From contig NC_015976.1 of NCBI RefSeq assembly GCF_000283515.1, positions 3,380,501 to 3,444,500 on the forward strand: 64,000 bases of DNA. The letters are read 5' to 3'. A program made the translations under genes and the position numbers. Position 1 is the stretch's first letter. Each line of letters starts with the position of its first letter. Positions 1-64,000 of the stretch are shown here, in pieces. The stretch is from Sphingobium sp. SYK-6. GTDB taxonomy: Bacteria > Pseudomonadota > Alphaproteobacteria > Sphingomonadales > Sphingomonadaceae. The notes under the pieces were generated by a model. It saw nothing but the letters and a program-made list of their open reading frames with translations, searched no databases and was not told where the DNA came from.

Positions 1-1
1 G

Positions 2-670
2 TGGGATCGCGCCATGCCTTTCTTGCTGGAGGATTTTCTCGTCCTTCGGATCGATGCGCGTGGACATGGAGCATCGGACGCATCGCCCAGTGACTATGAC
101 CTTCTAAGCCTGGCGGGCGACGTGGTGGCGGTCATGGATGCGGCCGGCATCGAGCAGGCCGTGATCGCCGGCGTATCCCTTGGCGGAATGATCGCCATGG
201 AACTGGCACTGGCGAGGCCAGAGCGTGTATCTGGCCTCGCCCTCATCTGCACGACCGCCACGACGCATGCTCAGATGTGGAGCGACCGGATTCAACGCGT
301 GCGTACCGAGGGCATGGCCAGCATCGTTGAAACGGTGATGGGGCGTTTCCTCAGCCCCGAATTCATCGAGACGTCTCCGCAATATGCCGAAACGATCCGC
401 AGATCCTTCCTTTCCACGCTCCCGGAGGGCTACGCGGGCTGTGGCGCCGCGATCCGGGACATGGCCCTCGTCGATCGCTTGGACGAGATCGGCGCACCTG
501 CTTTGGTGGTCATCGGCACAAGGGATATTTCGACACCTCTCGCGGGAAATGGCGAACTGCTGCTCGCCAGGATCGCCGGCGCAAAGCTCGCCCAGGTTTC
601 AGGAGCCCATATTTCTCCGATCGAAGCGCCTGAGGAAATCGCGAAGGTCCTGGCCGATCATTTCGGGTGA
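2..670 (+). CDS. 3-oxoadipate enol-lactonase-like alpha/beta hydrolase (5' truncated by window edge)
   Basis: The reading frame is open from base 2, and the residues before the first ATG (Trp-Asp-Arg-Ala) continue the fold, so the gene begins outside the window. Visible are the strand after beta-4 with Asp-Ala-Arg-Gly-His-Gly, the nucleophile elbow G-V-S-L-G-G (Ser near base 176), an acid residue in G-T-R-D and the histidine in G-A-H-I-S-P. This full triad and the sequence around it resemble PcaD, which opens the enol-lactone of the beta-ketoadipate pathway. A thiolase and CoA-transferase of the same pathway lie at 22-26 kb, which fits, but the family also includes other small lactonases and esterases. 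A hairpin with a T-tract follows the stop. Confidence 0.7.
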   Translation, partial: WDRAMPFLLEDFLVLRIDARGHGASDASPSDYDLLSLAGDVVAVMDAAGIEQAVIAGVSLGGMIAMELALARPERVSGLALICTTATTHAQMWSDRIQRVRTEGMASIVETVMGRFLSPEFIETSPQYAETIRRSFLSTLPEGYAGCGAAIRDMALVDRLDEIGAPALVVIGTRDISTPLAGNGELLLARIAGAKLAQVSGAHISPIEAPEEIAKVLADHFG

Positions 671-697
671 CCTGGCCTAACGATAACGCAGCAGCGC

Positions 698-719
698 GCA
701 CCCGGCGCGGGTGCCTTTT
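698..719 (+). terminator. Intrinsic terminator after the enol-lactonase-like gene
   Basis: GCACCCG and CGGGTGC (698-704 and 708-714) form a perfect 7-bp stem with a 3-base loop, followed by CTTTTA. It lies 28 bases after the stop codon, between that gene and the operator-controlled gene at 890. Confidence 0.7.
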
Positions 720-852
720 ATCTCGTTCTGACGACAGGCTGCCAAAGCGCGGCCCGACGGCCGGATGGCTGAGCGGCTGCATGTTGCCCGTGTCAGGCTT
801 GCCTGGAGAAAAATCAAATCCGCTTGCCCTCGGTGAATAACCATATTATCAG

Positions 853-874
853 TTACCGGAATTTTTTTCGGTAA
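853..874. promoter_or_regulatory. Palindromic operator site 1 (9-4-9), candidate IclR-type box
   Basis: The left half-site is TTACCGGAA, then four bases, then TTTCGGTAA, whose complement TTACCGAAA matches the left half at 8 of 9 bases. It ends 15 bases before the ATG at 890. The same 22-base layout recurs at 13811, 13844, 21214 and 21236. The position near the start codon suggests repression, which is inference. Confidence 0.75.
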
Positions 875-889
875 TAGGATTGAGCGAGC

Positions 890-1729
890 ATGGAGCAGGA
901 TCCGTTACGGTCGAGCAATTTGAAACTGCCTGTCCTGGATCGGCGCAATTTCATAACTGCTTTGGGTGGCGCAGCCGCCGTGGCGAGCATGAGCGGTGAA
1001 GCCAAAGCTGACGCCTTGGAAATGCATCTGAACGATGCCCTCAATTCATCGAAAAAGACGTTTCCCTCGGTCGCTGAGGTCAACGCACAGATCAATACCC
1101 GCCCTTATCGTCGCGGCGTGGGAAAGCTGTTCGCCGGCCAGGAAGGCAATGTCGGTTACCTGCCGGCCATGCCCGCCAACCCGACCCTGATCGATTTCAT
1201 ACGGTTACGCCTCGATGGCTCCAGGGATCATTGCCTCCAGAGCGCTCATCTGGCGAAAAGCCGCGGCATGGATGAGGAAGTCGTCCTCGCCTGCCTGCTG
1301 CATGATCTGCCAATGTCGCTGATGCGCAGCGAACATGGCTTCTGGAGCGCGCAGCTCTTCGAGCCCTATGTCTCCGAACGGACGACCTTCGCCATCCGGC
1401 ATCACGCGTCCCTGCGGTTCTTCCCCGACGAGGACGCCGGATACGAATACCCGGACCTGTACCGCAACATGTATGGCGAGGATTATGTCCCGCCCCCGCA
1501 TATGCAGGCCGAGTACAAGATGGTTCGCGCCCATCGCTGGTACATGGCCCCGCGTCTCGTCACCGTGAACGACCTCTATTCGTTCGATCCGGACGTGAAG
1601 GTCGAACTGGGGGAATTCGAGGATATTATCGGTCGCCATTTCCGCCAGCCGAAGGAAGGTCTCGGCCTCGACGGCAGTCATGTCGCGCACATGTGGCGCA
1701 CGATCGCCAATCCTGATTCACCCTTATAA
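890..1729 (+). CDS. Tat-exported HD-domain protein
   Basis: A 279-residue protein with a twin-arginine signal (D-R-R-N-F-I-T followed by an Ala-rich stretch, residues 17-42). The core carries an HD-type metal site: a His in D-H-C-L-Q-S-A-H near residue 118, then L-L-H-D-L about 20 residues later, then A-I-R-H-H. This pattern occurs in HD phosphohydrolases and in HD-fold diiron oxygenases such as PhnZ and inositol oxygenase. The sequence does not tell which chemistry applies here. Tat export suggests that metal is loaded before translocation. An operator copy lies 15 bases upstream, and the secreted SnoaL protein starts 45 bases downstream, so the two probably form an operon. Confidence 0.65.
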   Translation: MEQDPLRSSNLKLPVLDRRNFITALGGAAAVASMSGEAKADALEMHLNDALNSSKKTFPSVAEVNAQINTRPYRRGVGKLFAGQEGNVGYLPAMPANPTLIDFIRLRLDGSRDHCLQSAHLAKSRGMDEEVVLACLLHDLPMSLMRSEHGFWSAQLFEPYVSERTTFAIRHHASLRFFPDEDAGYEYPDLYRNMYGEDYVPPPHMQAEYKMVRAHRWYMAPRLVTVNDLYSFDPDVKVELGEFEDIIGRHFRQPKEGLGLDGSHVAHMWRTIANPDSPL

Positions 1730-1774
1730 CGACCGGTGCGCGCCACGGACCATCTTTCCAGTGGTGAATGAGGC

Positions 1775-3868
1775 ATGATGCGCTTCCTCGCAGCATTCTG
1801 TGCGTCCCTGGCATTTCTGTCCGACAGTCCTGCGGGCGCGGATCCCGCACGGAGCATGCTCGCGCGGGATATCTCGATCACGGAAAGCCTGCGGCGCGTC
1901 CGACTGCTTCAGGATAGCTATGCCCAATATGCTCAGTACGGCCTGTGGGACGAAATCGGCGACCTGTTCGCGCCGGAGGGCAGATTCATATTCGACGGGC
2001 AGGTTGGACCGGCGAAGACGGCGAATGGCCCGCGCGATATCGCGTCGTTCCTGCGGACCCGATATGGCGGCGGGCGCGAGGGACAGGTGCGCGGGGGGCT
2101 CTCGGCGATGATGATCGACTCTCCCGTCATCAACCTCGCTGCGGATGGGCGGACGGCGAAGGCGCGTTTCCAGACTCTCATATTCCACGGCCATGGTGGC
2201 AAGGCACGTATCGAAGGTGGCGTGCTCGCCACCGACTACATGCTTGAAGGAAGCGTCTGGAAGATCGCGGCGGCACATTTTTATCCCCAGCTCGAAGGGC
2301 CTTACGAGGAAGGCTGGACGAACTGGGGTGGCGGCGACCTGCCTGTCCCGCCCTATCATTTCGACCTGACGAATGCCGGCCTCCCCGTTCAGCCCGCCCT
2401 CTCCTCGCCCCGCACAGCCGAAGCGCTGTCCGCCTTGCAGAAGCGCGTGACGCTGCTCAATGACGAGGATCGGGTCCGCAATCTGCAGGCGATCTACGGC
2501 TATTATGCCGACCGCAGGATGTGGGACGATGTCGTGGACCTTTTCGCCGAGGACGCCGCGGTGGAGATCGGCGGGCAAGGCATCTGGCGAGGCAAGGTGG
2601 GAGTCCGCCGCTGGCTCGACAGGATCGGCGAACAGGGCCTGCGTCATGGCCAGCTGAACGACAGGGTCCAGTTCAATGTGACCGTGAAGGTCGATCCCGG
2701 CGGCAACGAGGCCCATGCGCGGGGTATCGAACTGGGAATGCTCGGCGAGGCCGATCGCGAACAGGGCTGGTGGGAGATCGCGACGTTCCACAACCGGTTC
2801 ATCCGGCAGGACGGGGTCTGGAAACTGCAGGAGATGCGCCGGTTCGTGCAGGCGAAGACAGATATTTTCCTGGGCTGGGGCAAGAGCCGTATTTCCGACC
2901 CCGTCCCCGCCGGCGCCACCGCTCCCGACAGGCCGGACGCGAAGGCCTCGCTGGCTGATTTGGTGCCGGCCTTCCTCGGCAGACACCCGGTCACCGGCAG
3001 GCCGGTGCGGGCGAAGGGCCGGGCGAAGCTGGTCGCGACCGGTCCGCTGACTGGTAGGATCGCCGCCGGCAGGGATGCGCCGGTCGACCTGGACGAGATC
3101 CGTCGCCGCCTCGATCGATCCAGAGCCCGGGACGGAGCGATGAACGTGGGGGCGGCCTACGGCTTCTACCTCGATGATTCCCGCCCTGCCGGTTTCGCCG
3201 GGCTGATCGCCGAGAAGGGTTTCAAGGTGACACCCGCCATCGGCTATTATATCGGCCGTGACCGGATCCTGGCGGCCCGCGCACCGAGCGCCGAACCAGA
3301 GAAGCGGCCCGGCATTTCCTATCATTGGCTGGTGCAGCCTGTTTTCCTGATTTCCGACGACGGCCGTTCGGCAACGGGCCACGTCCGCCTGTTCAACTTC
3401 CGCACGGGAAAAACGGTCGGCAAGGCCGGCGACCTTTTCGGCGCGTCGTTCTGGGGCGGGATGTACTACAATCAGTATGTGCTGGAGAACGGCCACTGGC
3501 GGATCTGGGACTTGACGATCGAGGAGCCCTTCATCAGGTCGCTGGCCTGGAAGGACGGTCTCTGGGCCAAGGTCAAGGACCCGCCGCCCGGCAGCGCCGC
3601 AACCGCGGCTTCGAATCCCTTCCCGCCGGATATTCCCATCAAGGCGCTGGGCAAGCGCGCGGAAGGCTTTCGGGGCGGAACGGGGCAAACAATCGAATGG
3701 CCTTCCATCATGCCGATGTGGTTCGAGTTCACCAATCCGGTGAGCGGTCGCCTCCCCCCGCTTCACCAGACGGACTGTACCCCCTGCCTGGTCAGACCCG
3801 GCCTGCGGCTGGATCGCAATGGCTACCAGCGACCGCCCGATGCTCCGGCGGCCAATCGCTCGCCGTGA
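1775..3868 (+). CDS. Secreted protein with three SnoaL-like (NTF2-fold) domains
   Basis: This 697-residue protein has a Sec-type signal (M-M-R-F-L-A-A-F, cleavage near A-G-A-D, residue 22). Three NTF2/SnoaL-like units can be seen: about residues 35-180 (L-L-Q-D-S-Y-A-Q-Y followed by W-D-E-I-G-D-L-F-A), about 225-365 (L-Q-A-I-Y-G-Y-Y-A-D-R-R-M-W-D-D-V-V-D-L-F-A), and a more diverged unit at about 440-610. Single SnoaL domains are usually small polyketide cyclases, dehydratases or hydroxylase-like proteins of about 130 residues; a secreted triple fusion is unusual. The C-terminal tail has a Cys-Thr-Pro-Cys pair. It is co-transcribed with the HD protein and converges on the LigI-like gene 24 bases away. 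Function is unknown; a periplasmic role on an aromatic or polyketide-like substrate is inference. Confidence 0.7.
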   Translation: MMRFLAAFCASLAFLSDSPAGADPARSMLARDISITESLRRVRLLQDSYAQYAQYGLWDEIGDLFAPEGRFIFDGQVGPAKTANGPRDIASFLRTRYGGGREGQVRGGLSAMMIDSPVINLAADGRTAKARFQTLIFHGHGGKARIEGGVLATDYMLEGSVWKIAAAHFYPQLEGPYEEGWTNWGGGDLPVPPYHFDLTNAGLPVQPALSSPRTAEALSALQKRVTLLNDEDRVRNLQAIYGYYADRRMWDDVVDLFAEDAAVEIGGQGIWRGKVGVRRWLDRIGEQGLRHGQLNDRVQFNVTVKVDPGGNEAHARGIELGMLGEADREQGWWEIATFHNRFIRQDGVWKLQEMRRFVQAKTDIFLGWGKSRISDPVPAGATAPDRPDAKASLADLVPAFLGRHPVTGRPVRAKGRAKLVATGPLTGRIAAGRDAPVDLDEIRRRLDRSRARDGAMNVGAAYGFYLDDSRPAGFAGLIAEKGFKVTPAIGYYIGRDRILAARAPSAEPEKRPGISYHWLVQPVFLISDDGRSATGHVRLFNFRTGKTVGKAGDLFGASFWGGMYYNQYVLENGHWRIWDLTIEEPFIRSLAWKDGLWAKVKDPPPGSAATAASNPFPPDIPIKALGKRAEGFRGGTGQTIEWPSIMPMWFEFTNPVSGRLPPLHQTDCTPCLVRPGLRLDRNGYQRPPDAPAANRSP

Positions 3869-3892
3869 AGGCCGACGCCGCGACGATGGACG

Positions 3893-4744
3893 CTATAGGC
3901 GCGACGCCTCGCATTCGTTGTCGAAACGGTAGAGGCGGGCGGGATTGTCGACCAGCACGGCCCTCAGCAGGCCATCGCCACCCAATATCTCGTGGCACAG
4001 CTCCAGAAGTGCGAGGTCGTCTGGCACCGGGCCCTTGATGTTCGGATGAGGCCAGTCCGTTCCCCACAGGATCCGGTCCGGCGCTGCGTCGACGATTCGC
4101 CGCACGAAGGGGATGACATCGCGCCAGGGAGCCCCGGCCGCCGATGCCCTGTCGCATCCGGAAATCTTGATCCACACATCCGGGCGCCGCGCAAAATCGA
4201 GCAGCGCCCGGAAGGGTTTCTGATCCAGCCCGGCACTCGCTTCGATTCGGCCGAGATGATCGATGACCGCCGGCACGGATAGGCCTTCGAGATAGGGTTG
4301 CAATCCGGGAAGATCTGCCCCGCCAACATGCAGGACGACATGCCAGCCCAGCCGCTCGATGCGCTTCATCATATCGCGGAAGGCGTCCAGCGGCGGCGGC
4401 GGCGAGAGGTGCGGCAGGAAGTTGTAGCGAATGCCGCGAATGCCTTTCCGGTCGAGAATGTCCAGCGCCTGATCCTCGATATCGAACGGGACCAGGGCGA
4501 CGCCGCGATAGCGCCCGCCGGATGTCGCGATCGCATCGATCATGGCGCGATGGTCGAAGCCATGGGCGTTGGGCTGAACCAGCACCGCCCGGTCGATACC
4601 AAGGCTGCGGTGCAATTCGAAAAGGGCCTCACGGGGAGCATCTTCCGGTGTGTAGCTGCGGGCCGGGTCATAGGAATAAACACTGGCCGGACCGAAGATA
4701 TGACAATGCGCATCGCAGGCACCCGCTGGCAGCGCAGGCATCAT
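3893..4744 (-). CDS. LigI-like amidohydrolase (2-pyrone-4,6-dicarboxylate lactonase family)
   Basis: A 283-residue TIM-barrel amidohydrolase. It has the metal motif D-A-H-C-H-I-F-G-P near the N terminus, Y-T-P-E-D-A, V-L-H-V-G, I-D-H-L-G-R and the closing metal aspartate in W-G-T-D-W-P-H-P-N. These match the layout of LigI, which hydrolyses 2-pyrone-4,6-dicarboxylate in 4,5-cleavage of protocatechuate or gallate. The start is set at the ATG (4744) overlapping the upstream stop as ATGA; the longer reading frame would overlap that gene by about 100 bases. It is the last gene of a three-gene operon. None of the other 4,5-cleavage genes are in the window, so the substrate may be a related lactone. 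Confidence 0.78.
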   Translation of the reverse strand: MMPALPAGACDAHCHIFGPASVYSYDPARSYTPEDAPREALFELHRSLGIDRAVLVQPNAHGFDHRAMIDAIATSGGRYRGVALVPFDIEDQALDILDRKGIRGIRYNFLPHLSPPPPLDAFRDMMKRIERLGWHVVLHVGGADLPGLQPYLEGLSVPAVIDHLGRIEASAGLDQKPFRALLDFARRPDVWIKISGCDRASAAGAPWRDVIPFVRRIVDAAPDRILWGTDWPHPNIKGPVPDDLALLELCHEILGGDGLLRAVLVDNPARLYRFDNECEASRL

Positions 4745-5370
4745 GAGCCGCGATAGTCCAGGCGCCGTGACATGAAGCGACGCGTATTCCGGAATGTCGG
4801 CCGCACGCGCGAGCTCCATTCCGTCGTCCGCACCGCCAGCCACGGATCGCTGTCGAGCACATCCGCCGCCGTCAGATCATAACAGGCAAAATAGGGCGGT
4901 GAACCCTCGATGCAGATCATGCGCTGCGCGAAAACCGTGCCGGGCACTGCGGCAAGCCCGGGCATGTGCTCGGTGTCATACCAGCGCTCGAGCTCGCCCG
5001 CCCCCCCGGCCTCGACATCGGTATGCACGACATATCGGAAAGGTGCCGGATGCCCCGCGGAGGCACCCGCGACAGCAAGGCGAGGTGACAGGAGACTGAC
5101 GGACACCGGTCCGAGCATCAGAGGTTCCATCCACTCGTCCAGCAGGCCCTTGACGTCCGGGACCGACGGAACCTGCCGACCCGCGGGAAGATAGGCGGTG
5201 ATGCGGCCAGTGGCCAGGTCCTGATATGCAGCGAAACGCGCGGGATCGCCGGCAAACGCTCGGACCAGCTCCCCCAGCGAGGTCATCAGCGCGTCCAGCA
5301 TGTCGGCATGGGGATCAATCTCGATCAGGATCGAAGGGCCCGCGCCGTCACCATTCGCCTCAACGGACAT
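4741..5370 (-). CDS. EthD-like dimeric alpha/beta-barrel protein
   Basis: A 209-residue protein whose C-terminal half has the EthD-type signature W-Y-D-T-E-H-M-P-G-L followed by P-G-T-V and a hydrophobic beta strand. The N-terminal half could be a second, more diverged ferredoxin-like unit. Proteins of this fold act as small isomerases, cyclases, lactone-handling enzymes or heme-binding monooxygenases. No catalytic residue can be assigned. The ATG at 5370 lies inside the end of the CMD-family gene, with GGAG just upstream, and the stop overlaps the LigI-like start, so the three genes are translationally coupled. Confidence 0.6.
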   Translation of the reverse strand: MSVEANGDGAGPSILIEIDPHADMLDALMTSLGELVRAFAGDPARFAAYQDLATGRITAYLPAGRQVPSVPDVKGLLDEWMEPLMLGPVSVSLLSPRLAVAGASAGHPAPFRYVVHTDVEAGGAGELERWYDTEHMPGLAAVPGTVFAQRMICIEGSPPYFACYDLTAADVLDSDPWLAVRTTEWSSRVRPTFRNTRRFMSRRLDYRGS

Positions 5371-5875
5371 GGAGCGCCTCCAGGAACCGCGAGACCATGT
5401 TATATGCCGCGATCGTGGCGGTAAGCTCGACGATGCCCTGTTCGTCGAAGACCGTGGAGACCCGCTGGAACAGTGGCGCTGGCACCCGGACCTGGCGGGT
5501 CATGCTGTCGGTATAGTCGAGCACCAGCGCTTCGACCGGATCGAAGGGCGCGCGGTCCCCCTCCCGGCAGGCGGCGATCTTCTCGCTGGAGAGGCCCGCG
5601 GCCTGCGCATGCGGCACATGTTGCTCGAACTCATAGGGAGCCTCGTTGAGCACTGCGATGCGAAGAATGATCAATTCGCGCAGGGCAGGCGCTAGACCGG
5701 TTTTCTGGCGGATCGCCGTCAGCAGCGCTTCCCACCCGGTCGCGACCGGCCTGCTATGGAGAAGAATGCCGTACAAAGCCGATATGCGGCCCCGGCTTGC
5801 GCGAATTTGTGCCTCGGCCGCCATGCCCTCGGCATCAGCGGCGGGAGGCGCGGGGAGAATTCTGGATGGGTTCAT
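5360..5875 (-). CDS. Carboxymuconolactone decarboxylase (CMD/AhpD) family protein
   Basis: A 171-residue protein with the CMD-family helix L-R-E-L-I-I-L-R followed by Y-E-F-E-Q-H-V-P-H-A-Q-A-A-G-L-S. The family's E-x-x-x-H-x-x-x-A-x-x-x-G pattern is present, and the Cys-x-x-Cys pair of AhpD peroxidase partners is absent. This favours the decarboxylase-like branch, which in the beta-ketoadipate pathway converts 4-carboxymuconolactone to the enol-lactone. The start is placed at the internal ATG (5875), because the longer frame overlaps the divergent LysR gene. It is the first gene of the operon with the EthD-like and LigI-like proteins. The exact substrate is not readable from sequence. Confidence 0.7.
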   Translation of the reverse strand: MNPSRILPAPPAADAEGMAAEAQIRASRGRISALYGILLHSRPVATGWEALLTAIRQKTGLAPALRELIILRIAVLNEAPYEFEQHVPHAQAAGLSSEKIAACREGDRAPFDPVEALVLDYTDSMTRQVRVPAPLFQRVSTVFDEQGIVELTATIAAYNMVSRFLEALHVR

Positions 5876-5940
5876 GAGAAAGGTCCGGCTTTGGTGGACA
5901 AACAGTCGCGTTGCTCCCAATATCGGTCTCTGGAGAGCCA

Positions 5941-6873
5941 ATGGACATTCGGGAATTGCGGTCGTTCATCCATGTCGCACGACTTGGGAGCGTCAATCGG
6001 GCCGCCATGCATCTGAACATTGCCCAACCAGCGCTCAGCCGACAGCTTCAGAAGCTGGAGGAAACATTGGGCGTCCGGCTCTTCACCCGGAGCGGCCGGG
6101 GTGTCGACCTGACCGAGGCCGGAGCTCTGCTCCTCGGCCAGGCCGAGCAGCTGATCAATCAGTTCGACGCCACGGCCGAGCTGGTCAGCGGCCGTGTTCA
6201 CCGGGCCCAGGGCCATGTCACCGTTGGTCTTCCCCCGACATGCGGGCTGCTGATCGGCCCCGAGCTGTTCCGGCGCTTTCGCGAGCAATGGCCCAACGCC
6301 ACTTTGATCCTTCGCGAAGGCATCAGTTCCTCGCTCGAGGAATGGCTCGTTGACCGCCGCATCGACATTGCGGTCATGCACAATCCCCTGCCGATGGTCG
6401 GCGTGGAGATCGAACCGCTCCTGCATGAGCACATGGTTCTCCTCTCGCCGCCGGATGCGTCGATCGCGGATGAAATCCGCCTTCGTGACATCTCCCGCCT
6501 GCCCCTCATTCTGCCTGCGCTGCCGCACAGCAATCGCCGGCTCGTGGAGCGAGCAGTGGCCCAGAACGGGGGCCGATTGTCCATCGTCGCGGAGGTCGAC
6601 AGCGTGCCCTTCGTCAAGGAACTGGTGAAGCGGGGGTATGGCCATACCATCCAGACGCATGCCGGCGCCGCGCGCGAGGAAGCGGACGGCACGCTCTGCC
6701 TGCGGCCGATCCGCAGGCCGCAGCTCGTATCGACCCTGGCATTGGGTGTAACGAGCGGCGGGCCCCAGAACTGGCTCGCCTCGGAAACCGCGCAGCTGGT
6801 TCGAACGATCATTCGCTCGCTCGTCGAACGGCAGGAGTGGATCGGCGCTCGAATGATGGATCAGGCCGACTGA
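5941..6873 (+). CDS. LysR-family transcriptional regulator
   Basis: A 310-residue LysR-type regulator. Residues 1-60 carry the winged helix-turn-helix (M-D-I-R-E-L-R-S-F-I, A-A-M-H-L-N-I-A-Q-P-A-L-S-R-Q-L), followed by a periplasmic-binding-protein-like effector domain. The ATG at 5941 is chosen because the DNA-binding domain begins exactly there. It is divergent from the CMD-EthD-LigI operon across 65 bases and convergent with the dctA-like gene. A classical T-N11-A palindrome lies in front of that symporter (8262-8280), so both flanking operons are plausible targets. The inducer is unknown, perhaps the acid that the symporter imports. Confidence 0.85.
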   Translation: MDIRELRSFIHVARLGSVNRAAMHLNIAQPALSRQLQKLEETLGVRLFTRSGRGVDLTEAGALLLGQAEQLINQFDATAELVSGRVHRAQGHVTVGLPPTCGLLIGPELFRRFREQWPNATLILREGISSSLEEWLVDRRIDIAVMHNPLPMVGVEIEPLLHEHMVLLSPPDASIADEIRLRDISRLPLILPALPHSNRRLVERAVAQNGGRLSIVAEVDSVPFVKELVKRGYGHTIQTHAGAAREEADGTLCLRPIRRPQLVSTLALGVTSGGPQNWLASETAQLVRTIIRSLVERQEWIGARMMDQAD

Positions 6874-6878
6874 GCGCG

Positions 6879-8183
6879 TCACGACCGCGCCTCCTCGGCG
6901 TGCGGGACGGTGCCGCTGCCGCTTATGGCGGCGTCCACCTCCGCGGCGGTCCAGCGCTCGAACCGCTCCCTGTCGAACCCGCCCTCCCAGCGCGCGATGA
7001 CCAGCACCGCCACACAATTGCCCATGATATTGGTAAGTGCGATGCAGGTGGCCATCAGGCGGTCGACGCCGAACAGAAGGCCAAGGCCGTTCAAGGGTAA
7101 TTTCTGGACCGTCTGGAGAGTCGCGGCCAGCTTGACGAACGCGCCGCCCGCCACGGCCGTTCCTCCTTTCGAGGTCAGCATGATGACTGCCAGAATTGCG
7201 ATCTGGTCGGCCAGGCCGAGCGGCGTGTCGGTGGCTTGCGCAATGAAGCCGACTGCCAGCGCCATGTAGATTGCCGTCCCGTCGAGATTGAAGCTGTACC
7301 CCGCCGGCACGACGAAGCCGACGACGGCTTTGTCGCACCCGCAGGCCTCGAGCTTGGCGATCAGGCGGGGCAGCACGACCTCGCCCGAGGCGGTGCCGAG
7401 AACGAGCATCATCTCGTCCCGGATCAGGGACACCAGCCTGCCGAGCGATATGCCCAGGGCCATCAATATGCCGCCCAGAACGCACAGCACGAACACCAGC
7501 GACGTCGCCCAGTAAAGGAGGACGAGCTTCGTCAGGTAGAGGAGGGTCTGCGGCCCGAAGGAGCCCAGCGCAGCCGCGAGCGCGCCGAAGGCACCCAGCG
7601 GCGCGAGGCGCATGATGAAACCAAGAATGCGGAACAGGATAGTCTGGGCTTCGTCAATGCCCCGCAGTAGCGCCGAGTCCGGGCGCACCCCGCCGATGCT
7701 TAGCGCCGCGCCGACGAGGAGCGAGACGAACAGCACCTGCAATATCTCTCCATCCGCGAAGGCCCCCACCAGCGTCTTGGGTACGATGCTCATGAGGAAA
7801 TGGAGAGCCGTGAACTCGCTTGCCGCGCCCGCGACTTGCGCCAGTGCGGGCCCCGAATCCATCATCTGGGCATGCAGCCCGTCTCCGGGCCGGAAAAAAT
7901 TCGCTGCAGCAAAGCCCAGCACCATTGCGACCGTGGTGACGAGCTCGAAGTAGATCAGAGTCTTGAGGGCGAGCCGGCCGAGCTGCTTCATGTCCGCAAC
8001 ATGCGTCAACCCGAGAACGACGGAACAGAAGATGATCGGCGCGAGCATCATGCGCAGCAGCGCGATGAACAGGTCCCCCAGAGGCTTCATCGAGCGCGCG
8101 AAATCGGGCGCCAGCAGCCCGACCAGCACGGCGCAGACAATCGCGATCAGAACCTGAATATAGAGCTGTCCGAATATCCGCAT
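6879..8183 (-). CDS. DctA-type dicarboxylate/amino acid:cation symporter
   Basis: A 434-residue inner-membrane protein with the hallmarks of the DAACS family: multiple hydrophobic helices, a Ser/Gly-rich hairpin with G-E-V-V-L-P, G-Y-S-F-N-L-D-G-T-A-I-Y, L-T-S-K-G-G-T-A and the C-terminal D-R-L-M-A-T followed by N-I-M-G-N. Relatives couple uptake of C4-dicarboxylates or acidic amino acids to Na+ or H+. Next to lactone-processing genes and a LysR gene it may bring in an organic acid from aromatic breakdown (inference). A LysR-type palindrome lies about 80 bases upstream of its start. Confidence 0.88.
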   Translation of the reverse strand: MRIFGQLYIQVLIAIVCAVLVGLLAPDFARSMKPLGDLFIALLRMMLAPIIFCSVVLGLTHVADMKQLGRLALKTLIYFELVTTVAMVLGFAAANFFRPGDGLHAQMMDSGPALAQVAGAASEFTALHFLMSIVPKTLVGAFADGEILQVLFVSLLVGAALSIGGVRPDSALLRGIDEAQTILFRILGFIMRLAPLGAFGALAAALGSFGPQTLLYLTKLVLLYWATSLVFVLCVLGGILMALGISLGRLVSLIRDEMMLVLGTASGEVVLPRLIAKLEACGCDKAVVGFVVPAGYSFNLDGTAIYMALAVGFIAQATDTPLGLADQIAILAVIMLTSKGGTAVAGGAFVKLAATLQTVQKLPLNGLGLLFGVDRLMATCIALTNIMGNCVAVLVIARWEGGFDRERFERWTAAEVDAAISGSGTVPHAEEARS

Positions 8184-8261
8184 GCTGCGCCCCTGCCCTT
8201 GACCTCACTCCCTGAAGACCAGAATTGGCGCAGCGAACAAATACTTTGTCAGCATCTTTCC

Positions 8262-8280
8262 TTATGCCGCACCGGCATAA
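8262..8280. promoter_or_regulatory. LysR-type T-N11-A palindrome upstream of the symporter
   Basis: TTATGCCG and CGGCATAA are perfect 8-base inverted repeats separated by three bases, and they contain a T-N11-A box. The site lies 79-97 bases upstream of the symporter start on its strand, the usual location for LysR activation. The regulator at 5941 is the obvious candidate. Confidence 0.65.
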
Positions 8281-8349
8281 TCGATCGGAAAAATGTCCCC
8301 CCTCCCCGTATTTCTCCTGGCCACGTCTGCGGCCTGCCGGGATCACGAC

Positions 8350-9663
8350 CTAACGCAGCGCATAATGCCCGTCTCGTCGTGCCAACCGCCCTGCCCACAA
8401 GAAGCAGATCGCCGCCATCAAGTAACAAACAGCCACCATGATCATCGAATAACGGATGCCCTGATCGCCATGGATGGGCATGAGAAGGTCGTTCAATATG
8501 CCGACGGCCAGCGGCCCGCATAACTGCCCCAGGAGATTGGCCACGAAGACTTTGATCGCCAGCGCCACCGTCTTCATATTCTCGGGCGAAAGGGCGACGA
8601 TGACTGCGAAGAGCGGACCTTGCGCCGCTGTGTGAAGTGCACCCGAAATCAGCATCCCCATGATCCAGACGGACCTTGTGTCGCTCAGGAGGAACATGAG
8701 GTAAGCGGGGGCTACGATCAGGCACACCAGGGCCGGCACCCCGAACCTCCAGCGTTCGTCCCGGCGGCCCAGCCGTTCAGCCATCCACCCCACGAACAGA
8801 ATGCCGAAGACCGCGACAAAGCCGCGCGACGGTGTCACGTAAAGGCCCACCTCGGTAACCGTCAGGCCATGCACCCGCACGATAAGCGCCGACGTCCAGG
8901 CGCTCGCCGCATTGAGCGCCCCGCCGGTGAACGCGACGCCCAGCATCATCGCGCGAAACGCCGGCACTTTCCACAAGCCGAACATCGCCTGGATCAGCGT
9001 CACCCCCGGCGCCCGCTCGGCCCGGCCTTCCAGTCTACGCTCCGGTTCCCGGACTGTCAGAAAGAAGATGATAGCGAGCAGGAGCCCGAAAAAGCCCGCG
9101 AACTGGAAGGCGGCCCGCCAGCCATGAATGCCGGCGATCCAGGCCGTCAGCGGAAGGAAGACGATGGCATCGATGGCAAAGGCTGTCTGGAAGATGGCAA
9201 GCGCAAACGGTCGGCGCTCCCGCGACACGACATCGGAGATCATGGACTGGGACGGAGCGACCCCGGCCGCCTCTCCCGCGGCCATCATCAGTCGACAGAT
9301 CGCCAGCTGGATGCCGTTCACCGCATAGCCGGTCAGGGCTGTCATGAGGCTCCAGAGAGCAAAACCGGCTGTGATGATGTTGCGGCGGCTGGACCGGTCC
9401 GCCAGGCTGGCGATCGGCAGACAGAGCAACGCATAAACCAACCCGAACGCCACGCCTGAAATAAGGCCCAGCGCGGTGTCGCTCAGGTCCAGATCGTCCT
9501 TGATCAACGGCAGGAGAAGGCCGAGCAGCGAACGGTCAAGATAGTTGAAGGTCGAGACCAAGGTGAGGAAGCCCACCGCCCAGGCCGCGCGGACAGAAGT
9601 CTGGGTATCGGCCGCGCCCACTTCGAGGCTGGGAGAGGAATCTGGCGCTGACGCATTGGACAC
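8350..9663 (-). CDS. MFS transporter
   Basis: A 437-residue major facilitator with about 12 predicted membrane helices. Residues 1-25 are polar and cytoplasmic; helix 1 contains F-N-Y-L-D-R and the helix 2-3 loop reads L-A-D-R-S-S-R-R, the MFS signature A region. The arrangement resembles the spinster/organic-acid branches. A GTG at 9663 preceded by GGGAGAGA is the likely start. It sits between the symporter and the alpha/beta hydrolase of the same catabolic region, so import or export of an aromatic acid is plausible. No substrate-specific residue can be named. Confidence 0.85.
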   Translation of the reverse strand: MSNASAPDSSPSLEVGAADTQTSVRAAWAVGFLTLVSTFNYLDRSLLGLLLPLIKDDLDLSDTALGLISGVAFGLVYALLCLPIASLADRSSRRNIITAGFALWSLMTALTGYAVNGIQLAICRLMMAAGEAAGVAPSQSMISDVVSRERRPFALAIFQTAFAIDAIVFLPLTAWIAGIHGWRAAFQFAGFFGLLLAIIFFLTVREPERRLEGRAERAPGVTLIQAMFGLWKVPAFRAMMLGVAFTGGALNAASAWTSALIVRVHGLTVTEVGLYVTPSRGFVAVFGILFVGWMAERLGRRDERWRFGVPALVCLIVAPAYLMFLLSDTRSVWIMGMLISGALHTAAQGPLFAVIVALSPENMKTVALAIKVFVANLLGQLCGPLAVGILNDLLMPIHGDQGIRYSMIMVAVCYLMAAICFLWAGRLARRDGHYALR

Positions 9664-9907
9664 TTGGCCGTCTCTCCCTTTCAGCTTGTCTGCGCGGCAT
9701 AAATCCCCCGCCGCATTCTCTTTGAAGACACCCTCCGCAAAACATCATCGAAGATCAACCTCGGACCGGATTGCTGCCCACAAAGGCTTCAAGAGGTTTG
9801 CGAGGGCCTGAAAGCAGAATGCTGGCGGCCGTGCTCGCCACAACTGCCACAGGGAGCTCCGACCCAACCCCGTCCGCGACCGGCCTGGCGGCCTGTGCCC
9901 ATCGCAG

Positions 9908-10864
9908 TCACGTCGCGCGCGCCCTTTCCCGGGCATGCTTTTCGAGGAAAGCGACCACCGCAGCGTTGAAGAGGCCCGGTCGTTCCCAATAGGCCGAATG
10001 TCCGCATTCCGGAATCACGACCAACTCGCTTCCGGGAATGGAGCGATGAAGCAGACGGGCGATGGGCGGCGGGGAGAGAAGGTCGGCGTCTCCCGCCACG
10101 AGCAGCACCGGCATCTCCAACTGTTCGATGTGATCGAGTGTCACGGGGCGCCCAAACGGCTGGCTGATGGGCGGGTTGTCGCCGCGCGAGCGCGCATGGA
10201 ATTCGTTCCACTTCTCGACACCTTGCGGATTGATCATCCGATAGGAGGGCGCGAGTTCACGAACATCGTGAGGCACGCCATCGTACCAGGGACCTCGCAA
10301 GGAGGCCGCCATTCGTCCGATGACCGGATCGGAAGGGGAGAGCAGCGAGCAGGCCAGGCAAAGCGATGCGACACGCTCCGGCCAGCTCACCGCAAATGCC
10401 GTGGCGACAAAAGCGCCCGCGGCCGTCCCGACGATGTGACACTGCCTTATATCGAGATGGTCCAGCAACAGGCGCAGGTCGTCGCTCGCGGTCCCGGGAT
10501 TGGCCGGATCGCCACGCGTGGAGCGCAGAAAGCCTCTCCGCGAATAGCCCACGACGCGAAAGCCCGCATCGGCAAATGGGGCCGCCTGATAGCCCCAGAC
10601 TTCTCCGCTGCCGGTACCGGGATGCAGGAGAATGATTGTCGGGGCGCCTTTTTTGCCGAGTTCCCAATACCAGAGGTCGACGCCCCCGAGCCTGGCTACC
10701 TCCCCGCCGTCCGCCAGTGAAACGGGTGGCGCCTCCGGCTCAAGTGGCAAGGGATCGCCTTCTGAGACGTCAGTCCGTGCTGCGAGGATCGCGGCTTTAC
10801 TCACTGCGGCCAGCTGGGTTGCGATCACTCCCGCAGCCAGGACGTATCGCCTGCTTGCCTTCAC
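9908..10864 (-). CDS. Tat-exported alpha/beta-hydrolase-fold protein with Ala in place of the nucleophile
   Basis: A 318-residue alpha/beta hydrolase. The GTG at 10864 is the start: it follows AAAGGA by 8 bases and begins S-R-R-Y-V-L-A-A-G, a twin-arginine-like signal. The fold is clear: L-L-H-P-G-T-G (oxyanion region), G-Y-S-R-R-G, the elbow, then G-D-A-D-L-L (acid) and C-G-H-S-A-Y-W (His). The elbow reads G-T-A-A-G, so residue 148 is Ala where hydrolases have Ser, Cys or Asp. Acid and base are kept. It may be a binding protein, a lyase or an oxygen-using enzyme that needs no nucleophile. The TonB receptor gene lies 145 bases upstream, probably in the same transcript. Confidence 0.75.
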   Translation of the reverse strand: MKASRRYVLAAGVIATQLAAVSKAAILAARTDVSEGDPLPLEPEAPPVSLADGGEVARLGGVDLWYWELGKKGAPTIILLHPGTGSGEVWGYQAAPFADAGFRVVGYSRRGFLRSTRGDPANPGTASDDLRLLLDHLDIRQCHIVGTAAGAFVATAFAVSWPERVASLCLACSLLSPSDPVIGRMAASLRGPWYDGVPHDVRELAPSYRMINPQGVEKWNEFHARSRGDNPPISQPFGRPVTLDHIEQLEMPVLLVAGDADLLSPPPIARLLHRSIPGSELVVIPECGHSAYWERPGLFNAAVVAFLEKHARERARAT

Positions 10865-11009
10865 GCCACCGATCCTTTCCGCCAGAGCCCGGATTTCAGC
10901 ATTACAGGATCCCCTGCCTCGCAGTGCGTGCCAGCGGGACCTGCCGACCTGGATCGCCTGACCGGGTGTCCTGGGAGAAGAAGACACCCGGTTGCGCAGG
11001 GAACTCGCG

Positions 11010-13793
11010 TCAGAAGCGGAAGCGCACGCCGCCCGTGAGCAGCCGCCCGACGCGATCGTAGAAAGGAGAGCCCGCGGCGCTGGCTCCAGTGATGACCTGC
11101 GGCGTAATCGGCGGGTCATTATCCAGAAGATTGTTGACCTTGGCAAATATCTCTACCTCGGGCGTGATCTTGTAGCTGCCGTTAACGTCAATATAGGCTC
11201 GTCCGCCCACATGATTGTTGTTGATGCTATTGGGACCACCGCCCTCGAAATAGAGGCTGTTGTAAACGCCACCCTGGACGTAACGACCGAGAATTCCGAA
11301 AAGATAATTATTCGTTCTGTAGGAGAGGGATATGTTGCCGCGCCAGTGCGGTATGCCCGTCCCCGAACCCGTCTGACCGGCTGTTTCCCCATTCACCGAA
11401 TTATAGAGCGTGCTCACATAGTTGGCGAGCGCACGAGCTGTGACGGAACCCTCCCCGACCGGGAACGAATACTCCGCTTCGATATCCACGCCTTTTGTCT
11501 TGAAGGTCGCGGCGTTCAGCAAGGTGGCGCGAACATCCGTGATCACGTTCGTGGCCGGATCGCGCGTGATCGCAGAACAGAAGGCGGTTACGCCGATATT
11601 GCATCCGTCGACGACCTGCTGGGCAGTCGGCGCCAGGATCGCGGAGTCGATCGAGATTGTGTAATAGTCGATGGAAAGATGAAAGCGCGGCAGGAACAAC
11701 GGCTCGAGGACCACGCCGACCGTATAGGTTTTCGCCTTTTCGGGCTTCAGTGCGGTATTGCCGCCAGTCAGCTGATTGACGGTGCTCGAACGCGCCGGCG
11801 TGAACGAAGTATCGATCACGATTGGGCGGCCGGACGCCTGCCCGGAAAAGAGTTCGTTCACGTTGGGCGCGCGGATATCGCGCGACACAGTGCCGCGGAA
11901 GCGGATGCCCCGAACCGGCGTGTAGGTGGAACCGACCTTCCACGTCGTCACGGAGCCGCTGGTGCTGTAATCCGTCAGACGCAAGGCGCCGCTGACATCC
12001 AGTTCCTCGGCGATTGCCGAATCCTTCAGGACGGGCACGCCGATCTCGCCGTAAAGCTCCTTCACGTTGAAACGGCCGCTCAGCGTCTGGGCGTTGATCT
12101 GCCGCCAGCCGCTTGCCTGGGAAATCGGGTCGGAGACCTGACTGACCTCCTCGGTGCGATACTCGGCGCCAAGCGCGAGCTGAATGTCACCGGCGGGAAG
12201 GCTCATCGGGGATCCGCTGATATTCGCCGCGTACACATTCTGCCGCTGTTCGGAACGCGACGTGGACGTCCCGATATAATATGCGACGGCGGCGGCGCTG
12301 ACCGACCCGGGACCGAAAAGATTTGACGGTACGCAGGCAGGGTCGTCATTCGTCGTGGACGCATCCACATTGATCCGACAGGCCGGCTGACCGGTCGCCG
12401 GGTTGATGACGGCGTCGATCGCATTCAGCCATCGGGCGTTGATCCGGTTGCTGGCATCGGCCCGCTCGTAGAGATTGCGGGAAATCTGTGCATAGGCGCT
12501 GTATTGCCAGCCGGCGCCGAACGTTCCTTCGATCCCCAACGCATAACGCCGCACGGTGGCGATCGTCGTGGTCGACAGAGTGCCATCTTCCTCATTGATG
12601 CGACCGATCGTCAACGTTCCGTTTGCGGGAATGAGATCGCGGATGGAGGCCGGCATGAATGCATTGTCGCGACGAAGGACAATCGTTCCGGAATCGATAT
12701 TCGGATTCTGGTCGGTAAAGGCTTCGCTTCGTGACCACAGTGCGTCGGCGAAGATCGAGGTATCGTCCGTGAAGTCGAAGGAGACCCGCCCGAAGCCTGC
12801 GTAACGGGTATAGCGGGGCGTGATGTTCGCGGTCGCCATGGGGGTCCCGCCATCACCGCCTGTCATGAAACTGGACCCGACATTGGTTCCGAAATCGAAC
12901 GGAAGAACCGTACCGCCCGGCCCGAACTGAATACCCCGCAGAGCAGCCGGGCTGTTGAGGGCCGTGACGCCGCCACTGATGAGCTGGGTGGTGGTGGAAT
13001 TCGGGAGGATCAGACGCTGGGGCTGACCATTTGTCGTCGTGTAGGCCGGGTTGGTCAGAACCGCGTAGTTGTGGCTGCCCCAGGGACGCGTCGATTGGTC
13101 GAGCTGGCCCGTATTCCTGTAGAAGTCACCCGCGGCAATGACGTGGAGGCGCCCGCCCAGCGCGGATTTTCCGACCGCGAGAGAAGCACCCGGCTGGCGA
13201 TGGTCACCATATGTCGTCTCGCTGTACTGGACGCTCCCCTTCACGCCCTCCAGTCGTGAATCGAGCGATATGTTCACGACGCCCGACACGGCGTCCGAGC
13301 CATATGCCGCCGAGGCACCACCGGTCACGATTTCAACCTTATTGATGAGAACGGCCGGAATGACGCTGACGTCCACGCCGCCACTTGAATCGGTCGCAGC
13401 AAAGCGACGTCCATCGAGCAGCAACAGCGTGCGGCTGGACCCGAGACCTCTGAGGTCGAGATTGCTCGCGCCGATCGGCGCGCTGACCTGACCGTTGTTC
13501 TGATTGAAACGCAACGTCGGCACATCCATCATCAGGTCGGTCACGGACCGGATGGCCTTCGCCTCCAGATCCTGCTGCCCGATGGATGTCACCGGCGTCG
13601 GCGCGGAAAATCCCACGAGGCGCGTGCCGGTGATAACGAGATCCTGCTTGTTCTCCGTCTCGTCGGCGACGTTTGCATCCTCAACCGCTTCCGGCTGCGC
13701 AAATGCTGGCATCGCACTCAATGAAACCGCCAAACACAGCCAGCTTGAACGCACTCCAAAAGAATTATCGAATTTCAATGACTTAAACCGCAC
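11010..13793 (-). CDS. TonB-dependent outer-membrane receptor
   Basis: A 927-residue receptor. The GTG at 13793 is preceded seven bases upstream by AAGGAGGGGAGG-like sequence and starts a signal peptide ending A-M-P-A-F-A-Q. A plug domain follows (V-I-T-G-T-R-L-V, L-D-L-R-G-L-G-S-S-R-T-L-L-L-L-D-G-R-R, V-E-I-V-T-G-G-A-S-A-A-Y-G-S-D-A-V-S-G-V-V-N split over residues about 45-190), then a 22-strand barrel ending in G-G-V-R-F-R-F. It belongs to the sphingomonad receptors for large organic substrates rather than clear siderophore receptors. Longer reading frames upstream would include the two operators and are rejected. Two operator copies lie directly before the ribosome-binding site, linking it to the exported heme-protein operon. 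Confidence 0.92.
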   Translation of the reverse strand: MRFKSLKFDNSFGVRSSWLCLAVSLSAMPAFAQPEAVEDANVADETENKQDLVITGTRLVGFSAPTPVTSIGQQDLEAKAIRSVTDLMMDVPTLRFNQNNGQVSAPIGASNLDLRGLGSSRTLLLLDGRRFAATDSSGGVDVSVIPAVLINKVEIVTGGASAAYGSDAVSGVVNISLDSRLEGVKGSVQYSETTYGDHRQPGASLAVGKSALGGRLHVIAAGDFYRNTGQLDQSTRPWGSHNYAVLTNPAYTTTNGQPQRLILPNSTTTQLISGGVTALNSPAALRGIQFGPGGTVLPFDFGTNVGSSFMTGGDGGTPMATANITPRYTRYAGFGRVSFDFTDDTSIFADALWSRSEAFTDQNPNIDSGTIVLRRDNAFMPASIRDLIPANGTLTIGRINEEDGTLSTTTIATVRRYALGIEGTFGAGWQYSAYAQISRNLYERADASNRINARWLNAIDAVINPATGQPACRINVDASTTNDDPACVPSNLFGPGSVSAAAVAYYIGTSTSRSEQRQNVYAANISGSPMSLPAGDIQLALGAEYRTEEVSQVSDPISQASGWRQINAQTLSGRFNVKELYGEIGVPVLKDSAIAEELDVSGALRLTDYSTSGSVTTWKVGSTYTPVRGIRFRGTVSRDIRAPNVNELFSGQASGRPIVIDTSFTPARSSTVNQLTGGNTALKPEKAKTYTVGVVLEPLFLPRFHLSIDYYTISIDSAILAPTAQQVVDGCNIGVTAFCSAITRDPATNVITDVRATLLNAATFKTKGVDIEAEYSFPVGEGSVTARALANYVSTLYNSVNGETAGQTGSGTGIPHWRGNISLSYRTNNYLFGILGRYVQGGVYNSLYFEGGGPNSINNNHVGGRAYIDVNGSYKITPEVEIFAKVNNLLDNDPPITPQVITGASAAGSPFYDRVGRLLTGGVRFRF

Positions 13794-13810
13794 AGCAGCC
13801 TCCCCTCCTT

Positions 13811-13832
13811 TTACCGGATTATTTTCCGGATT
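13811..13832. promoter_or_regulatory. Palindromic operator site 2 (9-4-9)
   Basis: TTACCGGAT, four bases, then TTCCGGATT. It follows the same 22-base layout as the site at 853 and is located directly upstream of the receptor's ribosome-binding site. Confidence 0.65.
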
Positions 13833-13843
13833 ATATGGGCCGG

Positions 13844-13865
13844 CTACCGGAAAGTTTTCCGATAA
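13844..13865. promoter_or_regulatory. Palindromic operator site 3 (9-4-9)
   Basis: CTACCGGAA, four bases, then TTCCGATAA. It starts 33 bases from site 2, about three helical turns, so two regulator dimers could bind the same DNA face. Confidence 0.72.
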
Positions 13866-13960
13866 ACAAGCCATAATCTTATGATGAGGAAAGAGATCCC
13901 CCGAGGCACTGACATCGGGCCAGGAGCGCGCTCTGGCGAGCCTGGAAGAACGCCGGCCGT

Positions 13961-14827
13961 TCAAAGACCCCCGGCTTTGACAAGGCTTTCGCGCACATCG
14001 GCTGGCGGCGTCAGCTTGCCGATTTCGCCACTCGCGGGTGCGCCGATGCTGATCCACCAGCGGATCGCCTGGACCTGCGCGGGGTCGAGCGGCGTCTTGT
14101 TGTTCTTGGGCATGAAGTCGACATGGTTTCGCGCCACGGTGATACGATGGTACAGATCGCTCTTCCCGGGGTCCTTGGGCACGATGACGGGCCCGGTTTC
14201 GCCCCCTTTCATCATTTCATCGTAACGCACGAGCGAAAGGCCGCCCCGCTTCTTGTCGTCGTTGTGGCACGAGGCGCAGCGGTCACGGAAAGCAGGCGCG
14301 ATCACATCAAGATAGATGTCCGCCTTGGCGATGTCGGTGATCGGCGGGCGCGGCGCCGCTTCCGGCGCAGCCTCTCCGGCGGCCAGTGATCGCAAGGGGC
14401 CCGGGGCAAATTCGGTCAGATAGGTCGATCCGTGCGTGAGGTTCCCGCCCAGATGGCCAGTCGCAGTCATCAGGATGAGGACCACCACGAGCGGGATTGG
14501 CCAGATCTTCGAGAAGGTGGCAGGCGCTTCGAGCCGCCAGGCCCAGATCGCAATGGCCGCGAAGGCGAGAGCCGTGCCGGCCCATCGATGAAGGCTCACC
14601 CCCGGCCCGGTGAAGCCCGGCTCCGTGGCATGCATATAGCCCAGGGCGACGGTGACCAGCGCGGAGATCGCCCCGGCAAGCCAGGTGAGCGATACTGCCG
14701 GAACGAGCGCGCCAAATCTTGGCCGACGCGACATTGCCTCCATCAGGACCGCCAGAAGCAGTATCCCGATGGGCAGATGAAGAACGAGAACATGAAAACG
14801 GCCGAGAAAGAAAATGAAGTCGTTCAT
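13961..14827 (-). CDS. DUF2231-like membrane protein fused to a cytochrome c domain
   Basis: A 288-residue protein. Residues 1-130 hold four hydrophobic helices in a DUF2231-like arrangement with conserved histidines (L-H-L-P-I-G, G-V-S-L-H-R-W). Residues 175-280 form a planctomycete-type cytochrome c domain with one heme site, C-A-S-C-H at 184-188, and a later methionine in D-F-M-P-K as possible second ligand. The protein is probably inner-membrane-anchored with heme in the periplasm and could pass electrons between the membrane and the soluble DUF1592-type heme protein. It is the last gene of the operon, 19 bases after the ankyrin gene. Confidence 0.78.
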   Translation of the reverse strand: MNDFIFFLGRFHVLVLHLPIGILLLAVLMEAMSRRPRFGALVPAVSLTWLAGAISALVTVALGYMHATEPGFTGPGVSLHRWAGTALAFAAIAIWAWRLEAPATFSKIWPIPLVVVLILMTATGHLGGNLTHGSTYLTEFAPGPLRSLAAGEAAPEAAPRPPITDIAKADIYLDVIAPAFRDRCASCHNDDKKRGGLSLVRYDEMMKGGETGPVIVPKDPGKSDLYHRITVARNHVDFMPKNNKTPLDPAQVQAIRWWISIGAPASGEIGKLTPPADVRESLVKAGGL

Positions 14828-14846
14828 CGGCGCGTGGTCCTTCTCG

Positions 14847-16583
14847 TCATGACGCCTGTTTCCTGGAAATGATGGCTGGGGTTGCGGACGCGGGCGCAGC
14901 GCGCGGTTCGGAAGCCGGCTCGCCTGGTGCGACCGTGGGCTTGCGGCGTTCGCACTGGAGTCCGCGCTCCTTGCAGAGCCGCTCGATCAGAGCGATTGTC
15001 GTCGGCTTGGCCTGCGCCGGCAGCGTCGCAAGGAACACGCCCTGGGCCCAGGTGAGCGCGGTCCGCCCCTGATCGTCGGCATCCTCCAGCCGCGCGCCTT
15101 TCTCGACGAGAAAGCGCACGATCTTGTCGGAACCGCGGTTCGCAGCTCCGTGCAGAGCGGTCACTTTCATGGAGTTGGCCGCGTTCACGTCCTGGCCGTA
15201 TTTCATGCAGAGCTTGATCGCTTCCAGGAGCTGGTCCTCACCCTCGTCGTACGTCTGGTAGAACTGCCAGTTGACCCCCGCTGCGGCCATCAGCGGCGTC
15301 GTCCCGCGCCAGGTCGCGAGATTGGGATTTGCGCCATATTTTATGAGGAGCTTCATGGACGTGACGTCACCCGAAAGTGCCGCGCGCAGGAACGGTGTCT
15401 GCCCCGTGAAGTCGACCCACGAGAGCGAACCGCCATGCATCAGGAACTGACGGATGGGCGGATATTCATTCACGCGGGCATTGGGTTGCGCGCCTTTCTG
15501 AAGCAGCAGCTCGATGACCTTGAGCACTGCGGGGCGATCTATGCCGTGCTCCGTGCTGTCGCTCGCATACTCCACGTTGCGAATCTCGACGGCCGCGAAG
15601 AGCGGAGTGCGCCCGTACCAGTCCGCGGCGTTCACGTTCGCGCCGAGGCCGAGGAGATACGTGGCAATGTCCATCCGATTATTCAGAATGGCCATCAACA
15701 GCGGCCTGATGCCGTTCGGTTCTGCGCCCTCCCGAGGGGCACCGGCCTCAATGAGCATACGGGCGGATTCAAGGTCTCCGGCACGGACTGCATAATGGAG
15801 CGGCGTGAGCCCGCCTGCGATCGGCGGACGCTGTCCCTGCGGCGGGACGCCTCCGCGGATGATGCCGTCGCCATGCGATCCGTTGCCGAACCCCGGAGGT
15901 GTGAACTTGGGCGTATCGCCCACAATCGTTTTCGCATCGATCCTGGCACCGGCTTCGAGCAGGCGCCGCACGACATCCGGATGCGCGTTCCAGGCGGCCA
16001 GCATGAGCGGGGTGACGTGATGCGTCTTCTCTGCCGTGTTGACCGCAGCGCCCGCGTCGATCAGCCGGCTCACGACCCCCAGCGAGCCCTGCCGGGCAGC
16101 GGCGATCAATGGCGTCTCGCCCCGGACGTCCGGGATGTCCGGCTTCGCCCCGGCCTGGAGCAACCGCTTCACAAGGGCCTCGTCACCCTGTCCGCTGGCG
16201 ATGTGCAGGGCCGTGGTCCCGAAGCGGTTGATCCCGTCCGGGTTCGCGCCATGATCCAGGAGCAGCGACACTGTCGGCTGGTCGGAGAAATGCGCGGCCC
16301 ACAGGAGAGCTGGGGTCCCGTCTGCGCTGACCTGGCTTGGATCTGCCCCCTGCTCAAGCAGGGCGCGCGCCTCCGCCATCATTCTGCCGCTGGCTGCCTC
16401 GGCCATCCTGCGTCCAAGAATGCTTGCCTCCGGCGCCGGCAGCACTGGTGCGCGCGACCGCATGCTCAGCGCCGCGAGTGCGATCATGGCCAGAATGAAG
16501 ACAATTCCAAGTGCTGCGGCGAGCCGCGGCACCGCCAGTTTAGAGATCCACGGTTCCGGTGCTGTCGCCGAACTTGTCGACAT
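14847..16583 (-). CDS. Membrane-anchored ankyrin-repeat protein
   Basis: A 578-residue protein. One hydrophobic helix near residues 20-42 is followed by roughly a dozen ankyrin repeats covering residues about 60-530 (typical units A-L-L-W-A-A, T-A-L-H-I-A-S, T-P-L-I-A-A-A-R, T-P-L-M-L-A-A-W, T-P-L-H-Y-A-V-R). The tail is Pro/Ala-rich. The orientation suggests a periplasmic ankyrin scaffold, which may hold the other exported proteins together; this is inference. The annotated ATG lies 44 bases inside the DUF1552 gene, an unusually long overlap; a GTG at 16532 just after that stop is an alternative start but would shorten the region before the helix. Confidence 0.82.
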   Translation of the reverse strand: MSTSSATAPEPWISKLAVPRLAAALGIVFILAMIALAALSMRSRAPVLPAPEASILGRRMAEAASGRMMAEARALLEQGADPSQVSADGTPALLWAAHFSDQPTVSLLLDHGANPDGINRFGTTALHIASGQGDEALVKRLLQAGAKPDIPDVRGETPLIAAARQGSLGVVSRLIDAGAAVNTAEKTHHVTPLMLAAWNAHPDVVRRLLEAGARIDAKTIVGDTPKFTPPGFGNGSHGDGIIRGGVPPQGQRPPIAGGLTPLHYAVRAGDLESARMLIEAGAPREGAEPNGIRPLLMAILNNRMDIATYLLGLGANVNAADWYGRTPLFAAVEIRNVEYASDSTEHGIDRPAVLKVIELLLQKGAQPNARVNEYPPIRQFLMHGGSLSWVDFTGQTPFLRAALSGDVTSMKLLIKYGANPNLATWRGTTPLMAAAGVNWQFYQTYDEGEDQLLEAIKLCMKYGQDVNAANSMKVTALHGAANRGSDKIVRFLVEKGARLEDADDQGRTALTWAQGVFLATLPAQAKPTTIALIERLCKERGLQCERRKPTVAPGEPASEPRAAPASATPAIISRKQAS

Positions 16584-17865
16584 TGACGTTCGCTTTCTGC
16601 AGAATTGTTAGAAGGAGATTTGAAAGCGGACGCTTCCCTGACCCCGATCGGATGTGGCGATTGCCCTTGATCGAACCCGAGCCTCCTCCCGCCATGACGA
16701 TGGGGACAGGGTCATGGTTGTGGACATTGCTGTCCCCCATCCCGCTTCCCCACATGAGAATGCTGTTGTCGAGCAGGCTGCCATCGCCGTCCGGCGTGCT
16801 CTTCATCTTCTCGAGCAGATAGGCGAACATGCTGACGTGATAGGCGTTGAGCTGAGCGAGCTTGTCCTTGTTCGCCTGGATATTGCTGTGATGCGAGAGA
16901 GGGTGGAACGCCTCACGGACACCACTTTTCGGATAGATCGCGTTGCTGATCTCGACGGCGACCATGAGCGTGGAGATGCGCGTCATCTCTGTCTGCCAGG
17001 CAAGTACCTGCAGATCGAACAGCATCTTGATGTGGTCCTCGAAATCGGCAGGGATGCCGACAGGCGTGGGCGGCAGGTCGAGGTCGCTCGATGCCTGCTG
17101 CTCGGCAAGCGCAACGCGCCGCTCGACTTCGCGGACGTCCGTCAGATACTGATCGAGACGGCGTCGATCGGCCGCGGGCAGGTTCCGCTGCAGCGAGGAC
17201 GTCTGCTCCAGCACGCCATCCAGAATGCTTGCCGCCTGCTGGCGATTTGCGGCGCGCGCATTCCCGTCCCGACCATCGCCGAACAGACGCTCGAAAACGA
17301 CTTGCGGGTTGCGTTCGACCGGCAGCGGACTGTGCTCGTCGGACCAGGCGAGGCTGTCACGATAAGCGCAGCTCCACCCTTCCCCGCATGTCGCCGAGCT
17401 CCCTTCTATCCCGAGCTCGAGCGACGGAAGCGGCGTCTCCTGGCCGATTTTCCGGGCAGCGAGCTGATCGATGGTGATGCCGAGCCGGTTCTCGTTCTTG
17501 TGCATCGCCGCGCCGCTGAGATAGGTCGCACACGAGCTGGAATGATGCGCGGCGGCCGAGCCGTCCTCCGTGTAGGCAAGCGGCAGTCCCATGTCGCTGA
17601 TCACGTTCAGCCAGGGCCGGTAAGGCTCGAGCGAGCGCAATGTCGGCGACATCGCGAAATCGGTTCCATCGGTGGCGGGCGTCCATTTGTCCATCACCGC
17701 GCCGTGCGGCACATAATAGAAGCCCAGGCGCGTCCGGCTCGCGGCTCCCGAGACATTCGTCGCGGCAGGCAGCATCGATTCCAGGAAGGGCAAAGCCAGC
17801 GCAGCCCCGCCAAAGCCCCTCAGGAGCGTCCGTCGCGACAGGTGCTTCTTTGTGATATAGTGCAT
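16540..17865 (-). CDS. Tat-exported DUF1552 family protein
   Basis: A 441-residue protein with a clear twin-arginine signal (S-R-R-T-L-L-R-G-F-G-G-A-A-L-A-L-P, residues 10-26). The mature part matches the DUF1552 family: F-Y-V/Y-P-H-G near residue 50, H-H-S-S-S-C-A-T-Y-L-S-G, S-L-E-L-G near 150, H-P-L-S-H-H, and a closing L-W-G-S-G-M-G-D-S-N-V-H-N-H-D-P-V-P. The conserved His/Asp clusters suggest a metal site, but no function is established for the family. DUF1552 genes are typically found beside DUF1587/1592/1588/1585 genes in planctomycetes, verrucomicrobia and myxobacteria, and that pairing is kept here. Confidence 0.85.
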   Translation of the reverse strand: MHYITKKHLSRRTLLRGFGGAALALPFLESMLPAATNVSGAASRTRLGFYYVPHGAVMDKWTPATDGTDFAMSPTLRSLEPYRPWLNVISDMGLPLAYTEDGSAAAHHSSSCATYLSGAAMHKNENRLGITIDQLAARKIGQETPLPSLELGIEGSSATCGEGWSCAYRDSLAWSDEHSPLPVERNPQVVFERLFGDGRDGNARAANRQQAASILDGVLEQTSSLQRNLPAADRRRLDQYLTDVREVERRVALAEQQASSDLDLPPTPVGIPADFEDHIKMLFDLQVLAWQTEMTRISTLMVAVEISNAIYPKSGVREAFHPLSHHSNIQANKDKLAQLNAYHVSMFAYLLEKMKSTPDGDGSLLDNSILMWGSGMGDSNVHNHDPVPIVMAGGGSGSIKGNRHIRSGSGKRPLSNLLLTILQKANVNVDKFGDSTGTVDL

Positions 17866-17912
17866 CTCACGCCACCTTTCCGAGTGCTCGGCCTCGCGGC
17901 CCCACTCTCGTC

Positions 17913-18755
17913 TCAGACCTTGATCAGTTCGACTTCGAAACCATCGGGATCGGTAAAGCGGAGCCGCACCGCGGTTGCGCCACTCAGCGGCTTCGCACCG
18001 AGCGACACCAGACCCGCCGACACTTTGACAGGATCGAATGGACCCACCCGGATTCCGACGCGCTTGAAGCCCGTCGCTCCGCCGGGCGACTGCGGTGCGA
18101 GGCGGATCGTCGTATCCGCCGCGCGATACCAGATCTCACCCTTCTCCCTGGCCGGCGTCCGGGCGAAAAAGCGGTCGTAGAAGCGGCTGGAAGCACCGAG
18201 ATCGGCGACGCGCAGCAGAACATTGTCCATCCCATATGGCTGCACCAGGCCGTATCCGCGTCCCAATATGCGCTCTGCCGGAATGTTCGTCTCCGTCAGG
18301 CCAGCCGGATCCTTGAGCAACTGCAGGCCGATCTTGTCGGGATCCAGCACCATGCCCCGCGCGGCTGGCGGCAGTCCGAGCGCCGAAAGAGCCGCATTCA
18401 TCTTGTCGCGATCATAGCCTTCGACGGCCACGCAATAATGATCCATGACCGGCGCCGGCTGGCTGGCGCGACTGCCGATCGCGATATAGGCCTTGCCGAT
18501 CATCACATAATAGCGCAGCGGCGGGTCCATCTCCTTGAAAAGCCCATGGCCGAACACAGCGCTGTAGAAGCGCGCGGTCGGAGTCACGTCCGGCACTGTC
18601 ATCGCAAAATGCTCCAGGCCGGTCGTGATCAGGGGAAGTTCATCCCCGCGAAGCGCCGCCGCGCCCGCAAGGGAACTGCTCAGCAATGGCAGGCTGGCCG
18701 CGCCGATGAGCAATGTACGACGTGCGACATCGGGAATGGTCTCGTGTTCGATCAC
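17913..18755 (-). CDS. Tat-exported two-domain VOC (glyoxalase-fold) protein
   Basis: A 280-residue protein with A-R-R-T-L-L-I-G-A-A-S-L-P-L-L as a twin-arginine-like signal. Two glyoxalase/extradiol-dioxygenase-fold units follow: residues about 45-160 (L-E-H-F-A-M, D-H-Y-C-V-A-V, G-L-Q-L-L-K-D-P) and about 165-280 (Y-G-M-D-N-V-L-L-R-V, F-K-R-V-G-I-R-V, D-P-D-G-F-E-V-E-L-I). The first unit keeps possible metal ligands (two His and a Gln); the second has lost the first His. VOC proteins can be dioxygenases, isomerases or lyases. Export through Tat fits a metal-containing enzyme. Its start overlaps the DUF1592-type gene's stop (ATGA). Confidence 0.75.
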   Translation of the reverse strand: MIEHETIPDVARRTLLIGAASLPLLSSSLAGAAALRGDELPLITTGLEHFAMTVPDVTPTARFYSAVFGHGLFKEMDPPLRYYVMIGKAYIAIGSRASQPAPVMDHYCVAVEGYDRDKMNAALSALGLPPAARGMVLDPDKIGLQLLKDPAGLTETNIPAERILGRGYGLVQPYGMDNVLLRVADLGASSRFYDRFFARTPAREKGEIWYRAADTTIRLAPQSPGGATGFKRVGIRVGPFDPVKVSAGLVSLGAKPLSGATAVRLRFTDPDGFEVELIKV

Positions 18756-21187
18756 GCAGCTTTCCTTTTCTTTTCCGCTTGCGATTCTTCGGTCCGGGTC
18801 GAGCGGGACGGAGGCCCGAGCGGCCGCGCCGCGTTGGTTCGCGTGAGAAAGGGCTGGCTTTCCACCACGCCCATGATGATCGAGATGAGCCCGTTCCCCT
18901 GGGACTTGGAGCGCCGCATCACCTCGCGGACCGCGGGCATTTCATGCGCATTGACCGGCCGCCCAAGCGCATAGGTCATGAGCTTCGAGGTCAGGTTCGC
19001 CACGAACGCGTCGGAATATTTCAGAAGCGCGCGGTTCAGATCCGCACTGTCGCGCAATGCCGTGCCATCGACCAACGTACCCGATGCATTGATGGGGAAC
19101 GGCCCGTCATGTGTGCGCCACTTCCCCGTCTGATCGAAATTCTCCATCGTCAGTCCGATGGGGTCCATCATGTTGTGGCAGCTGGCACAGGCCGGGTTCT
19201 CACGATGCTGGGCAAGCCGTTCCCGCAGTGTCTGGGGCGTCTTGACGGACGCATCCAGATTGGTCTCGACACCCGGCGGCGGCGGCGACGGCGGCACGCC
19301 AAGGATGTTTTCCAGCACCCATGCACCTCTGATGACGGGCGACGTGCGGTTGGCGACCGATGTGACGGTCAGGATGCTTGCATGCCCCAGCAGGCCGCGA
19401 CGCGGATTGCTGGGGGGAAGCGCGATGCGACGGAAATAGTCGCCTTGCACGCCCTTGATGCCGTAATGCCGCGCCAGCCGTTCGTTCACGAACGTATAAT
19501 CTGCATTGAGCAGCTCAACGGCAGGACGATCGCCGCGCAGCACGTTCGCAAACAGCAGCTTGGTTTCCCGCTCCATCGCGAAGCGCAGATTGTCGTCGAA
19601 ATCCTTGCTCTCGCGCTCTGCGCTGGCGAGTTGCCGCAGATTGAGCCATTGGCCGGCAAAATTGTCGACGAACGCATCGGCGCGCTTGTCTGCGATCATG
19701 CGGCGGACCTGGCGCTCCAGCTCCGCCGGCTGGGTCAGCTTGCCGCTGACGGCCGACGCCATCAGCGCGCCATCGGGAATGCTGCTCCAGAGGAAGAAGG
19801 ACAGACGCGAGGCGAACTCGATCGGCGATACCGGATAGACCGAGCCCGGAGCGGCACCGGCAGGCTCCTGCTCAACCCGATAAAGGAAGCGGGGATCGAC
19901 CAGGACATAGGCCAGCGCTTGCTGAACGCCCGTCTCGAAATTGCCGCGCCCCCGGCCTTGATCATAATATCGCATCAGCAAGTCCATGTCGGCGGACTGC
20001 TCCGCCACCGGCCGGCGGAACGCCTTGCCGGCCAGGCGCGCAACGATACTGCGCGCGCAGGCTCGCTCCTCCATCGGCTTGCGCGGATAGCAGCTGAAGA
20101 TCTTTGAGCGGGTGGCGGTCTTGCCGACGCCCTTGACGTTGAACGGCCCGTTGACCGCGACGTCCATGATCGTGCCCTTAACGTTGAAGGTCGCGTAGAT
20201 CTCATCGACACCGGGCTCCAGATCCACGTCGCGCAACGCCACTGTGACGGGGAACTCGCCGGCACGGACATGGACGCGCGCTTTCCCCTTGCTGTCGACC
20301 GGAAATGCCTTTCCGGCGACCGTCAGATCGACATTGGGCATCTTCCCGCCGCCATATTTCCTGAACAAGGTGATGCCGGGCCCGGCACGCACCTCGACCT
20401 CGTAGTCGCCCTCGACCGGGAAAAGCACGTTGAGCCGTACGCCGCCGCGCGTGCCGAGCGGCAGGCCCGCTATGTACCGGCTGTTGTCGAGCTTCTGGGG
20501 TACGGGGAAGGCCCGCCGCGCGGATGCCATGGTCGGATCGCCCACCGCCAGGCGGCTGATGCGCATGCCTGCGTTCAGATAGCCCTGAACCAGCGCGGGC
20601 GACGTGGTGAGGATCTCCCCGATATTGTCGAAACCCTTCGTGGACGGGTCCGGGGGCAGCAACGTCGTGACATCGACGTTCAGGCCAAGAAGGTCCCGGA
20701 TGACATTGCCATACTCGCTCCGGGTCAGACGGCGCAGAACGGCGGGAGCGGGCAACGGCTTGGCGCCATCCAGACTGGACGTGATCGCCTGGATCAGCTC
20801 GCGCGCCTCGGCTTTGCTGGGTCGCGGCTCACCCGCCGGGGGCATCATGCCGCTGGACAGGCGCCGCACTGTGGCCTCCCATAGCTCGGGAGCCTTCGAC
20901 GGATTGGCGAGACTCATCTCGTCGAAGGCGAGCCCCGCCGTCTTCTCGACACTGTCGTGACAACTCATGCAGTATTTGCCGATCAGGGGGTGCGGCGCCT
21001 TGGCCAGCATCGCCGGCGATGGCGCATCGCTGCCGCCGACCGGGAACAGATAGGCGAGCAGAACGAGCACCAAAGCCATGGCGGCGACGGCGAGGTGGCG
21101 GATTCCCTTTCCGCCCTCGGCGATCGCGCCCCTGTCATGCCCTTGCCAGAGATACGCCCGGAACTGAGCCGGAGAAACGTGCATCAT
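18752..21187 (-). CDS. Di-heme DUF1587/DUF1592/DUF1588/DUF1585 exported protein
   Basis: An 811-residue protein anchored by one hydrophobic helix (about residues 32-52). A first heme site C-M-S-C-H lies near residue 73. Then come DUF1587-like (L-T-R-S-E-Y-G-N-V-I-R-D-L-L-G), DUF1595-like (R-L-A-G-K-A-F-R-R-P), DUF1592-like (L-S-F-F-L-W-S-S-I-P-D), DUF1588-like (R-R-G-L-L-G-H-A, with a second heme site C-A-S-C-H near 670) and DUF1585-like segments (L-T-Y/M-T-Y-A-L-G-R-P). This is the full planctomycete-type cytochrome architecture; its biochemical role is not established. The start is one of ATG 21208, 21187 or 21184; a TTG at 21214 touches the operator and is unlikely. It heads the five-gene operon. 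Confidence 0.83.
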   Translation of the reverse strand: MMHVSPAQFRAYLWQGHDRGAIAEGGKGIRHLAVAAMALVLVLLAYLFPVGGSDAPSPAMLAKAPHPLIGKYCMSCHDSVEKTAGLAFDEMSLANPSKAPELWEATVRRLSSGMMPPAGEPRPSKAEARELIQAITSSLDGAKPLPAPAVLRRLTRSEYGNVIRDLLGLNVDVTTLLPPDPSTKGFDNIGEILTTSPALVQGYLNAGMRISRLAVGDPTMASARRAFPVPQKLDNSRYIAGLPLGTRGGVRLNVLFPVEGDYEVEVRAGPGITLFRKYGGGKMPNVDLTVAGKAFPVDSKGKARVHVRAGEFPVTVALRDVDLEPGVDEIYATFNVKGTIMDVAVNGPFNVKGVGKTATRSKIFSCYPRKPMEERACARSIVARLAGKAFRRPVAEQSADMDLLMRYYDQGRGRGNFETGVQQALAYVLVDPRFLYRVEQEPAGAAPGSVYPVSPIEFASRLSFFLWSSIPDGALMASAVSGKLTQPAELERQVRRMIADKRADAFVDNFAGQWLNLRQLASAERESKDFDDNLRFAMERETKLLFANVLRGDRPAVELLNADYTFVNERLARHYGIKGVQGDYFRRIALPPSNPRRGLLGHASILTVTSVANRTSPVIRGAWVLENILGVPPSPPPPGVETNLDASVKTPQTLRERLAQHRENPACASCHNMMDPIGLTMENFDQTGKWRTHDGPFPINASGTLVDGTALRDSADLNRALLKYSDAFVANLTSKLMTYALGRPVNAHEMPAVREVMRRSKSQGNGLISIIMGVVESQPFLTRTNAARPLGPPSRSTRTEESQAEKKRKAA

Positions 21188-21213
21188 AACCCGAATCCCA
21201 TGCCCCATCCCCA

Positions 21214-21235
21214 AAGCCGGAACTATTTCCGATCT
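21214..21235. promoter_or_regulatory. Palindromic operator site 4 (9-4-9)
   Basis: AAGCCGGAA, four bases, then TTCCGATCT. It directly abuts site 5, so the divergent promoter carries two adjacent 22-base palindromes. Confidence 0.6.
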
Positions 21236-21257
21236 TTACCGAAAAACTTTCCGGCTA
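21236..21257. promoter_or_regulatory. Palindromic operator site 5 (9-4-9)
   Basis: TTACCGAAA, four bases, then TTCCGGCTA. It lies between the divergent DUF1592-type operon and the IclR gene, as expected for an autoregulated IclR-family regulator. GGAA/TTCC cores are typical of IclR-family boxes. Confidence 0.72.
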
Positions 21258-21393
21258 TGGTTATGACCTACAATGGGGGTTGTCAAGGGAACTCAGTTCA
21301 GCATTAATGAAGCGCACCTGGACGCACGGCCCTTCACAAGTGGCACCTGACTGGTCCTGGCAAGGTTACGGCAGAGCAAAAAAGGAAAGCCAG

Positions 21394-22170
21394 TTGACCA
21401 AATCGACCACGAACGATGACGAATACATCCCTTCTCTTGAGAAGGGGCTTGCGGTCATTGCCTTGTTCAGCTCAGACAACCCTGAATGGACGCTCAGCCA
21501 GATTTCGCGAGAGCTCAAGATAACGCCGGGAAGCACTCGAAGAATACTGAGGACGCTGGAATTATTAGGCTATGCGGTAAACAATGATGGCCGCTTTCGG
21601 CTGACTGCCAAAGTTCTTGGCCTTGGAACGGCATACCTGTCGTCGCAGCCTTTTTCTCAAGCAGCGGGACCATTGCTCAGGGAACTTGCGGCAAAATATC
21701 ATATCAATTGTAACCTCGCCATCCTCGACAATCGCGATGTCGTTTACGTGGCGCGTGCCACTTACAAGGATTTCGAGAACTATTATATTCATGTCGGCGC
21801 ACGTGTCCCGGCTTACGCGACTTCATCCGGCAAGGTGTTACTCGCTTCCCTGTCGCCTGAGGAACTCGAAACGCTTCTCGATGGCTGGACACTGGAAGCA
21901 TTCACGCCAAATACGATCGCGTCACACGAAAAACTTCGTGAGGTTCTGGATGAGGTTCGCACACGCGACTATGCGACGAACGATCAGGACATTTTCCTCG
22001 GACAGCGGTCGATCTCTGTCCCCCTTCGGATCGATGGCAGAACGACGGCAGCGATCGTAGCAGCGACATCCGTCAGCCGGACCACGCTTGAGGGTCTCGT
22101 GACCGATCTGTTGCCGCCGCTCCAGGCGGCGGCCAGGGAGCTGGAGGAGACAGCGGCCGTTCTTCTTTGA
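21394..22170 (+). CDS. IclR-family transcriptional regulator, predicted regulator of the heme-protein regulon
   Basis: A 258-residue IclR-type protein: winged helix-turn-helix at residues about 12-75 (S-L-E-K-G-L-A-V-I, T-L-S-Q-I-S-R-E-L-K-I-T-P-G-S-T-R-R-I-L), then the GAF-like effector domain (S-S-G-K-V-L-L-A, D-Q-D-I-F-L-G-Q-R-S-I-S-V-P). The start is set at TTG 21394, which follows AAAGGAAA by six bases and matches where related proteins begin; upstream starts add a non-conserved 38-residue tail. Its codons look more AT-rich than those of its neighbours, hinting at separate origin. It is divergent from the DUF1592-type operon over two operator copies, which are also found before two other transcripts. 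Confidence 0.85.
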   Translation: MTKSTTNDDEYIPSLEKGLAVIALFSSDNPEWTLSQISRELKITPGSTRRILRTLELLGYAVNNDGRFRLTAKVLGLGTAYLSSQPFSQAAGPLLRELAAKYHINCNLAILDNRDVVYVARATYKDFENYYIHVGARVPAYATSSGKVLLASLSPEELETLLDGWTLEAFTPNTIASHEKLREVLDEVRTRDYATNDQDIFLGQRSISVPLRIDGRTTAAIVAATSVSRTTLEGLVTDLLPPLQAAARELEETAAVLL

Positions 22171-22190
22171 TCGAGTCCATTACAGGCGCG

Positions 22191-22223
22191 AAAATGGCCA
22201 CTCTGAAGAGCGGGCCATTTTTC
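22191..22223 (+). terminator. Intrinsic terminator after the IclR gene
   Basis: AAAATGGCC (22191-22199) pairs with GGCCATTTT (22213-22221), a 9-bp stem with a 13-base loop. The A-run and T-run on either side allow it to work in both directions, stopping the IclR transcript and perhaps the thiolase transcript. Confidence 0.75.
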
Positions 22224-22375
22224 TGTTCAGCCTTTCTGGGACATGACAGGTCCGTTGGCGGAACCCCGGCCCCGCGCTCCCGTGAACGCTCGAACAGGAT
22301 CCAGTAGCTGCGGCCGGGCATCTTGATATCGTCCACGGCCTTTAGGAAAGCTGCCAGGATGATGCGATGCGTGCG

Positions 22376-23590
22376 TCAGCCGGCGCGTTCGAAAATGGCT
22401 GCCAGACCCTGCCCGCCGCCGATGCACATCGCCTCGAGACCGTAGCGGGCCTTGCGACGACCAAGCTCGTGCAGCAGCGTCGCCATGATCCGGGCGCCGG
22501 TCACACCGATCGGGTGTCCAAGCGAGATTCCGGAGCCATTGACGTTGAGGATCTCGTGGCGCTCGTCATTCTCGCTCCAGCCCCAGAGCTTCAGGAGGGC
22601 AAGAACCTGACAGGCGAATGCTTCGTTGATCTCGAGAAGGTCGATGTCCTTCCAGTCGAGGCCGGTCCGCTGGAACAGGCGAGCGACCGCCGGGATTGGT
22701 CCGATGCCCATGCGCGAGGGATCGCAGCCGGCCGCAGCCCAGCCAACGAACCAGCCTGACGGTTGAAGGCCAAGCGCCTCCAGCCGGTCTTCCGCGACGA
22801 CAAGGCAGGCGGCGGCGGCGTCATTCTGCTGGCTGGCATTGCCGGCTGTGACGACGCCCCCTTCGATCGGTCGCAAGGCGCTCAAGCTCTCGAGCGACGC
22901 ATCCGGCCGGATGCCTTCATCCTGGGCGAACACGACCGGGTCACCGCGACGCTGGGGCACCGTCACCGGCACGACCTCGGCATCGAAGCGCCCCTCGCGC
23001 CAGGCAGCCGCGGCGCGGTGGTGGGATCGGACCGCATAGGCGTCCGACGCCTCCCGCGCGATGCCATGATCCTTGGCCACATTTTCGGCGGTCTCTATCA
23101 TGCCGGTGATCACGCCATAACGCTCGATGGGCTGGGACATGAGGCGCGCGCGGGTCAGCCGATCGTGAAGCTCGACATTCCCCATGCGGGCGCCCGAACG
23201 AAGCGCGCTGGTATAATGTTCGACATTGGACATGCTCTCGGCGCCGCCGGCGACCACGACATCGGCGGCGCCGGTCTGGACCATCATGGCGGCCTCGATC
23301 ACGGCCTGAAGGCCCGAGCCGCAGCGCCGGTCGAGCTGGAAGCCCGGGATGGTCTGGGGCAACCCGGCCGCGAGCCAGGACCAGCGGCCGATCGCAGGCG
23401 CTTCGCCGCTCGGATAGCCATGCCCGAAGACGACATCATCCACCCGCTCCGGGTCGATGCCGCTTCGCTCGACTAGAGCCTTGAGGATCGTTGCGCCCAG
23501 TTGTCCGGCATTGAGGGCCGAGAGCCCGCCGCCGAACTTTCCGACCGGGGTCCGCAGGGGCGAAACAATGGCGGCGCGACGAAGCTTCAT
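22376..23590 (-). CDS. Thiolase (acetyl-CoA acyltransferase, probably 3-oxoadipyl-CoA thiolase)
   Basis: A 404-residue thiolase. The acyl-carrying cysteine is Cys90 in D-R-R-C-G-S-G; the usual N-x-x-C is changed to R-R-C. The catalytic His follows in N-V-N-G-S-G-I-S-L-G-H-P, and the second Cys lies in M-C-I-G-G-G-Q-G. It lies 31 bases downstream of an IclR gene in the same direction, and divergent from a two-subunit CoA-transferase, so cleavage of beta-ketoadipyl-CoA to succinyl-CoA and acetyl-CoA (PcaF role) is the best guess. Thiolases of this size also work in fatty-acid oxidation, so the substrate is inferred from context. AGGAG lies upstream of the ATG. Confidence 0.8.
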   Translation of the reverse strand: MKLRRAAIVSPLRTPVGKFGGGLSALNAGQLGATILKALVERSGIDPERVDDVVFGHGYPSGEAPAIGRWSWLAAGLPQTIPGFQLDRRCGSGLQAVIEAAMMVQTGAADVVVAGGAESMSNVEHYTSALRSGARMGNVELHDRLTRARLMSQPIERYGVITGMIETAENVAKDHGIAREASDAYAVRSHHRAAAAWREGRFDAEVVPVTVPQRRGDPVVFAQDEGIRPDASLESLSALRPIEGGVVTAGNASQQNDAAAACLVVAEDRLEALGLQPSGWFVGWAAAGCDPSRMGIGPIPAVARLFQRTGLDWKDIDLLEINEAFACQVLALLKLWGWSENDERHEILNVNGSGISLGHPIGVTGARIMATLLHELGRRKARYGLEAMCIGGGQGLAAIFERAG

Positions 23591-23621
23591 GATGCAGGAC
23601 TCCTGGGAATGTCTTGGATTG

Positions 23622-24410
23622 TCAGATGGCGCGTTCGAGCTGCCCTGCGGCGGCTCGCAGGTCCGGCAGGACGGTCTCGATGAGATCGTCGCGCGAATGA
23701 GCGTCGGAAAAGGTCGCGATGTTGAGGGCCGCGACCACGGTTCCGTCCCGATCGCGCACGGGAACCGCGAGCGATCGCAAGCCTATCTCCAGCTCTCCCT
23801 CAACCAGCGCCCAGCGTTGTTCGGCGACCTCGCTCAGCACGCCTGAGAGCTGGCCCTTGTCCACAACCGTCCGATCGGTTCGCACTTCAAGCACCGAGCT
23901 ATCGATCCACGCCCTGCGCACGCTGGCGGGAAGATAGGCGAGCAGCACGCGCCCCATCGACGTGCAGTGGCTCGGCAGGGTGCTGCCGACCAGCAGGGGC
24001 GCCGCGATGATCTGGTTTCGTTCGGCGCGCGCGATGTAGATCACGCGGCCGGGGTCCCGGGGGTCCAGCGTTCCCACGGAGACGGTCTCCTGCAGCCGGT
24101 CCCGAAGGCCATTGGCAATCGCCTGACTGGCGCTCGCCAATGGCGTCGAGGTGAGATAGCCGCAGGCCAGCGGCAAGAGGCCCGGCGTCAGAAAGAAACG
24201 GCCGCGCTGCTCCCGGACATAACCGAGCTGAACCAGCGTGTGCAGGCAACGCCCGGCGCTCGCGCGGGTGAGGCCGGTGACGCGCGCCGTCTCGGCGTTT
24301 GACAGCGAAACCTGCCCCTCGAAGGCACGCAGCACCTCAAGTCCACGGGCCAGGGACAGCATGAAACTGGGATCGCTCTGGCCCGAACACGGGTCACCCT
24401 GGTCCAGCAT
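23622..24410 (-). CDS. PcaR/PcaU/PobR-type IclR-family regulator
   Basis: A 262-residue IclR-family regulator: helix-turn-helix around residues 15-75 (S-L-A-R-G-L-E-V-L-R-A-F, L-S-N-A-E-T-A-R-V-T-G-L-T-R-A-S-A-G-R), then the effector domain (H-C-T-S-M-G-R-V-L-L-A). The R-G-L-E-V-L-R-A-F start of the DNA-binding domain is typical of the PcaR/PcaU/PobR branch that senses beta-ketoadipate or protocatechuate. It is co-directional with the thiolase and divergent from the CoA-transferase. The inverted repeat between them (24427-24460) resembles known boxes of this branch. GCGAGG precedes the ATG at 24410. Confidence 0.83.
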   Translation of the reverse strand: MLDQGDPCSGQSDPSFMLSLARGLEVLRAFEGQVSLSNAETARVTGLTRASAGRCLHTLVQLGYVREQRGRFFLTPGLLPLACGYLTSTPLASASQAIANGLRDRLQETVSVGTLDPRDPGRVIYIARAERNQIIAAPLLVGSTLPSHCTSMGRVLLAYLPASVRRAWIDSSVLEVRTDRTVVDKGQLSGVLSEVAEQRWALVEGELEIGLRSLAVPVRDRDGTVVAALNIATFSDAHSRDDLIETVLPDLRAAAGQLERAI

Positions 24411-24426
24411 TGACCTCGCTCTCTTT

Positions 24427-24460
24427 TCCGATTATTGATTCATTTGTTCGATAATCGGAC
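24427..24460. promoter_or_regulatory. PcaR/PobR-like operator between IclR-thiolase and CoA-transferase
   Basis: TCCGATTAT (24427-24435) and ATAATCGGA (24451-24459) are perfect inverted repeats separated by 15 bases. The right copy lies in GTTCGATAATCGGAC (24446-24460), which differs by one base from the box I recall for PcaR/PcaU-type regulators. It lies 14 bases before the CoA-transferase ATG. Confidence 0.72.
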
Positions 24461-24473
24461 ATATAGGCAGGAA

Positions 24474-25193
24474 ATGGCAAAACGCAAGATATTCCAGGAC
24501 GCCGATGAAGCGCTCGCCGGCATTGCCTTTGACGGCATGACGATCATGTCGGGCGGCTTCGGGCTCTCGGGAAATCCCGAGCATCTCATCGCCGGCCTCC
24601 TGCGCAGTGGCGTGAAGGATCTCACGATCATCTCGAACAATTGCGGGGCGGACGGCTTTGGCCTTTGGACACTGCTCAACAACAGCCAGATCAGGAAGAT
24701 GATCTCATCCTACATTGGAGAGAACAAACTGTTCGCCGAGCTCTACCTCACGGGGAAGCTGGAGCTCGAGCTCACCCCCCAGGGTACGCTTGCCGAGCGC
24801 GTCAGGGCAGGCGGTGCCGGCATTCCCGCTTTCTACACCAGGACGGGGGTCGGCACGGTCGTTGCCGAGGGGAAGCCGGTCGAGACGTTTGAAGGCGCCC
24901 TCTACGTGCGGGAGACCTGGCTGCGCGCCGACCTCGCGATCGTGAAGGCCTGGAAAGCCGATCCGGAAGGCAATCTCATTTATCGCAAGACCGCGCGGAA
25001 CTTCAATCCGGACATGGCGACGGCCGGCAAGGTGACGATCGCAGAGGTCGAGGAGATCGTGCCCGCCGGAACCTTCGATCCTGACCAGGTGCATACGCCA
25101 GGCATTTATGTGAACCGGATCATCCAGGGCCCTTCCTATGAAAAGCGGATCGAATTCCGCACGACCCGCGAGCGTGAAGGAGCAGCCGGCTGA
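24474..25193 (+). CDS. pcaI: CoA-transferase subunit A (3-oxoadipate or 3-oxoacid CoA-transferase)
   Basis: A 239-residue class I CoA-transferase alpha subunit: [16 protein letters not shown] near the N terminus, N-N-C-G, and [13 protein letters not shown]. With the next gene it would move CoA from succinyl-CoA to beta-ketoadipate (PcaIJ) or to acetoacetate (SCOT); these cannot be separated by motif. The PcaR-like operator and the divergent IclR-thiolase pair favour the beta-ketoadipate reading. ATG 24474 is preceded by AGGCAGG; an earlier ATG would place the start within the operator. Confidence 0.8.
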
Positions 25194-25828
25194 TGGCGTG
25201 GACGCGCGAGGAAATGGCCGCTCAGGCGGCACGCGAGCTCCAGGATGGCTATTATGTCAATCTTGGGATCGGCATTCCGACCCTGGTCGCCAACCATGTG
25301 CCGACCGACATTGACGTGGTCCTGCAATCCGAGAACGGCATGCTGGGGATCGGGCCCTTCCCCTTCGAGGACGATGTCGACCCCGATCTCATCAACGCCG
25401 GCAAGCAGACGGTCACGGCCCTGCCCACGTCGAGCTTTTTCAGCTCGTCGGCGAGCTTCGCCATGATCCGCGGCGGCCATATCGACCTCGCGATCCTGGG
25501 CGCGATGGAAGTCGCCGGCAATGGCGATCTTGCCAACTGGTCGGTGCCGGGCAAGATGATCAAGGGCATGGGCGGGGCGATGGACCTTGTCGCCGGCGTG
25601 AAGCGCGTCGTGGTCGTCATGAGCCATATCGACAAGGCGGGAAGCCCCAAGATCGTTCCGCGCTGCACATTGCCACTGACGGGCGCCGGCGTCGTCGATG
25701 CGATCATCTCGGAACTCGGCCGGTTCAATCTGGACCGCGCGACCGAGAGCCTCATCGTTCAGGACATCGCCAACGGCGTCTCGCTGGAGGAAATCCGCCA
25801 GAAGACAGAGATTCCCGTCATCGGTTGA
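25193..25828 (+). CDS. pcaJ: CoA-transferase subunit B (3-oxoadipate or 3-oxoacid CoA-transferase)
   Basis: A 211-residue beta subunit. The catalytic glutamate lies in [10 protein letters not shown], and the family's [10 protein letters not shown] and G-G-A-M-D-L-V-A-G segments are present. The start codon overlaps the alpha subunit's stop by one base (TGATG), giving tight coupling for 1:1 production. Together with the thiolase at 22376 it would complete conversion of beta-ketoadipate to succinyl-CoA and acetyl-CoA. It is the last accessory gene before the tRNA-Cys. Confidence 0.8.
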
Positions 25829-26115
25829 GCCGATGAGGGCGATAAGCGGGGCCAGTAGACGGGAGAGCGGAAAAACTGGCGGAGGAGCGTGTTGGCAGCG
25901 ACGCCCATGCATCGGCCGACCCGACATCCTCCAACCGTGACCAACGCGGTCGACCAGGAGGGATATCCTCCCGACCGATCCGACCGGCGCTCAAACGACC
26001 GCAGAGCGATGACCGGACGCTGGGGTTTTGCGAGCGGCAATGGTGCGCTGGCCGGGGGGCACTGCGAACAAAACAGCCGTTTCCAGGACGAATATCAATC
26101 GCCAGAGACGGCGTC
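25829..26115. other. Non-coding junction between the accessory region and tRNA-Cys
   Basis: About 287 bases with no convincing gene. A short GGAGG/CCTCC hairpin lies near 25959-25973 without a T-tract. No integrase remnant, insertion-sequence end or direct repeat of the tRNA 3' end could be seen within it. Confidence 0.5.
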
Positions 26116-26189
26116 TGGAGGCCCGAGCCGGAATCGAACCGGCGTATACGGATTTGCAGTCCGCTGCGTCACCACTCCGCCATCGGGCC
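26116..26189 (-). tRNA. tRNA-Cys (anticodon GCA)
   Basis: On the reverse strand a full cloverleaf is visible: acceptor GGCCCGA pairing with TCGGGCC, anticodon GCA (complement of 26155-26157) in CTGCAAA, T-loop TTCGATTC, discriminator T and encoded CCA (26116-26118). The 74-base length includes the CCA. Its 3' end points toward the accessory region at 1-26 kb. Confidence 0.95.
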
Positions 26190-26347
26190 TCGGTCGCGGT
26201 GGAGCAGCGCGGCTAGCCCAAATCGCACGCGGACGCAATCCGCTTTGCCGGCTCCGTGGCCCTGCCGCGGTGCCAAAGCCATTCAAGCGGAAAATTGTTT
26301 CACTGTGCGCTGCAAAAAGACTAGAGAGACAGGCAGCGCCATTTGGT

Positions 26348-26365
26348 GTATTGTAACAGCAATAC
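26348..26365. promoter_or_regulatory. Inverted repeat upstream of pcm
   Basis: GTATTG and CAATAC are perfect 6-base inverted repeats with six bases between. It lies 21 bases before the pcm ATG, overlapping an AT-rich stretch that could be the promoter's -10 region. It could be a small operator; the evidence is weak. Confidence 0.3.
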
Positions 26366-26386
26366 AGTTATGTCATCAGGGACGGC

Positions 26387-27040
26387 ATGAGCGAGCAGAA
26401 TTTCCAGGCAATGCGCCGCGCAATGGTGGAAAGCCAGTTGCGCACGAACGACGTGAATGATCCGGCGATCATCGAGGCGATTCTCGCCGAGCCGCGTGAG
26501 GCTTATGTGCCGGCGGAACGCCGGGCCGCAGCCTATACCGACCGCGCCGTGCCACTGGGCAACGGCCGCGCGCTCAATCCGGCGCTGGCCACGGCCCGCC
26601 TGCTCGTGGAAGTGGCGCCCCGCGCGGGCCAGCGCGTGCTTCTGATCGGTGCGGCGACGGGCTATGCGGCGGCGCTGCTGGCGCGGCTGGGCTGCGTCGT
26701 CGTGGCGATCGAGGAAGATCCGGTTCTGGCCGAGCAGGCCGCACGGCAGTTGGGCGATCGCCCGGGCATTACCCTTCACGCCGGCCCGCTGGCCGCGGGA
26801 TGGCCGGAAGGCGCGCCTTATGACCTGCTGTTCGTCGATGGCGCGGTGGAAGAGCTGGCCGATGCGCTGATCCAGCAGCTCAAGGTGGACGGGCGCGCGG
26901 CCTTCGCAACTGCGGAACGCGGCGTTACGCGCCTTTGCGCCGGTGCGCGCTCGGCGGGCGGCTTTGGCGCGCGGGCATTCGCGGACAGCGAAGCGGTCAT
27001 CCTGCCCGGTTTCGCCCGGCCCAAAGCCTTCACTTTCTGA
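26387..27040 (+). CDS. pcm: Protein-L-isoaspartate O-methyltransferase family protein
   Basis: A 217-residue SAM-dependent methyltransferase of the Pcm family. The N-terminal part (M-V-E-S-Q-L-R-T-N-D-V) is the alphaproteobacterial form. The SAM-binding region is V-L-L-I-G-A-A-T-G-Y-A-A-A-L-L-A, followed by acidic E-E-D-P at strand 2. The enzyme repairs isoaspartyl residues, although alphaproteobacterial copies beside tolC often lack proof of this activity. TolC begins 19 bases downstream, a common arrangement in this class. Confidence 0.82.
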   Translation: MSEQNFQAMRRAMVESQLRTNDVNDPAIIEAILAEPREAYVPAERRAAAYTDRAVPLGNGRALNPALATARLLVEVAPRAGQRVLLIGAATGYAAALLARLGCVVVAIEEDPVLAEQAARQLGDRPGITLHAGPLAAGWPEGAPYDLLFVDGAVEELADALIQQLKVDGRAAFATAERGVTRLCAGARSAGGFGARAFADSEAVILPGFARPKAFTF

Positions 27041-27059
27041 CCAGAGGCCGAAAACCACC

Positions 27060-28508
27060 ATGCCCCTTCGATCGACTGCGCGCCTCGCGATCCTGACGGC
27101 CCTGCTCGGAAGCACGGCCCTGCCGGCGGGTGCCGAGACGCTGCAGGAAGCGCTTGCTGCCGCCTATCGCGACAACCCGACGCTGACGGCGACGCGGGCC
27201 GGCCAGCGCGCGACGGACGAAAATTATAATATCCAGAAGGCGAACGGCCTCCCCAGCCTGAGCGTGGAGACCGTCTATCAGGAAAACGCCTATCGCGAGA
27301 TTCCAAATGCCTTCCAGCCCGATCGCACGATCTCGGCGACGGGGCGCATTTCCGCACCGATCTATTCGGGCGGCCGGGTGCGCAATGGCATGAAGAGCGC
27401 GCGCACGCGCATCGAGGCCGGCCAGCTCGACTTGCGGGCGACGGAGCTGAGCATCTTCAGCCAGGTCGTCGCGGCTTATATGGATGTCATCCGCGGCCAG
27501 TCGGTGGTGGCGCTCAGCCGCAACAACGTCCAGGTTCTGGAAGTGAACCTGCGGGCGACCAACAACCGCTTCCAGGTCGGCGATCTCACCCGGACGGACG
27601 TTGCCCAGTCCGAATCCCGCCTGTCGCTCGCGCGCGGCGATCTCAAGACGGCCGAGGCGCAGCTCATCGAGGCGCGCGAGCGCTATATCAATCTTGTCGG
27701 GCACGAGCCGGTCGACCTCCAGCCGCCGCCTTCGCTTCCGGGCCTGCCGGCGAGCCCGGACACCGCGGTCGACATCGCGCTTGCGAACAATCCCGATCTC
27801 GCGGCGGCGGAGAAGCTGACCGAGGCGGCGAAATATGACGTGCGCGTCGCGCGCGGGCTGCGTCACCCGACCGTCTCGGCCTTCACCAACAGTCAGTACA
27901 CGACTGACCTCGACTCCACGCCGGATGCGACCATTCAGCAATATGGCAAGACCGTCACGGTCGGCGCCTCGATCGTGCTGCCGCTTTATCAGGGCGGCGG
28001 CCCGGCCGCGCAGGTTCGCCAGAGCCAGGCCCGCGAGCAGCAGGCGATGGAGCAGCGGACCGCCGTCGAGCGCAATATCATTGCCCAGACGCGCTCGCTC
28101 TTCTCAAGCTGGCAGGCCAGCAACGAAGTGATCGAGTCGAGCCGCGTGGCGGTGGATGCGAGCGCCTTGTCCCTGCAGGGCGTGCGCGCGGAAAACAGCG
28201 TCGGCACCCGGACCATTCTCGACATCCTCAATGCCGAGCAGGAAAGCTTCATCGCGCGCGTCCAGCTCGTGACGGCCGAGCGCAATGCCTATGTGGCGGC
28301 TTTCTCGCTCCTGGCAGCGATGGGCCAGATCAGCCCCACGGATTTCGGGGTCAGCAGCACGGACATCCAGGACCCCCGGACCAATTATGGCCGGGTCAAG
28401 GGCAAGTGGTTCGACTGGGATGACGATCCGGCGCCGGCGCCGATTTCGTCGCGCACGGTTGACTCGACGACGCAAAACGCGACAGTAAAGCCCGAGGGAA
28501 CCAACTGA
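27060..28508 (+). CDS. tolC: TolC-family outer-membrane efflux protein
   Basis: A 482-residue TolC-type channel. The ATG at 27060 begins a signal peptide (cleavage near P-A-G-A-E, residue 23). The mature part has the duplicated TolC layout: L-Q-E-A-L-A-A-A-Y-R-D-N-P near the start, long helices, P-I-Y-S-G-G-R-V (barrel strand), then the second half with D-I-A-L-A-N-N-P-D-L and L-P-L-Y-Q-G-G, and T-R-T-I-L-D-I-L-N-A-E-Q. It would serve type I secretion and tripartite efflux pumps. The region from position 430 to the end is polar and variable. Confidence 0.92.
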   Translation: MPLRSTARLAILTALLGSTALPAGAETLQEALAAAYRDNPTLTATRAGQRATDENYNIQKANGLPSLSVETVYQENAYREIPNAFQPDRTISATGRISAPIYSGGRVRNGMKSARTRIEAGQLDLRATELSIFSQVVAAYMDVIRGQSVVALSRNNVQVLEVNLRATNNRFQVGDLTRTDVAQSESRLSLARGDLKTAEAQLIEARERYINLVGHEPVDLQPPPSLPGLPASPDTAVDIALANNPDLAAAEKLTEAAKYDVRVARGLRHPTVSAFTNSQYTTDLDSTPDATIQQYGKTVTVGASIVLPLYQGGGPAAQVRQSQAREQQAMEQRTAVERNIIAQTRSLFSSWQASNEVIESSRVAVDASALSLQGVRAENSVGTRTILDILNAEQESFIARVQLVTAERNAYVAAFSLLAAMGQISPTDFGVSSTDIQDPRTNYGRVKGKWFDWDDDPAPAPISSRTVDSTTQNATVKPEGTN

Positions 28509-28522
28509 TCGTCGGGGATTGA

Positions 28523-29086
28523 ATGGGCGCGATGCCGAACGAACCGTCGATGGAAGAAATTCTGTCTTCCATCAAGCGGATCATCGCCGAGGAGGATGGC
28601 GCCGCGCAGGCGCCCCGCGCCCCCCGTCGTGCTGCCCCGGCCAGCGCCGCCGCAGTCCCGGCCAGCCTGGTAACCGACGATCATATCCTGGAGCTTACCG
28701 ATGCCTTGCCCGGTGAGACGCACGCCGGCCCAGCGCAGGAGGAGCCCGCGATGACCCCGCCAGCCAAGCCAGAGAGCAAGTCCGCCCGGGCCGAAGCGCC
28801 GAAGGCCGAAGCCAGGACGGCAAAGCCGCGCAGCAATGCTGCGCCCGCCACCGCCGCTCCCGTCCCCGGCGTCATGTCGGACATGAGCACGCAGGCCGCG
28901 CGCGAGTCCCTCGTCAATCTGTCCCGGCTGCTGATCCGCCCCGAGGATGGGCCGGCGGGCACGCTGGAGGATCTGGTCCGCGAGATGCTGCGCCCGATGC
29001 TGAAGGACTGGCTGGACGCGCATCTGCCCGGGCTGGTCGAAACGCTGGTCAAGCGCGAGATCGACCGCATCACTGGCCGAGTATGA
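28523..29086 (+). CDS. popZ: PopZ-like polar organizing protein (DUF2497)
   Basis: A 187-residue protein with the PopZ layout: a conserved N-terminal helix (S-M-E-E-I-L-S-S-I-K-R-I-I-A-E-E), a long Pro/Ala/Glu-rich disordered middle (about residues 28-120), and a C-terminal helical oligomerisation region (L-E-D-L-V-R-E-M-L-R-P-M-L-K-D-W-L-D). In Caulobacter PopZ forms polar assemblies that hold the chromosome origin and cell-cycle proteins. The second ATG (28532) is an alternative start. The genomic position between tolC and valS is typical of alphaproteobacteria, and a terminator follows. Confidence 0.85.
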   Translation: MGAMPNEPSMEEILSSIKRIIAEEDGAAQAPRAPRRAAPASAAAVPASLVTDDHILELTDALPGETHAGPAQEEPAMTPPAKPESKSARAEAPKAEARTAKPRSNAAPATAAPVPGVMSDMSTQAARESLVNLSRLLIRPEDGPAGTLEDLVREMLRPMLKDWLDAHLPGLVETLVKREIDRITGRV

Positions 29087-29111
29087 CGGCCGGGCTGTAG
29101 CGCTCCCCACG

Positions 29112-29141
29112 AGCCGACAGTCCGGCTGATCGTCGGCTTTT
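29112..29141 (+). terminator. Intrinsic terminator after popZ
   Basis: AGCCGAC (29112-29118) pairs with GTCGGCT (29132-29138), and the stem is followed by TTTT. It separates the pcm-tolC-popZ unit from valS. Confidence 0.7.
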
Positions 29142-29250
29142 CCACTTCCGCCGGGCTTTCGGGCCCGCATGACATCACCCGCCCTTCTCGCGCGCCCGTG
29201 CCCATGGCCGGGCTGGCGCGAAAGAGCGAGACTGACTAAGGCACCGCCCC

Positions 29251-31926
29251 ATGACCGAGCTTGCCAAGACATTCGATCCCGCCGCCATCGAGGCGAAATG
29301 GTATCAGCACTGGGAGACGAGCGGCCAGTTCCGCCCGGCCCGCCCGGACGCGCAGCCCTTCACGATCGTCAACCCGCCGCCGAACGTGACCGGCAGCCTG
29401 CACATCGGCCATGCGCTGGACAATACGCTGCAGGACATCATGGTCCGCTACGAGCGGTTGCGCGGCAAGGATGCGCTGTGGGTGGTCGGCACGGATCATG
29501 CCGGCATCGCCACGCAGATGGTGGTCGAGCGCCAGCTGAACGCCAAGGGCGAGAAGCGCACGGACTACACGCGCGAGCAGTTCGTCGAGAAGGTGTGGGA
29601 CTGGAAGGCCGAGAGCGGCGGCACCATCACTGGCCAGCTCCGACGCCTCGGTTGCTCCATGGACTGGAGCCGCGAGCAGTTCACCATGGACCCGCATTTC
29701 ACGAAGGCGGTCGTCAAGGTGTTCGTGGACCTCCACAAGGAGGGCCTCATCTACCGCGACAAGAGGCTGGTGAACTGGGACCCGGGTCTCAAGACGGCGA
29801 TCAGCGATCTGGAAGTCGAGACGCGCGAAGTACTCGGCAAGTTCTGGCATTTCCGCTATCCGCTGGCGGATGGCTCGGGCGCCATTTCCGTCGCCACCAC
29901 GAGGCCCGAGACGATGCTGGCGGACATGGCCGTCGCGGTGAACCCGGACGACGAGCGCTACCGCATGTGGGTGGGCAAATATGTGAAGCTGCCGATCACC
30001 GGCCGCCTCATCCCCATCGTCGCGGACGAGCATGCCGATCCGGCCCTGGGTTCGGGCGCGGTCAAGATCACGCCCGGCCATGATTTCAACGATTTCGAGG
30101 TCGGCAAGCGCGCGGGCATCGCACCCGCCGACATGCTGAACATGCTCGATGCCGAGGGCCGCGTCTGCCAGACGGCGGACGGGCTGATCCCGCAGGCGCT
30201 GATCGGCCAGGACCGCTTCGAGGCGCGCTGGCACGTTCTTGCGATGATGGAGGAAGCCGGCCTGCTCGAGCGGACCGAGGACCGCACCATCCAGACGCCT
30301 TATGGCGACCGCTCCGGCGTCGTCATCGAGCCCTGGCTGACCGACCAGTGGTATGTCGACGCGGCGACGCTGGCCAGGCCCGCCATCGAGGCCGTGCGCT
30401 CGGGCGCCATCGAGATCGTGCCGAAGACGTGGGAAAAGACCTATTTCAACTGGATGGAGAACATCCAGCCCTGGTGCGTCTCCCGCCAGCTCTGGTGGGG
30501 CCACCGGATCCCGGCCTGGTTCGACGAGGATGGCCAATGCTATGTCGCCGAGACCGAGGCGGAAGCGCAGGTGCAGGCCGGCAATCGCAAGCTGACTCGC
30601 GACGAGGACGTCCTCGACACCTGGTTCTCCTCGGCCCTCTGGCCCTTCGCGACGCTGGGCTGGCCGGAACAAGAGCCCTCTCCCCTTGAGGGGAGAGGGT
30701 TGGGAGAGGGGCACGCAGTGGCCTCCCCGTCCCTTCTCGCCAAGCACTATCCCAACGACCTCCTGATCTCCGGCTTCGACATCCTGTTCTTCTGGGATGC
30801 GCGCATGGCGATGCAGGGCATCCATTTCATGAAGGATGTGCCCTGGCGCCGCCTCTATCTCCACGGCCTCGTGCGCGCCGCCGATGGCCAGAAAATGTCC
30901 AAGTCCAAGGGCAATGTCGTCGATCCGCTCGGCCTCATCGATCAATATGGCGCCGATGCGCTGCGTTTCTTCATGGCCGCCATGGAGAGCCAGGGCCGTG
31001 ACGTGAAGATGGATGAGAAGCGCGTCGAGGGATATCGCAACTTCGCCACCAAGCTGTGGAACGCCGTGCGCTTTGCTCAGTCGAACGGCATCGTCGCCAG
31101 CACCAGCGTCGCCGCGCCCGCCGCCACGCTCGCGGTCAACAAGTGGATCATCGGCGAAGTCGTCGGCACGCTCGCCGAGCTGGACAAGGCGCTCGCGGAC
31201 CTGCGCTTCGACGCCGCCGCCAATGCCATTTATCATTTCGTCTGGGACCAGTTCTGCGACTGGTATCTGGAGCTCATCAAGGCCCAGATCGATGAGGAGA
31301 TCAGGGCCGTCGCCGGCTGGGTGATCGACCAGATCCTCGTCATGCTTCACCCCTTCATGCCGTTCATCACCGAGGAACTGTGGCATGCGCAGGGTGAGCG
31401 CTCGCATGACCTGATCGTCGCGCAATGGCCCGCGCCGCAGGCGCAGGTCGATCCGCAGGCGAGCGCCGAGATCGACTGGCTGATCCGGCTGGTGAGCGAG
31501 GTGCGCGGCGCCCGTGCCGAGCTGGGCGTGCCGCCCGGCGCGCGGCTCCCCGCCATCGTCAACGAGGCGAGCGCGGAGACGCGCGCGCGCATCGAGCGCA
31601 CCGCGCCCGCCCTCGCCCGTCTCGCCCGCATCGAGAACTGGGCCTTCGACGGCGCGGCGAGCGGCGGTGCGGCACAGATCGTGGTCGACGAAGCGACCTT
31701 CATCCTGCCGCTCGAAGGCGTGATCGACATTGCCGCCGAGAAGGCTAGGTTGACAAAGTCCCTTCAGGCCGCGCAGAAGGAAGCCAAGTCGCTGGAAGGA
31801 CGCCTCGCCAACCCCGCTTTCGTCGAAAAGGCGAAACCCGAGGCCGTCGAGAAAGCGCGTGCCGACCATGCCGACAAGATCGCGGAAGCGCAGAGACTGG
31901 AGGCTGCGCTGGCGCGACTTGGATAA
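29251..31926 (+). CDS. valS: Valyl-tRNA synthetase
   Basis: An 891-residue class I synthetase that charges tRNA-Val. It has the HIGH signature as L-H-I-G-H-A-L-D (residues 50-57), a CP1 editing domain ([10 protein letters not shown] near 215) and K-M-S-K-S-K-G-N near 548, then the anticodon-binding domain and a C-terminal coiled coil ending A-L-A-R-L-G. One oddity: after L-G-W-P-E-Q there is an extra Gly/Glu/Pro-rich segment before [12 protein letters not shown], encoded by a palindromic element (30676-30711), while the frame stays open. The gene is surely functional, being essential. Confidence 0.95.
30676..30711. repeat. Palindromic repeat element inserted in frame in valS
   Basis: CCCTCTCCCC (30676-30685) and GGGGAGAGGG (30690-30699) are perfect 10-base inverted repeats around TTGA, followed by a second GGGAGAGGGG block to 30711. 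Elements of this type are usually scattered between genes. Here it encodes about 18-20 extra residues in a surface loop of valyl-tRNA synthetase. Confidence 0.7.
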
Positions 31927-31945
31927 GACATGAAATCGGGAGCCC

Positions 31946-33436
31946 ATGAGCGAAGACCTGTCCCCCCCGCGCGACGACGCTTCGCCACGGCCCGCTGACG
32001 CCGATCCTGAAGACACGGGCTTCGAGCCCGGGCCGCGTCACATCCGTGGCGGGCGGGACCTGACGAGCGGCCCGATCTTCGCGACGCTCGTCCTCTTCAC
32101 CCTGCCCACGCTCGTCTCCAACATCCTCCACAGCATGAACGGCTCGATCAACTCGATCTGGGTCGCGCATTTCCTGGGGGAAGCGGCGCTGGCCGCCACC
32201 GCGAACGCGAACATCATCATGTTCCTGATGTTCTCGGTGATCTTCGGCTTCGGCATGGCCGCCAATGTGGTGGTGGGCCAGGCATTCGGGCGCGGCGATC
32301 TGCAGGCGGCGCGCCATGCCTTCGGCTCCGCGATCGGCTTCTGCCTCGGCCTCACTTTCGTCATCGCCATTGCCGGCTTTCTGTGGTCCGAGCATATCCT
32401 GGCGACGCTGTCCACGCCGCCCGAAGTGTTCCGCCTCGCGCGGCAATATCTTCACTTCACGTTCCTCGGCCTGCCCGCGGGCATGATGTTCGTGATGGTG
32501 ATGATGGGCCTGCGCGGCAGCGGCGATTCGATGACGCCCTTATGGTTCATTATCCTGTCGGTGCTGCTGGATATCGGCCTCAACCCCGTGTTCATCCTGG
32601 GTCTCGGCCCGGCGCCGCAGATGGGCATCGCCGGCTCCGCCTTCGCCAGCGCCATCTCCAGCTATCTCAGCCTCGCCGCGATGATCGCCTATATCTACTG
32701 GCGCGATCTGCCGCTGCGCCTGCGCGGCGCGGAATGGCATTATCTCAAGCCCGACTGGGCGCTGCTGCGCGTAGTCGCGGGACGCGGGGTGCCGATGGGC
32801 ATCCAGATGGTCATCATGTCGCTTTCCACGCTGGTCATCATCGGCTTCGTCAATCGCGAGGGCACGCTGACGGTCGCGGCCTTCGCTGCCTCGCAGCAGG
32901 TGTGGAACTATATCCAGATGCCGGCGATGGCTGTCGGCGGCGCGGTGTCCTCCATCGCCGCGCAGAATATCGGCGCGGGCAAATGGGACCGGGTGGAGCA
33001 GACGACGCGCGTCGCCATTTTCGTCAACCTCGCGCTGTCGGGTGGGCTGATCGGCCTCGTCAGCCTGTTCGACCGGCATATCCTCGCGCTGTTCCTGGAG
33101 AATGGCGGCGAGGCGATCGCCATCGGCCAGCACATGATGCACATCGTCAACTGGAGCTATCTGCTTTTCGGGGCGGCAATGGTGATGTTCGGCACGATGC
33201 GCGCCAACGGCATCGTGCTGGCGCCTCTGATCATCCTCACCATCTCGCTCTTCTTCGTCCGCATCGGCTTCTATTATCTCTCCTATCCGTTGATCGGCGT
33301 CGATGGCCTCTGGCTGAGCTTTCCCGTGAGCACCGCCATCTCGCTGGTGCTGGCCTGGCTCTATTATCGCTTCGGCCGCTGGCGGAACGTCCAGTTGCGC
33401 GTGCCCAGCCCCCCGCTCGCGCGCGGCACTGCTTAG
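31946..33436 (+). CDS. MATE-family efflux transporter
   Basis: A 496-residue inner-membrane protein with a polar N-terminal 45 residues and about 12 helices. MATE features include G-P-I-F-A-T-L-V-L-F-T-L-P-T at helix 1 and, later in the first half, G-M-A-A-N-V-V-V-G-Q-A-F-G and L-R-G-S-G-D-S-M-T-P. The second half repeats the pattern (Q-Q-V-W-N-Y-I-Q-M-P, A-Q-N-I-G-A-G). It would export drugs or organic cations using Na+ or H+. Its start is 19 bases after valS, so the two may share a transcript. Confidence 0.9.
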   Translation: MSEDLSPPRDDASPRPADADPEDTGFEPGPRHIRGGRDLTSGPIFATLVLFTLPTLVSNILHSMNGSINSIWVAHFLGEAALAATANANIIMFLMFSVIFGFGMAANVVVGQAFGRGDLQAARHAFGSAIGFCLGLTFVIAIAGFLWSEHILATLSTPPEVFRLARQYLHFTFLGLPAGMMFVMVMMGLRGSGDSMTPLWFIILSVLLDIGLNPVFILGLGPAPQMGIAGSAFASAISSYLSLAAMIAYIYWRDLPLRLRGAEWHYLKPDWALLRVVAGRGVPMGIQMVIMSLSTLVIIGFVNREGTLTVAAFAASQQVWNYIQMPAMAVGGAVSSIAAQNIGAGKWDRVEQTTRVAIFVNLALSGGLIGLVSLFDRHILALFLENGGEAIAIGQHMMHIVNWSYLLFGAAMVMFGTMRANGIVLAPLIILTISLFFVRIGFYYLSYPLIGVDGLWLSFPVSTAISLVLAWLYYRFGRWRNVQLRVPSPPLARGTA

Positions 33437-33478
33437 GGGTCCGGGCACGACAGGCCGGCAAAGGGAGGGACGAGAGGC

Positions 33479-34231
33479 ATGAAACGGGTTCTGGTGACGG
33501 GCGGCGGCGCGGGCATCGGCCTCGCCATCGCGAAACGCTTCATCGAGGACGGCGCGCGCGTGCTGACCTGCGATGTCGACGAAACCGCCCTCAATGCCGC
33601 GCTGGAGGCCGTGCCGGGCCTGCTGGGACTGCATTGCGACGTCTCGCGCGAGGCCGATCTCGATGCGTTGTTCGGGGCGGTGGATCATCAGCTCGGCGGG
33701 TTGGACGTGCTGGTCAGCAATGTCGGCATCGGCGGCCCCACCCTGCCCGCGGATGCCTTGCCGTCCGAGGACTGGCGGCGCGTAATCGACATCAACCTGA
33801 CCGCGAGCTTCGAGGTGACGCAGCGCGCCATCCCGCTGCTCAAGGGCAGCGCAGGGACCATCATCATCATGTCCAGCGCGGCGGGTCGCTATGGCTATCC
33901 CAATCGCATCGCTTATGCGACGAGCAAATGGGGCCTCGTCGGCTTCGCCAAGACACTCGCCATCGAACTGGGCCCGCATGACATCAGCGTGAACGCCATC
34001 CTGCCCGGGGCGGTGGGCGGCGAGCGGTTCGACCGGGTGATCGAGGGCCGGGCACGGGCGAGCGGCCGGTCTTTCGAGGAGGAAGTGGCGCTGGGCCTTG
34101 GCTCGCAATCGCTCAAGCGCATCGTGGCGCCGGCGCATGTGGCGGACCTCGCCCTGTTCCTCACCACGCCGGCGGGACGCTCGATCTCGGGCGCGGCGCT
34201 GCCGATCGACTGCGATCTCCAGCACGGCTGA
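33479..34231 (+). CDS. Short-chain dehydrogenase/reductase
   Basis: A 250-residue classical SDR. NAD(P) binding is shown by T-G-G-G-A-G-I-G (residues 7-14) and by C-D-V-D as the acidic residue after strand 2, favouring NAD+. S-N-V-G replaces the usual N-N-A-G. The catalytic Ser is in I-M-S-S-A-A-G and Tyr/Lys in Y-A-T-S-K. The C terminus has the usual I-S-G-A-A-L-P-I-D-C-D. The substrate is unknown; nearby genes give no clue. It follows the MATE gene by 42 bases, with GGGAGGGACGAGAGG upstream of the ATG. Confidence 0.88.
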   Translation: MKRVLVTGGGAGIGLAIAKRFIEDGARVLTCDVDETALNAALEAVPGLLGLHCDVSREADLDALFGAVDHQLGGLDVLVSNVGIGGPTLPADALPSEDWRRVIDINLTASFEVTQRAIPLLKGSAGTIIIMSSAAGRYGYPNRIAYATSKWGLVGFAKTLAIELGPHDISVNAILPGAVGGERFDRVIEGRARASGRSFEEEVALGLGSQSLKRIVAPAHVADLALFLTTPAGRSISGAALPIDCDLQHG

Positions 34232-34338
34232 GCGCGGCGCACCCGAAGGCCCCCTGAATCCGACGCCCCGCGGCATTGCAGGCCTCCTGCCCTGTTCCTA
34301 CATTGGCGGCACAGGATTTCGCCAAGGAGTTTAAGGCG

Positions 34339-35229
34339 TTGAACGGAATGAAGACGGCCATGCTGCTGTCAGCGCTCACCGCGCTGTTCATGGGGCTGGG
34401 CTATATGTTCGGGGGTGCTGGCGGCGCGATGATCGCGCTTCTCGTGGCGGCCGGCATGAACCTGTTCACTTACTGGAACGCGGACAAGATTGTCCTGCGG
34501 ATGCATAATGCGCGCGAGGTCGACATGACCAGCGCGCCGGATTTCTACGGCATGGTGCAGGGCCTTGCCCGCAATGCCGGCCTGCCGATGCCGCGCGTCT
34601 ATATCGTCGAGGATCCGAGCCCCAATGCGTTCGCGACCGGGCGCAATCCCGAGAATGCCGCAGTGGCGGCCACCACCGGCCTGCTCGCCATGCTCTCGCG
34701 CGAGGAAGTCGCGGCAGTGATGGCGCATGAACTGGGCCATGTGCGCAATCGCGACACGCTGGTCATGACCATGGTCGCCACCATCGCGGGCGCCATCTCG
34801 ATGATCGCCAATTTCGCCCTGTTCTTCCGGGGCGGCAACGGCAATGGCGGCAATCCGCTGGCAGCCATCCTCGCCGTGCTCGTCGCGCCTTTCGCCGCGA
34901 TGATCGTGCAGATGGCGATCAGCCGCACGCGCGAGTTCGGCGCGGACAAGGCGGGCGCCGAGATCAGCGGCAATCCGGGCGCGCTGGCGTCCGCCCTCGC
35001 CAAGATCGCGGGCGCGGCGCAGCGCCGCCCGCCGCAGGCCGTGACGCAGAATCCGGCCGCCGCGCAGCTCTACATCGTGCCGACCGGCGTCTCCGAGCTG
35101 TTCTCCACACATCCCGCGACCGAGCGGCGCATCGCGGCGCTGCAGGCGATGCAGCCCGCGGCCCCCGCATCGGCCCCGGCCGTGCGGCGGCGCGCCCGCT
35201 CCGCGCTCGATCCGCTCGGCCGGCCCTGA
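34339..35229 (+). CDS. htpX: HtpX-like membrane zinc metalloprotease
   Basis: A 296-residue M48-family protease. The start is put at TTG 34339, since AAGGAG lies nine bases upstream and the resulting N terminus [10 protein letters not shown] matches the family; a start at 34276 would add an unrelated tail. Two N-terminal helices are followed by the zinc motif H-E-L-G-H near residue 130 and later the E-F-G-A-D-K third-ligand region, with two more helices between. It would clear misfolded membrane proteins under stress. The C-terminal 25 residues are Ala/Arg-rich. Confidence 0.9.
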
Positions 35230-35234
35230 CCGGC

Positions 35235-35666
35235 ATGGTTGTCGCGCCGGACGCTGATGCGCTGGAAATGCTGGCACGCCGCGCGATCGCGGCGATGCCG
35301 CCCCTGTTCCGCGAGCATCTGAACGGCATCGCGATCCAGATCGAGGAATTTGCGAGCGAGGCCGTGCTCGCCGAGCTGGGCATCGAGGACCCGTGGGACC
35401 TGACCGGCCTTTACGAGGGCCGCGCGCTCACCGAGCAGAGCATCTGGGATTCAGGCGGCCTGCCCCCCGTCATCCGCCTCTACCGGCGCCCGCTGCTGGA
35501 GGAATGGGTGGACACCGGCGTGGCGCTCGACGCGCTCATCGCTCATGTGATTGTCCATGAGGTGGGCCATCATTTCGGCTTTTCGGACGAGGACATGCAT
35601 ACCATCGAGAAGGACATGACGGGCGAGAAGGACATGACGGGCGAGAAGGACATGACGGGCTCGTAA
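35235..35666 (+). CDS. Zincin-like metallopeptidase family protein with C-terminal hexapeptide repeat
   Basis: A 143-residue protein of the small zincin family (DUF1025-like). It has the metal motif H-E-V-G-H-H-F-G near residue 114, followed by D-E-D-M. The family is common in actinobacteria and alphaproteobacteria, and its substrate is unknown. The C terminus carries three copies of E-K-D-M-T-G, encoded by an exact 18-bp tandem repeat. It starts six bases after htpX, suggesting co-expression. Confidence 0.75.
   Translation: MVVAPDADALEMLARRAIAAMPPLFREHLNGIAIQIEEFASEAVLAELGIEDPWDLTGLYEGRALTEQSIWDSGGLPPVIRLYRRPLLEEWVDTGVALDALIAHVIVHEVGHHFGFSDEDMHTIEKDMTGEKDMTGEKDMTGS
35607..35660 (+). repeat. 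Three exact 18-bp tandem repeats at the zincin C terminus
   Basis: The unit GAGAAGGACATGACGGGC occurs at 35607-35624, 35625-35642 and 35643-35660 without mismatch, keeping the frame (E-K-D-M-T-G three times) up to Ser and stop. Exact copies point to recent slippage, so copy number may vary between strains. Confidence 0.9.
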
Positions 35667-35688
35667 GCGGGCACGCACCCGCGCCGTC

Positions 35689-37389
35689 TCAGCGCCCCTG
35701 GTTGCGCCAGCGATTGACGGTGCGCTCGAGGATTTCCTCCTCCCCGCCGGATTCCCGCCACAGGGACGAGAAGACCGGATCGGCCGAGGCCGGGCGCCGG
35801 CTCGCTTCCAGATCGTCGAAGGCCACGCGGATGGGCACGGTCACGCCTTCGCCGCACACCACGCATTCGCGATTGCGCAGCGCGGGAATCGCATCGAGGA
35901 AGCCGCGCGATCCTTCCGGCATCGCCGCCTTCACGAAATTCTGGTCCCGGTCGTTGTTGAGGCGCATGGAAATCAGCGTGCCGCACTGCGAGAGCACGCC
36001 TTCCGCCAGGTCCGAGGGACGCTGGGTGATGAGACCCAGCGACACGCCATATTTGCGGCCTTCCTTGGCGATCCGCTCCAGGATCTTGCGGACCGACTGG
36101 CCCTCGCCGGTGGTACTCGAAGGAATGTAGCGATGCGCTTCCTCGCAGACGAGCAGGATGGGCTTCTGCTCCTCGTCGCGCGACCAGATCGCGAAATCGA
36201 AGATGAGGCGCGCCAGCACCGAGACCACGACATGCGTGATCTCCGAAGGCATGGTGGAAGTATCCACGATGGAGATCGGCTTGCCGAGCGCGGGCAGCCG
36301 GAACACCTTCGCGAGGAAGGCCTGCATCGAATCCGCCACCAGCATGCCCGAGAACATGAAGCTGAAGCGCGGATCGGACCGGATTTCGTCCAGCCGCGTT
36401 CGCAGCCGCAGATAAGGCAGCGTGTTGGTGCTCTTGTCGAGCTTGCCCATCTCGTTGGCGAGGATCGTCGCGAGATCGGACAGCAGATAGGGCACCGGCG
36501 AATCCACGGTCAGCCGCCCGATGCCTTCCGCCGCGCGGTTGCGCGCGCGCGCCGCCAGCAGACATTTGGCCAGGATGTCGCAATCCATCGCGCGTTCCGG
36601 GCCCCGGGACGTGACGAGCACTTCGCAATGCTCCTCGAAGTTCATCAGCCAGTAGGGCAGTTCGAGATTGGTCGTGTTGTAGACCGCGCCATTGGTCTCG
36701 AAGGCCGCGCCATATTCGCCGTGCGGATCGATCATCACGATGTGGCCCTGCGGCGCGAGATCGCAGATGCGGTGCAGGATGAGCGCGGCGGCGGTCGACT
36801 TGCCGGTGCCGGTGGAGCCGACCAGCGCGAAATGCTTGCCGAGCAGCGTGTCTACCATCAGCGCGGCCCGCGTCGTCGCGGTGGGATAGACGGTACCGAT
36901 CTCGATGCGCGCGCCGTCATGCGCGGAATAGATTTCCTGCATGTCCGCGTTGGACACGGGATAAAGCTGGGTGCCGGGAACCGGGAAGCGCGTGACGCCG
37001 CGGCGGAAGCGGAAGATGCGCCCGGTGAGCTGCTCCTGGTCGCCTTCCCCCACGAAATCGATATCGGCGACGATATGGCCGGGATGACGCGGATCGAGCG
37101 ACAAGGTGCGGATCGTGGCGACGATCCAGCAGTTGCCGGTCCGCATCTTCACCTGGCTGCCGACCTGCCCCGCCATGGCGACGCTGCTGTCCTCATGCAC
37201 GCTCAGCGTCTCGATCGCCGTGATGTCGATGAGGACTCGCGCCGATCCGCCCGAGATGCCGGACACGAGGCCGATGACGAAATCGGAGAGGCGGCGGCGG
37301 GGCGGCGCCTCGGCGGGATCGAGGCCCGAAGGCCGCACCGGCGTCGGCTCCAGCGGGCGTCCCGCGCTCATCCCGGTCATGAAGTTCAT
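35689..37389 (-). CDS. HerA-like AAA ATPase (DUF87)
   Basis: A 566-residue ATPase. A beta-rich HAS-barrel-like N-terminal domain (residues about 35-190) precedes a P-loop G-S-T-G-T-G-K-S-T near 220. Then come I-D-P-H-G-E-Y, a Walker B-like L-L-V-C-E-E-A-H-R-Y and the sensor region L-I-T-Q-R-P-S-D-L. HerA-type motors form hexameric rings; in archaea they act with NurA in DNA end processing, and bacterial forms also occur in defence. No NurA-like or nuclease gene is adjacent, so this is probably the standalone alphaproteobacterial type. ATG 37389 is preferred, with GGGAG nine bases upstream. It converges on the zincin gene. Confidence 0.82.
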   Translation of the reverse strand: MNFMTGMSAGRPLEPTPVRPSGLDPAEAPPRRRLSDFVIGLVSGISGGSARVLIDITAIETLSVHEDSSVAMAGQVGSQVKMRTGNCWIVATIRTLSLDPRHPGHIVADIDFVGEGDQEQLTGRIFRFRRGVTRFPVPGTQLYPVSNADMQEIYSAHDGARIEIGTVYPTATTRAALMVDTLLGKHFALVGSTGTGKSTAAALILHRICDLAPQGHIVMIDPHGEYGAAFETNGAVYNTTNLELPYWLMNFEEHCEVLVTSRGPERAMDCDILAKCLLAARARNRAAEGIGRLTVDSPVPYLLSDLATILANEMGKLDKSTNTLPYLRLRTRLDEIRSDPRFSFMFSGMLVADSMQAFLAKVFRLPALGKPISIVDTSTMPSEITHVVVSVLARLIFDFAIWSRDEEQKPILLVCEEAHRYIPSSTTGEGQSVRKILERIAKEGRKYGVSLGLITQRPSDLAEGVLSQCGTLISMRLNNDRDQNFVKAAMPEGSRGFLDAIPALRNRECVVCGEGVTVPIRVAFDDLEASRRPASADPVFSSLWRESGGEEEILERTVNRWRNQGR

Positions 37390-37498
37390 GCGTGCAGCGC
37401 TCCCACCCTGTCCATCAGACAAGGGCGCTATCAGCAAGGCGTAAACAAAATCCTGCGCCGGGGTCGGCGGCCGAAGCGCGCTTCCGGATCCCCCCGGC

Positions 37499-38284
37499 TC
37501 AGGCCGGTGGCAGCCGCTGGGCGACATAGCCCGCAGCCAGCCCCATCACGAGCGCCAGCGTCACGGCCGCGATGCCATAGGCAAGGTCATGCTCTTCCGC
37601 GAACTGCCCGATGAGCCGCTCGAAGCCGGTCTTGTGGACTTCGATTTCCCGGGTGGCGGCCGCCAGCACGCGGCCATTCTGCACCAGAAACGTCTCCGCC
37701 GTGTAGGTCCCGGTGACCACGCGCGCGGACAGCGGCAGGCGCGCGCGATACAGCACGCCGTCGGTGATCTCCACGGTGCCGGGCGCTTCCAGATAAAGGC
37801 CGTTGCGCGCACGCAGATCGTTGAGCCCCCGCGCGAACCGGCCGATCTCCGTCGTGCCGCTCAGCGATGAGGGGGAAAGCTGCAGCTTGTTGAGGCCGAA
37901 TTCGTAGATCGCGGCCGTGCGCTCGTCGACCAGCTCGTCGATGGCGCGCGAGGAAGCGACCGCATAGAAGCTCGGCGCCGAACGGAAATCGATGCTGTCG
38001 GCGTTCACCCAGATGCCGGCGATCTTCTGCTTCTCGCGCATGGTGATCGACTGGCTCGGGCCCTTCAGCACCACGATGATGTCCGCCGGCTCCTCCGGCA
38101 CGCGTCCGCCCGGGTAGAGGATGGCGCCGAACAGCAGCAGCTCCGCTCCCGTGAAGCTGAAGCGGATCTCCACCGTGCGCTGCGACACGTCCGGCACGAG
38201 CTGGGGCGCCGCCTGCTGCGCGCTGGCGGCCTGCCCCGCGGCGAGCAGACCCAGCGCGGCCAGCAGGAGGGCCAGGCGCCTCAT
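37499..38284 (-). CDS. TIGR02186 family exported/membrane protein
   Basis: A 261-residue protein with signal peptide (M-R-R-L-A-L-L-L-A-A, cleavage near A-S-A-Q, residue 23). The soluble part has V-E-I-R-F-S-F-T-G-A-E-L-L-L-F-G-A and a regular beta-sandwich pattern, with a C-terminal helix (T-L-A-L-V-M-G-L-A-A-G-Y). This matches the TIGR02186 family of unknown function, nearly always encoded beside TauE/SafE-type transporters in alphaproteobacteria. The ATG overlaps the transporter's stop (ATGA), so they act together, perhaps in sulfite or organosulfur handling (inference). Confidence 0.78.
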   Translation of the reverse strand: MRRLALLLAALGLLAAGQAASAQQAAPQLVPDVSQRTVEIRFSFTGAELLLFGAILYPGGRVPEEPADIIVVLKGPSQSITMREKQKIAGIWVNADSIDFRSAPSFYAVASSRAIDELVDERTAAIYEFGLNKLQLSPSSLSGTTEIGRFARGLNDLRARNGLYLEAPGTVEITDGVLYRARLPLSARVVTGTYTAETFLVQNGRVLAAATREIEVHKTGFERLIGQFAEEHDLAYGIAAVTLALVMGLAAGYVAQRLPPA

Positions 38285-39195
38285 TGCACGGTCACCGTAT
38301 AGATTTCGTCCGGCCGCCAACCGAGGCCGAGCGCCATGCGGATGGCGACGACGAGGACGATCAGCGCCAGCGCCACGCGCAGATATTCGGGCGGCGCCTT
38401 CATGGAGATGCGCCCGCCGACCTGGGCGCCGATCACGCTGCCGATGAGCAGCAGGAAAGCCAGGACGAGGTCCACCGCATGGGTCGTCATGGCATGGGCG
38501 ATGGTCGTCGCCATGGTCACGAACAGGATCTGGAACAGGGACGTGCCGATCACCAGCTGGGTCGACATGCCGAGGATGTAGATCATCGCGGGCACGAGGA
38601 TGAAGCCGCCGCCAATGCCCATCAGCATGGTCATGATGCCCGAGAAGACGCCGAGCAGCAGGGGCGCGAAGGGCGAGATGTAAAGGCCCGAGGCATAGAA
38701 GCGCCAGCGCAGCGGGAGGGCGGCCACCAGCGGATGATGCCGCCGCTTGCGCGCTTCCGGTCGCTCGCCGCGCCGCGCCATCACCAGCGCGTGAATGGCC
38801 TCGCGCGCCATCAGCAAGCCGATCGAGCCGAGCATCACCACATAGAGCAGGCCGATGACCGTATCGATCTGGCCCAGCCGGTCGAGGATACGGAAGATGA
38901 CGGTGCCGATCGCCGCGCCGATGATACCGCCGACCACCATGACGCCGCCCATCGGCAAGTCGACCGTCTTGCGGCCGAGATGGCTCATCACGCTGGAGAC
39001 GCTCGCGCCCATCACCTGAGTCGCGGCCGAGGCGGCCGCGACTGTCGGCGGGATGCCGTAGAAGATGAGCAGCGGCGTCGTCAGGAAGCCGCCGCCCACG
39101 CCGAACATGCCGGAAAGCAGGCCCACCAGCCCGCCCAGCCCGATGATGACCACCGCATTCACGGACAGGTTCGCGATCGGCAGATAAATGTCCAT
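38281..39195 (-). CDS. TauE/SafE-family sulfite exporter-like permease
   Basis: A 304-residue inner-membrane protein with the repeated TauE/SafE fold: G-L-L-S-G-M-F-G-V-G-G-G-F-L-T-T-P-L-L near residue 25, and the matching second-half motif G-I-M-T-M-L-M-G-I-G-G-G-F-I-L-V-P. Relatives export sulfite, sulfoacetate or other anions. ATG 39195 is preceded by GAGGACGGC; the longer frame adds a non-conserved tail. It is coupled to the TIGR02186 gene downstream. Confidence 0.87.
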   Translation of the reverse strand: MDIYLPIANLSVNAVVIIGLGGLVGLLSGMFGVGGGFLTTPLLIFYGIPPTVAAASAATQVMGASVSSVMSHLGRKTVDLPMGGVMVVGGIIGAAIGTVIFRILDRLGQIDTVIGLLYVVMLGSIGLLMAREAIHALVMARRGERPEARKRRHHPLVAALPLRWRFYASGLYISPFAPLLLGVFSGIMTMLMGIGGGFILVPAMIYILGMSTQLVIGTSLFQILFVTMATTIAHAMTTHAVDLVLAFLLLIGSVIGAQVGGRISMKAPPEYLRVALALIVLVVAIRMALGLGWRPDEIYTVTVQ

Positions 39196-39251
39196 GCCGT
39201 CCTCGGTAGTCGCAAAGCCGCCGCGCCAAAAGGGGCGAGCCGCTCTGGCGG

Positions 39252-40349
39252 CTAAAAATCTGCCACCAGCGTGATGGCCGGTCCGCTTGCCGGGCGCGCT
39301 TCGCCCCCGATCCGCAATCGCCACTCGCCGCTCACACGCATGGTGCCGGCGCCCGTCGGCACCCGCAGGCTGATTTCCGGCCCGAGATCGAGGCGCGCCG
39401 CGCCGGGCTGGGCGCTACCCGAGACGCTCGCACCGGCCACGAGCCGGAACGCCCGCTCCTCCTGCGCGAGCACATAGAACAGGCTTGCCTTGCCGTCCGC
39501 GAAGGCGTCCGGATCGTCGAGCCCGACGACTCCCGCCTGCGCATAGCCTTCCGCTTCCAGCCGGGGTGCGACCGCGCGCGGACCGAAGCCCCCCGCGGTA
39601 ATCAGGGCAAAGGCACTGCGCCCGCCCGGCCCGAGCTTCTGGCGCCGCTCAGCCATGAGCGAGACCGGGCCATTGGCCGGCCGCCACCCCAGCCCGAGCG
39701 CAGCCTCCTCGGACGATGGCCCTGCGAACGCACGGGAGGCGCGCAGATAAAGCGCCACTTGCCCCACCGAACCATCATGCAAGCGATAGTCGAGGCGCGC
39801 GCCGGCCTGCGAGCCGCCGAGCAATGGCGCGGAAAGGGCGCTGCCCGCCATCTCCGGTCGCCAGAGCAGCCAGGCCGTGCCGGACCATCGATGCCCCCCG
39901 GTCATCGGTGGCGCCACCGGGTTTGTCGCCAATGCCACTGCCGGTGCCAGCTCCGGTTCTGGGTCCACTGCCCCCCACGCGCTCCCGCCCTCGCCATGCA
40001 TCTCCTCCAGCAGAGCGGCCGCGAAATGCGGCGCCTCAGCAGGCACGAGGTTGCGTCGCTGATTCGCCGCCGGGGCGTGGATCTGTCCGGCCCGAGATCC
40101 CGGCGAAGAGCGGCGTCGCGACCGGAGAGGGGAAGGCGATGCGAGCCCCGCGCGCTCCTCGTCCGAGGGCGCTTTCAGCGAAAGCATGACGTGAACGATC
40201 CGGGGCGTTCCGCCAAGCCACGGCCATTCCGACCATCCGGCCGCAAGGGTGCCCCAGACCAGCGGCGCTACCAGCAGCCCCGTGCGCGCCACCACCCAGC
40301 CGCCCAGCAGCCACCCGAGGAAGCGCATCGGGCGACCGGACGCGCTCAT
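39252..40349 (-). CDS. Barrel-like envelope protein paired with an NfrB-like glycosyltransferase
   Basis: A 365-residue protein not firmly recognised. After one hydrophobic N-terminal segment (F-L-G-W-L-L-G-G-W-V-V-A, residues 9-20) comes a polar Pro/Arg-rich linker. The C-terminal 230 residues are alternating hydrophobic beta strands rich in aromatic residues, ending L-V-A-D-F. A terminal Phe is typical of outer-membrane barrels, and the position invites comparison with the NfrA C-terminal domain, but the similarity is not clear enough to claim. Its ATG overlaps the glycosyltransferase stop (ATGA), so the two are co-translated, likely in surface polysaccharide output. Confidence 0.5.
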   Translation of the reverse strand: MSASGRPMRFLGWLLGGWVVARTGLLVAPLVWGTLAAGWSEWPWLGGTPRIVHVMLSLKAPSDEERAGLASPSPLRSRRRSSPGSRAGQIHAPAANQRRNLVPAEAPHFAAALLEEMHGEGGSAWGAVDPEPELAPAVALATNPVAPPMTGGHRWSGTAWLLWRPEMAGSALSAPLLGGSQAGARLDYRLHDGSVGQVALYLRASRAFAGPSSEEAALGLGWRPANGPVSLMAERRQKLGPGGRSAFALITAGGFGPRAVAPRLEAEGYAQAGVVGLDDPDAFADGKASLFYVLAQEERAFRLVAGASVSGSAQPGAARLDLGPEISLRVPTGAGTMRVSGEWRLRIGGEARPASGPAITLVADF

Positions 40350-41740
40350 GAGCGCGATGGCTCCGCTGCGTCGGGGAAGCGATGGGTCGTCTTGTCCCAC
40401 ACCAGCCGCTGCCCGCGCAGATGGCGCACATAAATGTCCACGGCACGCCGCACCGCCAGCATCGCGATGATATTGGCCACCAGCGAACGCGGCACGGAGA
40501 GCAGCGCTTCCCACCAGCCATAAGCGCGCCAGACGAAGATCATGCGGACCAGCAGGCGCCAACCCAGAATGAATCCGGTGATGGTCAGCAACCATGACAG
40601 GGGCCAGGGCAAGGGCGAGCTCGCCCGTCCCGCCAGCTCCGCAACGGCCACCAGCCCGGCCATCAGCAGGCCGAGATAGGCCGCGAGCAGGACCAGTGCC
40701 GCCAGCGCCGCGCGCCGGTCGCGCAGTCGCATCCAGCGCTCGTGCCAGGAGCCGGACCAGCCCATCCGGTCCCAGCCCGCCAGCGCGATCCCGACCGTCC
40801 AGCGCGCTTTCTGCCGGACCGCAGCGCCCAGTGTATCCGGGAAATATTCGCGCGTGGCGATGAGTTCGCCGGCATCGTCGCGCATGCGCACCAGCACGCC
40901 CCGGTCGCCTGCCTCGCCGATGCGCAGGCCCAGCTCATAATCCTCGGTCAGGCTGTCCGGATCGAACGGCAATTCCGCGCGGGCGGCGGCGATGCGTCCG
41001 AGCACCCGGCGATTGAACCCGCAGCCAACGCCGGCGGAGGGCAGCGCCGCGCCCAGTGCCTCCCGCACCGCCAGCGATTTGCCATGATGCTCGGCGAACT
41101 CGTCGCAATAATGGCCCGCGATCCAGCGCGAGCGGGTGGAAGCGAGCGGCAGCACCGGAAGCTGGACGAGGCCGAAGCGCGGCGCGAGCAGGCCGATGAG
41201 CCGCAGGGCATCGCGGTGCACGACGTCTTCTGCGTCATGAAGAATAACGGCCAGCATCTCGCGGCCCTGCGCCTCCTCCCATGCCCGCATGGCGCCCCAG
41301 AGCTGATTGAGGCAGTCCGCCTTCGTGGTGGGCCCCGGCCGGGGATTGAGGACAAGCGAGACGCGGGCCCCATGCGGCCCCGCCATCACCTGCCCGACCC
41401 GCTCCAGGGTCACCGGGTCATTGGGATAGGCGCCCACGAAGATATGGACGTCCTCGTCCCGCCATTTGTGCAGGCACGCGCGCAGCATCGGTCCGATCAC
41501 GTCGCCCTCGTCCCAGGCAGGCACGAACACCGCGATCGGCCCCGCCCGGCCAGGCGGCGGGAGATCGCAGGCGGTCATGCGAGGCATGCGCGAATAGATG
41601 GTGAGGGAACGCCACAGGCGGCGCGTGGCATAGAGGCCGTCAATGGCCAGGTCGTCCAGCCCGCCCAGCAGCAGGCCGATCGCGGCGAACAGCAAGAGTT
41701 CGTTGCGCAGCAGCTCGGCCGCCGCCAGTGTCAGCCCCAT
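40346..41740 (-). CDS. NfrB-like membrane glycosyltransferase (GT2)
   Basis: A 464-residue protein. Two N-terminal helices are followed by a GT2 catalytic domain with V-P-A-W-D-E-G-D-V-I, the D-x-D-type acid in H-D-A-E-D-V-V-H, G-V-G-C-G-F-N-R-R, L-T-E-D-Y-E-L-G (general base) and R-Q-K-A-R-W. Three or four helices follow (residues about 340-440). The arrangement matches the glycosyltransferase half of NfrB, the inner-membrane partner of the phage N4 receptor, which makes an exopolysaccharide. The c-di-GMP/MshEN-like C-terminal domain of E. coli NfrB is missing. ATG 41740 follows GGGGGGCT. Confidence 0.8.
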   Translation of the reverse strand: MGLTLAAAELLRNELLLFAAIGLLLGGLDDLAIDGLYATRRLWRSLTIYSRMPRMTACDLPPPGRAGPIAVFVPAWDEGDVIGPMLRACLHKWRDEDVHIFVGAYPNDPVTLERVGQVMAGPHGARVSLVLNPRPGPTTKADCLNQLWGAMRAWEEAQGREMLAVILHDAEDVVHRDALRLIGLLAPRFGLVQLPVLPLASTRSRWIAGHYCDEFAEHHGKSLAVREALGAALPSAGVGCGFNRRVLGRIAAARAELPFDPDSLTEDYELGLRIGEAGDRGVLVRMRDDAGELIATREYFPDTLGAAVRQKARWTVGIALAGWDRMGWSGSWHERWMRLRDRRAALAALVLLAAYLGLLMAGLVAVAELAGRASSPLPWPLSWLLTITGFILGWRLLVRMIFVWRAYGWWEALLSVPRSLVANIIAMLAVRRAVDIYVRHLRGQRLVWDKTTHRFPDAAEPSRS

Positions 41741-41815
41741 AGCCCCCCGTGGGGCGACGCCTTTCCCCCCATGCGCCGCGCCGTCTCTATCGGGCCAGCA
41801 AGGCAGAAAATGCAA

Positions 41816-41835
41816 GGACCAATGACGATTGGTCC
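41816..41835. promoter_or_regulatory. Perfect palindrome between the glycosyltransferase and nadD
   Basis: GGACCAAT and ATTGGTCC are 8-base perfect inverted repeats separated by four bases. It lies in the divergent region (glycosyltransferase start 41740, nadD unit from 41916). No T-tract follows, so an operator fits better than a terminator. Confidence 0.4.
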
Positions 41836-41877
41836 AGCCATGCGATGGCGCTTCGTCGCCTGTGCGCCCGGGCCCGT

Positions 41878-41906
41878 TTGACGCTCCGTTGGCCCTTCTC
41901 TAACGA
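41878..41906 (+). promoter_or_regulatory. Candidate sigma-70-type promoter of the nadD unit
   Basis: TTGACG and TAACGA are separated by 17 bases. Transcription would begin near 41913, which would leave out the AGGAG at 41906-41910 that seems to serve the 22-residue reading frame, so promoter and small gene compete as readings. Confidence 0.35.
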
Positions 41907-41915
41907 GGAGCCGCT

Positions 41916-41984
41916 ATGGCCAAGGCTTCCCGCGCAATCCACCCGGCAATGCTTGCCGTCCTCACCGGCGCTGCGCGCGCATGA
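41916..41984 (+). CDS. Candidate 22-residue leader peptide coupled to nadD
   Basis: ATG at 41916 follows GAGGAG by five bases, a stronger ribosome-binding site than that of nadD itself. The frame encodes 22 residues (starting M-A-K-A-S-R-A-I-H-P, ending A-A-R-A) and its TGA overlaps the nadD ATG as ATGA. This layout would let ribosomes reinitiate at nadD. No family is recognised. It could also be the decayed end of a longer gene. Confidence 0.4.
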   Translation: MAKASRAIHPAMLAVLTGAARA

Positions 41985-42631
41985 CGCGCGGACGGCGCGT
42001 GACGGTCGGCCTGCTTGGCGGATCGTTCAATCCCGCCCATGGCGGCCATCGCGCCATTTCGCTGTTCGCGCGTGAGGCGCTGGGGCTCGACGAGATCTGG
42101 TGGCTCGTCTCGCCGGGCAATCCGCTCAAGCCCCGCACCGGCATGGCGCCGCTGCGCGCCCGCGTAGCAAGCGCCCGCAAGACCGCGCGGCGCGCGCCGA
42201 TCCGCGTCACGGCCATCGAGCGGGATCTGGGCACGCGCTACACCGTGGATACGCTGCGCGCGCTGCGCCGGCGCTATCCCCGCATCCGCTTCATCTGGCT
42301 CATGGGCGGCGACAATCTCGCGCAATTCCACCAGTGGAAGGCCTGGCGCGACATCGCGCGCGGAACAGCCATTGCCGTCATCGCCCGTCCGGGCTATATT
42401 GGGAAGGCTTTAGGCTCACCTGCCATGGCCTGGTTGCGGCGTTTCGTCCGACCCGCGCGCCAGAGTAAAAGCTGGACGACATGGAGACTGCCGGCGCTCG
42501 TGCATCTGCGCTTTCGCCCTGATCCGCGATCGGCCACCCTGCTGCGGCAGAAGGCCCCCCATTGGCACCGAAGCTTTGCTTTTGCCGCGCCGCGTGACGG
42601 CGTGACCGGTCGCCGCATACCGAAGGAGTGA
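41981..42631 (+). CDS. nadD: Nicotinate-nucleotide adenylyltransferase
   Basis: A 216-residue enzyme joining nicotinate mononucleotide and ATP in NAD synthesis. The nucleotidyltransferase signature G-G-S-F-N-P-A-H-G-G-H lies at residues 13-23. W-W-L-V-S-P-G-N-P-L-K-P, W-L-M-G-G-D-N-L-A and a degenerate form of the S-S-T-x-I-R motif (R-S-A-T-L-L-R) near residue 185 follow. It heads nadD-rsfS-rlmH-envC-ctpA, an arrangement widespread in alphaproteobacteria. AAGGAG for rsfS lies within its last codons. Confidence 0.92.
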   Translation: MTRGRRVTVGLLGGSFNPAHGGHRAISLFAREALGLDEIWWLVSPGNPLKPRTGMAPLRARVASARKTARRAPIRVTAIERDLGTRYTVDTLRALRRRYPRIRFIWLMGGDNLAQFHQWKAWRDIARGTAIAVIARPGYIGKALGSPAMAWLRRFVRPARQSKSWTTWRLPALVHLRFRPDPRSATLLRQKAPHWHRSFAFAAPRDGVTGRRIPKE

Positions 42632-42633
42632 CA

Positions 42634-43056
42634 TTGCCCGACCCTTTACCGACCCGGATCGCCAGCCCCGCCAATGACGTGGGCCATCTTTCCAACGGCT
42701 TCGAATCGCCTGCCGACCACCTGCTGGGCATCGTGCTCCAGTCGCTGGACGACGATCAGGCCCAGGATGTCGTCAGCATCCCGCTCGCAGGCAAGAGCAG
42801 CATCGCCGACCATATCGTGATCGCTTCCGGCCGCTCTTCGCGCCAGGTCGCCGCCATCGCGCAGAAGCTTGCCGAGCGGATCAAGGAGGCTACCGGCCGC
42901 CATGTCCGCATCGAGGGGCTGCCCGTCGCCGACTGGGTGCTGATCGACGCGGGCGATGTCGTCGTCCACGTCTTCCGCCCGGAAGTGCGCAGCTTCTACA
43001 ATCTCGAGCGCATGTGGGGCTTCTCGGACGCGCCGCTGGCCGCCGGAGAAGCCTGA
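42634..43056 (+). CDS. rsfS: Ribosomal silencing factor RsfS
   Basis: A 140-residue member of the RsfS/Iojap family, which binds L14 on the large subunit and blocks subunit joining in starvation. Visible motifs are D-D-D-Q-A-Q-D-V-V-S-I-P-L near the start, H-I-V-I-A-S-G-R-S-S-R-Q-V, the W-V-L-I-D-A-G-D-V-V-V-H-V-F core and the R-S-F-Y-N-L-E-R-M-W end. The TTG at 42634 is chosen over GTG 42628, because AAGGAG (42623-42628) lies five bases before it and would overlap the GTG. Confidence 0.9.
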   Translation: MPDPLPTRIASPANDVGHLSNGFESPADHLLGIVLQSLDDDQAQDVVSIPLAGKSSIADHIVIASGRSSRQVAAIAQKLAERIKEATGRHVRIEGLPVADWVLIDAGDVVVHVFRPEVRSFYNLERMWGFSDAPLAAGEA

Positions 43057-43214
43057 GCGCGGCCAGCCGATCCGCCACGCCGGCAAGGACCGGGCGCGCA
43101 CCGGAGCCCGGACCGGGCACCGGGCAGCTCGTCCGGCCGGGCCGGGACCGGCCGGCGCGCAGGCGATGCCGCCTATCCTCGCCGCATAAATCCGGCCAGC
43201 AACGGACGTAAGCG

Positions 43215-43640
43215 ATGCTTCTCCACATTCTCGCGCGGGGGCGCATCGGCCGCTCCCCGGAAGCCGAGCTGGTCGAGCGCTACATGAAGCGCGTCACCTG
43301 GCCGACCCGCATCACCGAACTGCCCGATCGGGGCGGCAAGGTGCCCGCGCCGCCCCAGACCCCGGCCGTGACCGTCATGCTTGACGAGACGGGCGTGCAG
43401 ATGAGCTCCATGGCATTTGCCGAGCGCCTCGGCCGCTGGCGCGACGACGGGATGCGCGAATGCCGCTTCCTCATCGGCGCGGCCGATGGCTTTTCGGAGG
43501 AGGAGCGCGCGGCCGCCAGCCTGCGCATCGCCTTCGGCGCCATGACATGGCCGCACATGATGGCGCGCGCGATGCTGGCCGAACAGCTCTGGCGCGCCAC
43601 AAGCATCCTTGCCAATCACCCTTATCATCGCGAGGGATAG
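43215..43640 (+). CDS. rlmH: 23S rRNA pseudouridine-1915 N3-methyltransferase
   Basis: A 141-residue SPOUT-fold methyltransferase that modifies helix 69 of 23S rRNA. V-M-L-D-E-T-G, the SAM-binding knot R-F-L-I-G-A-A-D-G-F (normally G-G-A-D-G) and the C-terminal L-A-E-Q-L-W-R-A followed by H-P-Y-H are all present. It follows rsfS after a 158-base GC-rich spacer with several hairpins, and envC starts four bases after its stop. Confidence 0.92.
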   Translation: MLLHILARGRIGRSPEAELVERYMKRVTWPTRITELPDRGGKVPAPPQTPAVTVMLDETGVQMSSMAFAERLGRWRDDGMRECRFLIGAADGFSEEERAAASLRIAFGAMTWPHMMARAMLAEQLWRATSILANHPYHREG

Positions 43641-43643
43641 CGC

Positions 43644-44888
43644 ATGATCGCCTTGCGCCGCCCCGCTGTCCTCCTGCCGCTGCTGCTGGGGATCGCGCTG
43701 CTGCCGGTGGCGCTCGCGGCGCAGGATGCCCGGCAACCGATCCCCGGTACCAGCCTGGACGAGGAGCGTGCGGCGCTCCTGCGGGCGAGAGCGCAGGCGG
43801 AGGAGGCCCGCAAGCGCAGCGAGGCCCTGGAAGCAAGCGCGCGCAAGGCGGCGAACGCGGCGGACCGCACGCGCGACCAGATCGCCGCGCTCGCCGCGCG
43901 CATCCAGCAGAGCGAGGCGGATCTGCGCGCGGGCGAAGCGCGGGTCGGCATCATCGCGCGGCTCCAGCGCGCGCAAGCGAAGCGCCTTGCCGAGCGCCAG
44001 ACCCCCATCGTCCGACTGACGGCGGCGCTCCAGCAGATCGCTCGCCGATCCCCTGTGCTCACGCTGGTGGAGCCGGGCACGGTGGGCGATGCGGTTCATC
44101 GCCGCATCGTCCTCGCACAAGTGATGCCGGTGGTGATGGCGCGCACGCGTGACCTGCGGGCCGAGATCGCCCGCAGCGCCGACCTGCGCGAGAGCGCCGA
44201 GGCGGCAGCCGGCGCCCTCGCCCGCACCCGGGACGGCCTCGCCGCGCAGCAGCAGACGCTTGCCAGTCTCGAGCAACGCCAGCGCGTCGCCTCGCGCCAG
44301 TTGCGGGACAGCGCCAGCCTGGAGATCGAGCGATCCCTCGCGATGGCCGAGGAAGCGCGCGACATCGGCGAGCTCATGCAGACCATCGAGGAAGCGGGCG
44401 TGATCCGCGATGCCCTGCTCGCTCTGCCCGGCCCGGTCCCGCGCCCGGACACGCCCGATGACGCGCCCCTCCCGCGCGACAGCGGCGAGCCGGCAGGCGC
44501 ATCACTGTCCGGCGACGCCGCAAGGGCTCCCATTTACCGCCTTCCCGTCGTCGGCGATGTCGTCACCGGATTCGGCGAGGTCAGCGAAAGCGGCCTGCGC
44601 GCGCGCGGCCTCACCATCCTGACGGCGCCCGGCGCCACCGTCGTCGCGCCCGCCGCCGGCCGCATCGCCTTCGCCGGCCCCTTCCGCGGTTATGGACAGA
44701 TCGTCATCATGGAGCATGGCGGCGGCTGGACGAGCCTCGTCGCCCGGATGGACCGGGTTTCGGCGCAGGTGGGGGACATTGTGCGCCAGGGCGATCCGCT
44801 CGGCGCCACCGGCCCCGGCAAGCCGCGATTGCTCGTCGAGCTGCGCCGGCAGGACCGGCCGATCGACATCGGCGCGCTGCTGCGATGA
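43644..44888 (+). CDS. envC: EnvC-like murein hydrolase activator (degenerate M23 domain)
   Basis: A 414-residue periplasmic protein: signal peptide (cleavage near A-L-A-A-Q, residue 26), a long coiled coil (residues 37-250), and a C-terminal LytM/M23-like domain (about 300-414). The zinc ligands of active M23 enzymes are missing: the positions read R-G-L-T-I-L, M-E-H-G-G-G-W-T and L-L-V-E-L-R. This fits EnvC, which activates amidases for septal cell-wall splitting and does not cut itself. The gene position before ctpA is conserved in alphaproteobacteria. Confidence 0.88.
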   Translation: MIALRRPAVLLPLLLGIALLPVALAAQDARQPIPGTSLDEERAALLRARAQAEEARKRSEALEASARKAANAADRTRDQIAALAARIQQSEADLRAGEARVGIIARLQRAQAKRLAERQTPIVRLTAALQQIARRSPVLTLVEPGTVGDAVHRRIVLAQVMPVVMARTRDLRAEIARSADLRESAEAAAGALARTRDGLAAQQQTLASLEQRQRVASRQLRDSASLEIERSLAMAEEARDIGELMQTIEEAGVIRDALLALPGPVPRPDTPDDAPLPRDSGEPAGASLSGDAARAPIYRLPVVGDVVTGFGEVSESGLRARGLTILTAPGATVVAPAAGRIAFAGPFRGYGQIVIMEHGGGWTSLVARMDRVSAQVGDIVRQGDPLGATGPGKPRLLVELRRQDRPIDIGALLR

Positions 44889-45002
44889 GACAGCCGCCGT
44901 TCAGCATCGCGTAACGCTTCGCCGCGCAGGATGAGGCAAAGCTAGGCAGACCCGGCAATCCCGCCTATATCGAGCCCGAAGCGTCTTTTCGAAAGCCACG
45001 CA

Positions 45003-46352
45003 ATGTCCAGTGCCCGCCGCACATTCCTGGTCCGCTCCGTCGCCATCCTCGGCGCCATCGCGCTCGTACCCGCCTCCACCTCGGCGGTGACGGAAAGCGA
45101 GAGCGAGACCTTCAAGCAGCTCGACCTGTTCATGGACGTCTTCCAGCGCGTCCGCTCCAGCTATGTGGAGAAGGTCGACGACGCGACGCTCATCAAGGGC
45201 GCCATCGAGGGCATGCTCTCCAGCCTCGATCCGCACAGCTCCTATCTGGACGTGCGCGACTTCGAGAATCTGAGGACGCAGACGGAAGGCAGCTATGGCG
45301 GCCTTGGCCTTTCGGTCACGCTGGAAGAAGGCGTGGTGAAGGTCATCGCCCCCACGGACGATACGCCCGCTGCCCGCGCCGGCATCAAGGCCGGGGATTA
45401 CATCACCCATATCGACGGCAAGCTGATCTACGGCGGCTCGCTGGACGAATCGGTCGACAAGATGCGCGGCGCGCCGGGCACGACCGTCAAGCTGACCATT
45501 GCCCGTGCGGGGCGCGACGAGCCCATCGAGCTGGAGCTGACCCGCGCGATCATCGACATCAAGCCGGTCAAATGGCAAGTGAAGGGCAATGTCGGCGTCA
45601 TCAAGATTGTCAGCTTCTCTGCCAACACCGGGGCGGACGTGCGCAGCGCCATCCGCAGCATCGAGAAGTCGCTGGGCCACAAGCCGACCGGCTATGTGCT
45701 CGACATGCGCTCCAATCCCGGCGGATTGCTGGACGAGGCAGTGACCGTCTCCGACGTGTTCCTGGAAAAGGGCCAGATCGTCTCGCAGCGCGGCCGGCTG
45801 CGCGAGGACACGCGTCCTTATTATGCCCGGCCGGGTGACGATACCAACGGATCGCCCATTGTCGTGCTGATCGACGCCGGCTCCGCGTCTGCCTCGGAGA
45901 TCGTCGCGGGCGCGCTGCAGGATCATGGCCGCGCCCTCGTCATGGGCGAGCGCAGCTTCGGCAAGGGCAGCGTGCAGACACTGCTGCCGCTCTCCTCGGA
46001 CACGGCGCTGCGCCTCACCACCGCGCGCTATTACACGCCAAACGGCAAGTCCGTGCAGGAAGGCGGCATCGAGCCCGACATTCTCGTGCCCCAGCTGTCC
46101 GATCCGGATTACGCCAAGCGGCCCCGCTACCGGGAAAGCGATCTGCGGCGCCATCTCATCAACGAAGCGAAGCTCGATCGCAGCGAACTGGAGACCGACA
46201 CCAACACCGATCCGCGCTTCACCGCCACGGCCGAGGAACTGGAGAAGCAGGGGATCGAGGACTTCCAGCTCCAGTACGCGCTGGAGACGATCGGGCGACT
46301 GGCGCCCTCGTCCCAGCTTGCGGCGGCGAAGAAGGTGGCCGGGCAGAAATAA
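45003..46352 (+). CDS. ctpA: S41 carboxy-terminal processing protease
   Basis: A 449-residue periplasmic serine protease. It has a signal with R-R-T-F-L near the N terminus, a PDZ domain (residues about 95-180, Y-G-G-L-G-L-S-V and I-K-A-G-D-Y-I-T), then the catalytic core with M-R-S-N-P-G-G-L-L, the serine in G-S-A-S-A-S-E (near 294) and the lysine in F-G-K-G-S-V-Q. It trims proteins at the C terminus and turns over cell-wall enzymes, consistent with its position after the amidase activator envC. The C-terminal 90 residues are acidic/helical. Confidence 0.92.
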   Translation: MSSARRTFLVRSVAILGAIALVPASTSAVTESESETFKQLDLFMDVFQRVRSSYVEKVDDATLIKGAIEGMLSSLDPHSSYLDVRDFENLRTQTEGSYGGLGLSVTLEEGVVKVIAPTDDTPAARAGIKAGDYITHIDGKLIYGGSLDESVDKMRGAPGTTVKLTIARAGRDEPIELELTRAIIDIKPVKWQVKGNVGVIKIVSFSANTGADVRSAIRSIEKSLGHKPTGYVLDMRSNPGGLLDEAVTVSDVFLEKGQIVSQRGRLREDTRPYYARPGDDTNGSPIVVLIDAGSASASEIVAGALQDHGRALVMGERSFGKGSVQTLLPLSSDTALRLTTARYYTPNGKSVQEGGIEPDILVPQLSDPDYAKRPRYRESDLRRHLINEAKLDRSELETDTNTDPRFTATAEELEKQGIEDFQLQYALETIGRLAPSSQLAAAKKVAGQK

Positions 46353-46353
46353 G

Positions 46354-46845
46354 ATGCGGCGCGAGGCATTCCTGTCCTTCGCCCGCTTCGTGGCGATCAT
46401 GCTGCCGTTCGGCCTGCTCGTCGGCGCCCTGGTCTCCCAATATGTCGGGGGCCTTTTCCCCTGCGAGATGTGCATGTGGCAGCGCTGGCCGCATCTGCTC
46501 GCGATCGCGGCGGCGATGGCGGCGATCGGCCTGCGCCGCAATCCGTTCGGGAGCGGCGTCTTCACGCTGCTCGCCGCGCTCTTCATTGCCACGAGCGGGC
46601 TGATCGGCGTCTATCATGCCGGGGTCGAATATGGGCTTTGGGAAGGCGTCACCACCTGCTCCACCATGGCCCGGCCCACGCCCGGCCAGTCGATGCTGGA
46701 CAGCATCATGGAAGCGCGGCTCGTGCGCTGCGACGTGGCGCCCTGGTCGCTGTTCGGCATTTCCCTTGCCGGTTACAATGCCCTCTTCTCCCTGGGCGGC
46801 GCGCTGCTGATCTTCGCCCTGCTGCGCAAATGGAGCCGCTCATGA
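46354..46845 (+). CDS. dsbB: DsbB-like disulfide bond formation protein
   Basis: A 163-residue inner-membrane protein with four helices. The first periplasmic loop has C-E-M-C (Cys37 and Cys40) followed by W-Q-R-W-P-H, as in DsbB. The second loop carries another cysteine pair (T-T-C-S-T-M and V-R-C-D-V). It would reoxidise DsbA and pass electrons to ubiquinone. It starts right after the ctpA stop, and its own stop overlaps coq7 (ATGA), joining it with the quinone-hydroxylase gene. Confidence 0.87.
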   Translation: MRREAFLSFARFVAIMLPFGLLVGALVSQYVGGLFPCEMCMWQRWPHLLAIAAAMAAIGLRRNPFGSGVFTLLAALFIATSGLIGVYHAGVEYGLWEGVTTCSTMARPTPGQSMLDSIMEARLVRCDVAPWSLFGISLAGYNALFSLGGALLIFALLRKWSRS

Positions 46846-47393
46846 CCTCGCCCGCGCCCACTCCGCCCCGCCCCGGCACCGGGCGCGCCGACCGCGCGGC
46901 GATGTTGCGTGTCGATCAGGCCGGAGAGTTCGGCGCCGTGCGCATCTATGCCGGGCAACTCGCCGTGCTGGGGGACCGGCATCCGATGAGCCGGCAGATC
47001 GCGCATATGGCGGCGCAGGAAGAGCGGCACCGCGCCCATTTCGACCGGATGATCGTGGAACGCGGCGTGCGGCCGACCATCCTGCAACCCTTCTGGCATG
47101 TGGCGGGTTTTGCTCTGGGCGCGGCCACTGCCCTCATCGGTCCGGAAGCGGCGATGGCCTGCACCGCGGCGATCGAGACCGAGATCGACGACCATTATGG
47201 CCGGCAGCTCGACGAGATCGGCGCGGATGATCCCGCGCTTTCCGGCGCGATTGCCGAATTTCAGGCCGAGGAAGTGGAGCATCGCGATACGGCGATTGCG
47301 CATGGCGCGGAAGCGGCACCCGCTTATCCGCTGCTGTCCGGGATGATCCGCCTCGGTTGCCGGGCTGCCATTGCCCTGTCACAGCGTTTCTGA
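46842..47393 (+). CDS. coq7: COQ7-type demethoxyubiquinone hydroxylase
   Basis: A 183-residue diiron protein. The paired iron motifs are D-Q-A-G-E-F-G-A, A-A-Q-E-E-R-H-R-A-H, E-T-E-I-D-D-H-Y and E-E-V-E-H-R-D. It adds the last hydroxyl to the ubiquinone ring under aerobic conditions. The start codon overlaps dsbB's stop. The last 16 bases, including the stop, are duplicated immediately downstream (47394-47409). Confidence 0.9.
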   Translation: MTSPAPTPPRPGTGRADRAAMLRVDQAGEFGAVRIYAGQLAVLGDRHPMSRQIAHMAAQEERHRAHFDRMIVERGVRPTILQPFWHVAGFALGAATALIGPEAAMACTAAIETEIDDHYGRQLDEIGADDPALSGAIAEFQAEEVEHRDTAIAHGAEAAPAYPLLSGMIRLGCRAAIALSQRF

Positions 47394-47409
47394 GTCACAG
47401 CGTTTCTGA
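47378..47409 (+). repeat. Perfect 16-bp tandem duplication at the coq7 stop
   Basis: GTCACAGCGTTTCTGA occurs twice back to back (47378-47393 and 47394-47409). The first copy ends with the coq7 stop codon; the second is non-coding and lies before the ribosome-binding region of the next gene. Confidence 0.9.
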
Positions 47410-47425
47410 AGAAGGAAGTTCTCCC

Positions 47426-48016
47426 ATGCGCGCCCCGCTCCTCCTCCTTGCCCTTGGCACCACCCTCATGGGCCTCCCCATGGGCAGCGCGGCCATGGCG
47501 CAGGACGTGCCCGCCATCGGCCCGCAGGATACGGAGAAGGTGAAGCAGGTGTTCGTCTATGGCGACGATCCCTGCCCGGCGAGCAGTGGCGATGAGATCG
47601 TGGTCTGCGCCCGCATGCCGGACAATGAGCGCTATCGCATTCCCAAGGATCTGCGCACCGATCCGCTGGACCCCAAGGTGCAGAGCTGGGCGAACCGTGC
47701 GCGCTCCATCGAATATGTTGGCCGGGAAGGCATCGACAGCTGCTCGCCCACTGGCGGCGGCGGCTTCACCGGCTGTTTCCAGCAGATCGCCCGCGCCGCG
47801 CGCGAAGAGCGCCAGACCATGCTCGGCAGCGCGACCTGGGCCGACGCGGTGGAAAAGGCCCGCTCCGAACGTCTCGGCAATCTCGATGCCGAATCGGAAG
47901 AGATCGAGCGGCAGGCGCGCGAGGAAGAGGCCGAGGCTGCCCGCCTGAAGGCCGCGCAGGAAGCGCAGCAGAAGAAACAGCAGGAGCAGGGCCCGCGCGA
48001 ACCGCAGCCGCAGTGA
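47426..48016 (+). CDS. Exported hypothetical protein
   Basis: A 196-residue protein with a signal peptide ending A-M-A-Q-D (residue 26). The mature part starts with Q-V-F-V-Y-G-D-D-P-C-P, then E-I-V-V-C-A-R-M-P-D-N-E-R-Y-R-I-P, a pattern I associate with sphingomonad exported proteins of unknown role. Four cysteines could form disulfides. The last 50 residues are a charged helix rich in Glu, Ala and Gln. GAAGGAAG lies upstream of the ATG. I cannot assign a function. Confidence 0.7.
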   Translation: MRAPLLLLALGTTLMGLPMGSAAMAQDVPAIGPQDTEKVKQVFVYGDDPCPASSGDEIVVCARMPDNERYRIPKDLRTDPLDPKVQSWANRARSIEYVGREGIDSCSPTGGGGFTGCFQQIARAAREERQTMLGSATWADAVEKARSERLGNLDAESEEIERQAREEEAEAARLKAAQEAQQKKQQEQGPREPQPQ

Positions 48017-48023
48017 CGCGGCC

Positions 48024-48524
48024 TCAAAGGAAATAGCGCAGCTTCACCGTCGTGTGCGTCACGCCCGCGCCGATATGGATGACGGTCGCCTCGAACTTGG
48101 GCGGGCCGAACATGATGCGCGGGTTGCGTGAAAAGCCGATGCCCTCGCGCGGGATGCCGAGCGTCGTGTCGAGCCGGGCATTGCCATTCTCGTCATGCAG
48201 GATGAGCAGCGCATAGTCGCCCGGCGGCACTTGCGCGAAGGACAGCGTCGCAGCGGGGCTCGCGGCAATGCTGGCCTTCATCGCGGCCGGATCGTCCTCG
48301 CATTTCGGGAAATGAGCCGGATCACGAGTAAGGCAGGCGCGGATCAGGCCGCGCGCGGACCGCAGCCCCTCGAAGCGCACGGTCAGCGCCCCGCTCGCGC
48401 TCCCCGGAGACGCCGCCGGCTCGGCGCGCACGGCATCGCCGCCACCCGTCAGCGCCGCCAGTCCCGCAAGCCCCGCCAGCACCCCGAGGCACCCGCGTCG
48501 CACGACAGTCGCCGGCGCCCTCAT
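48024..48524 (-). CDS. DUF2141-family exported protein
   Basis: A 166-residue protein with an N-terminal hydrophobic signal (V-L-A-G-L-A-G-L-A-A-L) and a single beta-sandwich domain: L-T-V-R-F-E-G-L-R-S-A-R-G-L-I, P-P-G-D-Y-A-L-L-I-L-H-D-E-N-G-N-A-R-L-D and G-I-P-R-E-G-I-G-F-S-R-N-P. This matches the DUF2141 family, often found near carotenoid or fatty-acid hydroxylase genes. The ATG overlaps the sterol-desaturase-like gene's stop. Confidence 0.8.
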   Translation of the reverse strand: MRAPATVVRRGCLGVLAGLAGLAALTGGGDAVRAEPAASPGSASGALTVRFEGLRSARGLIRACLTRDPAHFPKCEDDPAAMKASIAASPAATLSFAQVPPGDYALLILHDENGNARLDTTLGIPREGIGFSRNPRIMFGPPKFEATVIHIGAGVTHTTVKLRYFL

Positions 48525-49270
48525 CCTTTCCGCGCGGCGGGCGGCGCCGCAAAGTCGCCGGAAAGCCCCCGGTCCGTGCCGCAGAGCCGGTCCCACACGC
48601 GAAAATAGAGTCCATAGTTGCACTGATATTGCTCATGATGGCGCTGGTGATGCGAGGCGGTGATGAGCCATTCGCCCAGCCGCCCCCGCACCAGCCAGCG
48701 TGGAAACATTTCCCAGCCCATGTGATTGGTGACGCCCATCACCGTCATGATCGTGAGCACGAGGCCCAGCGCGGCGACATGGATGGGGATGAGGAACACC
48801 AGGACGGGGATCACGACTGCGCCGGTCAGCGCTTCCCATGGATGGAAGCTCATCGCGGCCCAGGCCGTGGGCGGGCGGCTGGCATGGTGGACGGCATGCG
48901 CCACGCGGAACAAGGCCGGGCGATGCATCAGCCTGTGGGTCCAGTAAAACCAGCTGTCATGCGCGGCGAGATAGAGCAGCACGGAGAGTGGCAGATACCA
49001 GAGCGGCCAGGCATGGAGATCGGTATAGATCAGCGTCCAGCCCCGGTTCTGCCAGCCCCAGGCGACCAGCCCCGCCGGCAGGCCGAACACCAGCGCCGAA
49101 AGCAGCGACCAGCGCACTTCCCGCCCGATCTGCCCGCCCTGCCCCTGGTAAAGTCCCGGCCGCACCAGCCGCGTCGCCAGCGCGAAGCCGCCGCTGGAAA
49201 GCAGATAGCGCACCGCAATGATGCCCGTCATGGCCAGCATCGAGGCGAGGATGATCGGCACGGCCTGCAT
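48521..49270 (-). CDS. Sterol desaturase/fatty acid hydroxylase family protein
   Basis: A 249-residue membrane protein with the eight-histidine diiron pattern: H-D-S-W-F-Y-W-T-H-R-L-M-H, H-A-V-H-H-A-S and H-H-Q-R-H-H-E, between four or five helices. Family members hydroxylate or desaturate lipids, sterols, hopanoids or carotenoids. It is longer than CrtZ and does not have its spacing. Because crtY-I-B lies 1.7 kb away, action on a carotenoid is possible but not shown. It is coupled to the DUF2141 gene (ATGA). Confidence 0.82.
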   Translation of the reverse strand: MQAVPIILASMLAMTGIIAVRYLLSSGGFALATRLVRPGLYQGQGGQIGREVRWSLLSALVFGLPAGLVAWGWQNRGWTLIYTDLHAWPLWYLPLSVLLYLAAHDSWFYWTHRLMHRPALFRVAHAVHHASRPPTAWAAMSFHPWEALTGAVVIPVLVFLIPIHVAALGLVLTIMTVMGVTNHMGWEMFPRWLVRGRLGEWLITASHHQRHHEQYQCNYGLYFRVWDRLCGTDRGLSGDFAAPPAARKG

Positions 49271-49362
49271 GGGCGCGCCTTATAGGCAGCGAGGACGCTA
49301 GGGAAGCTCTTGCGCACCTAACCGTCGCATCCCGGGCACATCGGCTTCACCGTTTGACCTAA

Positions 49363-49377
49363 AGTATATGATATACT
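49363..49377. promoter_or_regulatory. Palindrome overlapping an extended -10 element before the amidohydrolase
   Basis: AGTATAT and ATATACT form a perfect 7-1-7 palindrome. It overlaps TG-A-TATACT, an extended -10 promoter element, and lies 48 bases before the ATG at 49425. Binding here would block transcription, so a repressor site is likely; the regulator is not in the window. Confidence 0.5.
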
Positions 49378-49424
49378 AGCCTCTCGCGATCCGCGCGTCT
49401 TGCGGGCATCGGAAGGGGGACTGC

Positions 49425-50915
49425 ATGCACAGCGGAAGACAAGGCGGCACCTTGCGGCGCGTGGCGCGACTGGCGATGGCGGCGCTGGGGTTGTTCTTTT
49501 CCGGCATGGCGCTCGCGGGCCCGCCGGTTCTCATCAGCGGCGTGACAGTCATCGACGGCACCGGCGTCGCGCCCCGGCCGGATCAGGACGTGCTGATCGA
49601 CAAGGGCCGGATCGCCGCGATCGGGCAAGGGCTGAGCGCGCCGCGCGGTGCCACGCGCGTGGACGGACGCGGCCGGTATCTGCTGCCCGGCTTCATTGAC
49701 AGCAATGTCCACGCGACTGTCTATGGCAATCCCGCGCGCCGGGACACCTCCTCGCGCTATGCGGACCGCAATGAGGACCTCGCCCTCGAGTTCGCGCAGC
49801 GCCAGCTCAAGGCCGGCGTGACGACCATCCGGGACAGCTATGGCGTGCTGCCGCCCCTGCTCGCCGTGCGGGACCGGATCGCCCGGGGCGAGGCGACGGG
49901 CGCGCGCATGCTCGTGGCGGGCAACATCCTCGGCTGGGGCGGCCCCTTCTCGCTGACGTACTCGCTCACCGGCGATCGCGACCTCACCATGTTCCAGGAG
50001 CAATGGAACGACATCCTCGCGCAGGGCATGGGCGAGGAACTGATGGACATGACGCCGGAGGAACTGCGCGTCGCCGTCAGTGCCTATCTCGACCGGGGAG
50101 TCGATTTCCTCAAATATGGCGGCACCAGCCATTTCACTTTCCCCTCGCTCATCGGCTTCTCGCCGCGCCAGCAGCGCGTGATCGTGGAGGAAGCGCACAA
50201 GCGCGGCCGCATCGCGGAAACGCATGCGACCAGTCCGGAAGGCCTCTACATCGCGGTGGAAGCGGGCATTGACCTCATCCAGCATCCCGAGATCCTCAGC
50301 CGCGATTATCCCCAGGAGCTGATCGACCTCATCCTGAGCAAGGGCACGCTGTGCGCGATCCGCGCCAACATGGTGACCGGGGCGGTGCGCCAGCGCCAGA
50401 TCGAGAAGCGCGCCGCCGCGCTGGCCTCGATTGCCAAGATGCCGCCTGCCCGCACCAGCACGGAAGTGCGCCGGCGCGCGGTCCTGCGTGGCGAGGATGA
50501 CGAGATCCAGCGCCGCAATGCGGAGCGGCTCATCAAGGCAGGGTGCCCGGTGACCATCGCCACGGACAATTATCTGGGCGACGCCCCCGAGTTCCGCCGC
50601 AGCCCCAAGACGCCGGATCAGGAACCGGGCGAAGGCAGCCTCCTCGCCATCGAGGGGCTGGTGGAGCTGGGCATGAGCCCGATGGACGCCATCGTTGCGG
50701 CGACGCGCAACGGTGCCCGCGCGACCGGCCGGCTGAACGAACTGGGGACGATCGAGACCGGCAAGATCGCCGATCTCCTGCTGCTCGGCGCGGACCCGAC
50801 CGCCGACATCCGCAATATCCGGCGGCTGGAGCGCCTGTTCTTCGCTGGCGAGGAAGTCGATCTCGCGGCCCTGCCCCACACGCGGCTGTTCATGGAGGCG
50901 CCCGCGCAGAAGTGA
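49425..50915 (+). CDS. Exported amidohydrolase (imidazolonepropionase-like) with altered H-x-H motif
   Basis: A 496-residue amidohydrolase with signal peptide (cleavage near M-A-L-A-G, residue 31). The TIM-barrel metal site is largely kept: a Lys in F-L-K-Y-G-G, His in E-T-H-A-T-S, His in I-Q-H-P-E and Asp in I-A-T-D-N-Y-L-G. The first motif reads G-F-I-D-S-N-V-H, so the first His of H-x-H is Asn94. Sphingomonad relatives act on dipeptides or cyclic amides; the substrate here is unknown. A single-metal site is possible. A palindrome covers its promoter. Confidence 0.8.
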   Translation: MHSGRQGGTLRRVARLAMAALGLFFSGMALAGPPVLISGVTVIDGTGVAPRPDQDVLIDKGRIAAIGQGLSAPRGATRVDGRGRYLLPGFIDSNVHATVYGNPARRDTSSRYADRNEDLALEFAQRQLKAGVTTIRDSYGVLPPLLAVRDRIARGEATGARMLVAGNILGWGGPFSLTYSLTGDRDLTMFQEQWNDILAQGMGEELMDMTPEELRVAVSAYLDRGVDFLKYGGTSHFTFPSLIGFSPRQQRVIVEEAHKRGRIAETHATSPEGLYIAVEAGIDLIQHPEILSRDYPQELIDLILSKGTLCAIRANMVTGAVRQRQIEKRAAALASIAKMPPARTSTEVRRRAVLRGEDDEIQRRNAERLIKAGCPVTIATDNYLGDAPEFRRSPKTPDQEPGEGSLLAIEGLVELGMSPMDAIVAATRNGARATGRLNELGTIETGKIADLLLLGADPTADIRNIRRLERLFFAGEEVDLAALPHTRLFMEAPAQK

Positions 50916-50923
50916 GAGACGGG

Positions 50924-50950
50924 AATGGCCCGGCGCGAGCAGGGCCGTTT
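50924..50950 (+). terminator. Intrinsic terminator after the amidohydrolase
   Basis: AATGGCCC (50924-50931) pairs with GGGCCGTT (50942-50949), including one T-G pair, followed by a short T-run. It separates this gene from the carotenoid operon. Confidence 0.5.
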
Positions 50951-51005
50951 CGATCCCCACCACTTCCCTGTTCTGATTTGCCGCGCGATGTTCTAGGGCT
51001 CGCGC

Positions 51006-52169
51006 ATGAAGTCCGCGCAACCCGTCGATCTCGCCATTGTCGGCGCCGGCCTTGCCGGGGGACTGATCGCGCTGGCCCTGCGGGCAAGGCGGCCGGACCT
51101 GCGCACGGTGCTGATCGAGGAAGCGCGCTATTCCGGCGGCAATCAGCTCTGGTCCTGCTTCGCGCATGATGTCCCGGCGGAGAGCCGCTGGCTGATCGAG
51201 CCGCTGATCGTGCATGGCTGGGGCGGGCATGAAGTGCGCTTTCCCGGCCAGCAGCGCCGCATCGACAGCGGCTATGCGACCCTCACCAGCGAGCGTCTCG
51301 GCATCCGCCTCCACCGCGCCATGCCGGAGGGAGACCTGCTGTTCGACCAGGCCGCGACGGCCCTTGCGCCGCATGTGGTCACGCTCGCCGACGGGCGCAC
51401 GATCGAGGCGCGCGGCGTGATCGACGCGCGCGGCCCGGGGGACATGAGCGCGCTGGCGCTGGGCTATCAGAAGTTCGTGGGCGCAAGCTGGGTCTGCGAC
51501 CGGCCCCATGGTCTGTCCGAGCCGATCATCATGGATGCCACCGTTCCCCAGCATGATGGCTACCGCTTCATCTACACGCTCCCCCTCTCGCCGACCGAGC
51601 TCTTCATCGAGGATACTTATTATGCCGATGACCCGGGCCTCGACGAGCCGGTGCTGTCCGCGCGGATCAGCGAATATGCCCGGGCGCAGGGCTGGGATGG
51701 GGAAGCACGTGGCCATAGCGAGACCGGCGTGCTGCCGGTCTGCATGGGCGGCGACTTCGAGCGTTACTGGGACGCGCAGGCGCCGGGCGTCGCGAAGGCG
51801 GGGCTGCGCGGCGGCTTCTTCCATGCGCTCACCGGCTATTCCCTGCCCGATGCGGTGCGAACGGCGCTCGCCATCGCCGCGATGGACGATCTCTCGGGGC
51901 CGGCGCTGCATGCGGCGCTGCGGGCCCGGGCGCGGGCGCACTGGCGCGGCCAGGGCTTCTACCGCATGCTCTCCACCCTGCTGTTCCGCGCCGCCGGCCC
52001 GGACGAGCGCTGGCGCGTGCTGGCCCGCTTCTATCGTCTTGACCCTGCCCTCATCGGCCGCTTTTATGCCGGCCAATCCACTTTCACAGACAAGATGCGC
52101 ATCATGATCGGCAAGCCACCTGTGCCTGTGAGCCGCGCCATCCAGGCGCTCGGAGCCGCCAAGCCATGA
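51006..52169 (+). CDS. crtY: Lycopene beta-cyclase
   Basis: A 387-residue FAD-dependent cyclase that turns lycopene into beta-carotene. The nucleotide-binding start D-L-A-I-V-G-A-G-L-A-G-G-L-I-A is followed by R-G-V-I-D-A-R-G, Y-R-F-I-Y-T-L-P-L-S, E-D-T-Y-Y and the C-terminal F-Y-R-M-L-S-T-L-L-F-R-A. It is the first gene of crtY-crtI-LOG-crtB, overlapping crtI by four bases (ATGA). Confidence 0.93.
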   Translation: MKSAQPVDLAIVGAGLAGGLIALALRARRPDLRTVLIEEARYSGGNQLWSCFAHDVPAESRWLIEPLIVHGWGGHEVRFPGQQRRIDSGYATLTSERLGIRLHRAMPEGDLLFDQAATALAPHVVTLADGRTIEARGVIDARGPGDMSALALGYQKFVGASWVCDRPHGLSEPIIMDATVPQHDGYRFIYTLPLSPTELFIEDTYYADDPGLDEPVLSARISEYARAQGWDGEARGHSETGVLPVCMGGDFERYWDAQAPGVAKAGLRGGFFHALTGYSLPDAVRTALAIAAMDDLSGPALHAALRARARAHWRGQGFYRMLSTLLFRAAGPDERWRVLARFYRLDPALIGRFYAGQSTFTDKMRIMIGKPPVPVSRAIQALGAAKP

Positions 52170-53644
52170 AGAGAGCAGTCATCATCGGCGCCGGTTTCGG
52201 CGGCCTCGCGCTGGCGTTGCGCCTGCAATCGGCGGGCATCGCCACCACGGTCGTGGAAGGGCGGGATCGCCCGGGCGGCCGCGCTTATGTGTGGAAGAAG
52301 GACGGCTTCACCTTCGATGCCGGCCCCACCGTCATCACCGATCCCGATTGCCTCGCCCAGCTCTGGCGCCTCTCCGGCCACGACATGGCGGAGGATGTGA
52401 CGCTGCTGCCGGTCAGCCCCTTCTACCGGCTGAACTGGCCGGACGGCACCAATTTCGATTACGGCAATGACGACATGCTGCTCGACGCCGAGATCGCGAA
52501 GCTCGATCCCGCCGATGTCGTGGGCTACCGCAAGTTCCTGGCCTACAGCACCGAGGTCTATCGCGAGGGCTATGAGAAGCTCGGCCATGTCGCGTTCCTC
52601 GACTTCAAGTCGATGCTCAAGGCCGCCCCGGCGCTGGCGCAGCATCAGGCCTGGCGCTCGGTCTACAGCATGGTCTCCAGCTTCGTGAAGAACGAGAAGC
52701 TGCGCGAGGCCCTGTCCTTCCATACCTTGCTGGTGGGCGGCAATCCGATGACCACCAGCGCCATCTATGCCCTCATCCACAAGCTGGAGAAGCAGGGCGG
52801 CGTCTGGTTTCCCAAGGGCGGCACCAATGCGCTGGTGAGCGGCATGGTGACGCATTTCGAGCGGCTCGGCGGCACGCTGCATCTGGGCGATCCGGTAGCG
52901 ACGATCGAGACGGTGGGGGACCGGGCGAGCGGCGTTACCACCCGGTCGGGCCTGCGCTTCGAGGCGGATGCCGTCGCCAGCAATGCCGATCTCATGCACA
53001 GCTATGCCGATCTTCTGTCGGGCCATGTGCGCGGCGAACGGCGCGCGCAGGCGCTGGCGGGCAAGCGCTGGAGCCCCAGCCTCTTCCTCGTCCATTTCGG
53101 CATCGAGGGGACATGGCCGGGCATTCCGCACCACATGATCCTGTTCGGCCCGCGCTATCGCGGGCTGCTGACGGACATTTACGAGCATGGCGTCCTCTCG
53201 CAGGATTTCTCGCTCTATCTGCATCATCCCACGGTGACGGACCCCGATCTGGCGCCGCCGGGCCACTCGACCTTCTATGCGCTGGCTCCGGTGCCCCATA
53301 TGGGCAAGCTGCCGGTCAACTGGGACGAGATCGGCCCCATCCTCGCCAACCGAATCCTGGACGAGGTCGAGCGCCGGCTGATCCCGGACATACGCGCGCG
53401 CATCAAGGTGCAGTTCTCCTACGCGCCGACCGATTTCGCGCGCGATCTCAACGCGCATCTGGGCAGCGCCTTCAGCCTCGAGCCCCTGCTCACGCAAAGC
53501 GCATGGTTCCGCGCGCACAACCGGGATGATGTCATTCCCAATCTCTATTTCACCGGCGCGGGGACGCATCCTGGCGCCGGCATTCCCGGCGTGGTCGGCT
53601 CGGCCCGGGCCACCGCCACGCTGATGCTGGAGGATCTTGCATGA
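52166..53644 (+). CDS. crtI: Phytoene desaturase
   Basis: A 492-residue FAD enzyme catalysing the four desaturations from phytoene to lycopene. It begins with I-I-G-A-G-F-G-G-L-A-L-A-L-R-L and R-P-G-G-R-A-Y, and ends with the family motif L-Y-F-T-G-A-G-T-H-P-G-A-G-I-P-G-V. The length is as expected. It is flanked by crtY (overlap) and the LOG-family gene (overlap). Confidence 0.94.
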   Translation: MKRAVIIGAGFGGLALALRLQSAGIATTVVEGRDRPGGRAYVWKKDGFTFDAGPTVITDPDCLAQLWRLSGHDMAEDVTLLPVSPFYRLNWPDGTNFDYGNDDMLLDAEIAKLDPADVVGYRKFLAYSTEVYREGYEKLGHVAFLDFKSMLKAAPALAQHQAWRSVYSMVSSFVKNEKLREALSFHTLLVGGNPMTTSAIYALIHKLEKQGGVWFPKGGTNALVSGMVTHFERLGGTLHLGDPVATIETVGDRASGVTTRSGLRFEADAVASNADLMHSYADLLSGHVRGERRAQALAGKRWSPSLFLVHFGIEGTWPGIPHHMILFGPRYRGLLTDIYEHGVLSQDFSLYLHHPTVTDPDLAPPGHSTFYALAPVPHMGKLPVNWDEIGPILANRILDEVERRLIPDIRARIKVQFSYAPTDFARDLNAHLGSAFSLEPLLTQSAWFRAHNRDDVIPNLYFTGAGTHPGAGIPGVVGSARATATLMLEDLA

Positions 53645-54231
53645 AGACGTTCAATCGCCTCGCCGTCTATTGCGGTTCGGCCACCCCGGCCGATCCGCAG
53701 TTCATGGCGATGGCGAAGGAAGTGGGCGCGGAGCTGGCCCGCTGGGGCATCGGCATCGTCTATGGCGGCGGCCGCGTGGGCCTGATGGGCGCGGTGGCCG
53801 ATGCGGCGATGGCGGCAGGCGGCGAAGTGATCGGCGTCATTCCCGAGGCGCTGGTCGGCGCGGAAGTCGCGCACAAGGGCCTCACCGAATTGCATGTCGT
53901 GCCGGACATGCATGCCCGCAAGGCGCTCTTCACCAGCCTCGCGGACGGGTTCGTGACGCTGCCGGGCGGCGTGGGCACGATGGACGAGCTGTGGGAAGCG
54001 ATCAGCTGGGCCCAGCTTGGCTATCATGACAAGCCGGTGGGGCTGCTCAATGTCGCGGGTTTCTACGACCAGCTCATCGCCTTCGACCGGCACATGATCG
54101 AGACCGGCTTCATCCGGCCCGCCCATGCCGGCATCCTCATCGCCCGGAACACCCTGCCCGATCTGATCGACGCGATGGCCGCCTATCAGCCGCACGAGAC
54201 GATCTTCTCGATGAAAGCGGCGCGGCTTTGA
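53641..54231 (+). CDS. LOG-family protein (TIGR00730) within the carotenoid operon
   Basis: A 196-residue Rossmann-like protein of the LOG family, formerly labelled lysine decarboxylase. G-S-A-T/Y-C-G-S near the start, Y-G-G-G-R-V-G-L-M-G, M-H-A-R-K and P-G-G-V-G-T-M-D-E-L (the P-G-G-x-G-T-x-x-E signature) are all present. LOG enzymes release nucleobases from nucleoside 5'-monophosphates and in plants and microbes activate cytokinins. Overlap with crtI (ATGA) shows that it is co-translated with carotenoid enzymes. The link between LOG and carotenoids is not known to me. Confidence 0.88.
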   Translation: MKTFNRLAVYCGSATPADPQFMAMAKEVGAELARWGIGIVYGGGRVGLMGAVADAAMAAGGEVIGVIPEALVGAEVAHKGLTELHVVPDMHARKALFTSLADGFVTLPGGVGTMDELWEAISWAQLGYHDKPVGLLNVAGFYDQLIAFDRHMIETGFIRPAHAGILIARNTLPDLIDAMAAYQPHETIFSMKAARL

Positions 54232-54267
54232 GGCACCGGACGGCGCAGGCGCCAGGGCGCGGATGAC

Positions 54268-55233
54268 GTGAGCGAGGCGCGCGCCGCGCTTGTCGCGCAT
54301 GCCCAGGAAAGCATCGCGCGGGGGTCCAAGAGCTTCCGCACGGCCTCCCGCCTGTTCGACCGCACGACGCGCGAGCGGGCCTGGCTGCTATATGGCTGGT
54401 GCCGCGCGTGCGATGATATCGCCGACGGGCAGGACCATGGCGGCACGATGCATGCGACATCCGATCCGGCGCGCCGGCTCGCGGATATCCGCGCGCGGAC
54501 GCAGCGGGCGCTGGGCGGGGCAGCGGGCATCGATGATCCCGCCTTTGCCGGCCTCGCCGTCGTCGCGGCCGAGTGCGCGATCCCGCGCCGCTATATCGAC
54601 GATCTGATCGAGGGCTTCGCGCTCGACGCGGCGGGCTGGCGGCCGCGCACGCAGGAGGACCTGCTCCTCTACTGCTATCATGTCGCCGGCACGGTCGGCT
54701 GCATGATGGCGATCGTGATGGGCGTGGCACCGGACGATGCGCCGGTGCTGGACCGCGCCTGCGATCTCGGCCTTGCCTTCCAGCTCGCCAACATCGCCCG
54801 CGACATCGCCGAGGATGCGGCGGGCGGTCGCTGCTATCTGCCCATGGACTGGCTTGTCGAAGCCGGCATCGATCCGGCCGATCCGATGGCCCCGGCTTCG
54901 CGGCCGGCGCTCGCCGGTCTGGCGCGCCGCACGGCCGATCTGGCGGCGCGGTACGAAGCGAGTGCCCGCTACGGCACGCCTGCCTTGCCGTTCCGCTCGG
55001 CCTGGGCCGTGCTCGCGGCCGCCGGCATCTATGGCGGCATCGCGCGGCATGTCGCGGCCGATCCGGAGCGCGCGCTCGAAAGCCGTGTCTTCACCTCCCG
55101 CGGCGAGAAGCTTGGCTGGCTGATGCGCGCCGCCGCGCAGGCCGCCACCCGTGGGCGCCTCTCCGCGCCCGGTCCGCGCGACCCTGACCTTTGGACTCAG
55201 TCCCGGATCGCCACCGGACGAGCGCCTATTTGA
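54268..55233 (+). CDS. crtB: Phytoene synthase
   Basis: A 321-residue enzyme that joins two geranylgeranyl diphosphates to phytoene. The two Asp-rich sites are D-D-I-A-D (residues 49-53) and A-N-I-A-R-D-I-A-E-D (near 180), with R-C-Y-L-P following. A GTG at 54268 is the likely start; an ATG six bases upstream meets a stop at once. It is the last carotenoid gene, 36 bases after the LOG gene. Confidence 0.93.
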   Translation: MSEARAALVAHAQESIARGSKSFRTASRLFDRTTRERAWLLYGWCRACDDIADGQDHGGTMHATSDPARRLADIRARTQRALGGAAGIDDPAFAGLAVVAAECAIPRRYIDDLIEGFALDAAGWRPRTQEDLLLYCYHVAGTVGCMMAIVMGVAPDDAPVLDRACDLGLAFQLANIARDIAEDAAGGRCYLPMDWLVEAGIDPADPMAPASRPALAGLARRTADLAARYEASARYGTPALPFRSAWAVLAAAGIYGGIARHVAADPERALESRVFTSRGEKLGWLMRAAAQAATRGRLSAPGPRDPDLWTQSRIATGRAPI

Positions 55234-55289
55234 TCGGGATCAAATCCGCCCAGGCAAAAAGCTGCTCGAATGTCCGGCGGGAGGCGCCG

Positions 55290-55460
55290 ATGATTCCGAC
55301 ACGCCATGATTATTATCGCCGCAGGGCGCGCGAGCACCGCAAGCTCGCGCTGGCCGCCGGCCAGTCCGAGCAGCGCGCGATGCATGACCAGCTGGTGCGC
55401 GCTTATGACGCGCTCGCGAAACAGTATCGATTGCGCCAGATCGTGCGGCTGAAGATCTGA
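55290..55460 (+). CDS. Small helical protein (56 residues)
   Basis: ATG 55290 follows GGGAGG by five bases. The 56-residue product is one charged helix pair (Y-Y-R-R-R-A-R-E-H-R-K-L-A-L-A-A-G, later Y-D-A-L-A-K-Q-Y). No family is recognised. The layout is similar to the 57-residue product at 57677, so the two appear to be diverged copies. Confidence 0.6.
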   Translation: MIPTRHDYYRRRAREHRKLALAAGQSEQRAMHDQLVRAYDALAKQYRLRQIVRLKI

Positions 55461-55470
55461 CAGAGCGTCG

Positions 55471-55490
55471 GGGCCGGTCGAGACCGGCCC
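55471..55490. terminator. Strong hairpin between the small gene and the barrel protein gene
   Basis: GGGCCGGTC (55471-55479) and GACCGGCCC (55482-55490) form a perfect 9-bp stem with a 2-base spacing. No T-tract follows on either strand. As the genes on both sides converge, it may act as a transcript-end or stabilising hairpin. Confidence 0.45.
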
Positions 55491-55550
55491 TGCCCCGCCC
55501 GCCCCGGTCGGACGTGCCGGGGGCGCGACCCGAAGGCCGCGCCGCCCGGT

Positions 55551-56201
55551 TCAGAAGCGCATGCCCACGCCCAGCAGGACGTTGTCGCGCTTGAAGCCGC
55601 CGCTGATGGTGGCGTCGCCATCCGCGAGCGAATAGTCCGAATAGTCGGTGTGGACATATTCGAGCTTCACATAGCTGTTGGCGAGCAGATTGACCTGCAC
55701 GCCCGCGCCGGCATGCCAGCCGTCCATGTTCTCCGAGAGGGTGAAGCTGTCCGCCGCCGTCACATGGTCGATATATTCCATGCGGACCTGCCCGTTCGAA
55801 TAGCCGCCCTTGGCATAGAGCAGCACGCGCGGCGCCACGTTGAAGCCGGCGCGCGCGCCGAGCGTGATGTTGCGCCCCGCCTTCACGCAGGTCTCGACTT
55901 CGGTGTAGACTTCCGCGCATTGCTTGGCCGACGATCCCTCGATGCCGGCATAGGCACCCAGGCTGAAGGCGCCGAGCCCCAGGTCATAGCCGATCTCGCC
56001 GCCATAGATAACGCCGTCTTCCTTCTCGCTGGACGTCACGACATCGGCGTCGGCATCGCCCTGCGTGTGCTGGTCGATGGAGACCCGATCCCAGCCCGCA
56101 TGCACGTCCGCGCGGAAGCTGCCGATGGTCTGCGCCTGCGCCTGACCCGCCCATGCGGCCGACGCCGCGAGAAGGGCAGCGAGCACGATCTTCTTGTTCA
56201 T
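55551..56201 (-). CDS. Outer-membrane beta-barrel protein (OmpA/Opa-like fold)
   Basis: A 216-residue protein with signal peptide (cleavage near A-Q-A-Q-T, residue 23). An eight-stranded barrel pattern follows: D-V-H-A-G-W-D-R-V, Y-G-G-E-I-G-Y-D, A-G-I-E, L-G-A-R-A-G-F, L-Y-A-K-G-G-Y-S-N-G, L-E-Y-V-H-T-D-Y and the terminal V-L-L-G-V-G-M-R-F with C-terminal Phe. Two cysteines may close an outer loop. Its ribosome-binding site sits in a 16-bp hairpin (56207-56248). Confidence 0.87.
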   Translation of the reverse strand: MNKKIVLAALLAASAAWAGQAQAQTIGSFRADVHAGWDRVSIDQHTQGDADADVVTSSEKEDGVIYGGEIGYDLGLGAFSLGAYAGIEGSSAKQCAEVYTEVETCVKAGRNITLGARAGFNVAPRVLLYAKGGYSNGQVRMEYIDHVTAADSFTLSENMDGWHAGAGVQVNLLANSYVKLEYVHTDYSDYSLADGDATISGGFKRDNVLLGVGMRF

Positions 56202-56206
56202 AATAA

Positions 56207-56248
56207 CTCCGTCATGTTGGCGCCCAACCCACCAACATCATGACGGAG
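56207..56248 (-). promoter_or_regulatory. 5' leader hairpin hiding the ribosome-binding site of the barrel-protein gene
   Basis: In the mRNA sense, CTCCGTCATG pairs with CATGACGGAG (10 bp). After a 3-base bulge, TTGGTG pairs with CGCCAA around a 7-base loop. The GGAG at the foot of the 3' arm is the ribosome-binding site, five bases before the ATG (56201), so it is fully paired. It could act as an RNA thermometer, a protein-controlled switch, or a DNA-level operator. Confidence 0.6.
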
Positions 56249-56335
56249 ACATTGCGGAAGAACCGTGACGAAACCGCACGGCTCTCGTCAGCCAAGCGCT
56301 GCCCCCAAGGGAGTCAGCCCGCGCCCGGCCGGCGC

Positions 56336-57523
56336 CTATTCGATGCCGGTAAAGACGAACTTCTGCACCCGCTGCCCCTGATTGACCTCGGACGTGTAGA
56401 TATTGCCGTCCCTGTCCGTCACCATGGAATGCAGCCAGATGAACTCGGCCGGGCCCTTGCCGTTCGCCTTGCCGAAATGGCCGATGATCTGGTGTGTCTC
56501 GCGCAGCAGCGTCCAGACGCGGCCATTCTCCATGTCGGTGACGTACATATAGGTCTCGTCCGGCGAGAAGGCGACGTCGCTCACCGTGCGCAGCCCGCCC
56601 GTTTCCGGCGCGATCAGGATGTCCTTGACGAACACCGCCTTGCCGTCCGGCCCGTCGCGGAACATCTGGATGCGGTTGTTGCGCCGGTCGCAGACATAGA
56701 GGTCGCCGTTCGAGCTCTTGACCACGCAATGCACGATGTCGCCGAACATCGGCGAGCGCGGATTGGCCCCGCCATCGGCCGTGCTCGCCGCCATGCTCTG
56801 GTCGAAATCGCCTTGCCGCGCCGGCGCATCCGGCGCGCTCGCATAGGCGCCCCAGAAGCGGCGGAAGGCATCGCTCTTCGCATCGAAGGTGATGACCCGC
56901 TTGTTGATGTAACCGTCCGCGATGAGCAGTTCGTCATTGTGGCGATAAATGTCGGCGGGGCCGCCGAGCTTGGCCTTGTCGAGATTGCCGCCGGTGGCGC
57001 CGCGCGTGCCGAACTGGCCCAGATATTTGCCGTCCATGCTGTATTTGACGACGACATGATCGTCCTTGCCGTTGCCGCCGATCCACACATTGTCCTCCGC
57101 GTCCACGAACACGCCGTGCGTGCTGGCCGGGAACTGGTTGACGCCGTCGATCTCCGGCGCGGTGGACTTGCCGTCCCACGCGGCCAGCACTTTCCCTTCC
57201 GGCGAGAGGCGCAGCACGGTCGGCGCGGGCTGGCGCGTCGGGCCGGGGTCGCGCACGGAATGCGGGCGATGGACGAGCCAGATATTGCCTTCCCTGTCCG
57301 TGGAAAGCCCCGCGACCTGGCCGATCACCCAGTTCTCGGGAAGCTGCGGCCAGGCGGTATCCGCCTTGAAGCGGGGGATCGGCGTGCCGGAGACCAGCGC
57401 CGTCTGCTCGATGTCGACTAGTCCCGCGCGCGTACCGCTGCCCGGCTGCGCGCCCACCTGACAGGCAGCCAGGGCAAGGAAGGAGAAAGCGAGCATTGTC
57501 TTCGCGGTCTTCACGGCTGGCAT
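56336..57523 (-). CDS. NHL-repeat lipoprotein (six-bladed beta-propeller)
   Basis: A 395-residue protein. The ATG at 57523 follows GGAGAG and starts a lipoprotein signal ending L-A-A-C (Cys21). The mature part has repeated NHL/SMP-30-like units: D-R-E-G-N-I-W-L-V, D-A-E-D-N-V-W-I-G, D-L-Y-V-C-D-R-R-N-N-R-I-Q-M-F, Y-M-Y-V-T-D-M-E-N-G-R-V and D-R-D-G-N-I-Y-T-S. Such propellers can be peptidyl-glycine lyase-like or lactonase-like or only bind ligands. A long gap (56249-56335) with no gene separates it from the barrel gene. Confidence 0.82.
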   Translation of the reverse strand: MPAVKTAKTMLAFSFLALAACQVGAQPGSGTRAGLVDIEQTALVSGTPIPRFKADTAWPQLPENWVIGQVAGLSTDREGNIWLVHRPHSVRDPGPTRQPAPTVLRLSPEGKVLAAWDGKSTAPEIDGVNQFPASTHGVFVDAEDNVWIGGNGKDDHVVVKYSMDGKYLGQFGTRGATGGNLDKAKLGGPADIYRHNDELLIADGYINKRVITFDAKSDAFRRFWGAYASAPDAPARQGDFDQSMAASTADGGANPRSPMFGDIVHCVVKSSNGDLYVCDRRNNRIQMFRDGPDGKAVFVKDILIAPETGGLRTVSDVAFSPDETYMYVTDMENGRVWTLLRETHQIIGHFGKANGKGPAEFIWLHSMVTDRDGNIYTSEVNQGQRVQKFVFTGIE

Positions 57524-57676
57524 GAGAGGCTCTCCTGACAAGATGTCGGGTGGGAGACTGGCGGCAAGTGACTGATTCGGCAAGGCTCAGCTGTCCCGCA
57601 CGGCACGACGCGAAATGCCGGAACCATTCGCCCGATGGGGAATTTCTGACGCGCAAAACATTTGAGGGCAACACCG

Positions 57677-57850
57677 ATGGATCCGCTGTGGGATCGCACT
57701 TATCTCCAAAGACAGATCGACAAGTCCCGGGAGCTGGCGCACGCGGCGCTGCATCCGGACGTGAAGGCCATCTATCTGAGCTATGTACAGCATTATGAGA
57801 CGCTGCTCACCACGCTGAGCAAGCGCGGCGCGCAACCGGCGCAGGTCTGA
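57677..57850 (+). CDS. Small helical protein (57 residues)
   Basis: ATG 57677 follows GAGGGC. The product has one or two helices (Y-L-Q-R-Q-I-D-K-S-R-E-L-A-H-A-A-L, then Y-L-S-Y-V-Q-H-Y-E-T-L-L). The spacing of the Tyr, Arg, Leu and Ala residues is similar to the 56-residue product at 55290. No family is recognised. It is divergent from the NHL lipoprotein gene. Confidence 0.55.
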   Translation: MDPLWDRTYLQRQIDKSRELAHAALHPDVKAIYLSYVQHYETLLTTLSKRGAQPAQV

Positions 57851-57949
57851 GGCGACCGCCGGGCGCCGGGCCCGGATGCGCCGGGCCCTTGGCGCGCCGG
57901 CACCCTTTTCGAACAGCCCCCGCTCTTTACGGGCGCGCGCGACCGGCGC

Positions 57950-58534
57950 TCAGTTCACCCGCTCGCAGCGGAAGATGCGGCTGCGGCCTAGCTTGCAGCG
58001 ATGCCCGCCGAGCGCGGCTTCCTCGATCTCGAAACTGTCGCCCGCGCGGGGCGAAGCGCGTAGCTCGATTGTCTCCGTCTGGCGCCAGACCGCGCCTTCC
58101 CGGGTGGTGATGACCAGCTTGCGATCGGCCGCGAGGCGTGCGCTGGCGACTTCCGTCTGCAGGGCCCGGAGCGGCGCCGGGGGTGCGGCAGGCGCTGGCG
58201 CTGGTGTCGGCGCGGCAGGAGCGGCCTCGGCACGCTGCGCGGGCGCGGGCATCGCCGGAGCCGCAGGCGCCGCCGGCGGCGGGACAGGCACGGCTTCGGA
58301 TCGCCGCTGCTGTCCGAAGGACTGGCGCGCCTCGTTCATCTCACGCTCGCTGTCCAGCAGGCCGCTGCCGCGCAGCACCTGATCGATGCAGGCATGCCGG
58401 GCCGGCGCGCCGGTCTGCCGGGCACATTGCACGATCGCTTCCCAGTTCGCCGCCGCATCCCCGGCCGGCTGCGCCCGACCGGCCGCCGCCGGCAAGGCAA
58501 GGGCGGCGAGACCGATGGAGATGGCAATCCTCAT
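57950..58534 (-). CDS. Exported hypothetical protein with Pro/Ala-rich linker
   Basis: A 194-residue protein; ATG 58534 follows AGGAGG and starts a signal peptide (cleavage near G-R-A-Q, residue 22). A short helical domain with two cysteines (I-V-Q-C-A-R-Q-T-G, R-H-A-C-I-D) is followed by a Pro/Ala linker (about residues 80-125) and a small C-terminal beta domain (L-V-I-T-T-R-E-G-A-V-W-R-Q-T, F-R-C-E-R-V-N). No function can be assigned. The architecture suggests an envelope protein. Confidence 0.65.
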   Translation of the reverse strand: MRIAISIGLAALALPAAAGRAQPAGDAAANWEAIVQCARQTGAPARHACIDQVLRGSGLLDSEREMNEARQSFGQQRRSEAVPVPPPAAPAAPAMPAPAQRAEAAPAAPTPAPAPAAPPAPLRALQTEVASARLAADRKLVITTREGAVWRQTETIELRASPRAGDSFEIEEAALGGHRCKLGRSRIFRCERVN

Positions 58535-58703
58535 TCGCGTTCCTCCTGTCCCCGCGTGGGGCGGGGTTTTGAACGACCGGGCATCTATCCCCGAGGCCCG
58601 GTCACCGCACAAGGTCTTTCCGGCGCGGATGGCGGGCGCGGCGCTCCGCCAGCGTGTCCTCCCCGCCCCCGCTTTCCGTCCCGATCTGCAAGAGCCTTGG
58701 CGG

Positions 58704-58740
58704 AAAAAAGGACGGTCTCGCGACGAATGCCGCGAGACCG
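58704..58740 (-). terminator. Intrinsic terminator of the second TonB receptor gene
   Basis: CGGTCTCGCG (58713-58722) pairs with CGCGAGACCG (58731-58740) around an 8-base loop. On the reverse strand it is followed by TCC and then TTTTTT (58704-58709). It lies 71 bases after the receptor's stop. Confidence 0.8.
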
Positions 58741-58810
58741 CTCAGGGGGAAGAGGAGCCGGCGCATGGTTGCAGCATGCGCCCGCCCTGTCGGAGGGGCT
58801 GCCTCCGGAC

Positions 58811-61800
58811 CTAGAAATCGACCCTGACGCCCACATAGAAGCGGCGGCCCAGCACATCATAGGTGCCCGCCGGGTCGGGCTCGCCCACCGCGGCGGTGGT
58901 GCCCGGGATGGCGCCGATGATGTTGGGATCGCGGTCGAACAGATTGTCGATGCCGCCCCGGATCTGGAACATGTCGTTCAGCCGGAACTGCGCCGAGAGA
59001 TCGAAGATGTCGTAAGCGCTGGTGCGGGTCTGCGTGGCCGTGCTGTTGGTCACCCGCGCGGCATGGCGTGCCCGGGGGAAGTGGCGCCAGTTCATGCTCA
59101 CCGTGCCGAGGCCGAAGTCATAGCCCAGCGTCGTGTTGAGCTTCCAGCGGAACTGCGCGCCATAAGGCGGCACGAAGATGGTCGAGCCGATCGAGTTGGC
59201 ATAGTCGAAGACCGGTCCGCCCGGATTGTTCTGCACCTTGTAGTTGATGAGGTAATTGTAGACGATGTTGGCGAACACCGCGCCGGTCTCGCCGATACCC
59301 GGCGCCGGCAGGCTCCAGTCGAACTGCACGTCGATGCCGGAGGTCTGGATCAGGCCCAGATTCTCGAAGCTCGCCGTCGTCGCGATCCACTGGCCATTGG
59401 TCGTGTTGCGCGAGATGCGCTGGCAATATTCGTTGTTGGGATCGTAGTTCGGGTTGTTGCCCAGGCTGTTGAAGCATTCCTGATAGACCAGCTGGGTGGA
59501 AGCCGGTGCGATCGCCCCGTCGATGGTGATGTGGTAGTAATCGACGGAGAGGCGGAGCGCCCGAAGAGCCTCGGCGTCGAAGGGTGAATTGACCACGGCG
59601 CCCAGTGTCCAGGTCTTGGCCTTCTCGTTGTCGAGATTGGCATTGCCGCGCTGCAGGTCGCGGCCGAGCGCGAAGTAGCTCGGCACGTTGCCCACGAAAT
59701 TGTCGCCGATCGGAACGCCGCCCGAGAGCGCCGAACAGAGCGCCTGCACTTTCGCGCGATCCGGGTTGGACGCCACGTTGCCGTACGTGGCGCGCGTGAA
59801 CATCGAGCAGGGGTCATGATCGGGCCAGGGCACGGTCTGGAAGACCGGCGGCTGATAGAGTTCGGCCACGTTGGGCGCGCGGTTCGCCTGCTGGTAGCCG
59901 CCGCGCAGCTTCAGCCAGGGATTGACGTCCCAGTCCAGCGTGGTCTTCCAGGTGAAGACGCCGCCGGTCGTGCTGTAGTCCGAATAGCGCGCGCCGGCAT
60001 TGAGCGTGAGCGAGCGCACGAAGGGCAGGTCGCGCAGGATCGGCACCAGCACCTCGCCGTAGATCTCCTTGACGTTCACGTCGCCCTTGGTCGGCGAGGT
60101 ATCGAACAGGCCGATGGTGAGCGAGGTCGTGTTGGTCGTGGAGAAAGCCGGGTCCGGCCGATATTCGAAGTCGTTCTTGCGATAGGCCGCACCGAGGGCG
60201 AAGCGCAGGTCGCCGGCCGGAATCTCGGCAAGCGAGCCCTGCAGGTTCAGTTCCACCTGATCCTGCGCGAGGATCGTCTCGGTATTGATCGGCGCACTGA
60301 TGATGTCGATGCAGTCCTGGCTCACCGGCGTGTTCACGAAGGGATTGAGGCCGCTGGTGCAATGCGCCAGCATGCCGGTCCGCCCGTTGTTATAGTCCGC
60401 CCCGGCGCCGTAGTTCGGCCGGTTGATGAGTTCCTGATAGCGCGCGAGGTCAGCGAAACCCCGGTAATTGGTGTTCTGCGAGGTGCGGCCGTGCGACATG
60501 AAGATGTCGTAGGTCCAGTCGCGCACGCCCAGGTCGCCACGCGCGCCGAACAGCACTTCATAAGTATAGGTGGTGGTCGAGATCTGCCGCGGCCCGAGAT
60601 AGTCCATCTGCTTGTACAGCGTCCAGGGCGCGTTCGGGTTGGCGCGCGAATTGAGGATGGTCGCCAGTTCCGTGGGCACCGGATGCGCCGCATCATAGGG
60701 GATCGTCACTGACCACTGGTTGAAGGCAGGCGAGTAGCCGATGACTTCGGTCGTGGTGTCGTTCTGGTCGAAGCTCGCCTGCGTGTAGAAGGTCAGATTG
60801 TCGCTGACTTCGTAATGCGCCGCGGCGAACAGCGAGTAGCGCTCCAGCGGGCTCGACAGGAAGCCGGTGTAGCTGTTGGGCGAGAGCAGGCCGTTGTTGA
60901 GGAACTTGTTGTCCGGATACAGCGATCCGGTGAAGCCGGGTGCCCGGGTGCCGGAGCGCACGCCCGGGGAGACGGTGAACAGGGTCGCGCCGGCCGTGGT
61001 CGGTGCGGTGTTGAAGTAAAGCTGCGCCGTGTTGGGCACGTCGCCCGGGACGAAGCCCTTGGCGCCGAACACCGTGTCATAGGCGGCCTGCGTGCCGTTG
61101 GTGGGCAGATAGCCGCCGAAGTTCGGCCAGGCGTTGCGGCCGGGCGTGTTCGGGTCCGTGAACGCCGCTTCGAAGAAGGGCCGGTCGCGCAGATAGACCT
61201 GTGTGCGCTTCTGGTAAGTGAGGCCGATCATGGCATTGCCGCGATCGTCCGCGAAGTTCGAGCCGAGCAGCGTGGAGACCTTGTACTGCTCGCCGTCGCC
61301 CCGGAAGGTCTGGCCGGCCTGCCCGTCGATCTGGACGCCCTGGAAATTGCGCTTGAGGATGAAGTTGACGACGCCGGCCACGGCGTCCGCGCCATAAGTG
61401 GCGCCCGCGCCGCCCGTGATGATCTCCACATTGTCCACCGCGGCGGCGGGGATCGTGTTGAGGTCGACCACGAGGCTGGCATTGGCGGGCTGCGTGCGGC
61501 GGCCGTTCACCAGCACGAGCGTGCGGTTGCTGCCGAGGCCGCGCAGGTTGACCGTCGCGATGCCGGGGCTGCTGGTCGGGGTCGACTGGATGTCCGTCGC
61601 GCTGGTGATCTGGTTGGCGCCGGTGCCGAACTGCGGCAGCTTGTTGAGGCTCTGGTCGAAGCTCACTTCGCTGGAGCGATTGAGCGCGTCGGCGGACAGC
61701 GTCACGATCGGCGTGTCGGAGGAATAGTCGCGGCGCGCGATGCGCGATCCGGTGATGACGATGGCCTGGTCTTCCGGCGCGGCGGCGGCCTGCGGCGTCA

Positions 61801-61906
61801 CCGTGTCCTGGGCGAGTGCGCCGGCCGGAGCAAGCGCAAGCAGGTAAAGCGCACTACCGACGAAGAGCGGCGCGCGGACAGAGTTCGAGCGATAACGATG
61901 TTGCAT
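58811..61906 (-). CDS. TonB-dependent outer-membrane receptor
   Basis: A 1031-residue receptor. The ATG at 61906 follows AGGAGGGGAGGA and starts a signal peptide (cleavage near A-L-A-Q-D, residue 33). The TonB-box-like segment A-I-V-I-T-G-S-R-I and the plug (V-N-L-R-G-L-G-S-N-R-T-L-V-L-V-N-G-R-R, V-E-I-I-T-G-G-A-G-A-T-Y-G-A-D) precede a 22-strand barrel ending R-F-Y-V-G-V-R-V-D-F. It is of the large sphingomonad type used for organic polymers or peptides. It is not preceded by the 9-4-9 operator of the first receptor but has its own inverted repeat in the promoter. Confidence 0.93.
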   Translation of the reverse strand: MQHRYRSNSVRAPLFVGSALYLLALAPAGALAQDTVTPQAAAAPEDQAIVITGSRIARRDYSSDTPIVTLSADALNRSSEVSFDQSLNKLPQFGTGANQITSATDIQSTPTSSPGIATVNLRGLGSNRTLVLVNGRRTQPANASLVVDLNTIPAAAVDNVEIITGGAGATYGADAVAGVVNFILKRNFQGVQIDGQAGQTFRGDGEQYKVSTLLGSNFADDRGNAMIGLTYQKRTQVYLRDRPFFEAAFTDPNTPGRNAWPNFGGYLPTNGTQAAYDTVFGAKGFVPGDVPNTAQLYFNTAPTTAGATLFTVSPGVRSGTRAPGFTGSLYPDNKFLNNGLLSPNSYTGFLSSPLERYSLFAAAHYEVSDNLTFYTQASFDQNDTTTEVIGYSPAFNQWSVTIPYDAAHPVPTELATILNSRANPNAPWTLYKQMDYLGPRQISTTTYTYEVLFGARGDLGVRDWTYDIFMSHGRTSQNTNYRGFADLARYQELINRPNYGAGADYNNGRTGMLAHCTSGLNPFVNTPVSQDCIDIISAPINTETILAQDQVELNLQGSLAEIPAGDLRFALGAAYRKNDFEYRPDPAFSTTNTTSLTIGLFDTSPTKGDVNVKEIYGEVLVPILRDLPFVRSLTLNAGARYSDYSTTGGVFTWKTTLDWDVNPWLKLRGGYQQANRAPNVAELYQPPVFQTVPWPDHDPCSMFTRATYGNVASNPDRAKVQALCSALSGGVPIGDNFVGNVPSYFALGRDLQRGNANLDNEKAKTWTLGAVVNSPFDAEALRALRLSVDYYHITIDGAIAPASTQLVYQECFNSLGNNPNYDPNNEYCQRISRNTTNGQWIATTASFENLGLIQTSGIDVQFDWSLPAPGIGETGAVFANIVYNYLINYKVQNNPGGPVFDYANSIGSTIFVPPYGAQFRWKLNTTLGYDFGLGTVSMNWRHFPRARHAARVTNSTATQTRTSAYDIFDLSAQFRLNDMFQIRGGIDNLFDRDPNIIGAIPGTTAAVGEPDPAGTYDVLGRRFYVGVRVDF

Positions 61907-62221
61907 GGTCCTCCCCTCCTATGTGCTGTGAGGTCGTTGCCCCAGCGTCGTCCGGATCTTTCCGGTGCGATGCGCGCCAGAATACCTAGCAATATAGCTA
62001 TTGCAACATGATTTATTCGTGAGGAAGGTTTTCAGGCCTGAACGATTGAATCCGGAACCTGCCGGAAACTGGCGGGGCAGCTCTGCTCAGCCGGTCTCCC
62101 GCAGTCGCAATTCTCCCCCGGTCCGCCTGTCCTGCGGCGCCGGATTCGGCTCGTCGCGATGATCGTTTCTGCCACGATTCCGGTCTTTCGGAGACACGGA
62201 TGATCCGGCGGACGGGGCGCT
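61907..62221. other. 315-base intergenic region with the receptor promoter
   Basis: This gap between the receptor and the inositol-phosphatase-like gene holds the promoter and operator described at 61979-62006. Beyond about 62010 there are only short GC-rich hairpins and no convincing reading frame, RNA gene or repeat. Confidence 0.55.
61979..62006 (-). promoter_or_regulatory. Promoter with inverted repeat upstream of the second TonB receptor
   Basis: On the reverse strand, TTGCAA (62001-62006) and TATTCT (61979-61984) are separated by 16 bases. The inverted repeat GCAATA/TATTGC (61989-62004) covers the spacer and -35 element, a good place for a repressor. No candidate regulator is adjacent. 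Confidence 0.45.
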
Positions 62222-63019
62222 TTATCCCGCGCCGCGCATCTTCAGGGCGCGCTCGCGCAGGCGGGCAAGGCCGGCCTCATGGATCGCGGGCACGCCGCAC
62301 AGCAGGCCCGGCACGCGCGGGTCCGGCTTGTTGAAGCGGATCGGGTCGCCGAGCGCGTCGGTGACGATGGCGCCTGCTTCCTGCGCGATCAGCGTGGCGG
62401 CGGCGATGTCCCACTCCCCGCTCAGGCGCAGGCCCGCGACGAGATCGGCTTCGTTGCCCGCGACCATCGCCATGCGCAGCGCGATGCCGTTGGGCTTGGG
62501 CACCATCCGGTAATCCATGTCGACCCCGCGCATCGTGTCGAGCGGCACGCGCGCGCCCGCCAGCGTGGCCTGCGCGCCCACGGCGAGCCGTGCGCCATTG
62601 CGAAAGGCGCCTGCCCCCCGCGCGGCCCACCAGCGCTCCTGCCGGGCAGGCGCGGCCAGCACGCCCAGCTGCACGTCGCCCGCTTCCACCAGCGCGATCG
62701 AGATCGCCCATCCGGTGCGCCCGCGCACGAAATCGCGCGTGCCGTCGATCGGATCGACGACCCAGGCCAGCGGCGCATCGCTGCGTCCCGGCGTCTCTGC
62801 GCTTTCCTCGGAGAGCCAAGCCGCTTGCGGCAGCAGCGCGCCGAGCCGCGCGCGCAGCAGCGCATCGATGGCAAGGTCGGCTTCGCACACCGGCTCGCCG
62901 TGCACTTTCTCCCAGGCCTTGCGACTGGGCTCGCCCGGTGCCCAGTCCAGCATCGCGCGCGCCGCCGCTTCGTCGGCGATCGCCAGAAGATCGGGCAGCA
63001 GGCGATTATTCGCCGGCAA
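62222..63019 (-). CDS. Inositol monophosphatase-family enzyme (CysQ/HisN-like)
   Basis: A 265-residue member of the IMPase superfamily. The metal site is W-L-S-E-E-S near 71, V-V-D-P-I-D-G-T-R-D-F near 90 and W-D-I-A-A-A-T-L-I-A-Q-E-A-G-A near 203. It could be a 3'(2'),5'-bisphosphate nucleotidase (CysQ) recycling PAP, histidinol-phosphatase or an inositol phosphatase; the motifs do not separate these. The TTG at 63019 is the only start near the expected N terminus, overlapping the TldD/PmbA stop by 14 bases. Confidence 0.8.
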   Translation of the reverse strand: MPANNRLLPDLLAIADEAAARAMLDWAPGEPSRKAWEKVHGEPVCEADLAIDALLRARLGALLPQAAWLSEESAETPGRSDAPLAWVVDPIDGTRDFVRGRTGWAISIALVEAGDVQLGVLAAPARQERWWAARGAGAFRNGARLAVGAQATLAGARVPLDTMRGVDMDYRMVPKPNGIALRMAMVAGNEADLVAGLRLSGEWDIAAATLIAQEAGAIVTDALGDPIRFNKPDPRVPGLLCGVPAIHEAGLARLRERALKMRGAG

Positions 63020-64000
63020 TGGTCATCCCGTCGATGCGCAGGGTGGGCACGTTGATGGCATAGCGGAAGCTGAGGTCGTTTGCCGCCACGAGGCGCGCGA
63101 ACATGTCCCGCAGATTGCCGGCGATGGTCACTTCCGCGACGGCATGGCCCACCGAGCCATTCTCGATCAGGAAGCCCGAGGCGCCGCGGCTGTAGTCGCC
63201 GGTCACCGGATTGACGCCATGGCCGATCAGCTCCGTGACGTAGAGCCCGCGCGAGACGTCCGCCATCAGCTCATGCGCCGAGGCCGTCCCGCCTTCGAGA
63301 TGGACATTGCTCAGGCCCACGCCCGGCGCGCCGCCGCCGCGTGTCGCGTGGCCGGTGGGCGCGAGGCCGAGCTGCCGGGCCGAGGCGCTGTCCAGCAGCC
63401 AGTCGGTCAGGATGCCGCCGTCCACGATCCGCTTCATCGCCGTCGGCAGCCCTTCCCCGTCGAACGGGCGCGAGCGCAGGCCGCGCTGGAGATGCGGATT
63501 GTCGATGAGGTTCAGCGTCGCGGGCAGCACCGGCTCGCCGCGCCGGTCGAGCAGGAAGCTCGCCTTGCGCGTCACGGCCGGGCCGGAGATCGCGCCGATC
63601 AGATGGCCGATCAGGCTGTTGCCCACGCGCGGATCGAAGATGACCGGCATGGTGCCACTGGCAACGCGCTTCGGGTTGAGCCGCCCCACCGCCCGGCTGC
63701 CCGCGCGCGTGCCGATGGCGTCCGCCGCCTCCAGGTCGCGCAGCTTGCGGGCGGTGTGGCTGGCATGGTCGCGCTGCATTCCCGCGCCTTCGCCGGCCAG
63801 CACGCTGGCCCAGAGCGAGTGGCTCGTCCCGGCATAGGCCCCGGCGAACCCATGGCTGGTGACGAGCGCGACCTGCGCGCGGCCGAAGCCGGCGCCGCCC
63901 CCTTCCGAATTGGTGACGCCGAGCACCGCACGCGCGGCATCTTCCACCGCCAGCGCGCGTTCGCGCAGCGCGGCGGGGCCAGGAATTTCATGATCCTCGA
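63006..64000 (-). CDS. TldD/PmbA-family protein (5' truncated by window edge)
   Basis: At least 330 residues of a TldD/PmbA-type protein; the frame stays open to the window edge, where the residues read E-D-H-E-I-P-G-P. Family features include V-T-N-S-E-G-G-G-A, K-R-V-A-S-G-T-M-P-V-I-F-D-P, G-G-I-L-T-D-W-L-L-D-S and the C-terminal S-G-F-L-I-E-N-G. The sequence lacks an H-x-x-x-H zinc motif in the visible part, which suggests the PmbA (TldE) partner, which works with TldD to process peptides such as microcins. It is co-transcribed with the IMPase-family gene. Confidence 0.85.
   Translation of the reverse strand, partial: EDHEIPGPAALRERALAVEDAARAVLGVTNSEGGGAGFGRAQVALVTSHGFAGAYAGTSHSLWASVLAGEGAGMQRDHASHTARKLRDLEAADAIGTRAGSRAVGRLNPKRVASGTMPVIFDPRVGNSLIGHLIGAISGPAVTRKASFLLDRRGEPVLPATLNLIDNPHLQRGLRSRPFDGEGLPTAMKRIVDGGILTDWLLDSASARQLGLAPTGHATRGGGAPGVGLSNVHLEGGTASAHELMADVSRGLYVTELIGHGVNPVTGDYSRGASGFLIENGSVGHAVAEVTIAGNLRDMFARLVAANDLSFRYAINVPTLRIDGMTIAGE

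Follow-up and report, generated by a model that had tools for sequence, protein, structure and literature searches.

A conserved PSD-DUF1552-ankyrin gene triad with a candidate role in periplasmic redox chemistry in Sphingobium sp. SYK-6

We analysed a 64,000-nucleotide stretch of the Sphingobium sp. SYK-6 genome (the window) holding a five-gene operon, and found that its conserved core, shared by many bacterial groups, is a triad encoding a diheme PSD protein, a DUF1552 protein and an exported ankyrin-repeat protein. The Tat-exported VOC protein and the DUF2231-cytochrome c fusion of the same operon are occasional, optional additions to this triad. Three points go beyond an earlier sequence-only reading of the locus: the predicted fold of the DUF1552 protein, the electron carriers encoded beside related cassettes and a probable horizontal origin of the operon. 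DUF1552 proteins and DUF1592-type cytochromes span several phyla, and the open-access literature searched yielded neither a function for them nor biochemistry for any member of the operon.

From gene content, conservation, neighbourhoods and predicted folds, which were established directly, we infer a complex, a metal, a direction of electron flow and a substrate class. In this model, which we rate at a little under an even chance, the operon would encode a periplasmic oxidoreductase complex with its active site in the DUF1552 protein and an exchangeable carrier leading to the respiratory chain. Histidines would replace the hydrolytic nucleophile of an alkaline-phosphatase-type fold, probably binding a redox metal. 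The PSD protein would bind the substrate via a CBM-like domain, and its two c-type hemes would accept electrons. The membrane-anchored ankyrin protein would keep the PSD and DUF1552 proteins together, and electrons would leave through the carrier, in the window the DUF2231-cytochrome c fusion. A TonB receptor would import the substrate, with the VOC protein and an exported hydrolase binding or processing it ahead of uptake, and further breakdown would fall to neighbouring catabolic genes (thiolase, 3-oxoacid CoA-transferase). The exported redox proteins proposed earlier are supported; the ankyrin protein may act as a scaffold and the substrate may be aromatic.

Results and discussion

Gene order and the conserved triad

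The five genes are adjacent open reading frames with overlaps or short gaps, as had been claimed (Table 1), and Pfam agrees with the domains assigned to them, with DUF2231 of the window protein scoring below the cut-off. The transcription unit may be larger, because a TonB-dependent receptor and an alpha/beta hydrolase gene follow on the same strand. PcaD/HsaD-like scores of the hydrolase were under the cut-off, and a promoter and terminator scan of the locus gave no usable result. Thiolase and 3-oxoacid CoA-transferase genes are present in the neighbourhood.

Table 1. Features of the operon and its flanks (window positions).
Feature	Position	Strand	Basis and remarks
PSD protein	21187-18752	minus	ORF; reading frame open from 21214
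Two-domain VOC protein	18755-17913	minus	ORF; overlaps PSD by 4 bases
DUF1552 protein (HXXSHH family)	17865-16540	minus	ORF; 47-base gap after VOC
Ankyrin-repeat protein	16583-14847	minus	ORF; overlaps DUF1552 by 44 bases
DUF2231-cytochrome c	14827-13961	minus	ORF; 19-base gap after ankyrin
TonB-dependent receptor	about 13874-11010 (start 13874 or 13793)	minus	ORF and Pfam; possibly in five-gene unit
Alpha/beta hydrolase	about 10864-9908	minus	twin-arginine motif by eye; possibly in five-gene unit
IclR-type regulator, divergent	21280-22170	plus	ORF and Pfam

Of 298 genomes of the window's family, 15 encode a PSD (DUF1592) protein above cut-off, and these are precisely the 15 with a DUF1552 protein above cut-off. 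In 79 loci from genome contigs, DUF1552 lies next to PSD on the same strand for 82 of 87 PSD genes; four of the five exceptions (L043, L085, L095 and one gene of L070) are at contig ends and only the second PSD gene of L112 truly lacks a partner. An ankyrin gene adjoins 69 of the 74 evaluable pairs, against four ankyrin genes elsewhere in 624 kb, so that the ankyrin protein, included in the earlier proposal, emerges as a regular partner. Eight of the 82 pairs were not scored for ankyrin since they reach contig ends, and among the five pairs scored as ankyrin-free, four (L037, L051, L076, L089) have an ankyrin match overlapping an over-extended ORF while L079 has none. Locus L034 (genome G134) holds no cassette, its DUF1552 match being under the cut-off, and sequence set A3 omits L030 and L033 owing to a coverage filter. 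The window's ankyrin protein (Pfam match 7.2e-62) has one N-terminal hydrophobic segment; this segment and all twin-arginine motifs were read by eye. A second class of cassettes carries an unnamed family gene, here called Xup, in place of ankyrin (24/24).

The PSD and DUF1552 pair had been described as lacking a known activity, in line with PMC5615132, whose passages on PSCyt genes place them beside unknown families and state that nothing is known of their function. These planctomycete-type PSCyt3/PSD genes share with the window similar domain strings and a conserved unknown neighbour, whereas the same passages mention no ankyrin third gene, carriers, VOC protein or DUF1552 fold. The window combines the PSD3-PSD5-PSD4-PSCyt3-PSD2 string, two CxxCH motifs and a downstream DUF1552 gene that mark a PSD/PSCyt3-DUF1552 cassette with the adjoining ankyrin gene by which we define the triad.

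The PSD protein

In Pfam, the PSD protein matches PSD4/DUF1592 (9.4e-43), PSCyt3/DUF1588 (1.1e-35), PSD3/DUF1587, PSD2/DUF1585 and PSD5/DUF1595; its N-terminal cytochrome c match is weak. The domain order is cytochrome c, DUF1587, a CBM-like beta sandwich, DUF1595, DUF1592, DUF1588 with the second CxxCH, and DUF1585. In the 820-residue frame, the sandwich spans roughly residues 229-362. Among 86 aligned proteins (alignment A4), each Cys and His of the two CxxCH motifs is kept in at least 85. Of the 87 PSD proteins listed, L037 and L070 were left out of this alignment because their ORFs are over-extended. The central sandwich of the predicted model resembles CBM35/36/6 at a borderline level (Z 8.2, rmsd 2.7, 98 aligned). 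No Foldseek match to the model reached 1e-3, a sequence search of solved structures returned nothing useful, and the helical heme part had no fold match, which does not by itself show a new fold.

It is fairly unlikely that the PSD protein is itself the enzyme, with a catalytic second heme as in diheme peroxidases or rubber oxygenases, and the DUF1552 protein merely binding or presenting substrate. Such a role would suit the invariance of H605 and H615 (86/86; H605 lies six residues ahead of the second CxxCH in model numbering), as well as the presence of the C-terminal heme domain in both long and short PSD proteins, the six short ones scanned being devoid of the N-terminal cytochrome. However, no peroxidase or oxygenase fold was among the matches to the heme part, which is weak evidence, and conservation is more active-site-like in DUF1552.

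Electron carriers

In the favoured model, electrons leaving a DUF1552 active site through PSD hemes would pass on to the respiratory chain. The fifth gene product matches PSCyt1 (5e-13), and its DUF2231 score of 22.5 bits stays below the cut-off of 26.4 that an L189 homologue passes (36.3 bits). Six histidines, as heme b would require, are invariant in the membrane domain of three aligned proteins. The search for this fusion was genome-wide in the window's genome and nine others and covered the fetched loci elsewhere; the sole full-length homologue in the nine other genomes adjoins a quinoprotein-type dehydrogenase (L189).

In the window's family, 14 of 15 cassettes have other carriers encoded close by, 11 with cytochrome c' plus b561 and three others with HiPIP (c' and HiPIP identities confirmed on examples). 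In carrier-bearing family genomes, b561-family matches are few (2-7 per genome), and a rough estimate puts the chance of such proximity at 1e-18, the b561 family having been picked after the data were seen. Outside the window's family, carriers lie near 2 of 15 class cassettes (L201, L203), and no c', b561 or HiPIP match was found in the 79 loci from genome contigs. No b561 match lies near the window operon, the four of its genome being located elsewhere, and the DUF2231-cytochrome c may fill the carrier's place there. The membrane cytochrome earlier suggested as electron exit is plausible.

The same carriers could work in reverse, from quinol via b561/c', HiPIP or DUF2231-cytochrome c to PSD and on to an O2-activating DUF1552 metal site, as suggested for cytochrome-fed LPMOs. 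The b561 genes close to family cassettes, the conserved DUF1552 histidines and the borderline CBM-like domain would fit, and there is a precedent in Cbp2D of Cellvibrio japonicus, a DUF1587-annotated protein whose X183 cytochrome was an in vitro electron donor for a copper enzyme (PMC8981238). According to the relevant sections of that paper, Cbp2D resembles PSD in its two CxxCH domains (X183, X132), but it carries a CBM and a YceI-like domain, was studied with LPMOs and has no DUF1552 or ankyrin partner in those sections. An oxidative role is better matched by the dehydrogenase beside the DUF2231-cytochrome c homologue, and we consider reverse flow unlikely.

The DUF1552 protein

In the favoured oxidoreductase complex, the DUF1552 protein (Pfam match 5.8e-89) would hold the active site. 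Its twin-arginine Arg pair is invariant in 91 proteins. The predicted model (pLDDT 89.6) points to an alkaline-phosphatase/sulfatase fold, matching a sulfatase with Z 17.2 and rmsd 3.6 over 262 residues, although Foldseek superpositions were loose (best TM 0.40, rmsd 18) and a sequence search of solved structures found none for DUF1552. H321, H325 and H382 are present in 91/91 proteins and H108 in 90/91 (one X), all four being common to two subfamilies. H108 may fall at the helix start, where the superfamily has its Ser/Thr/Cys nucleophile, according to a weak hhalign alignment (E 0.015, probability 2.9%) supplemented by reading by eye.

In Verrucomicrobia, PSCyt genes often have sulfatase gene neighbours, as a passage of PMC5615132 reports. 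Together with the predicted superfamily fold, this could suggest that DUF1552 remains a sulfatase/phosphatase-type hydrolase with the cytochrome as accessory. Yet the nucleophile and metal motifs of the superfamily appear replaced by conserved histidines, CxPSR of sulfatases corresponding to HSSSC in the window protein (weak alignment) and DHG to GMG (by eye), which makes hydrolysis very improbable. Seven related genomes hold 10-23 DUF1552 copies each, which suggests many substrates. A stress system like KatB-AnkB of Pseudomonas aeruginosa, in which a peroxide-removing heme enzyme is assisted by an ankyrin protein of the periplasm and KatB activity requires AnkB (stated in a passage of PMC2830190, citing Howell 2000), shares with the window an exported ankyrin protein beside a heme protein, but the neighbouring ORFs scanned encode other enzyme families and no catalase, and given the catabolic neighbours and the DUF1552 copy numbers we see hardly any chance of it.

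Returning to the oxidoreductase model, we put forward with considerable reserve that DUF1552 represents a new class of redox metalloenzyme, in which an alkaline-phosphatase fold has been remodelled to bind a metal through histidines and is connected to a heme protein, with both the third partner (ankyrin or Xup) and the respiratory exit interchangeable. If so, genomes rich in DUF1552 copies would encode many periplasmic oxidoreductases that have gone unrecognised and act on different substrates. Function is testable by gene removal and purification, since the three-gene core is defined, the predicted fold offers a candidate active site, and PSD and DUF1552 are single-copy in the window's near-complete two-contig genome.

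The VOC protein

Two-domain extradiol dioxygenases carry a 2-His-1-Glu metal site in their C-terminal half. The halves of the VOC protein match Glyoxalase (1.1e-7) and Glyoxalase_6 (8.7e-6), and in six aligned window-type proteins the twin-arginine Arg pair is invariant, as are H49, H106 and Q145, a His-His-Gln set in the N-terminal half. The first metal-site position, assigned by eye, is Asn in the window protein vs His in four of the six. Metal chemistry, as earlier proposed, may occur in window-type proteins, while the two single-domain VOC proteins of L023 and L028 are without such histidines, as judged by eye.

At E 1e-15, the window's genome is the single one among 289 of the class to encode a window-type VOC protein; among the genomes behind related cassettes, such a protein occurs in 6/9 at 1e-10 and 5/9 at 1e-15. 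One of the eight matches besides L039's own adjoins a cassette (L127, 8132-9040) and another lies 6 kb from that cassette, while the flanking stretches fetched for the remaining six showed no cassette (L126 and L131 with little flank visible). Plasmids gave no VOC match. In the window, the VOC gene sits between PSD and DUF1552; in the relatives examined, DUF1552 follows PSD directly (with a 1.4-kb gap in L102).

Distribution and origin

A fixed five-gene system, as first proposed, has been rejected so far: the neighbourhood comparison found the complete set at the window only, and three of the five families as a conserved cassette. This check covered the 79 loci from genome contigs, 15 family loci, 15 further class cassettes and more fetched loci, many of which stop at contig ends. 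Gammaproteobacterium MAG G589 (MAG names follow the deposited records, which may contain errors) has all five families, four at L127 and the DUF2231-cytochrome c apart at L189. The operon was probably acquired horizontally, because trees and identities group it with Acidobacteria and Gammaproteobacteria cassettes.

The 90 neighbours of family cassettes scanned, out of 152 picked ORFs, indicated no single substrate; the commonest were short-chain dehydrogenases (6), TonB receptors (6), enoyl-CoA hydratases (3) and SnoaL_4 (3), and ring-hydroxylating oxygenase alpha subunits (2) and acyl-CoA dehydrogenases (2) were also present. A steroid/tomatine link was dropped, as a term search of PMC10653915 gave no occurrence of cytochrome, VOC, unknown function or hypothetical protein. 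PSD matches were found in 16 plasmid records, which include Sphingobium and Novosphingobium, and 11 of them are from Sphingobium strains named TomMM/TomTYG.

Results and discussion

The five-gene operon described in the sequence-only reading is genuine, all five ORFs being consecutive on the minus strand with their families confirmed by Pfam. A reading of it as a fixed five-protein periplasmic redox pathway is not borne out. A homologue 44% identical to the window DUF2231-cytochrome c passes the DUF2231 Pfam cut-off. The genome (4.35 Mb, 2 contigs; window on the chromosome at C1:3380501-3444500) holds a single DUF1552 match and a single DUF1592 match.

Coordinates of the operon genes in the window and of one Xup gene
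Feature	Position	Strand	Basis
PSD (diheme DUF1587/1595/1592/1588/1585 protein)	21187-18752	-	ORF, Pfam
VOC	18755-17913	-	ORF, Pfam
DUF1552	17865-16540	-	ORF, Pfam
Ankyrin	16583-14847	-	ORF, Pfam
DUF2231-cytochrome c	14827-13961	-	ORF; DUF2231 Pfam match below cut-off
Xup, example	L029:12252-13655

Next on the same strand are genes for a TonB receptor and for an alpha/beta hydrolase; farther out come two transporters (one MFS, one dicarboxylate), a regulator of the LysR type, an amidohydrolase and an open frame containing three SnoaL_4 stretches. The opposite flank carries an IclR regulator, a thiolase, a second IclR and two 3-oxoacid CoA-transferase subunits. The SnoaL_4 stretches share one open frame (1775-3868, plus strand) adjoining the amidohydrolase (3893-4843, minus strand), which at 237 bits is below the cut-off of 500 of the 4-sulfomuconolactone hydrolase model. 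A HerA-like helicase (35689-37527, minus strand) reaches 258 bits against the anti-phage-associated HerA model (cut-off 850).

Among 298 Sphingomonadaceae genomes, DUF1552 was over cut-off in 15 and DUF1592 in the identical 15 (a 16th DUF1552 match is partial and below cut-off), and the PSD and DUF1552 genes are neighbours in 15 loci from 14 genomes, the window's own excluded. In the alphaproteobacterial sample 6/385 genomes were over cut-off, the window's among them, and the pair lies side by side in 15/15 cassettes (PSD-DUF1552 loci) from the other five. Scanning genome_contigs with a PSD alignment and keeping the best 80 matches yielded 79 loci, mostly from Acidobacteria MAGs and also from Gammaproteobacteria, Verrucomicrobia, Planctomycetes and others, where 82 of 87 PSD genes are paired with DUF1552. 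The pair is already known but unexplained and occurs here in a new variant form; the operon offers a testable core. Searching by name or accession in literature largely without subscription journals, we found no functional study of these families. In published work, the X183 cytochrome of the DUF1587-annotated protein Cbp2D is able to reduce LPMOs (PMC8981238), AnkB is cited as required for KatB activity (PMC2830190), a secreted DUF1552 protein is tabulated in a transcription study (PMC2754498), and the domains are merely enumerated in PMC6004670 and PMC7789669.

In the 79 loci an ankyrin gene adjoins 69 of 74 evaluable PSD-DUF1552 pairs (62 same-strand), a figure valid for PSD proteins close to that of the window because loci were picked by PSD similarity without regard to ankyrin; 4 ankyrin genes lie outside cassettes in 624 kb. 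Gene order is ankyrin-PSD-DUF1552 in the nearest relatives (L035-L041) and PSD-DUF1552-ankyrin in most other loci. PSD proteins fall into a long and a short class. The six proteins scanned from the short class have no N-terminal cytochrome match and are too short for the sandwich domain predicted for the window PSD. Short cassettes lack the ankyrin gene (0/10 evaluable in the family, none in L193-L205) and carry in its place a gene for a protein of ~400 residues, here named Xup, with a Pfam match in 0/9 proteins scanned. Xup adjoins 24/24 short cassettes (L023-L033, L193-L205), upstream of PSD save in L193, and was not found in any long-class locus searched or in the window. The third partner, ankyrin in one class and Xup in the other, is thus class-dependent.

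The window DUF1552 is 51-57% identical to those of L035-L041 versus 43-44% for the four family triads of PSD, DUF1552 and ankyrin protein (L019-L022); for PSD the values are 45-50% (L037 absent from the alignment) and 39-42%. The DUF1552 and PSD trees nest the window within the clade of L035-L041, with support of 0.991 for the former and 0.985 for the latter, and set the family triads apart in a clade of their own (support 1.0). Such identities and placement, away from the family triads, fit horizontal acquisition of the operon.

A window-type VOC gene directly follows DUF1552 in L039; in L127 one is the divergently oriented neighbour of the ankyrin gene. VOCs of other types adjoin the cassette in three loci (L023, L028, L050) and in two more, L194 and L080, are 1.7-2.7 kb distant. 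The VOC protein is a recurrent yet optional cassette part. Its H49, H106 and Q145 are invariant in an alignment of 6 window-type proteins, and metal chemistry is possible; by eye, no comparable histidines were seen in the single-domain VOCs of L023 and L028. In L128 (6921-10379) a VOC with a signal-like start lies, by eye, beside a cytochrome c and an apparent PQQ dehydrogenase.

In 11/15 family loci, genes for both cytochrome c' and cytochrome b561 are close to the cassette; three more (L023, L024, L028) have HiPIP, with or without c', and the scan found no carrier in L026. Identities of c' and HiPIP were checked on example proteins. As the genomes concerned have only 2-7 b561-family matches each, 11/15 is far above chance (~1e-18, a rough estimate for a 13-kb span, the b561 protein family having been picked after the loci were viewed). 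Outside the family, carriers are near 2/15 alphaproteobacterial cassettes (L201, HiPIP; L203, c' and HiPIP). None of the three was found in the 79 genome_contigs loci or near the window cassette, where the DUF2231-cytochrome c may stand in for the missing carrier. Six DUF2231 histidines are invariant across three aligned proteins, as heme b would require. A full-length homologue in a gammaproteobacterial MAG (G589) has as neighbours a 4-oxalomesaconate tautomerase, which passes its cut-off, and a dehydrogenase of quinoprotein type, which matches Pfam PQQ at 2e-173 and stays under the NCBIfam PQQ cut-offs. This setting suggests that the DUF2231-cytochrome c is an electron exit for periplasmic oxidations. 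The same neighbourhood (L189, 9913-18430) also holds an HpaI-like aldolase (below cut-off).

The AlphaFold2 model of DUF1552 (91 sequences) had pLDDT 89.6 and pTM 0.86, and no sequence-related solved structure was found. Its best Foldseek match was the sulfatase 1p49 (E 2.2e-6, probability 1.00, yet TM 0.40 and rmsd 18). VIA-align gave Z 17.2 and rmsd 3.6 over 262 residues against 7stt, with Z of at least 8 for 460/832 chains; by title, the best 50 of 832 are sulfatases, phosphodiesterases, phosphoethanolamine transferases, alkaline phosphatases and kin. Across 82 long-class and 9 short-class proteins no variation was seen at H321, H325, H382, D133, D233, R245, E248 or R296; H108 is kept in 90/91, the remaining one being X. 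Against sulfatases of the same and related genomes H108 falls opposite the catalytic Cys in a weak profile alignment (E 0.015, probability 2.9%), and by eye the window protein has GMG where sulfatases carry the DHG metal motif. The H321-x3-H325 spacing is reminiscent of alkaline phosphatase metal ligands. In the PSD model (pLDDT 90.8, pTM 0.92), residues 229-362 resemble CBM35/36/6 sandwiches at a borderline Z of 8.2, and the rest gave no structural match. The N-terminal heme domain weakly resembles cytochrome c-551/552 (E 0.087); a Met kept in 86/86 proteins is its likely heme ligand.

In the likeliest mechanism, substrate would enter via the TonB receptor and be bound by PSD, and DUF1552 would oxidise it at a histidine-bound metal, where we infer site, metal and substrate as well as the direction of electron flow, putatively from the PSD hemes through the DUF2231-cytochrome c to the respiratory chain. 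The ankyrin protein would anchor the complex. The seven genomes that carry the nearest cassettes have 10-23 DUF1552 matches each, a pattern as for enzyme families diversified by substrate; family genomes possessing DUF1552 have 1-2. Plasmids of Sphingobium strains TomMM/TomTYG encode a protein related to the second half of PSD, and these strains account for 11/16 matching plasmid records (e.g. AP027312).
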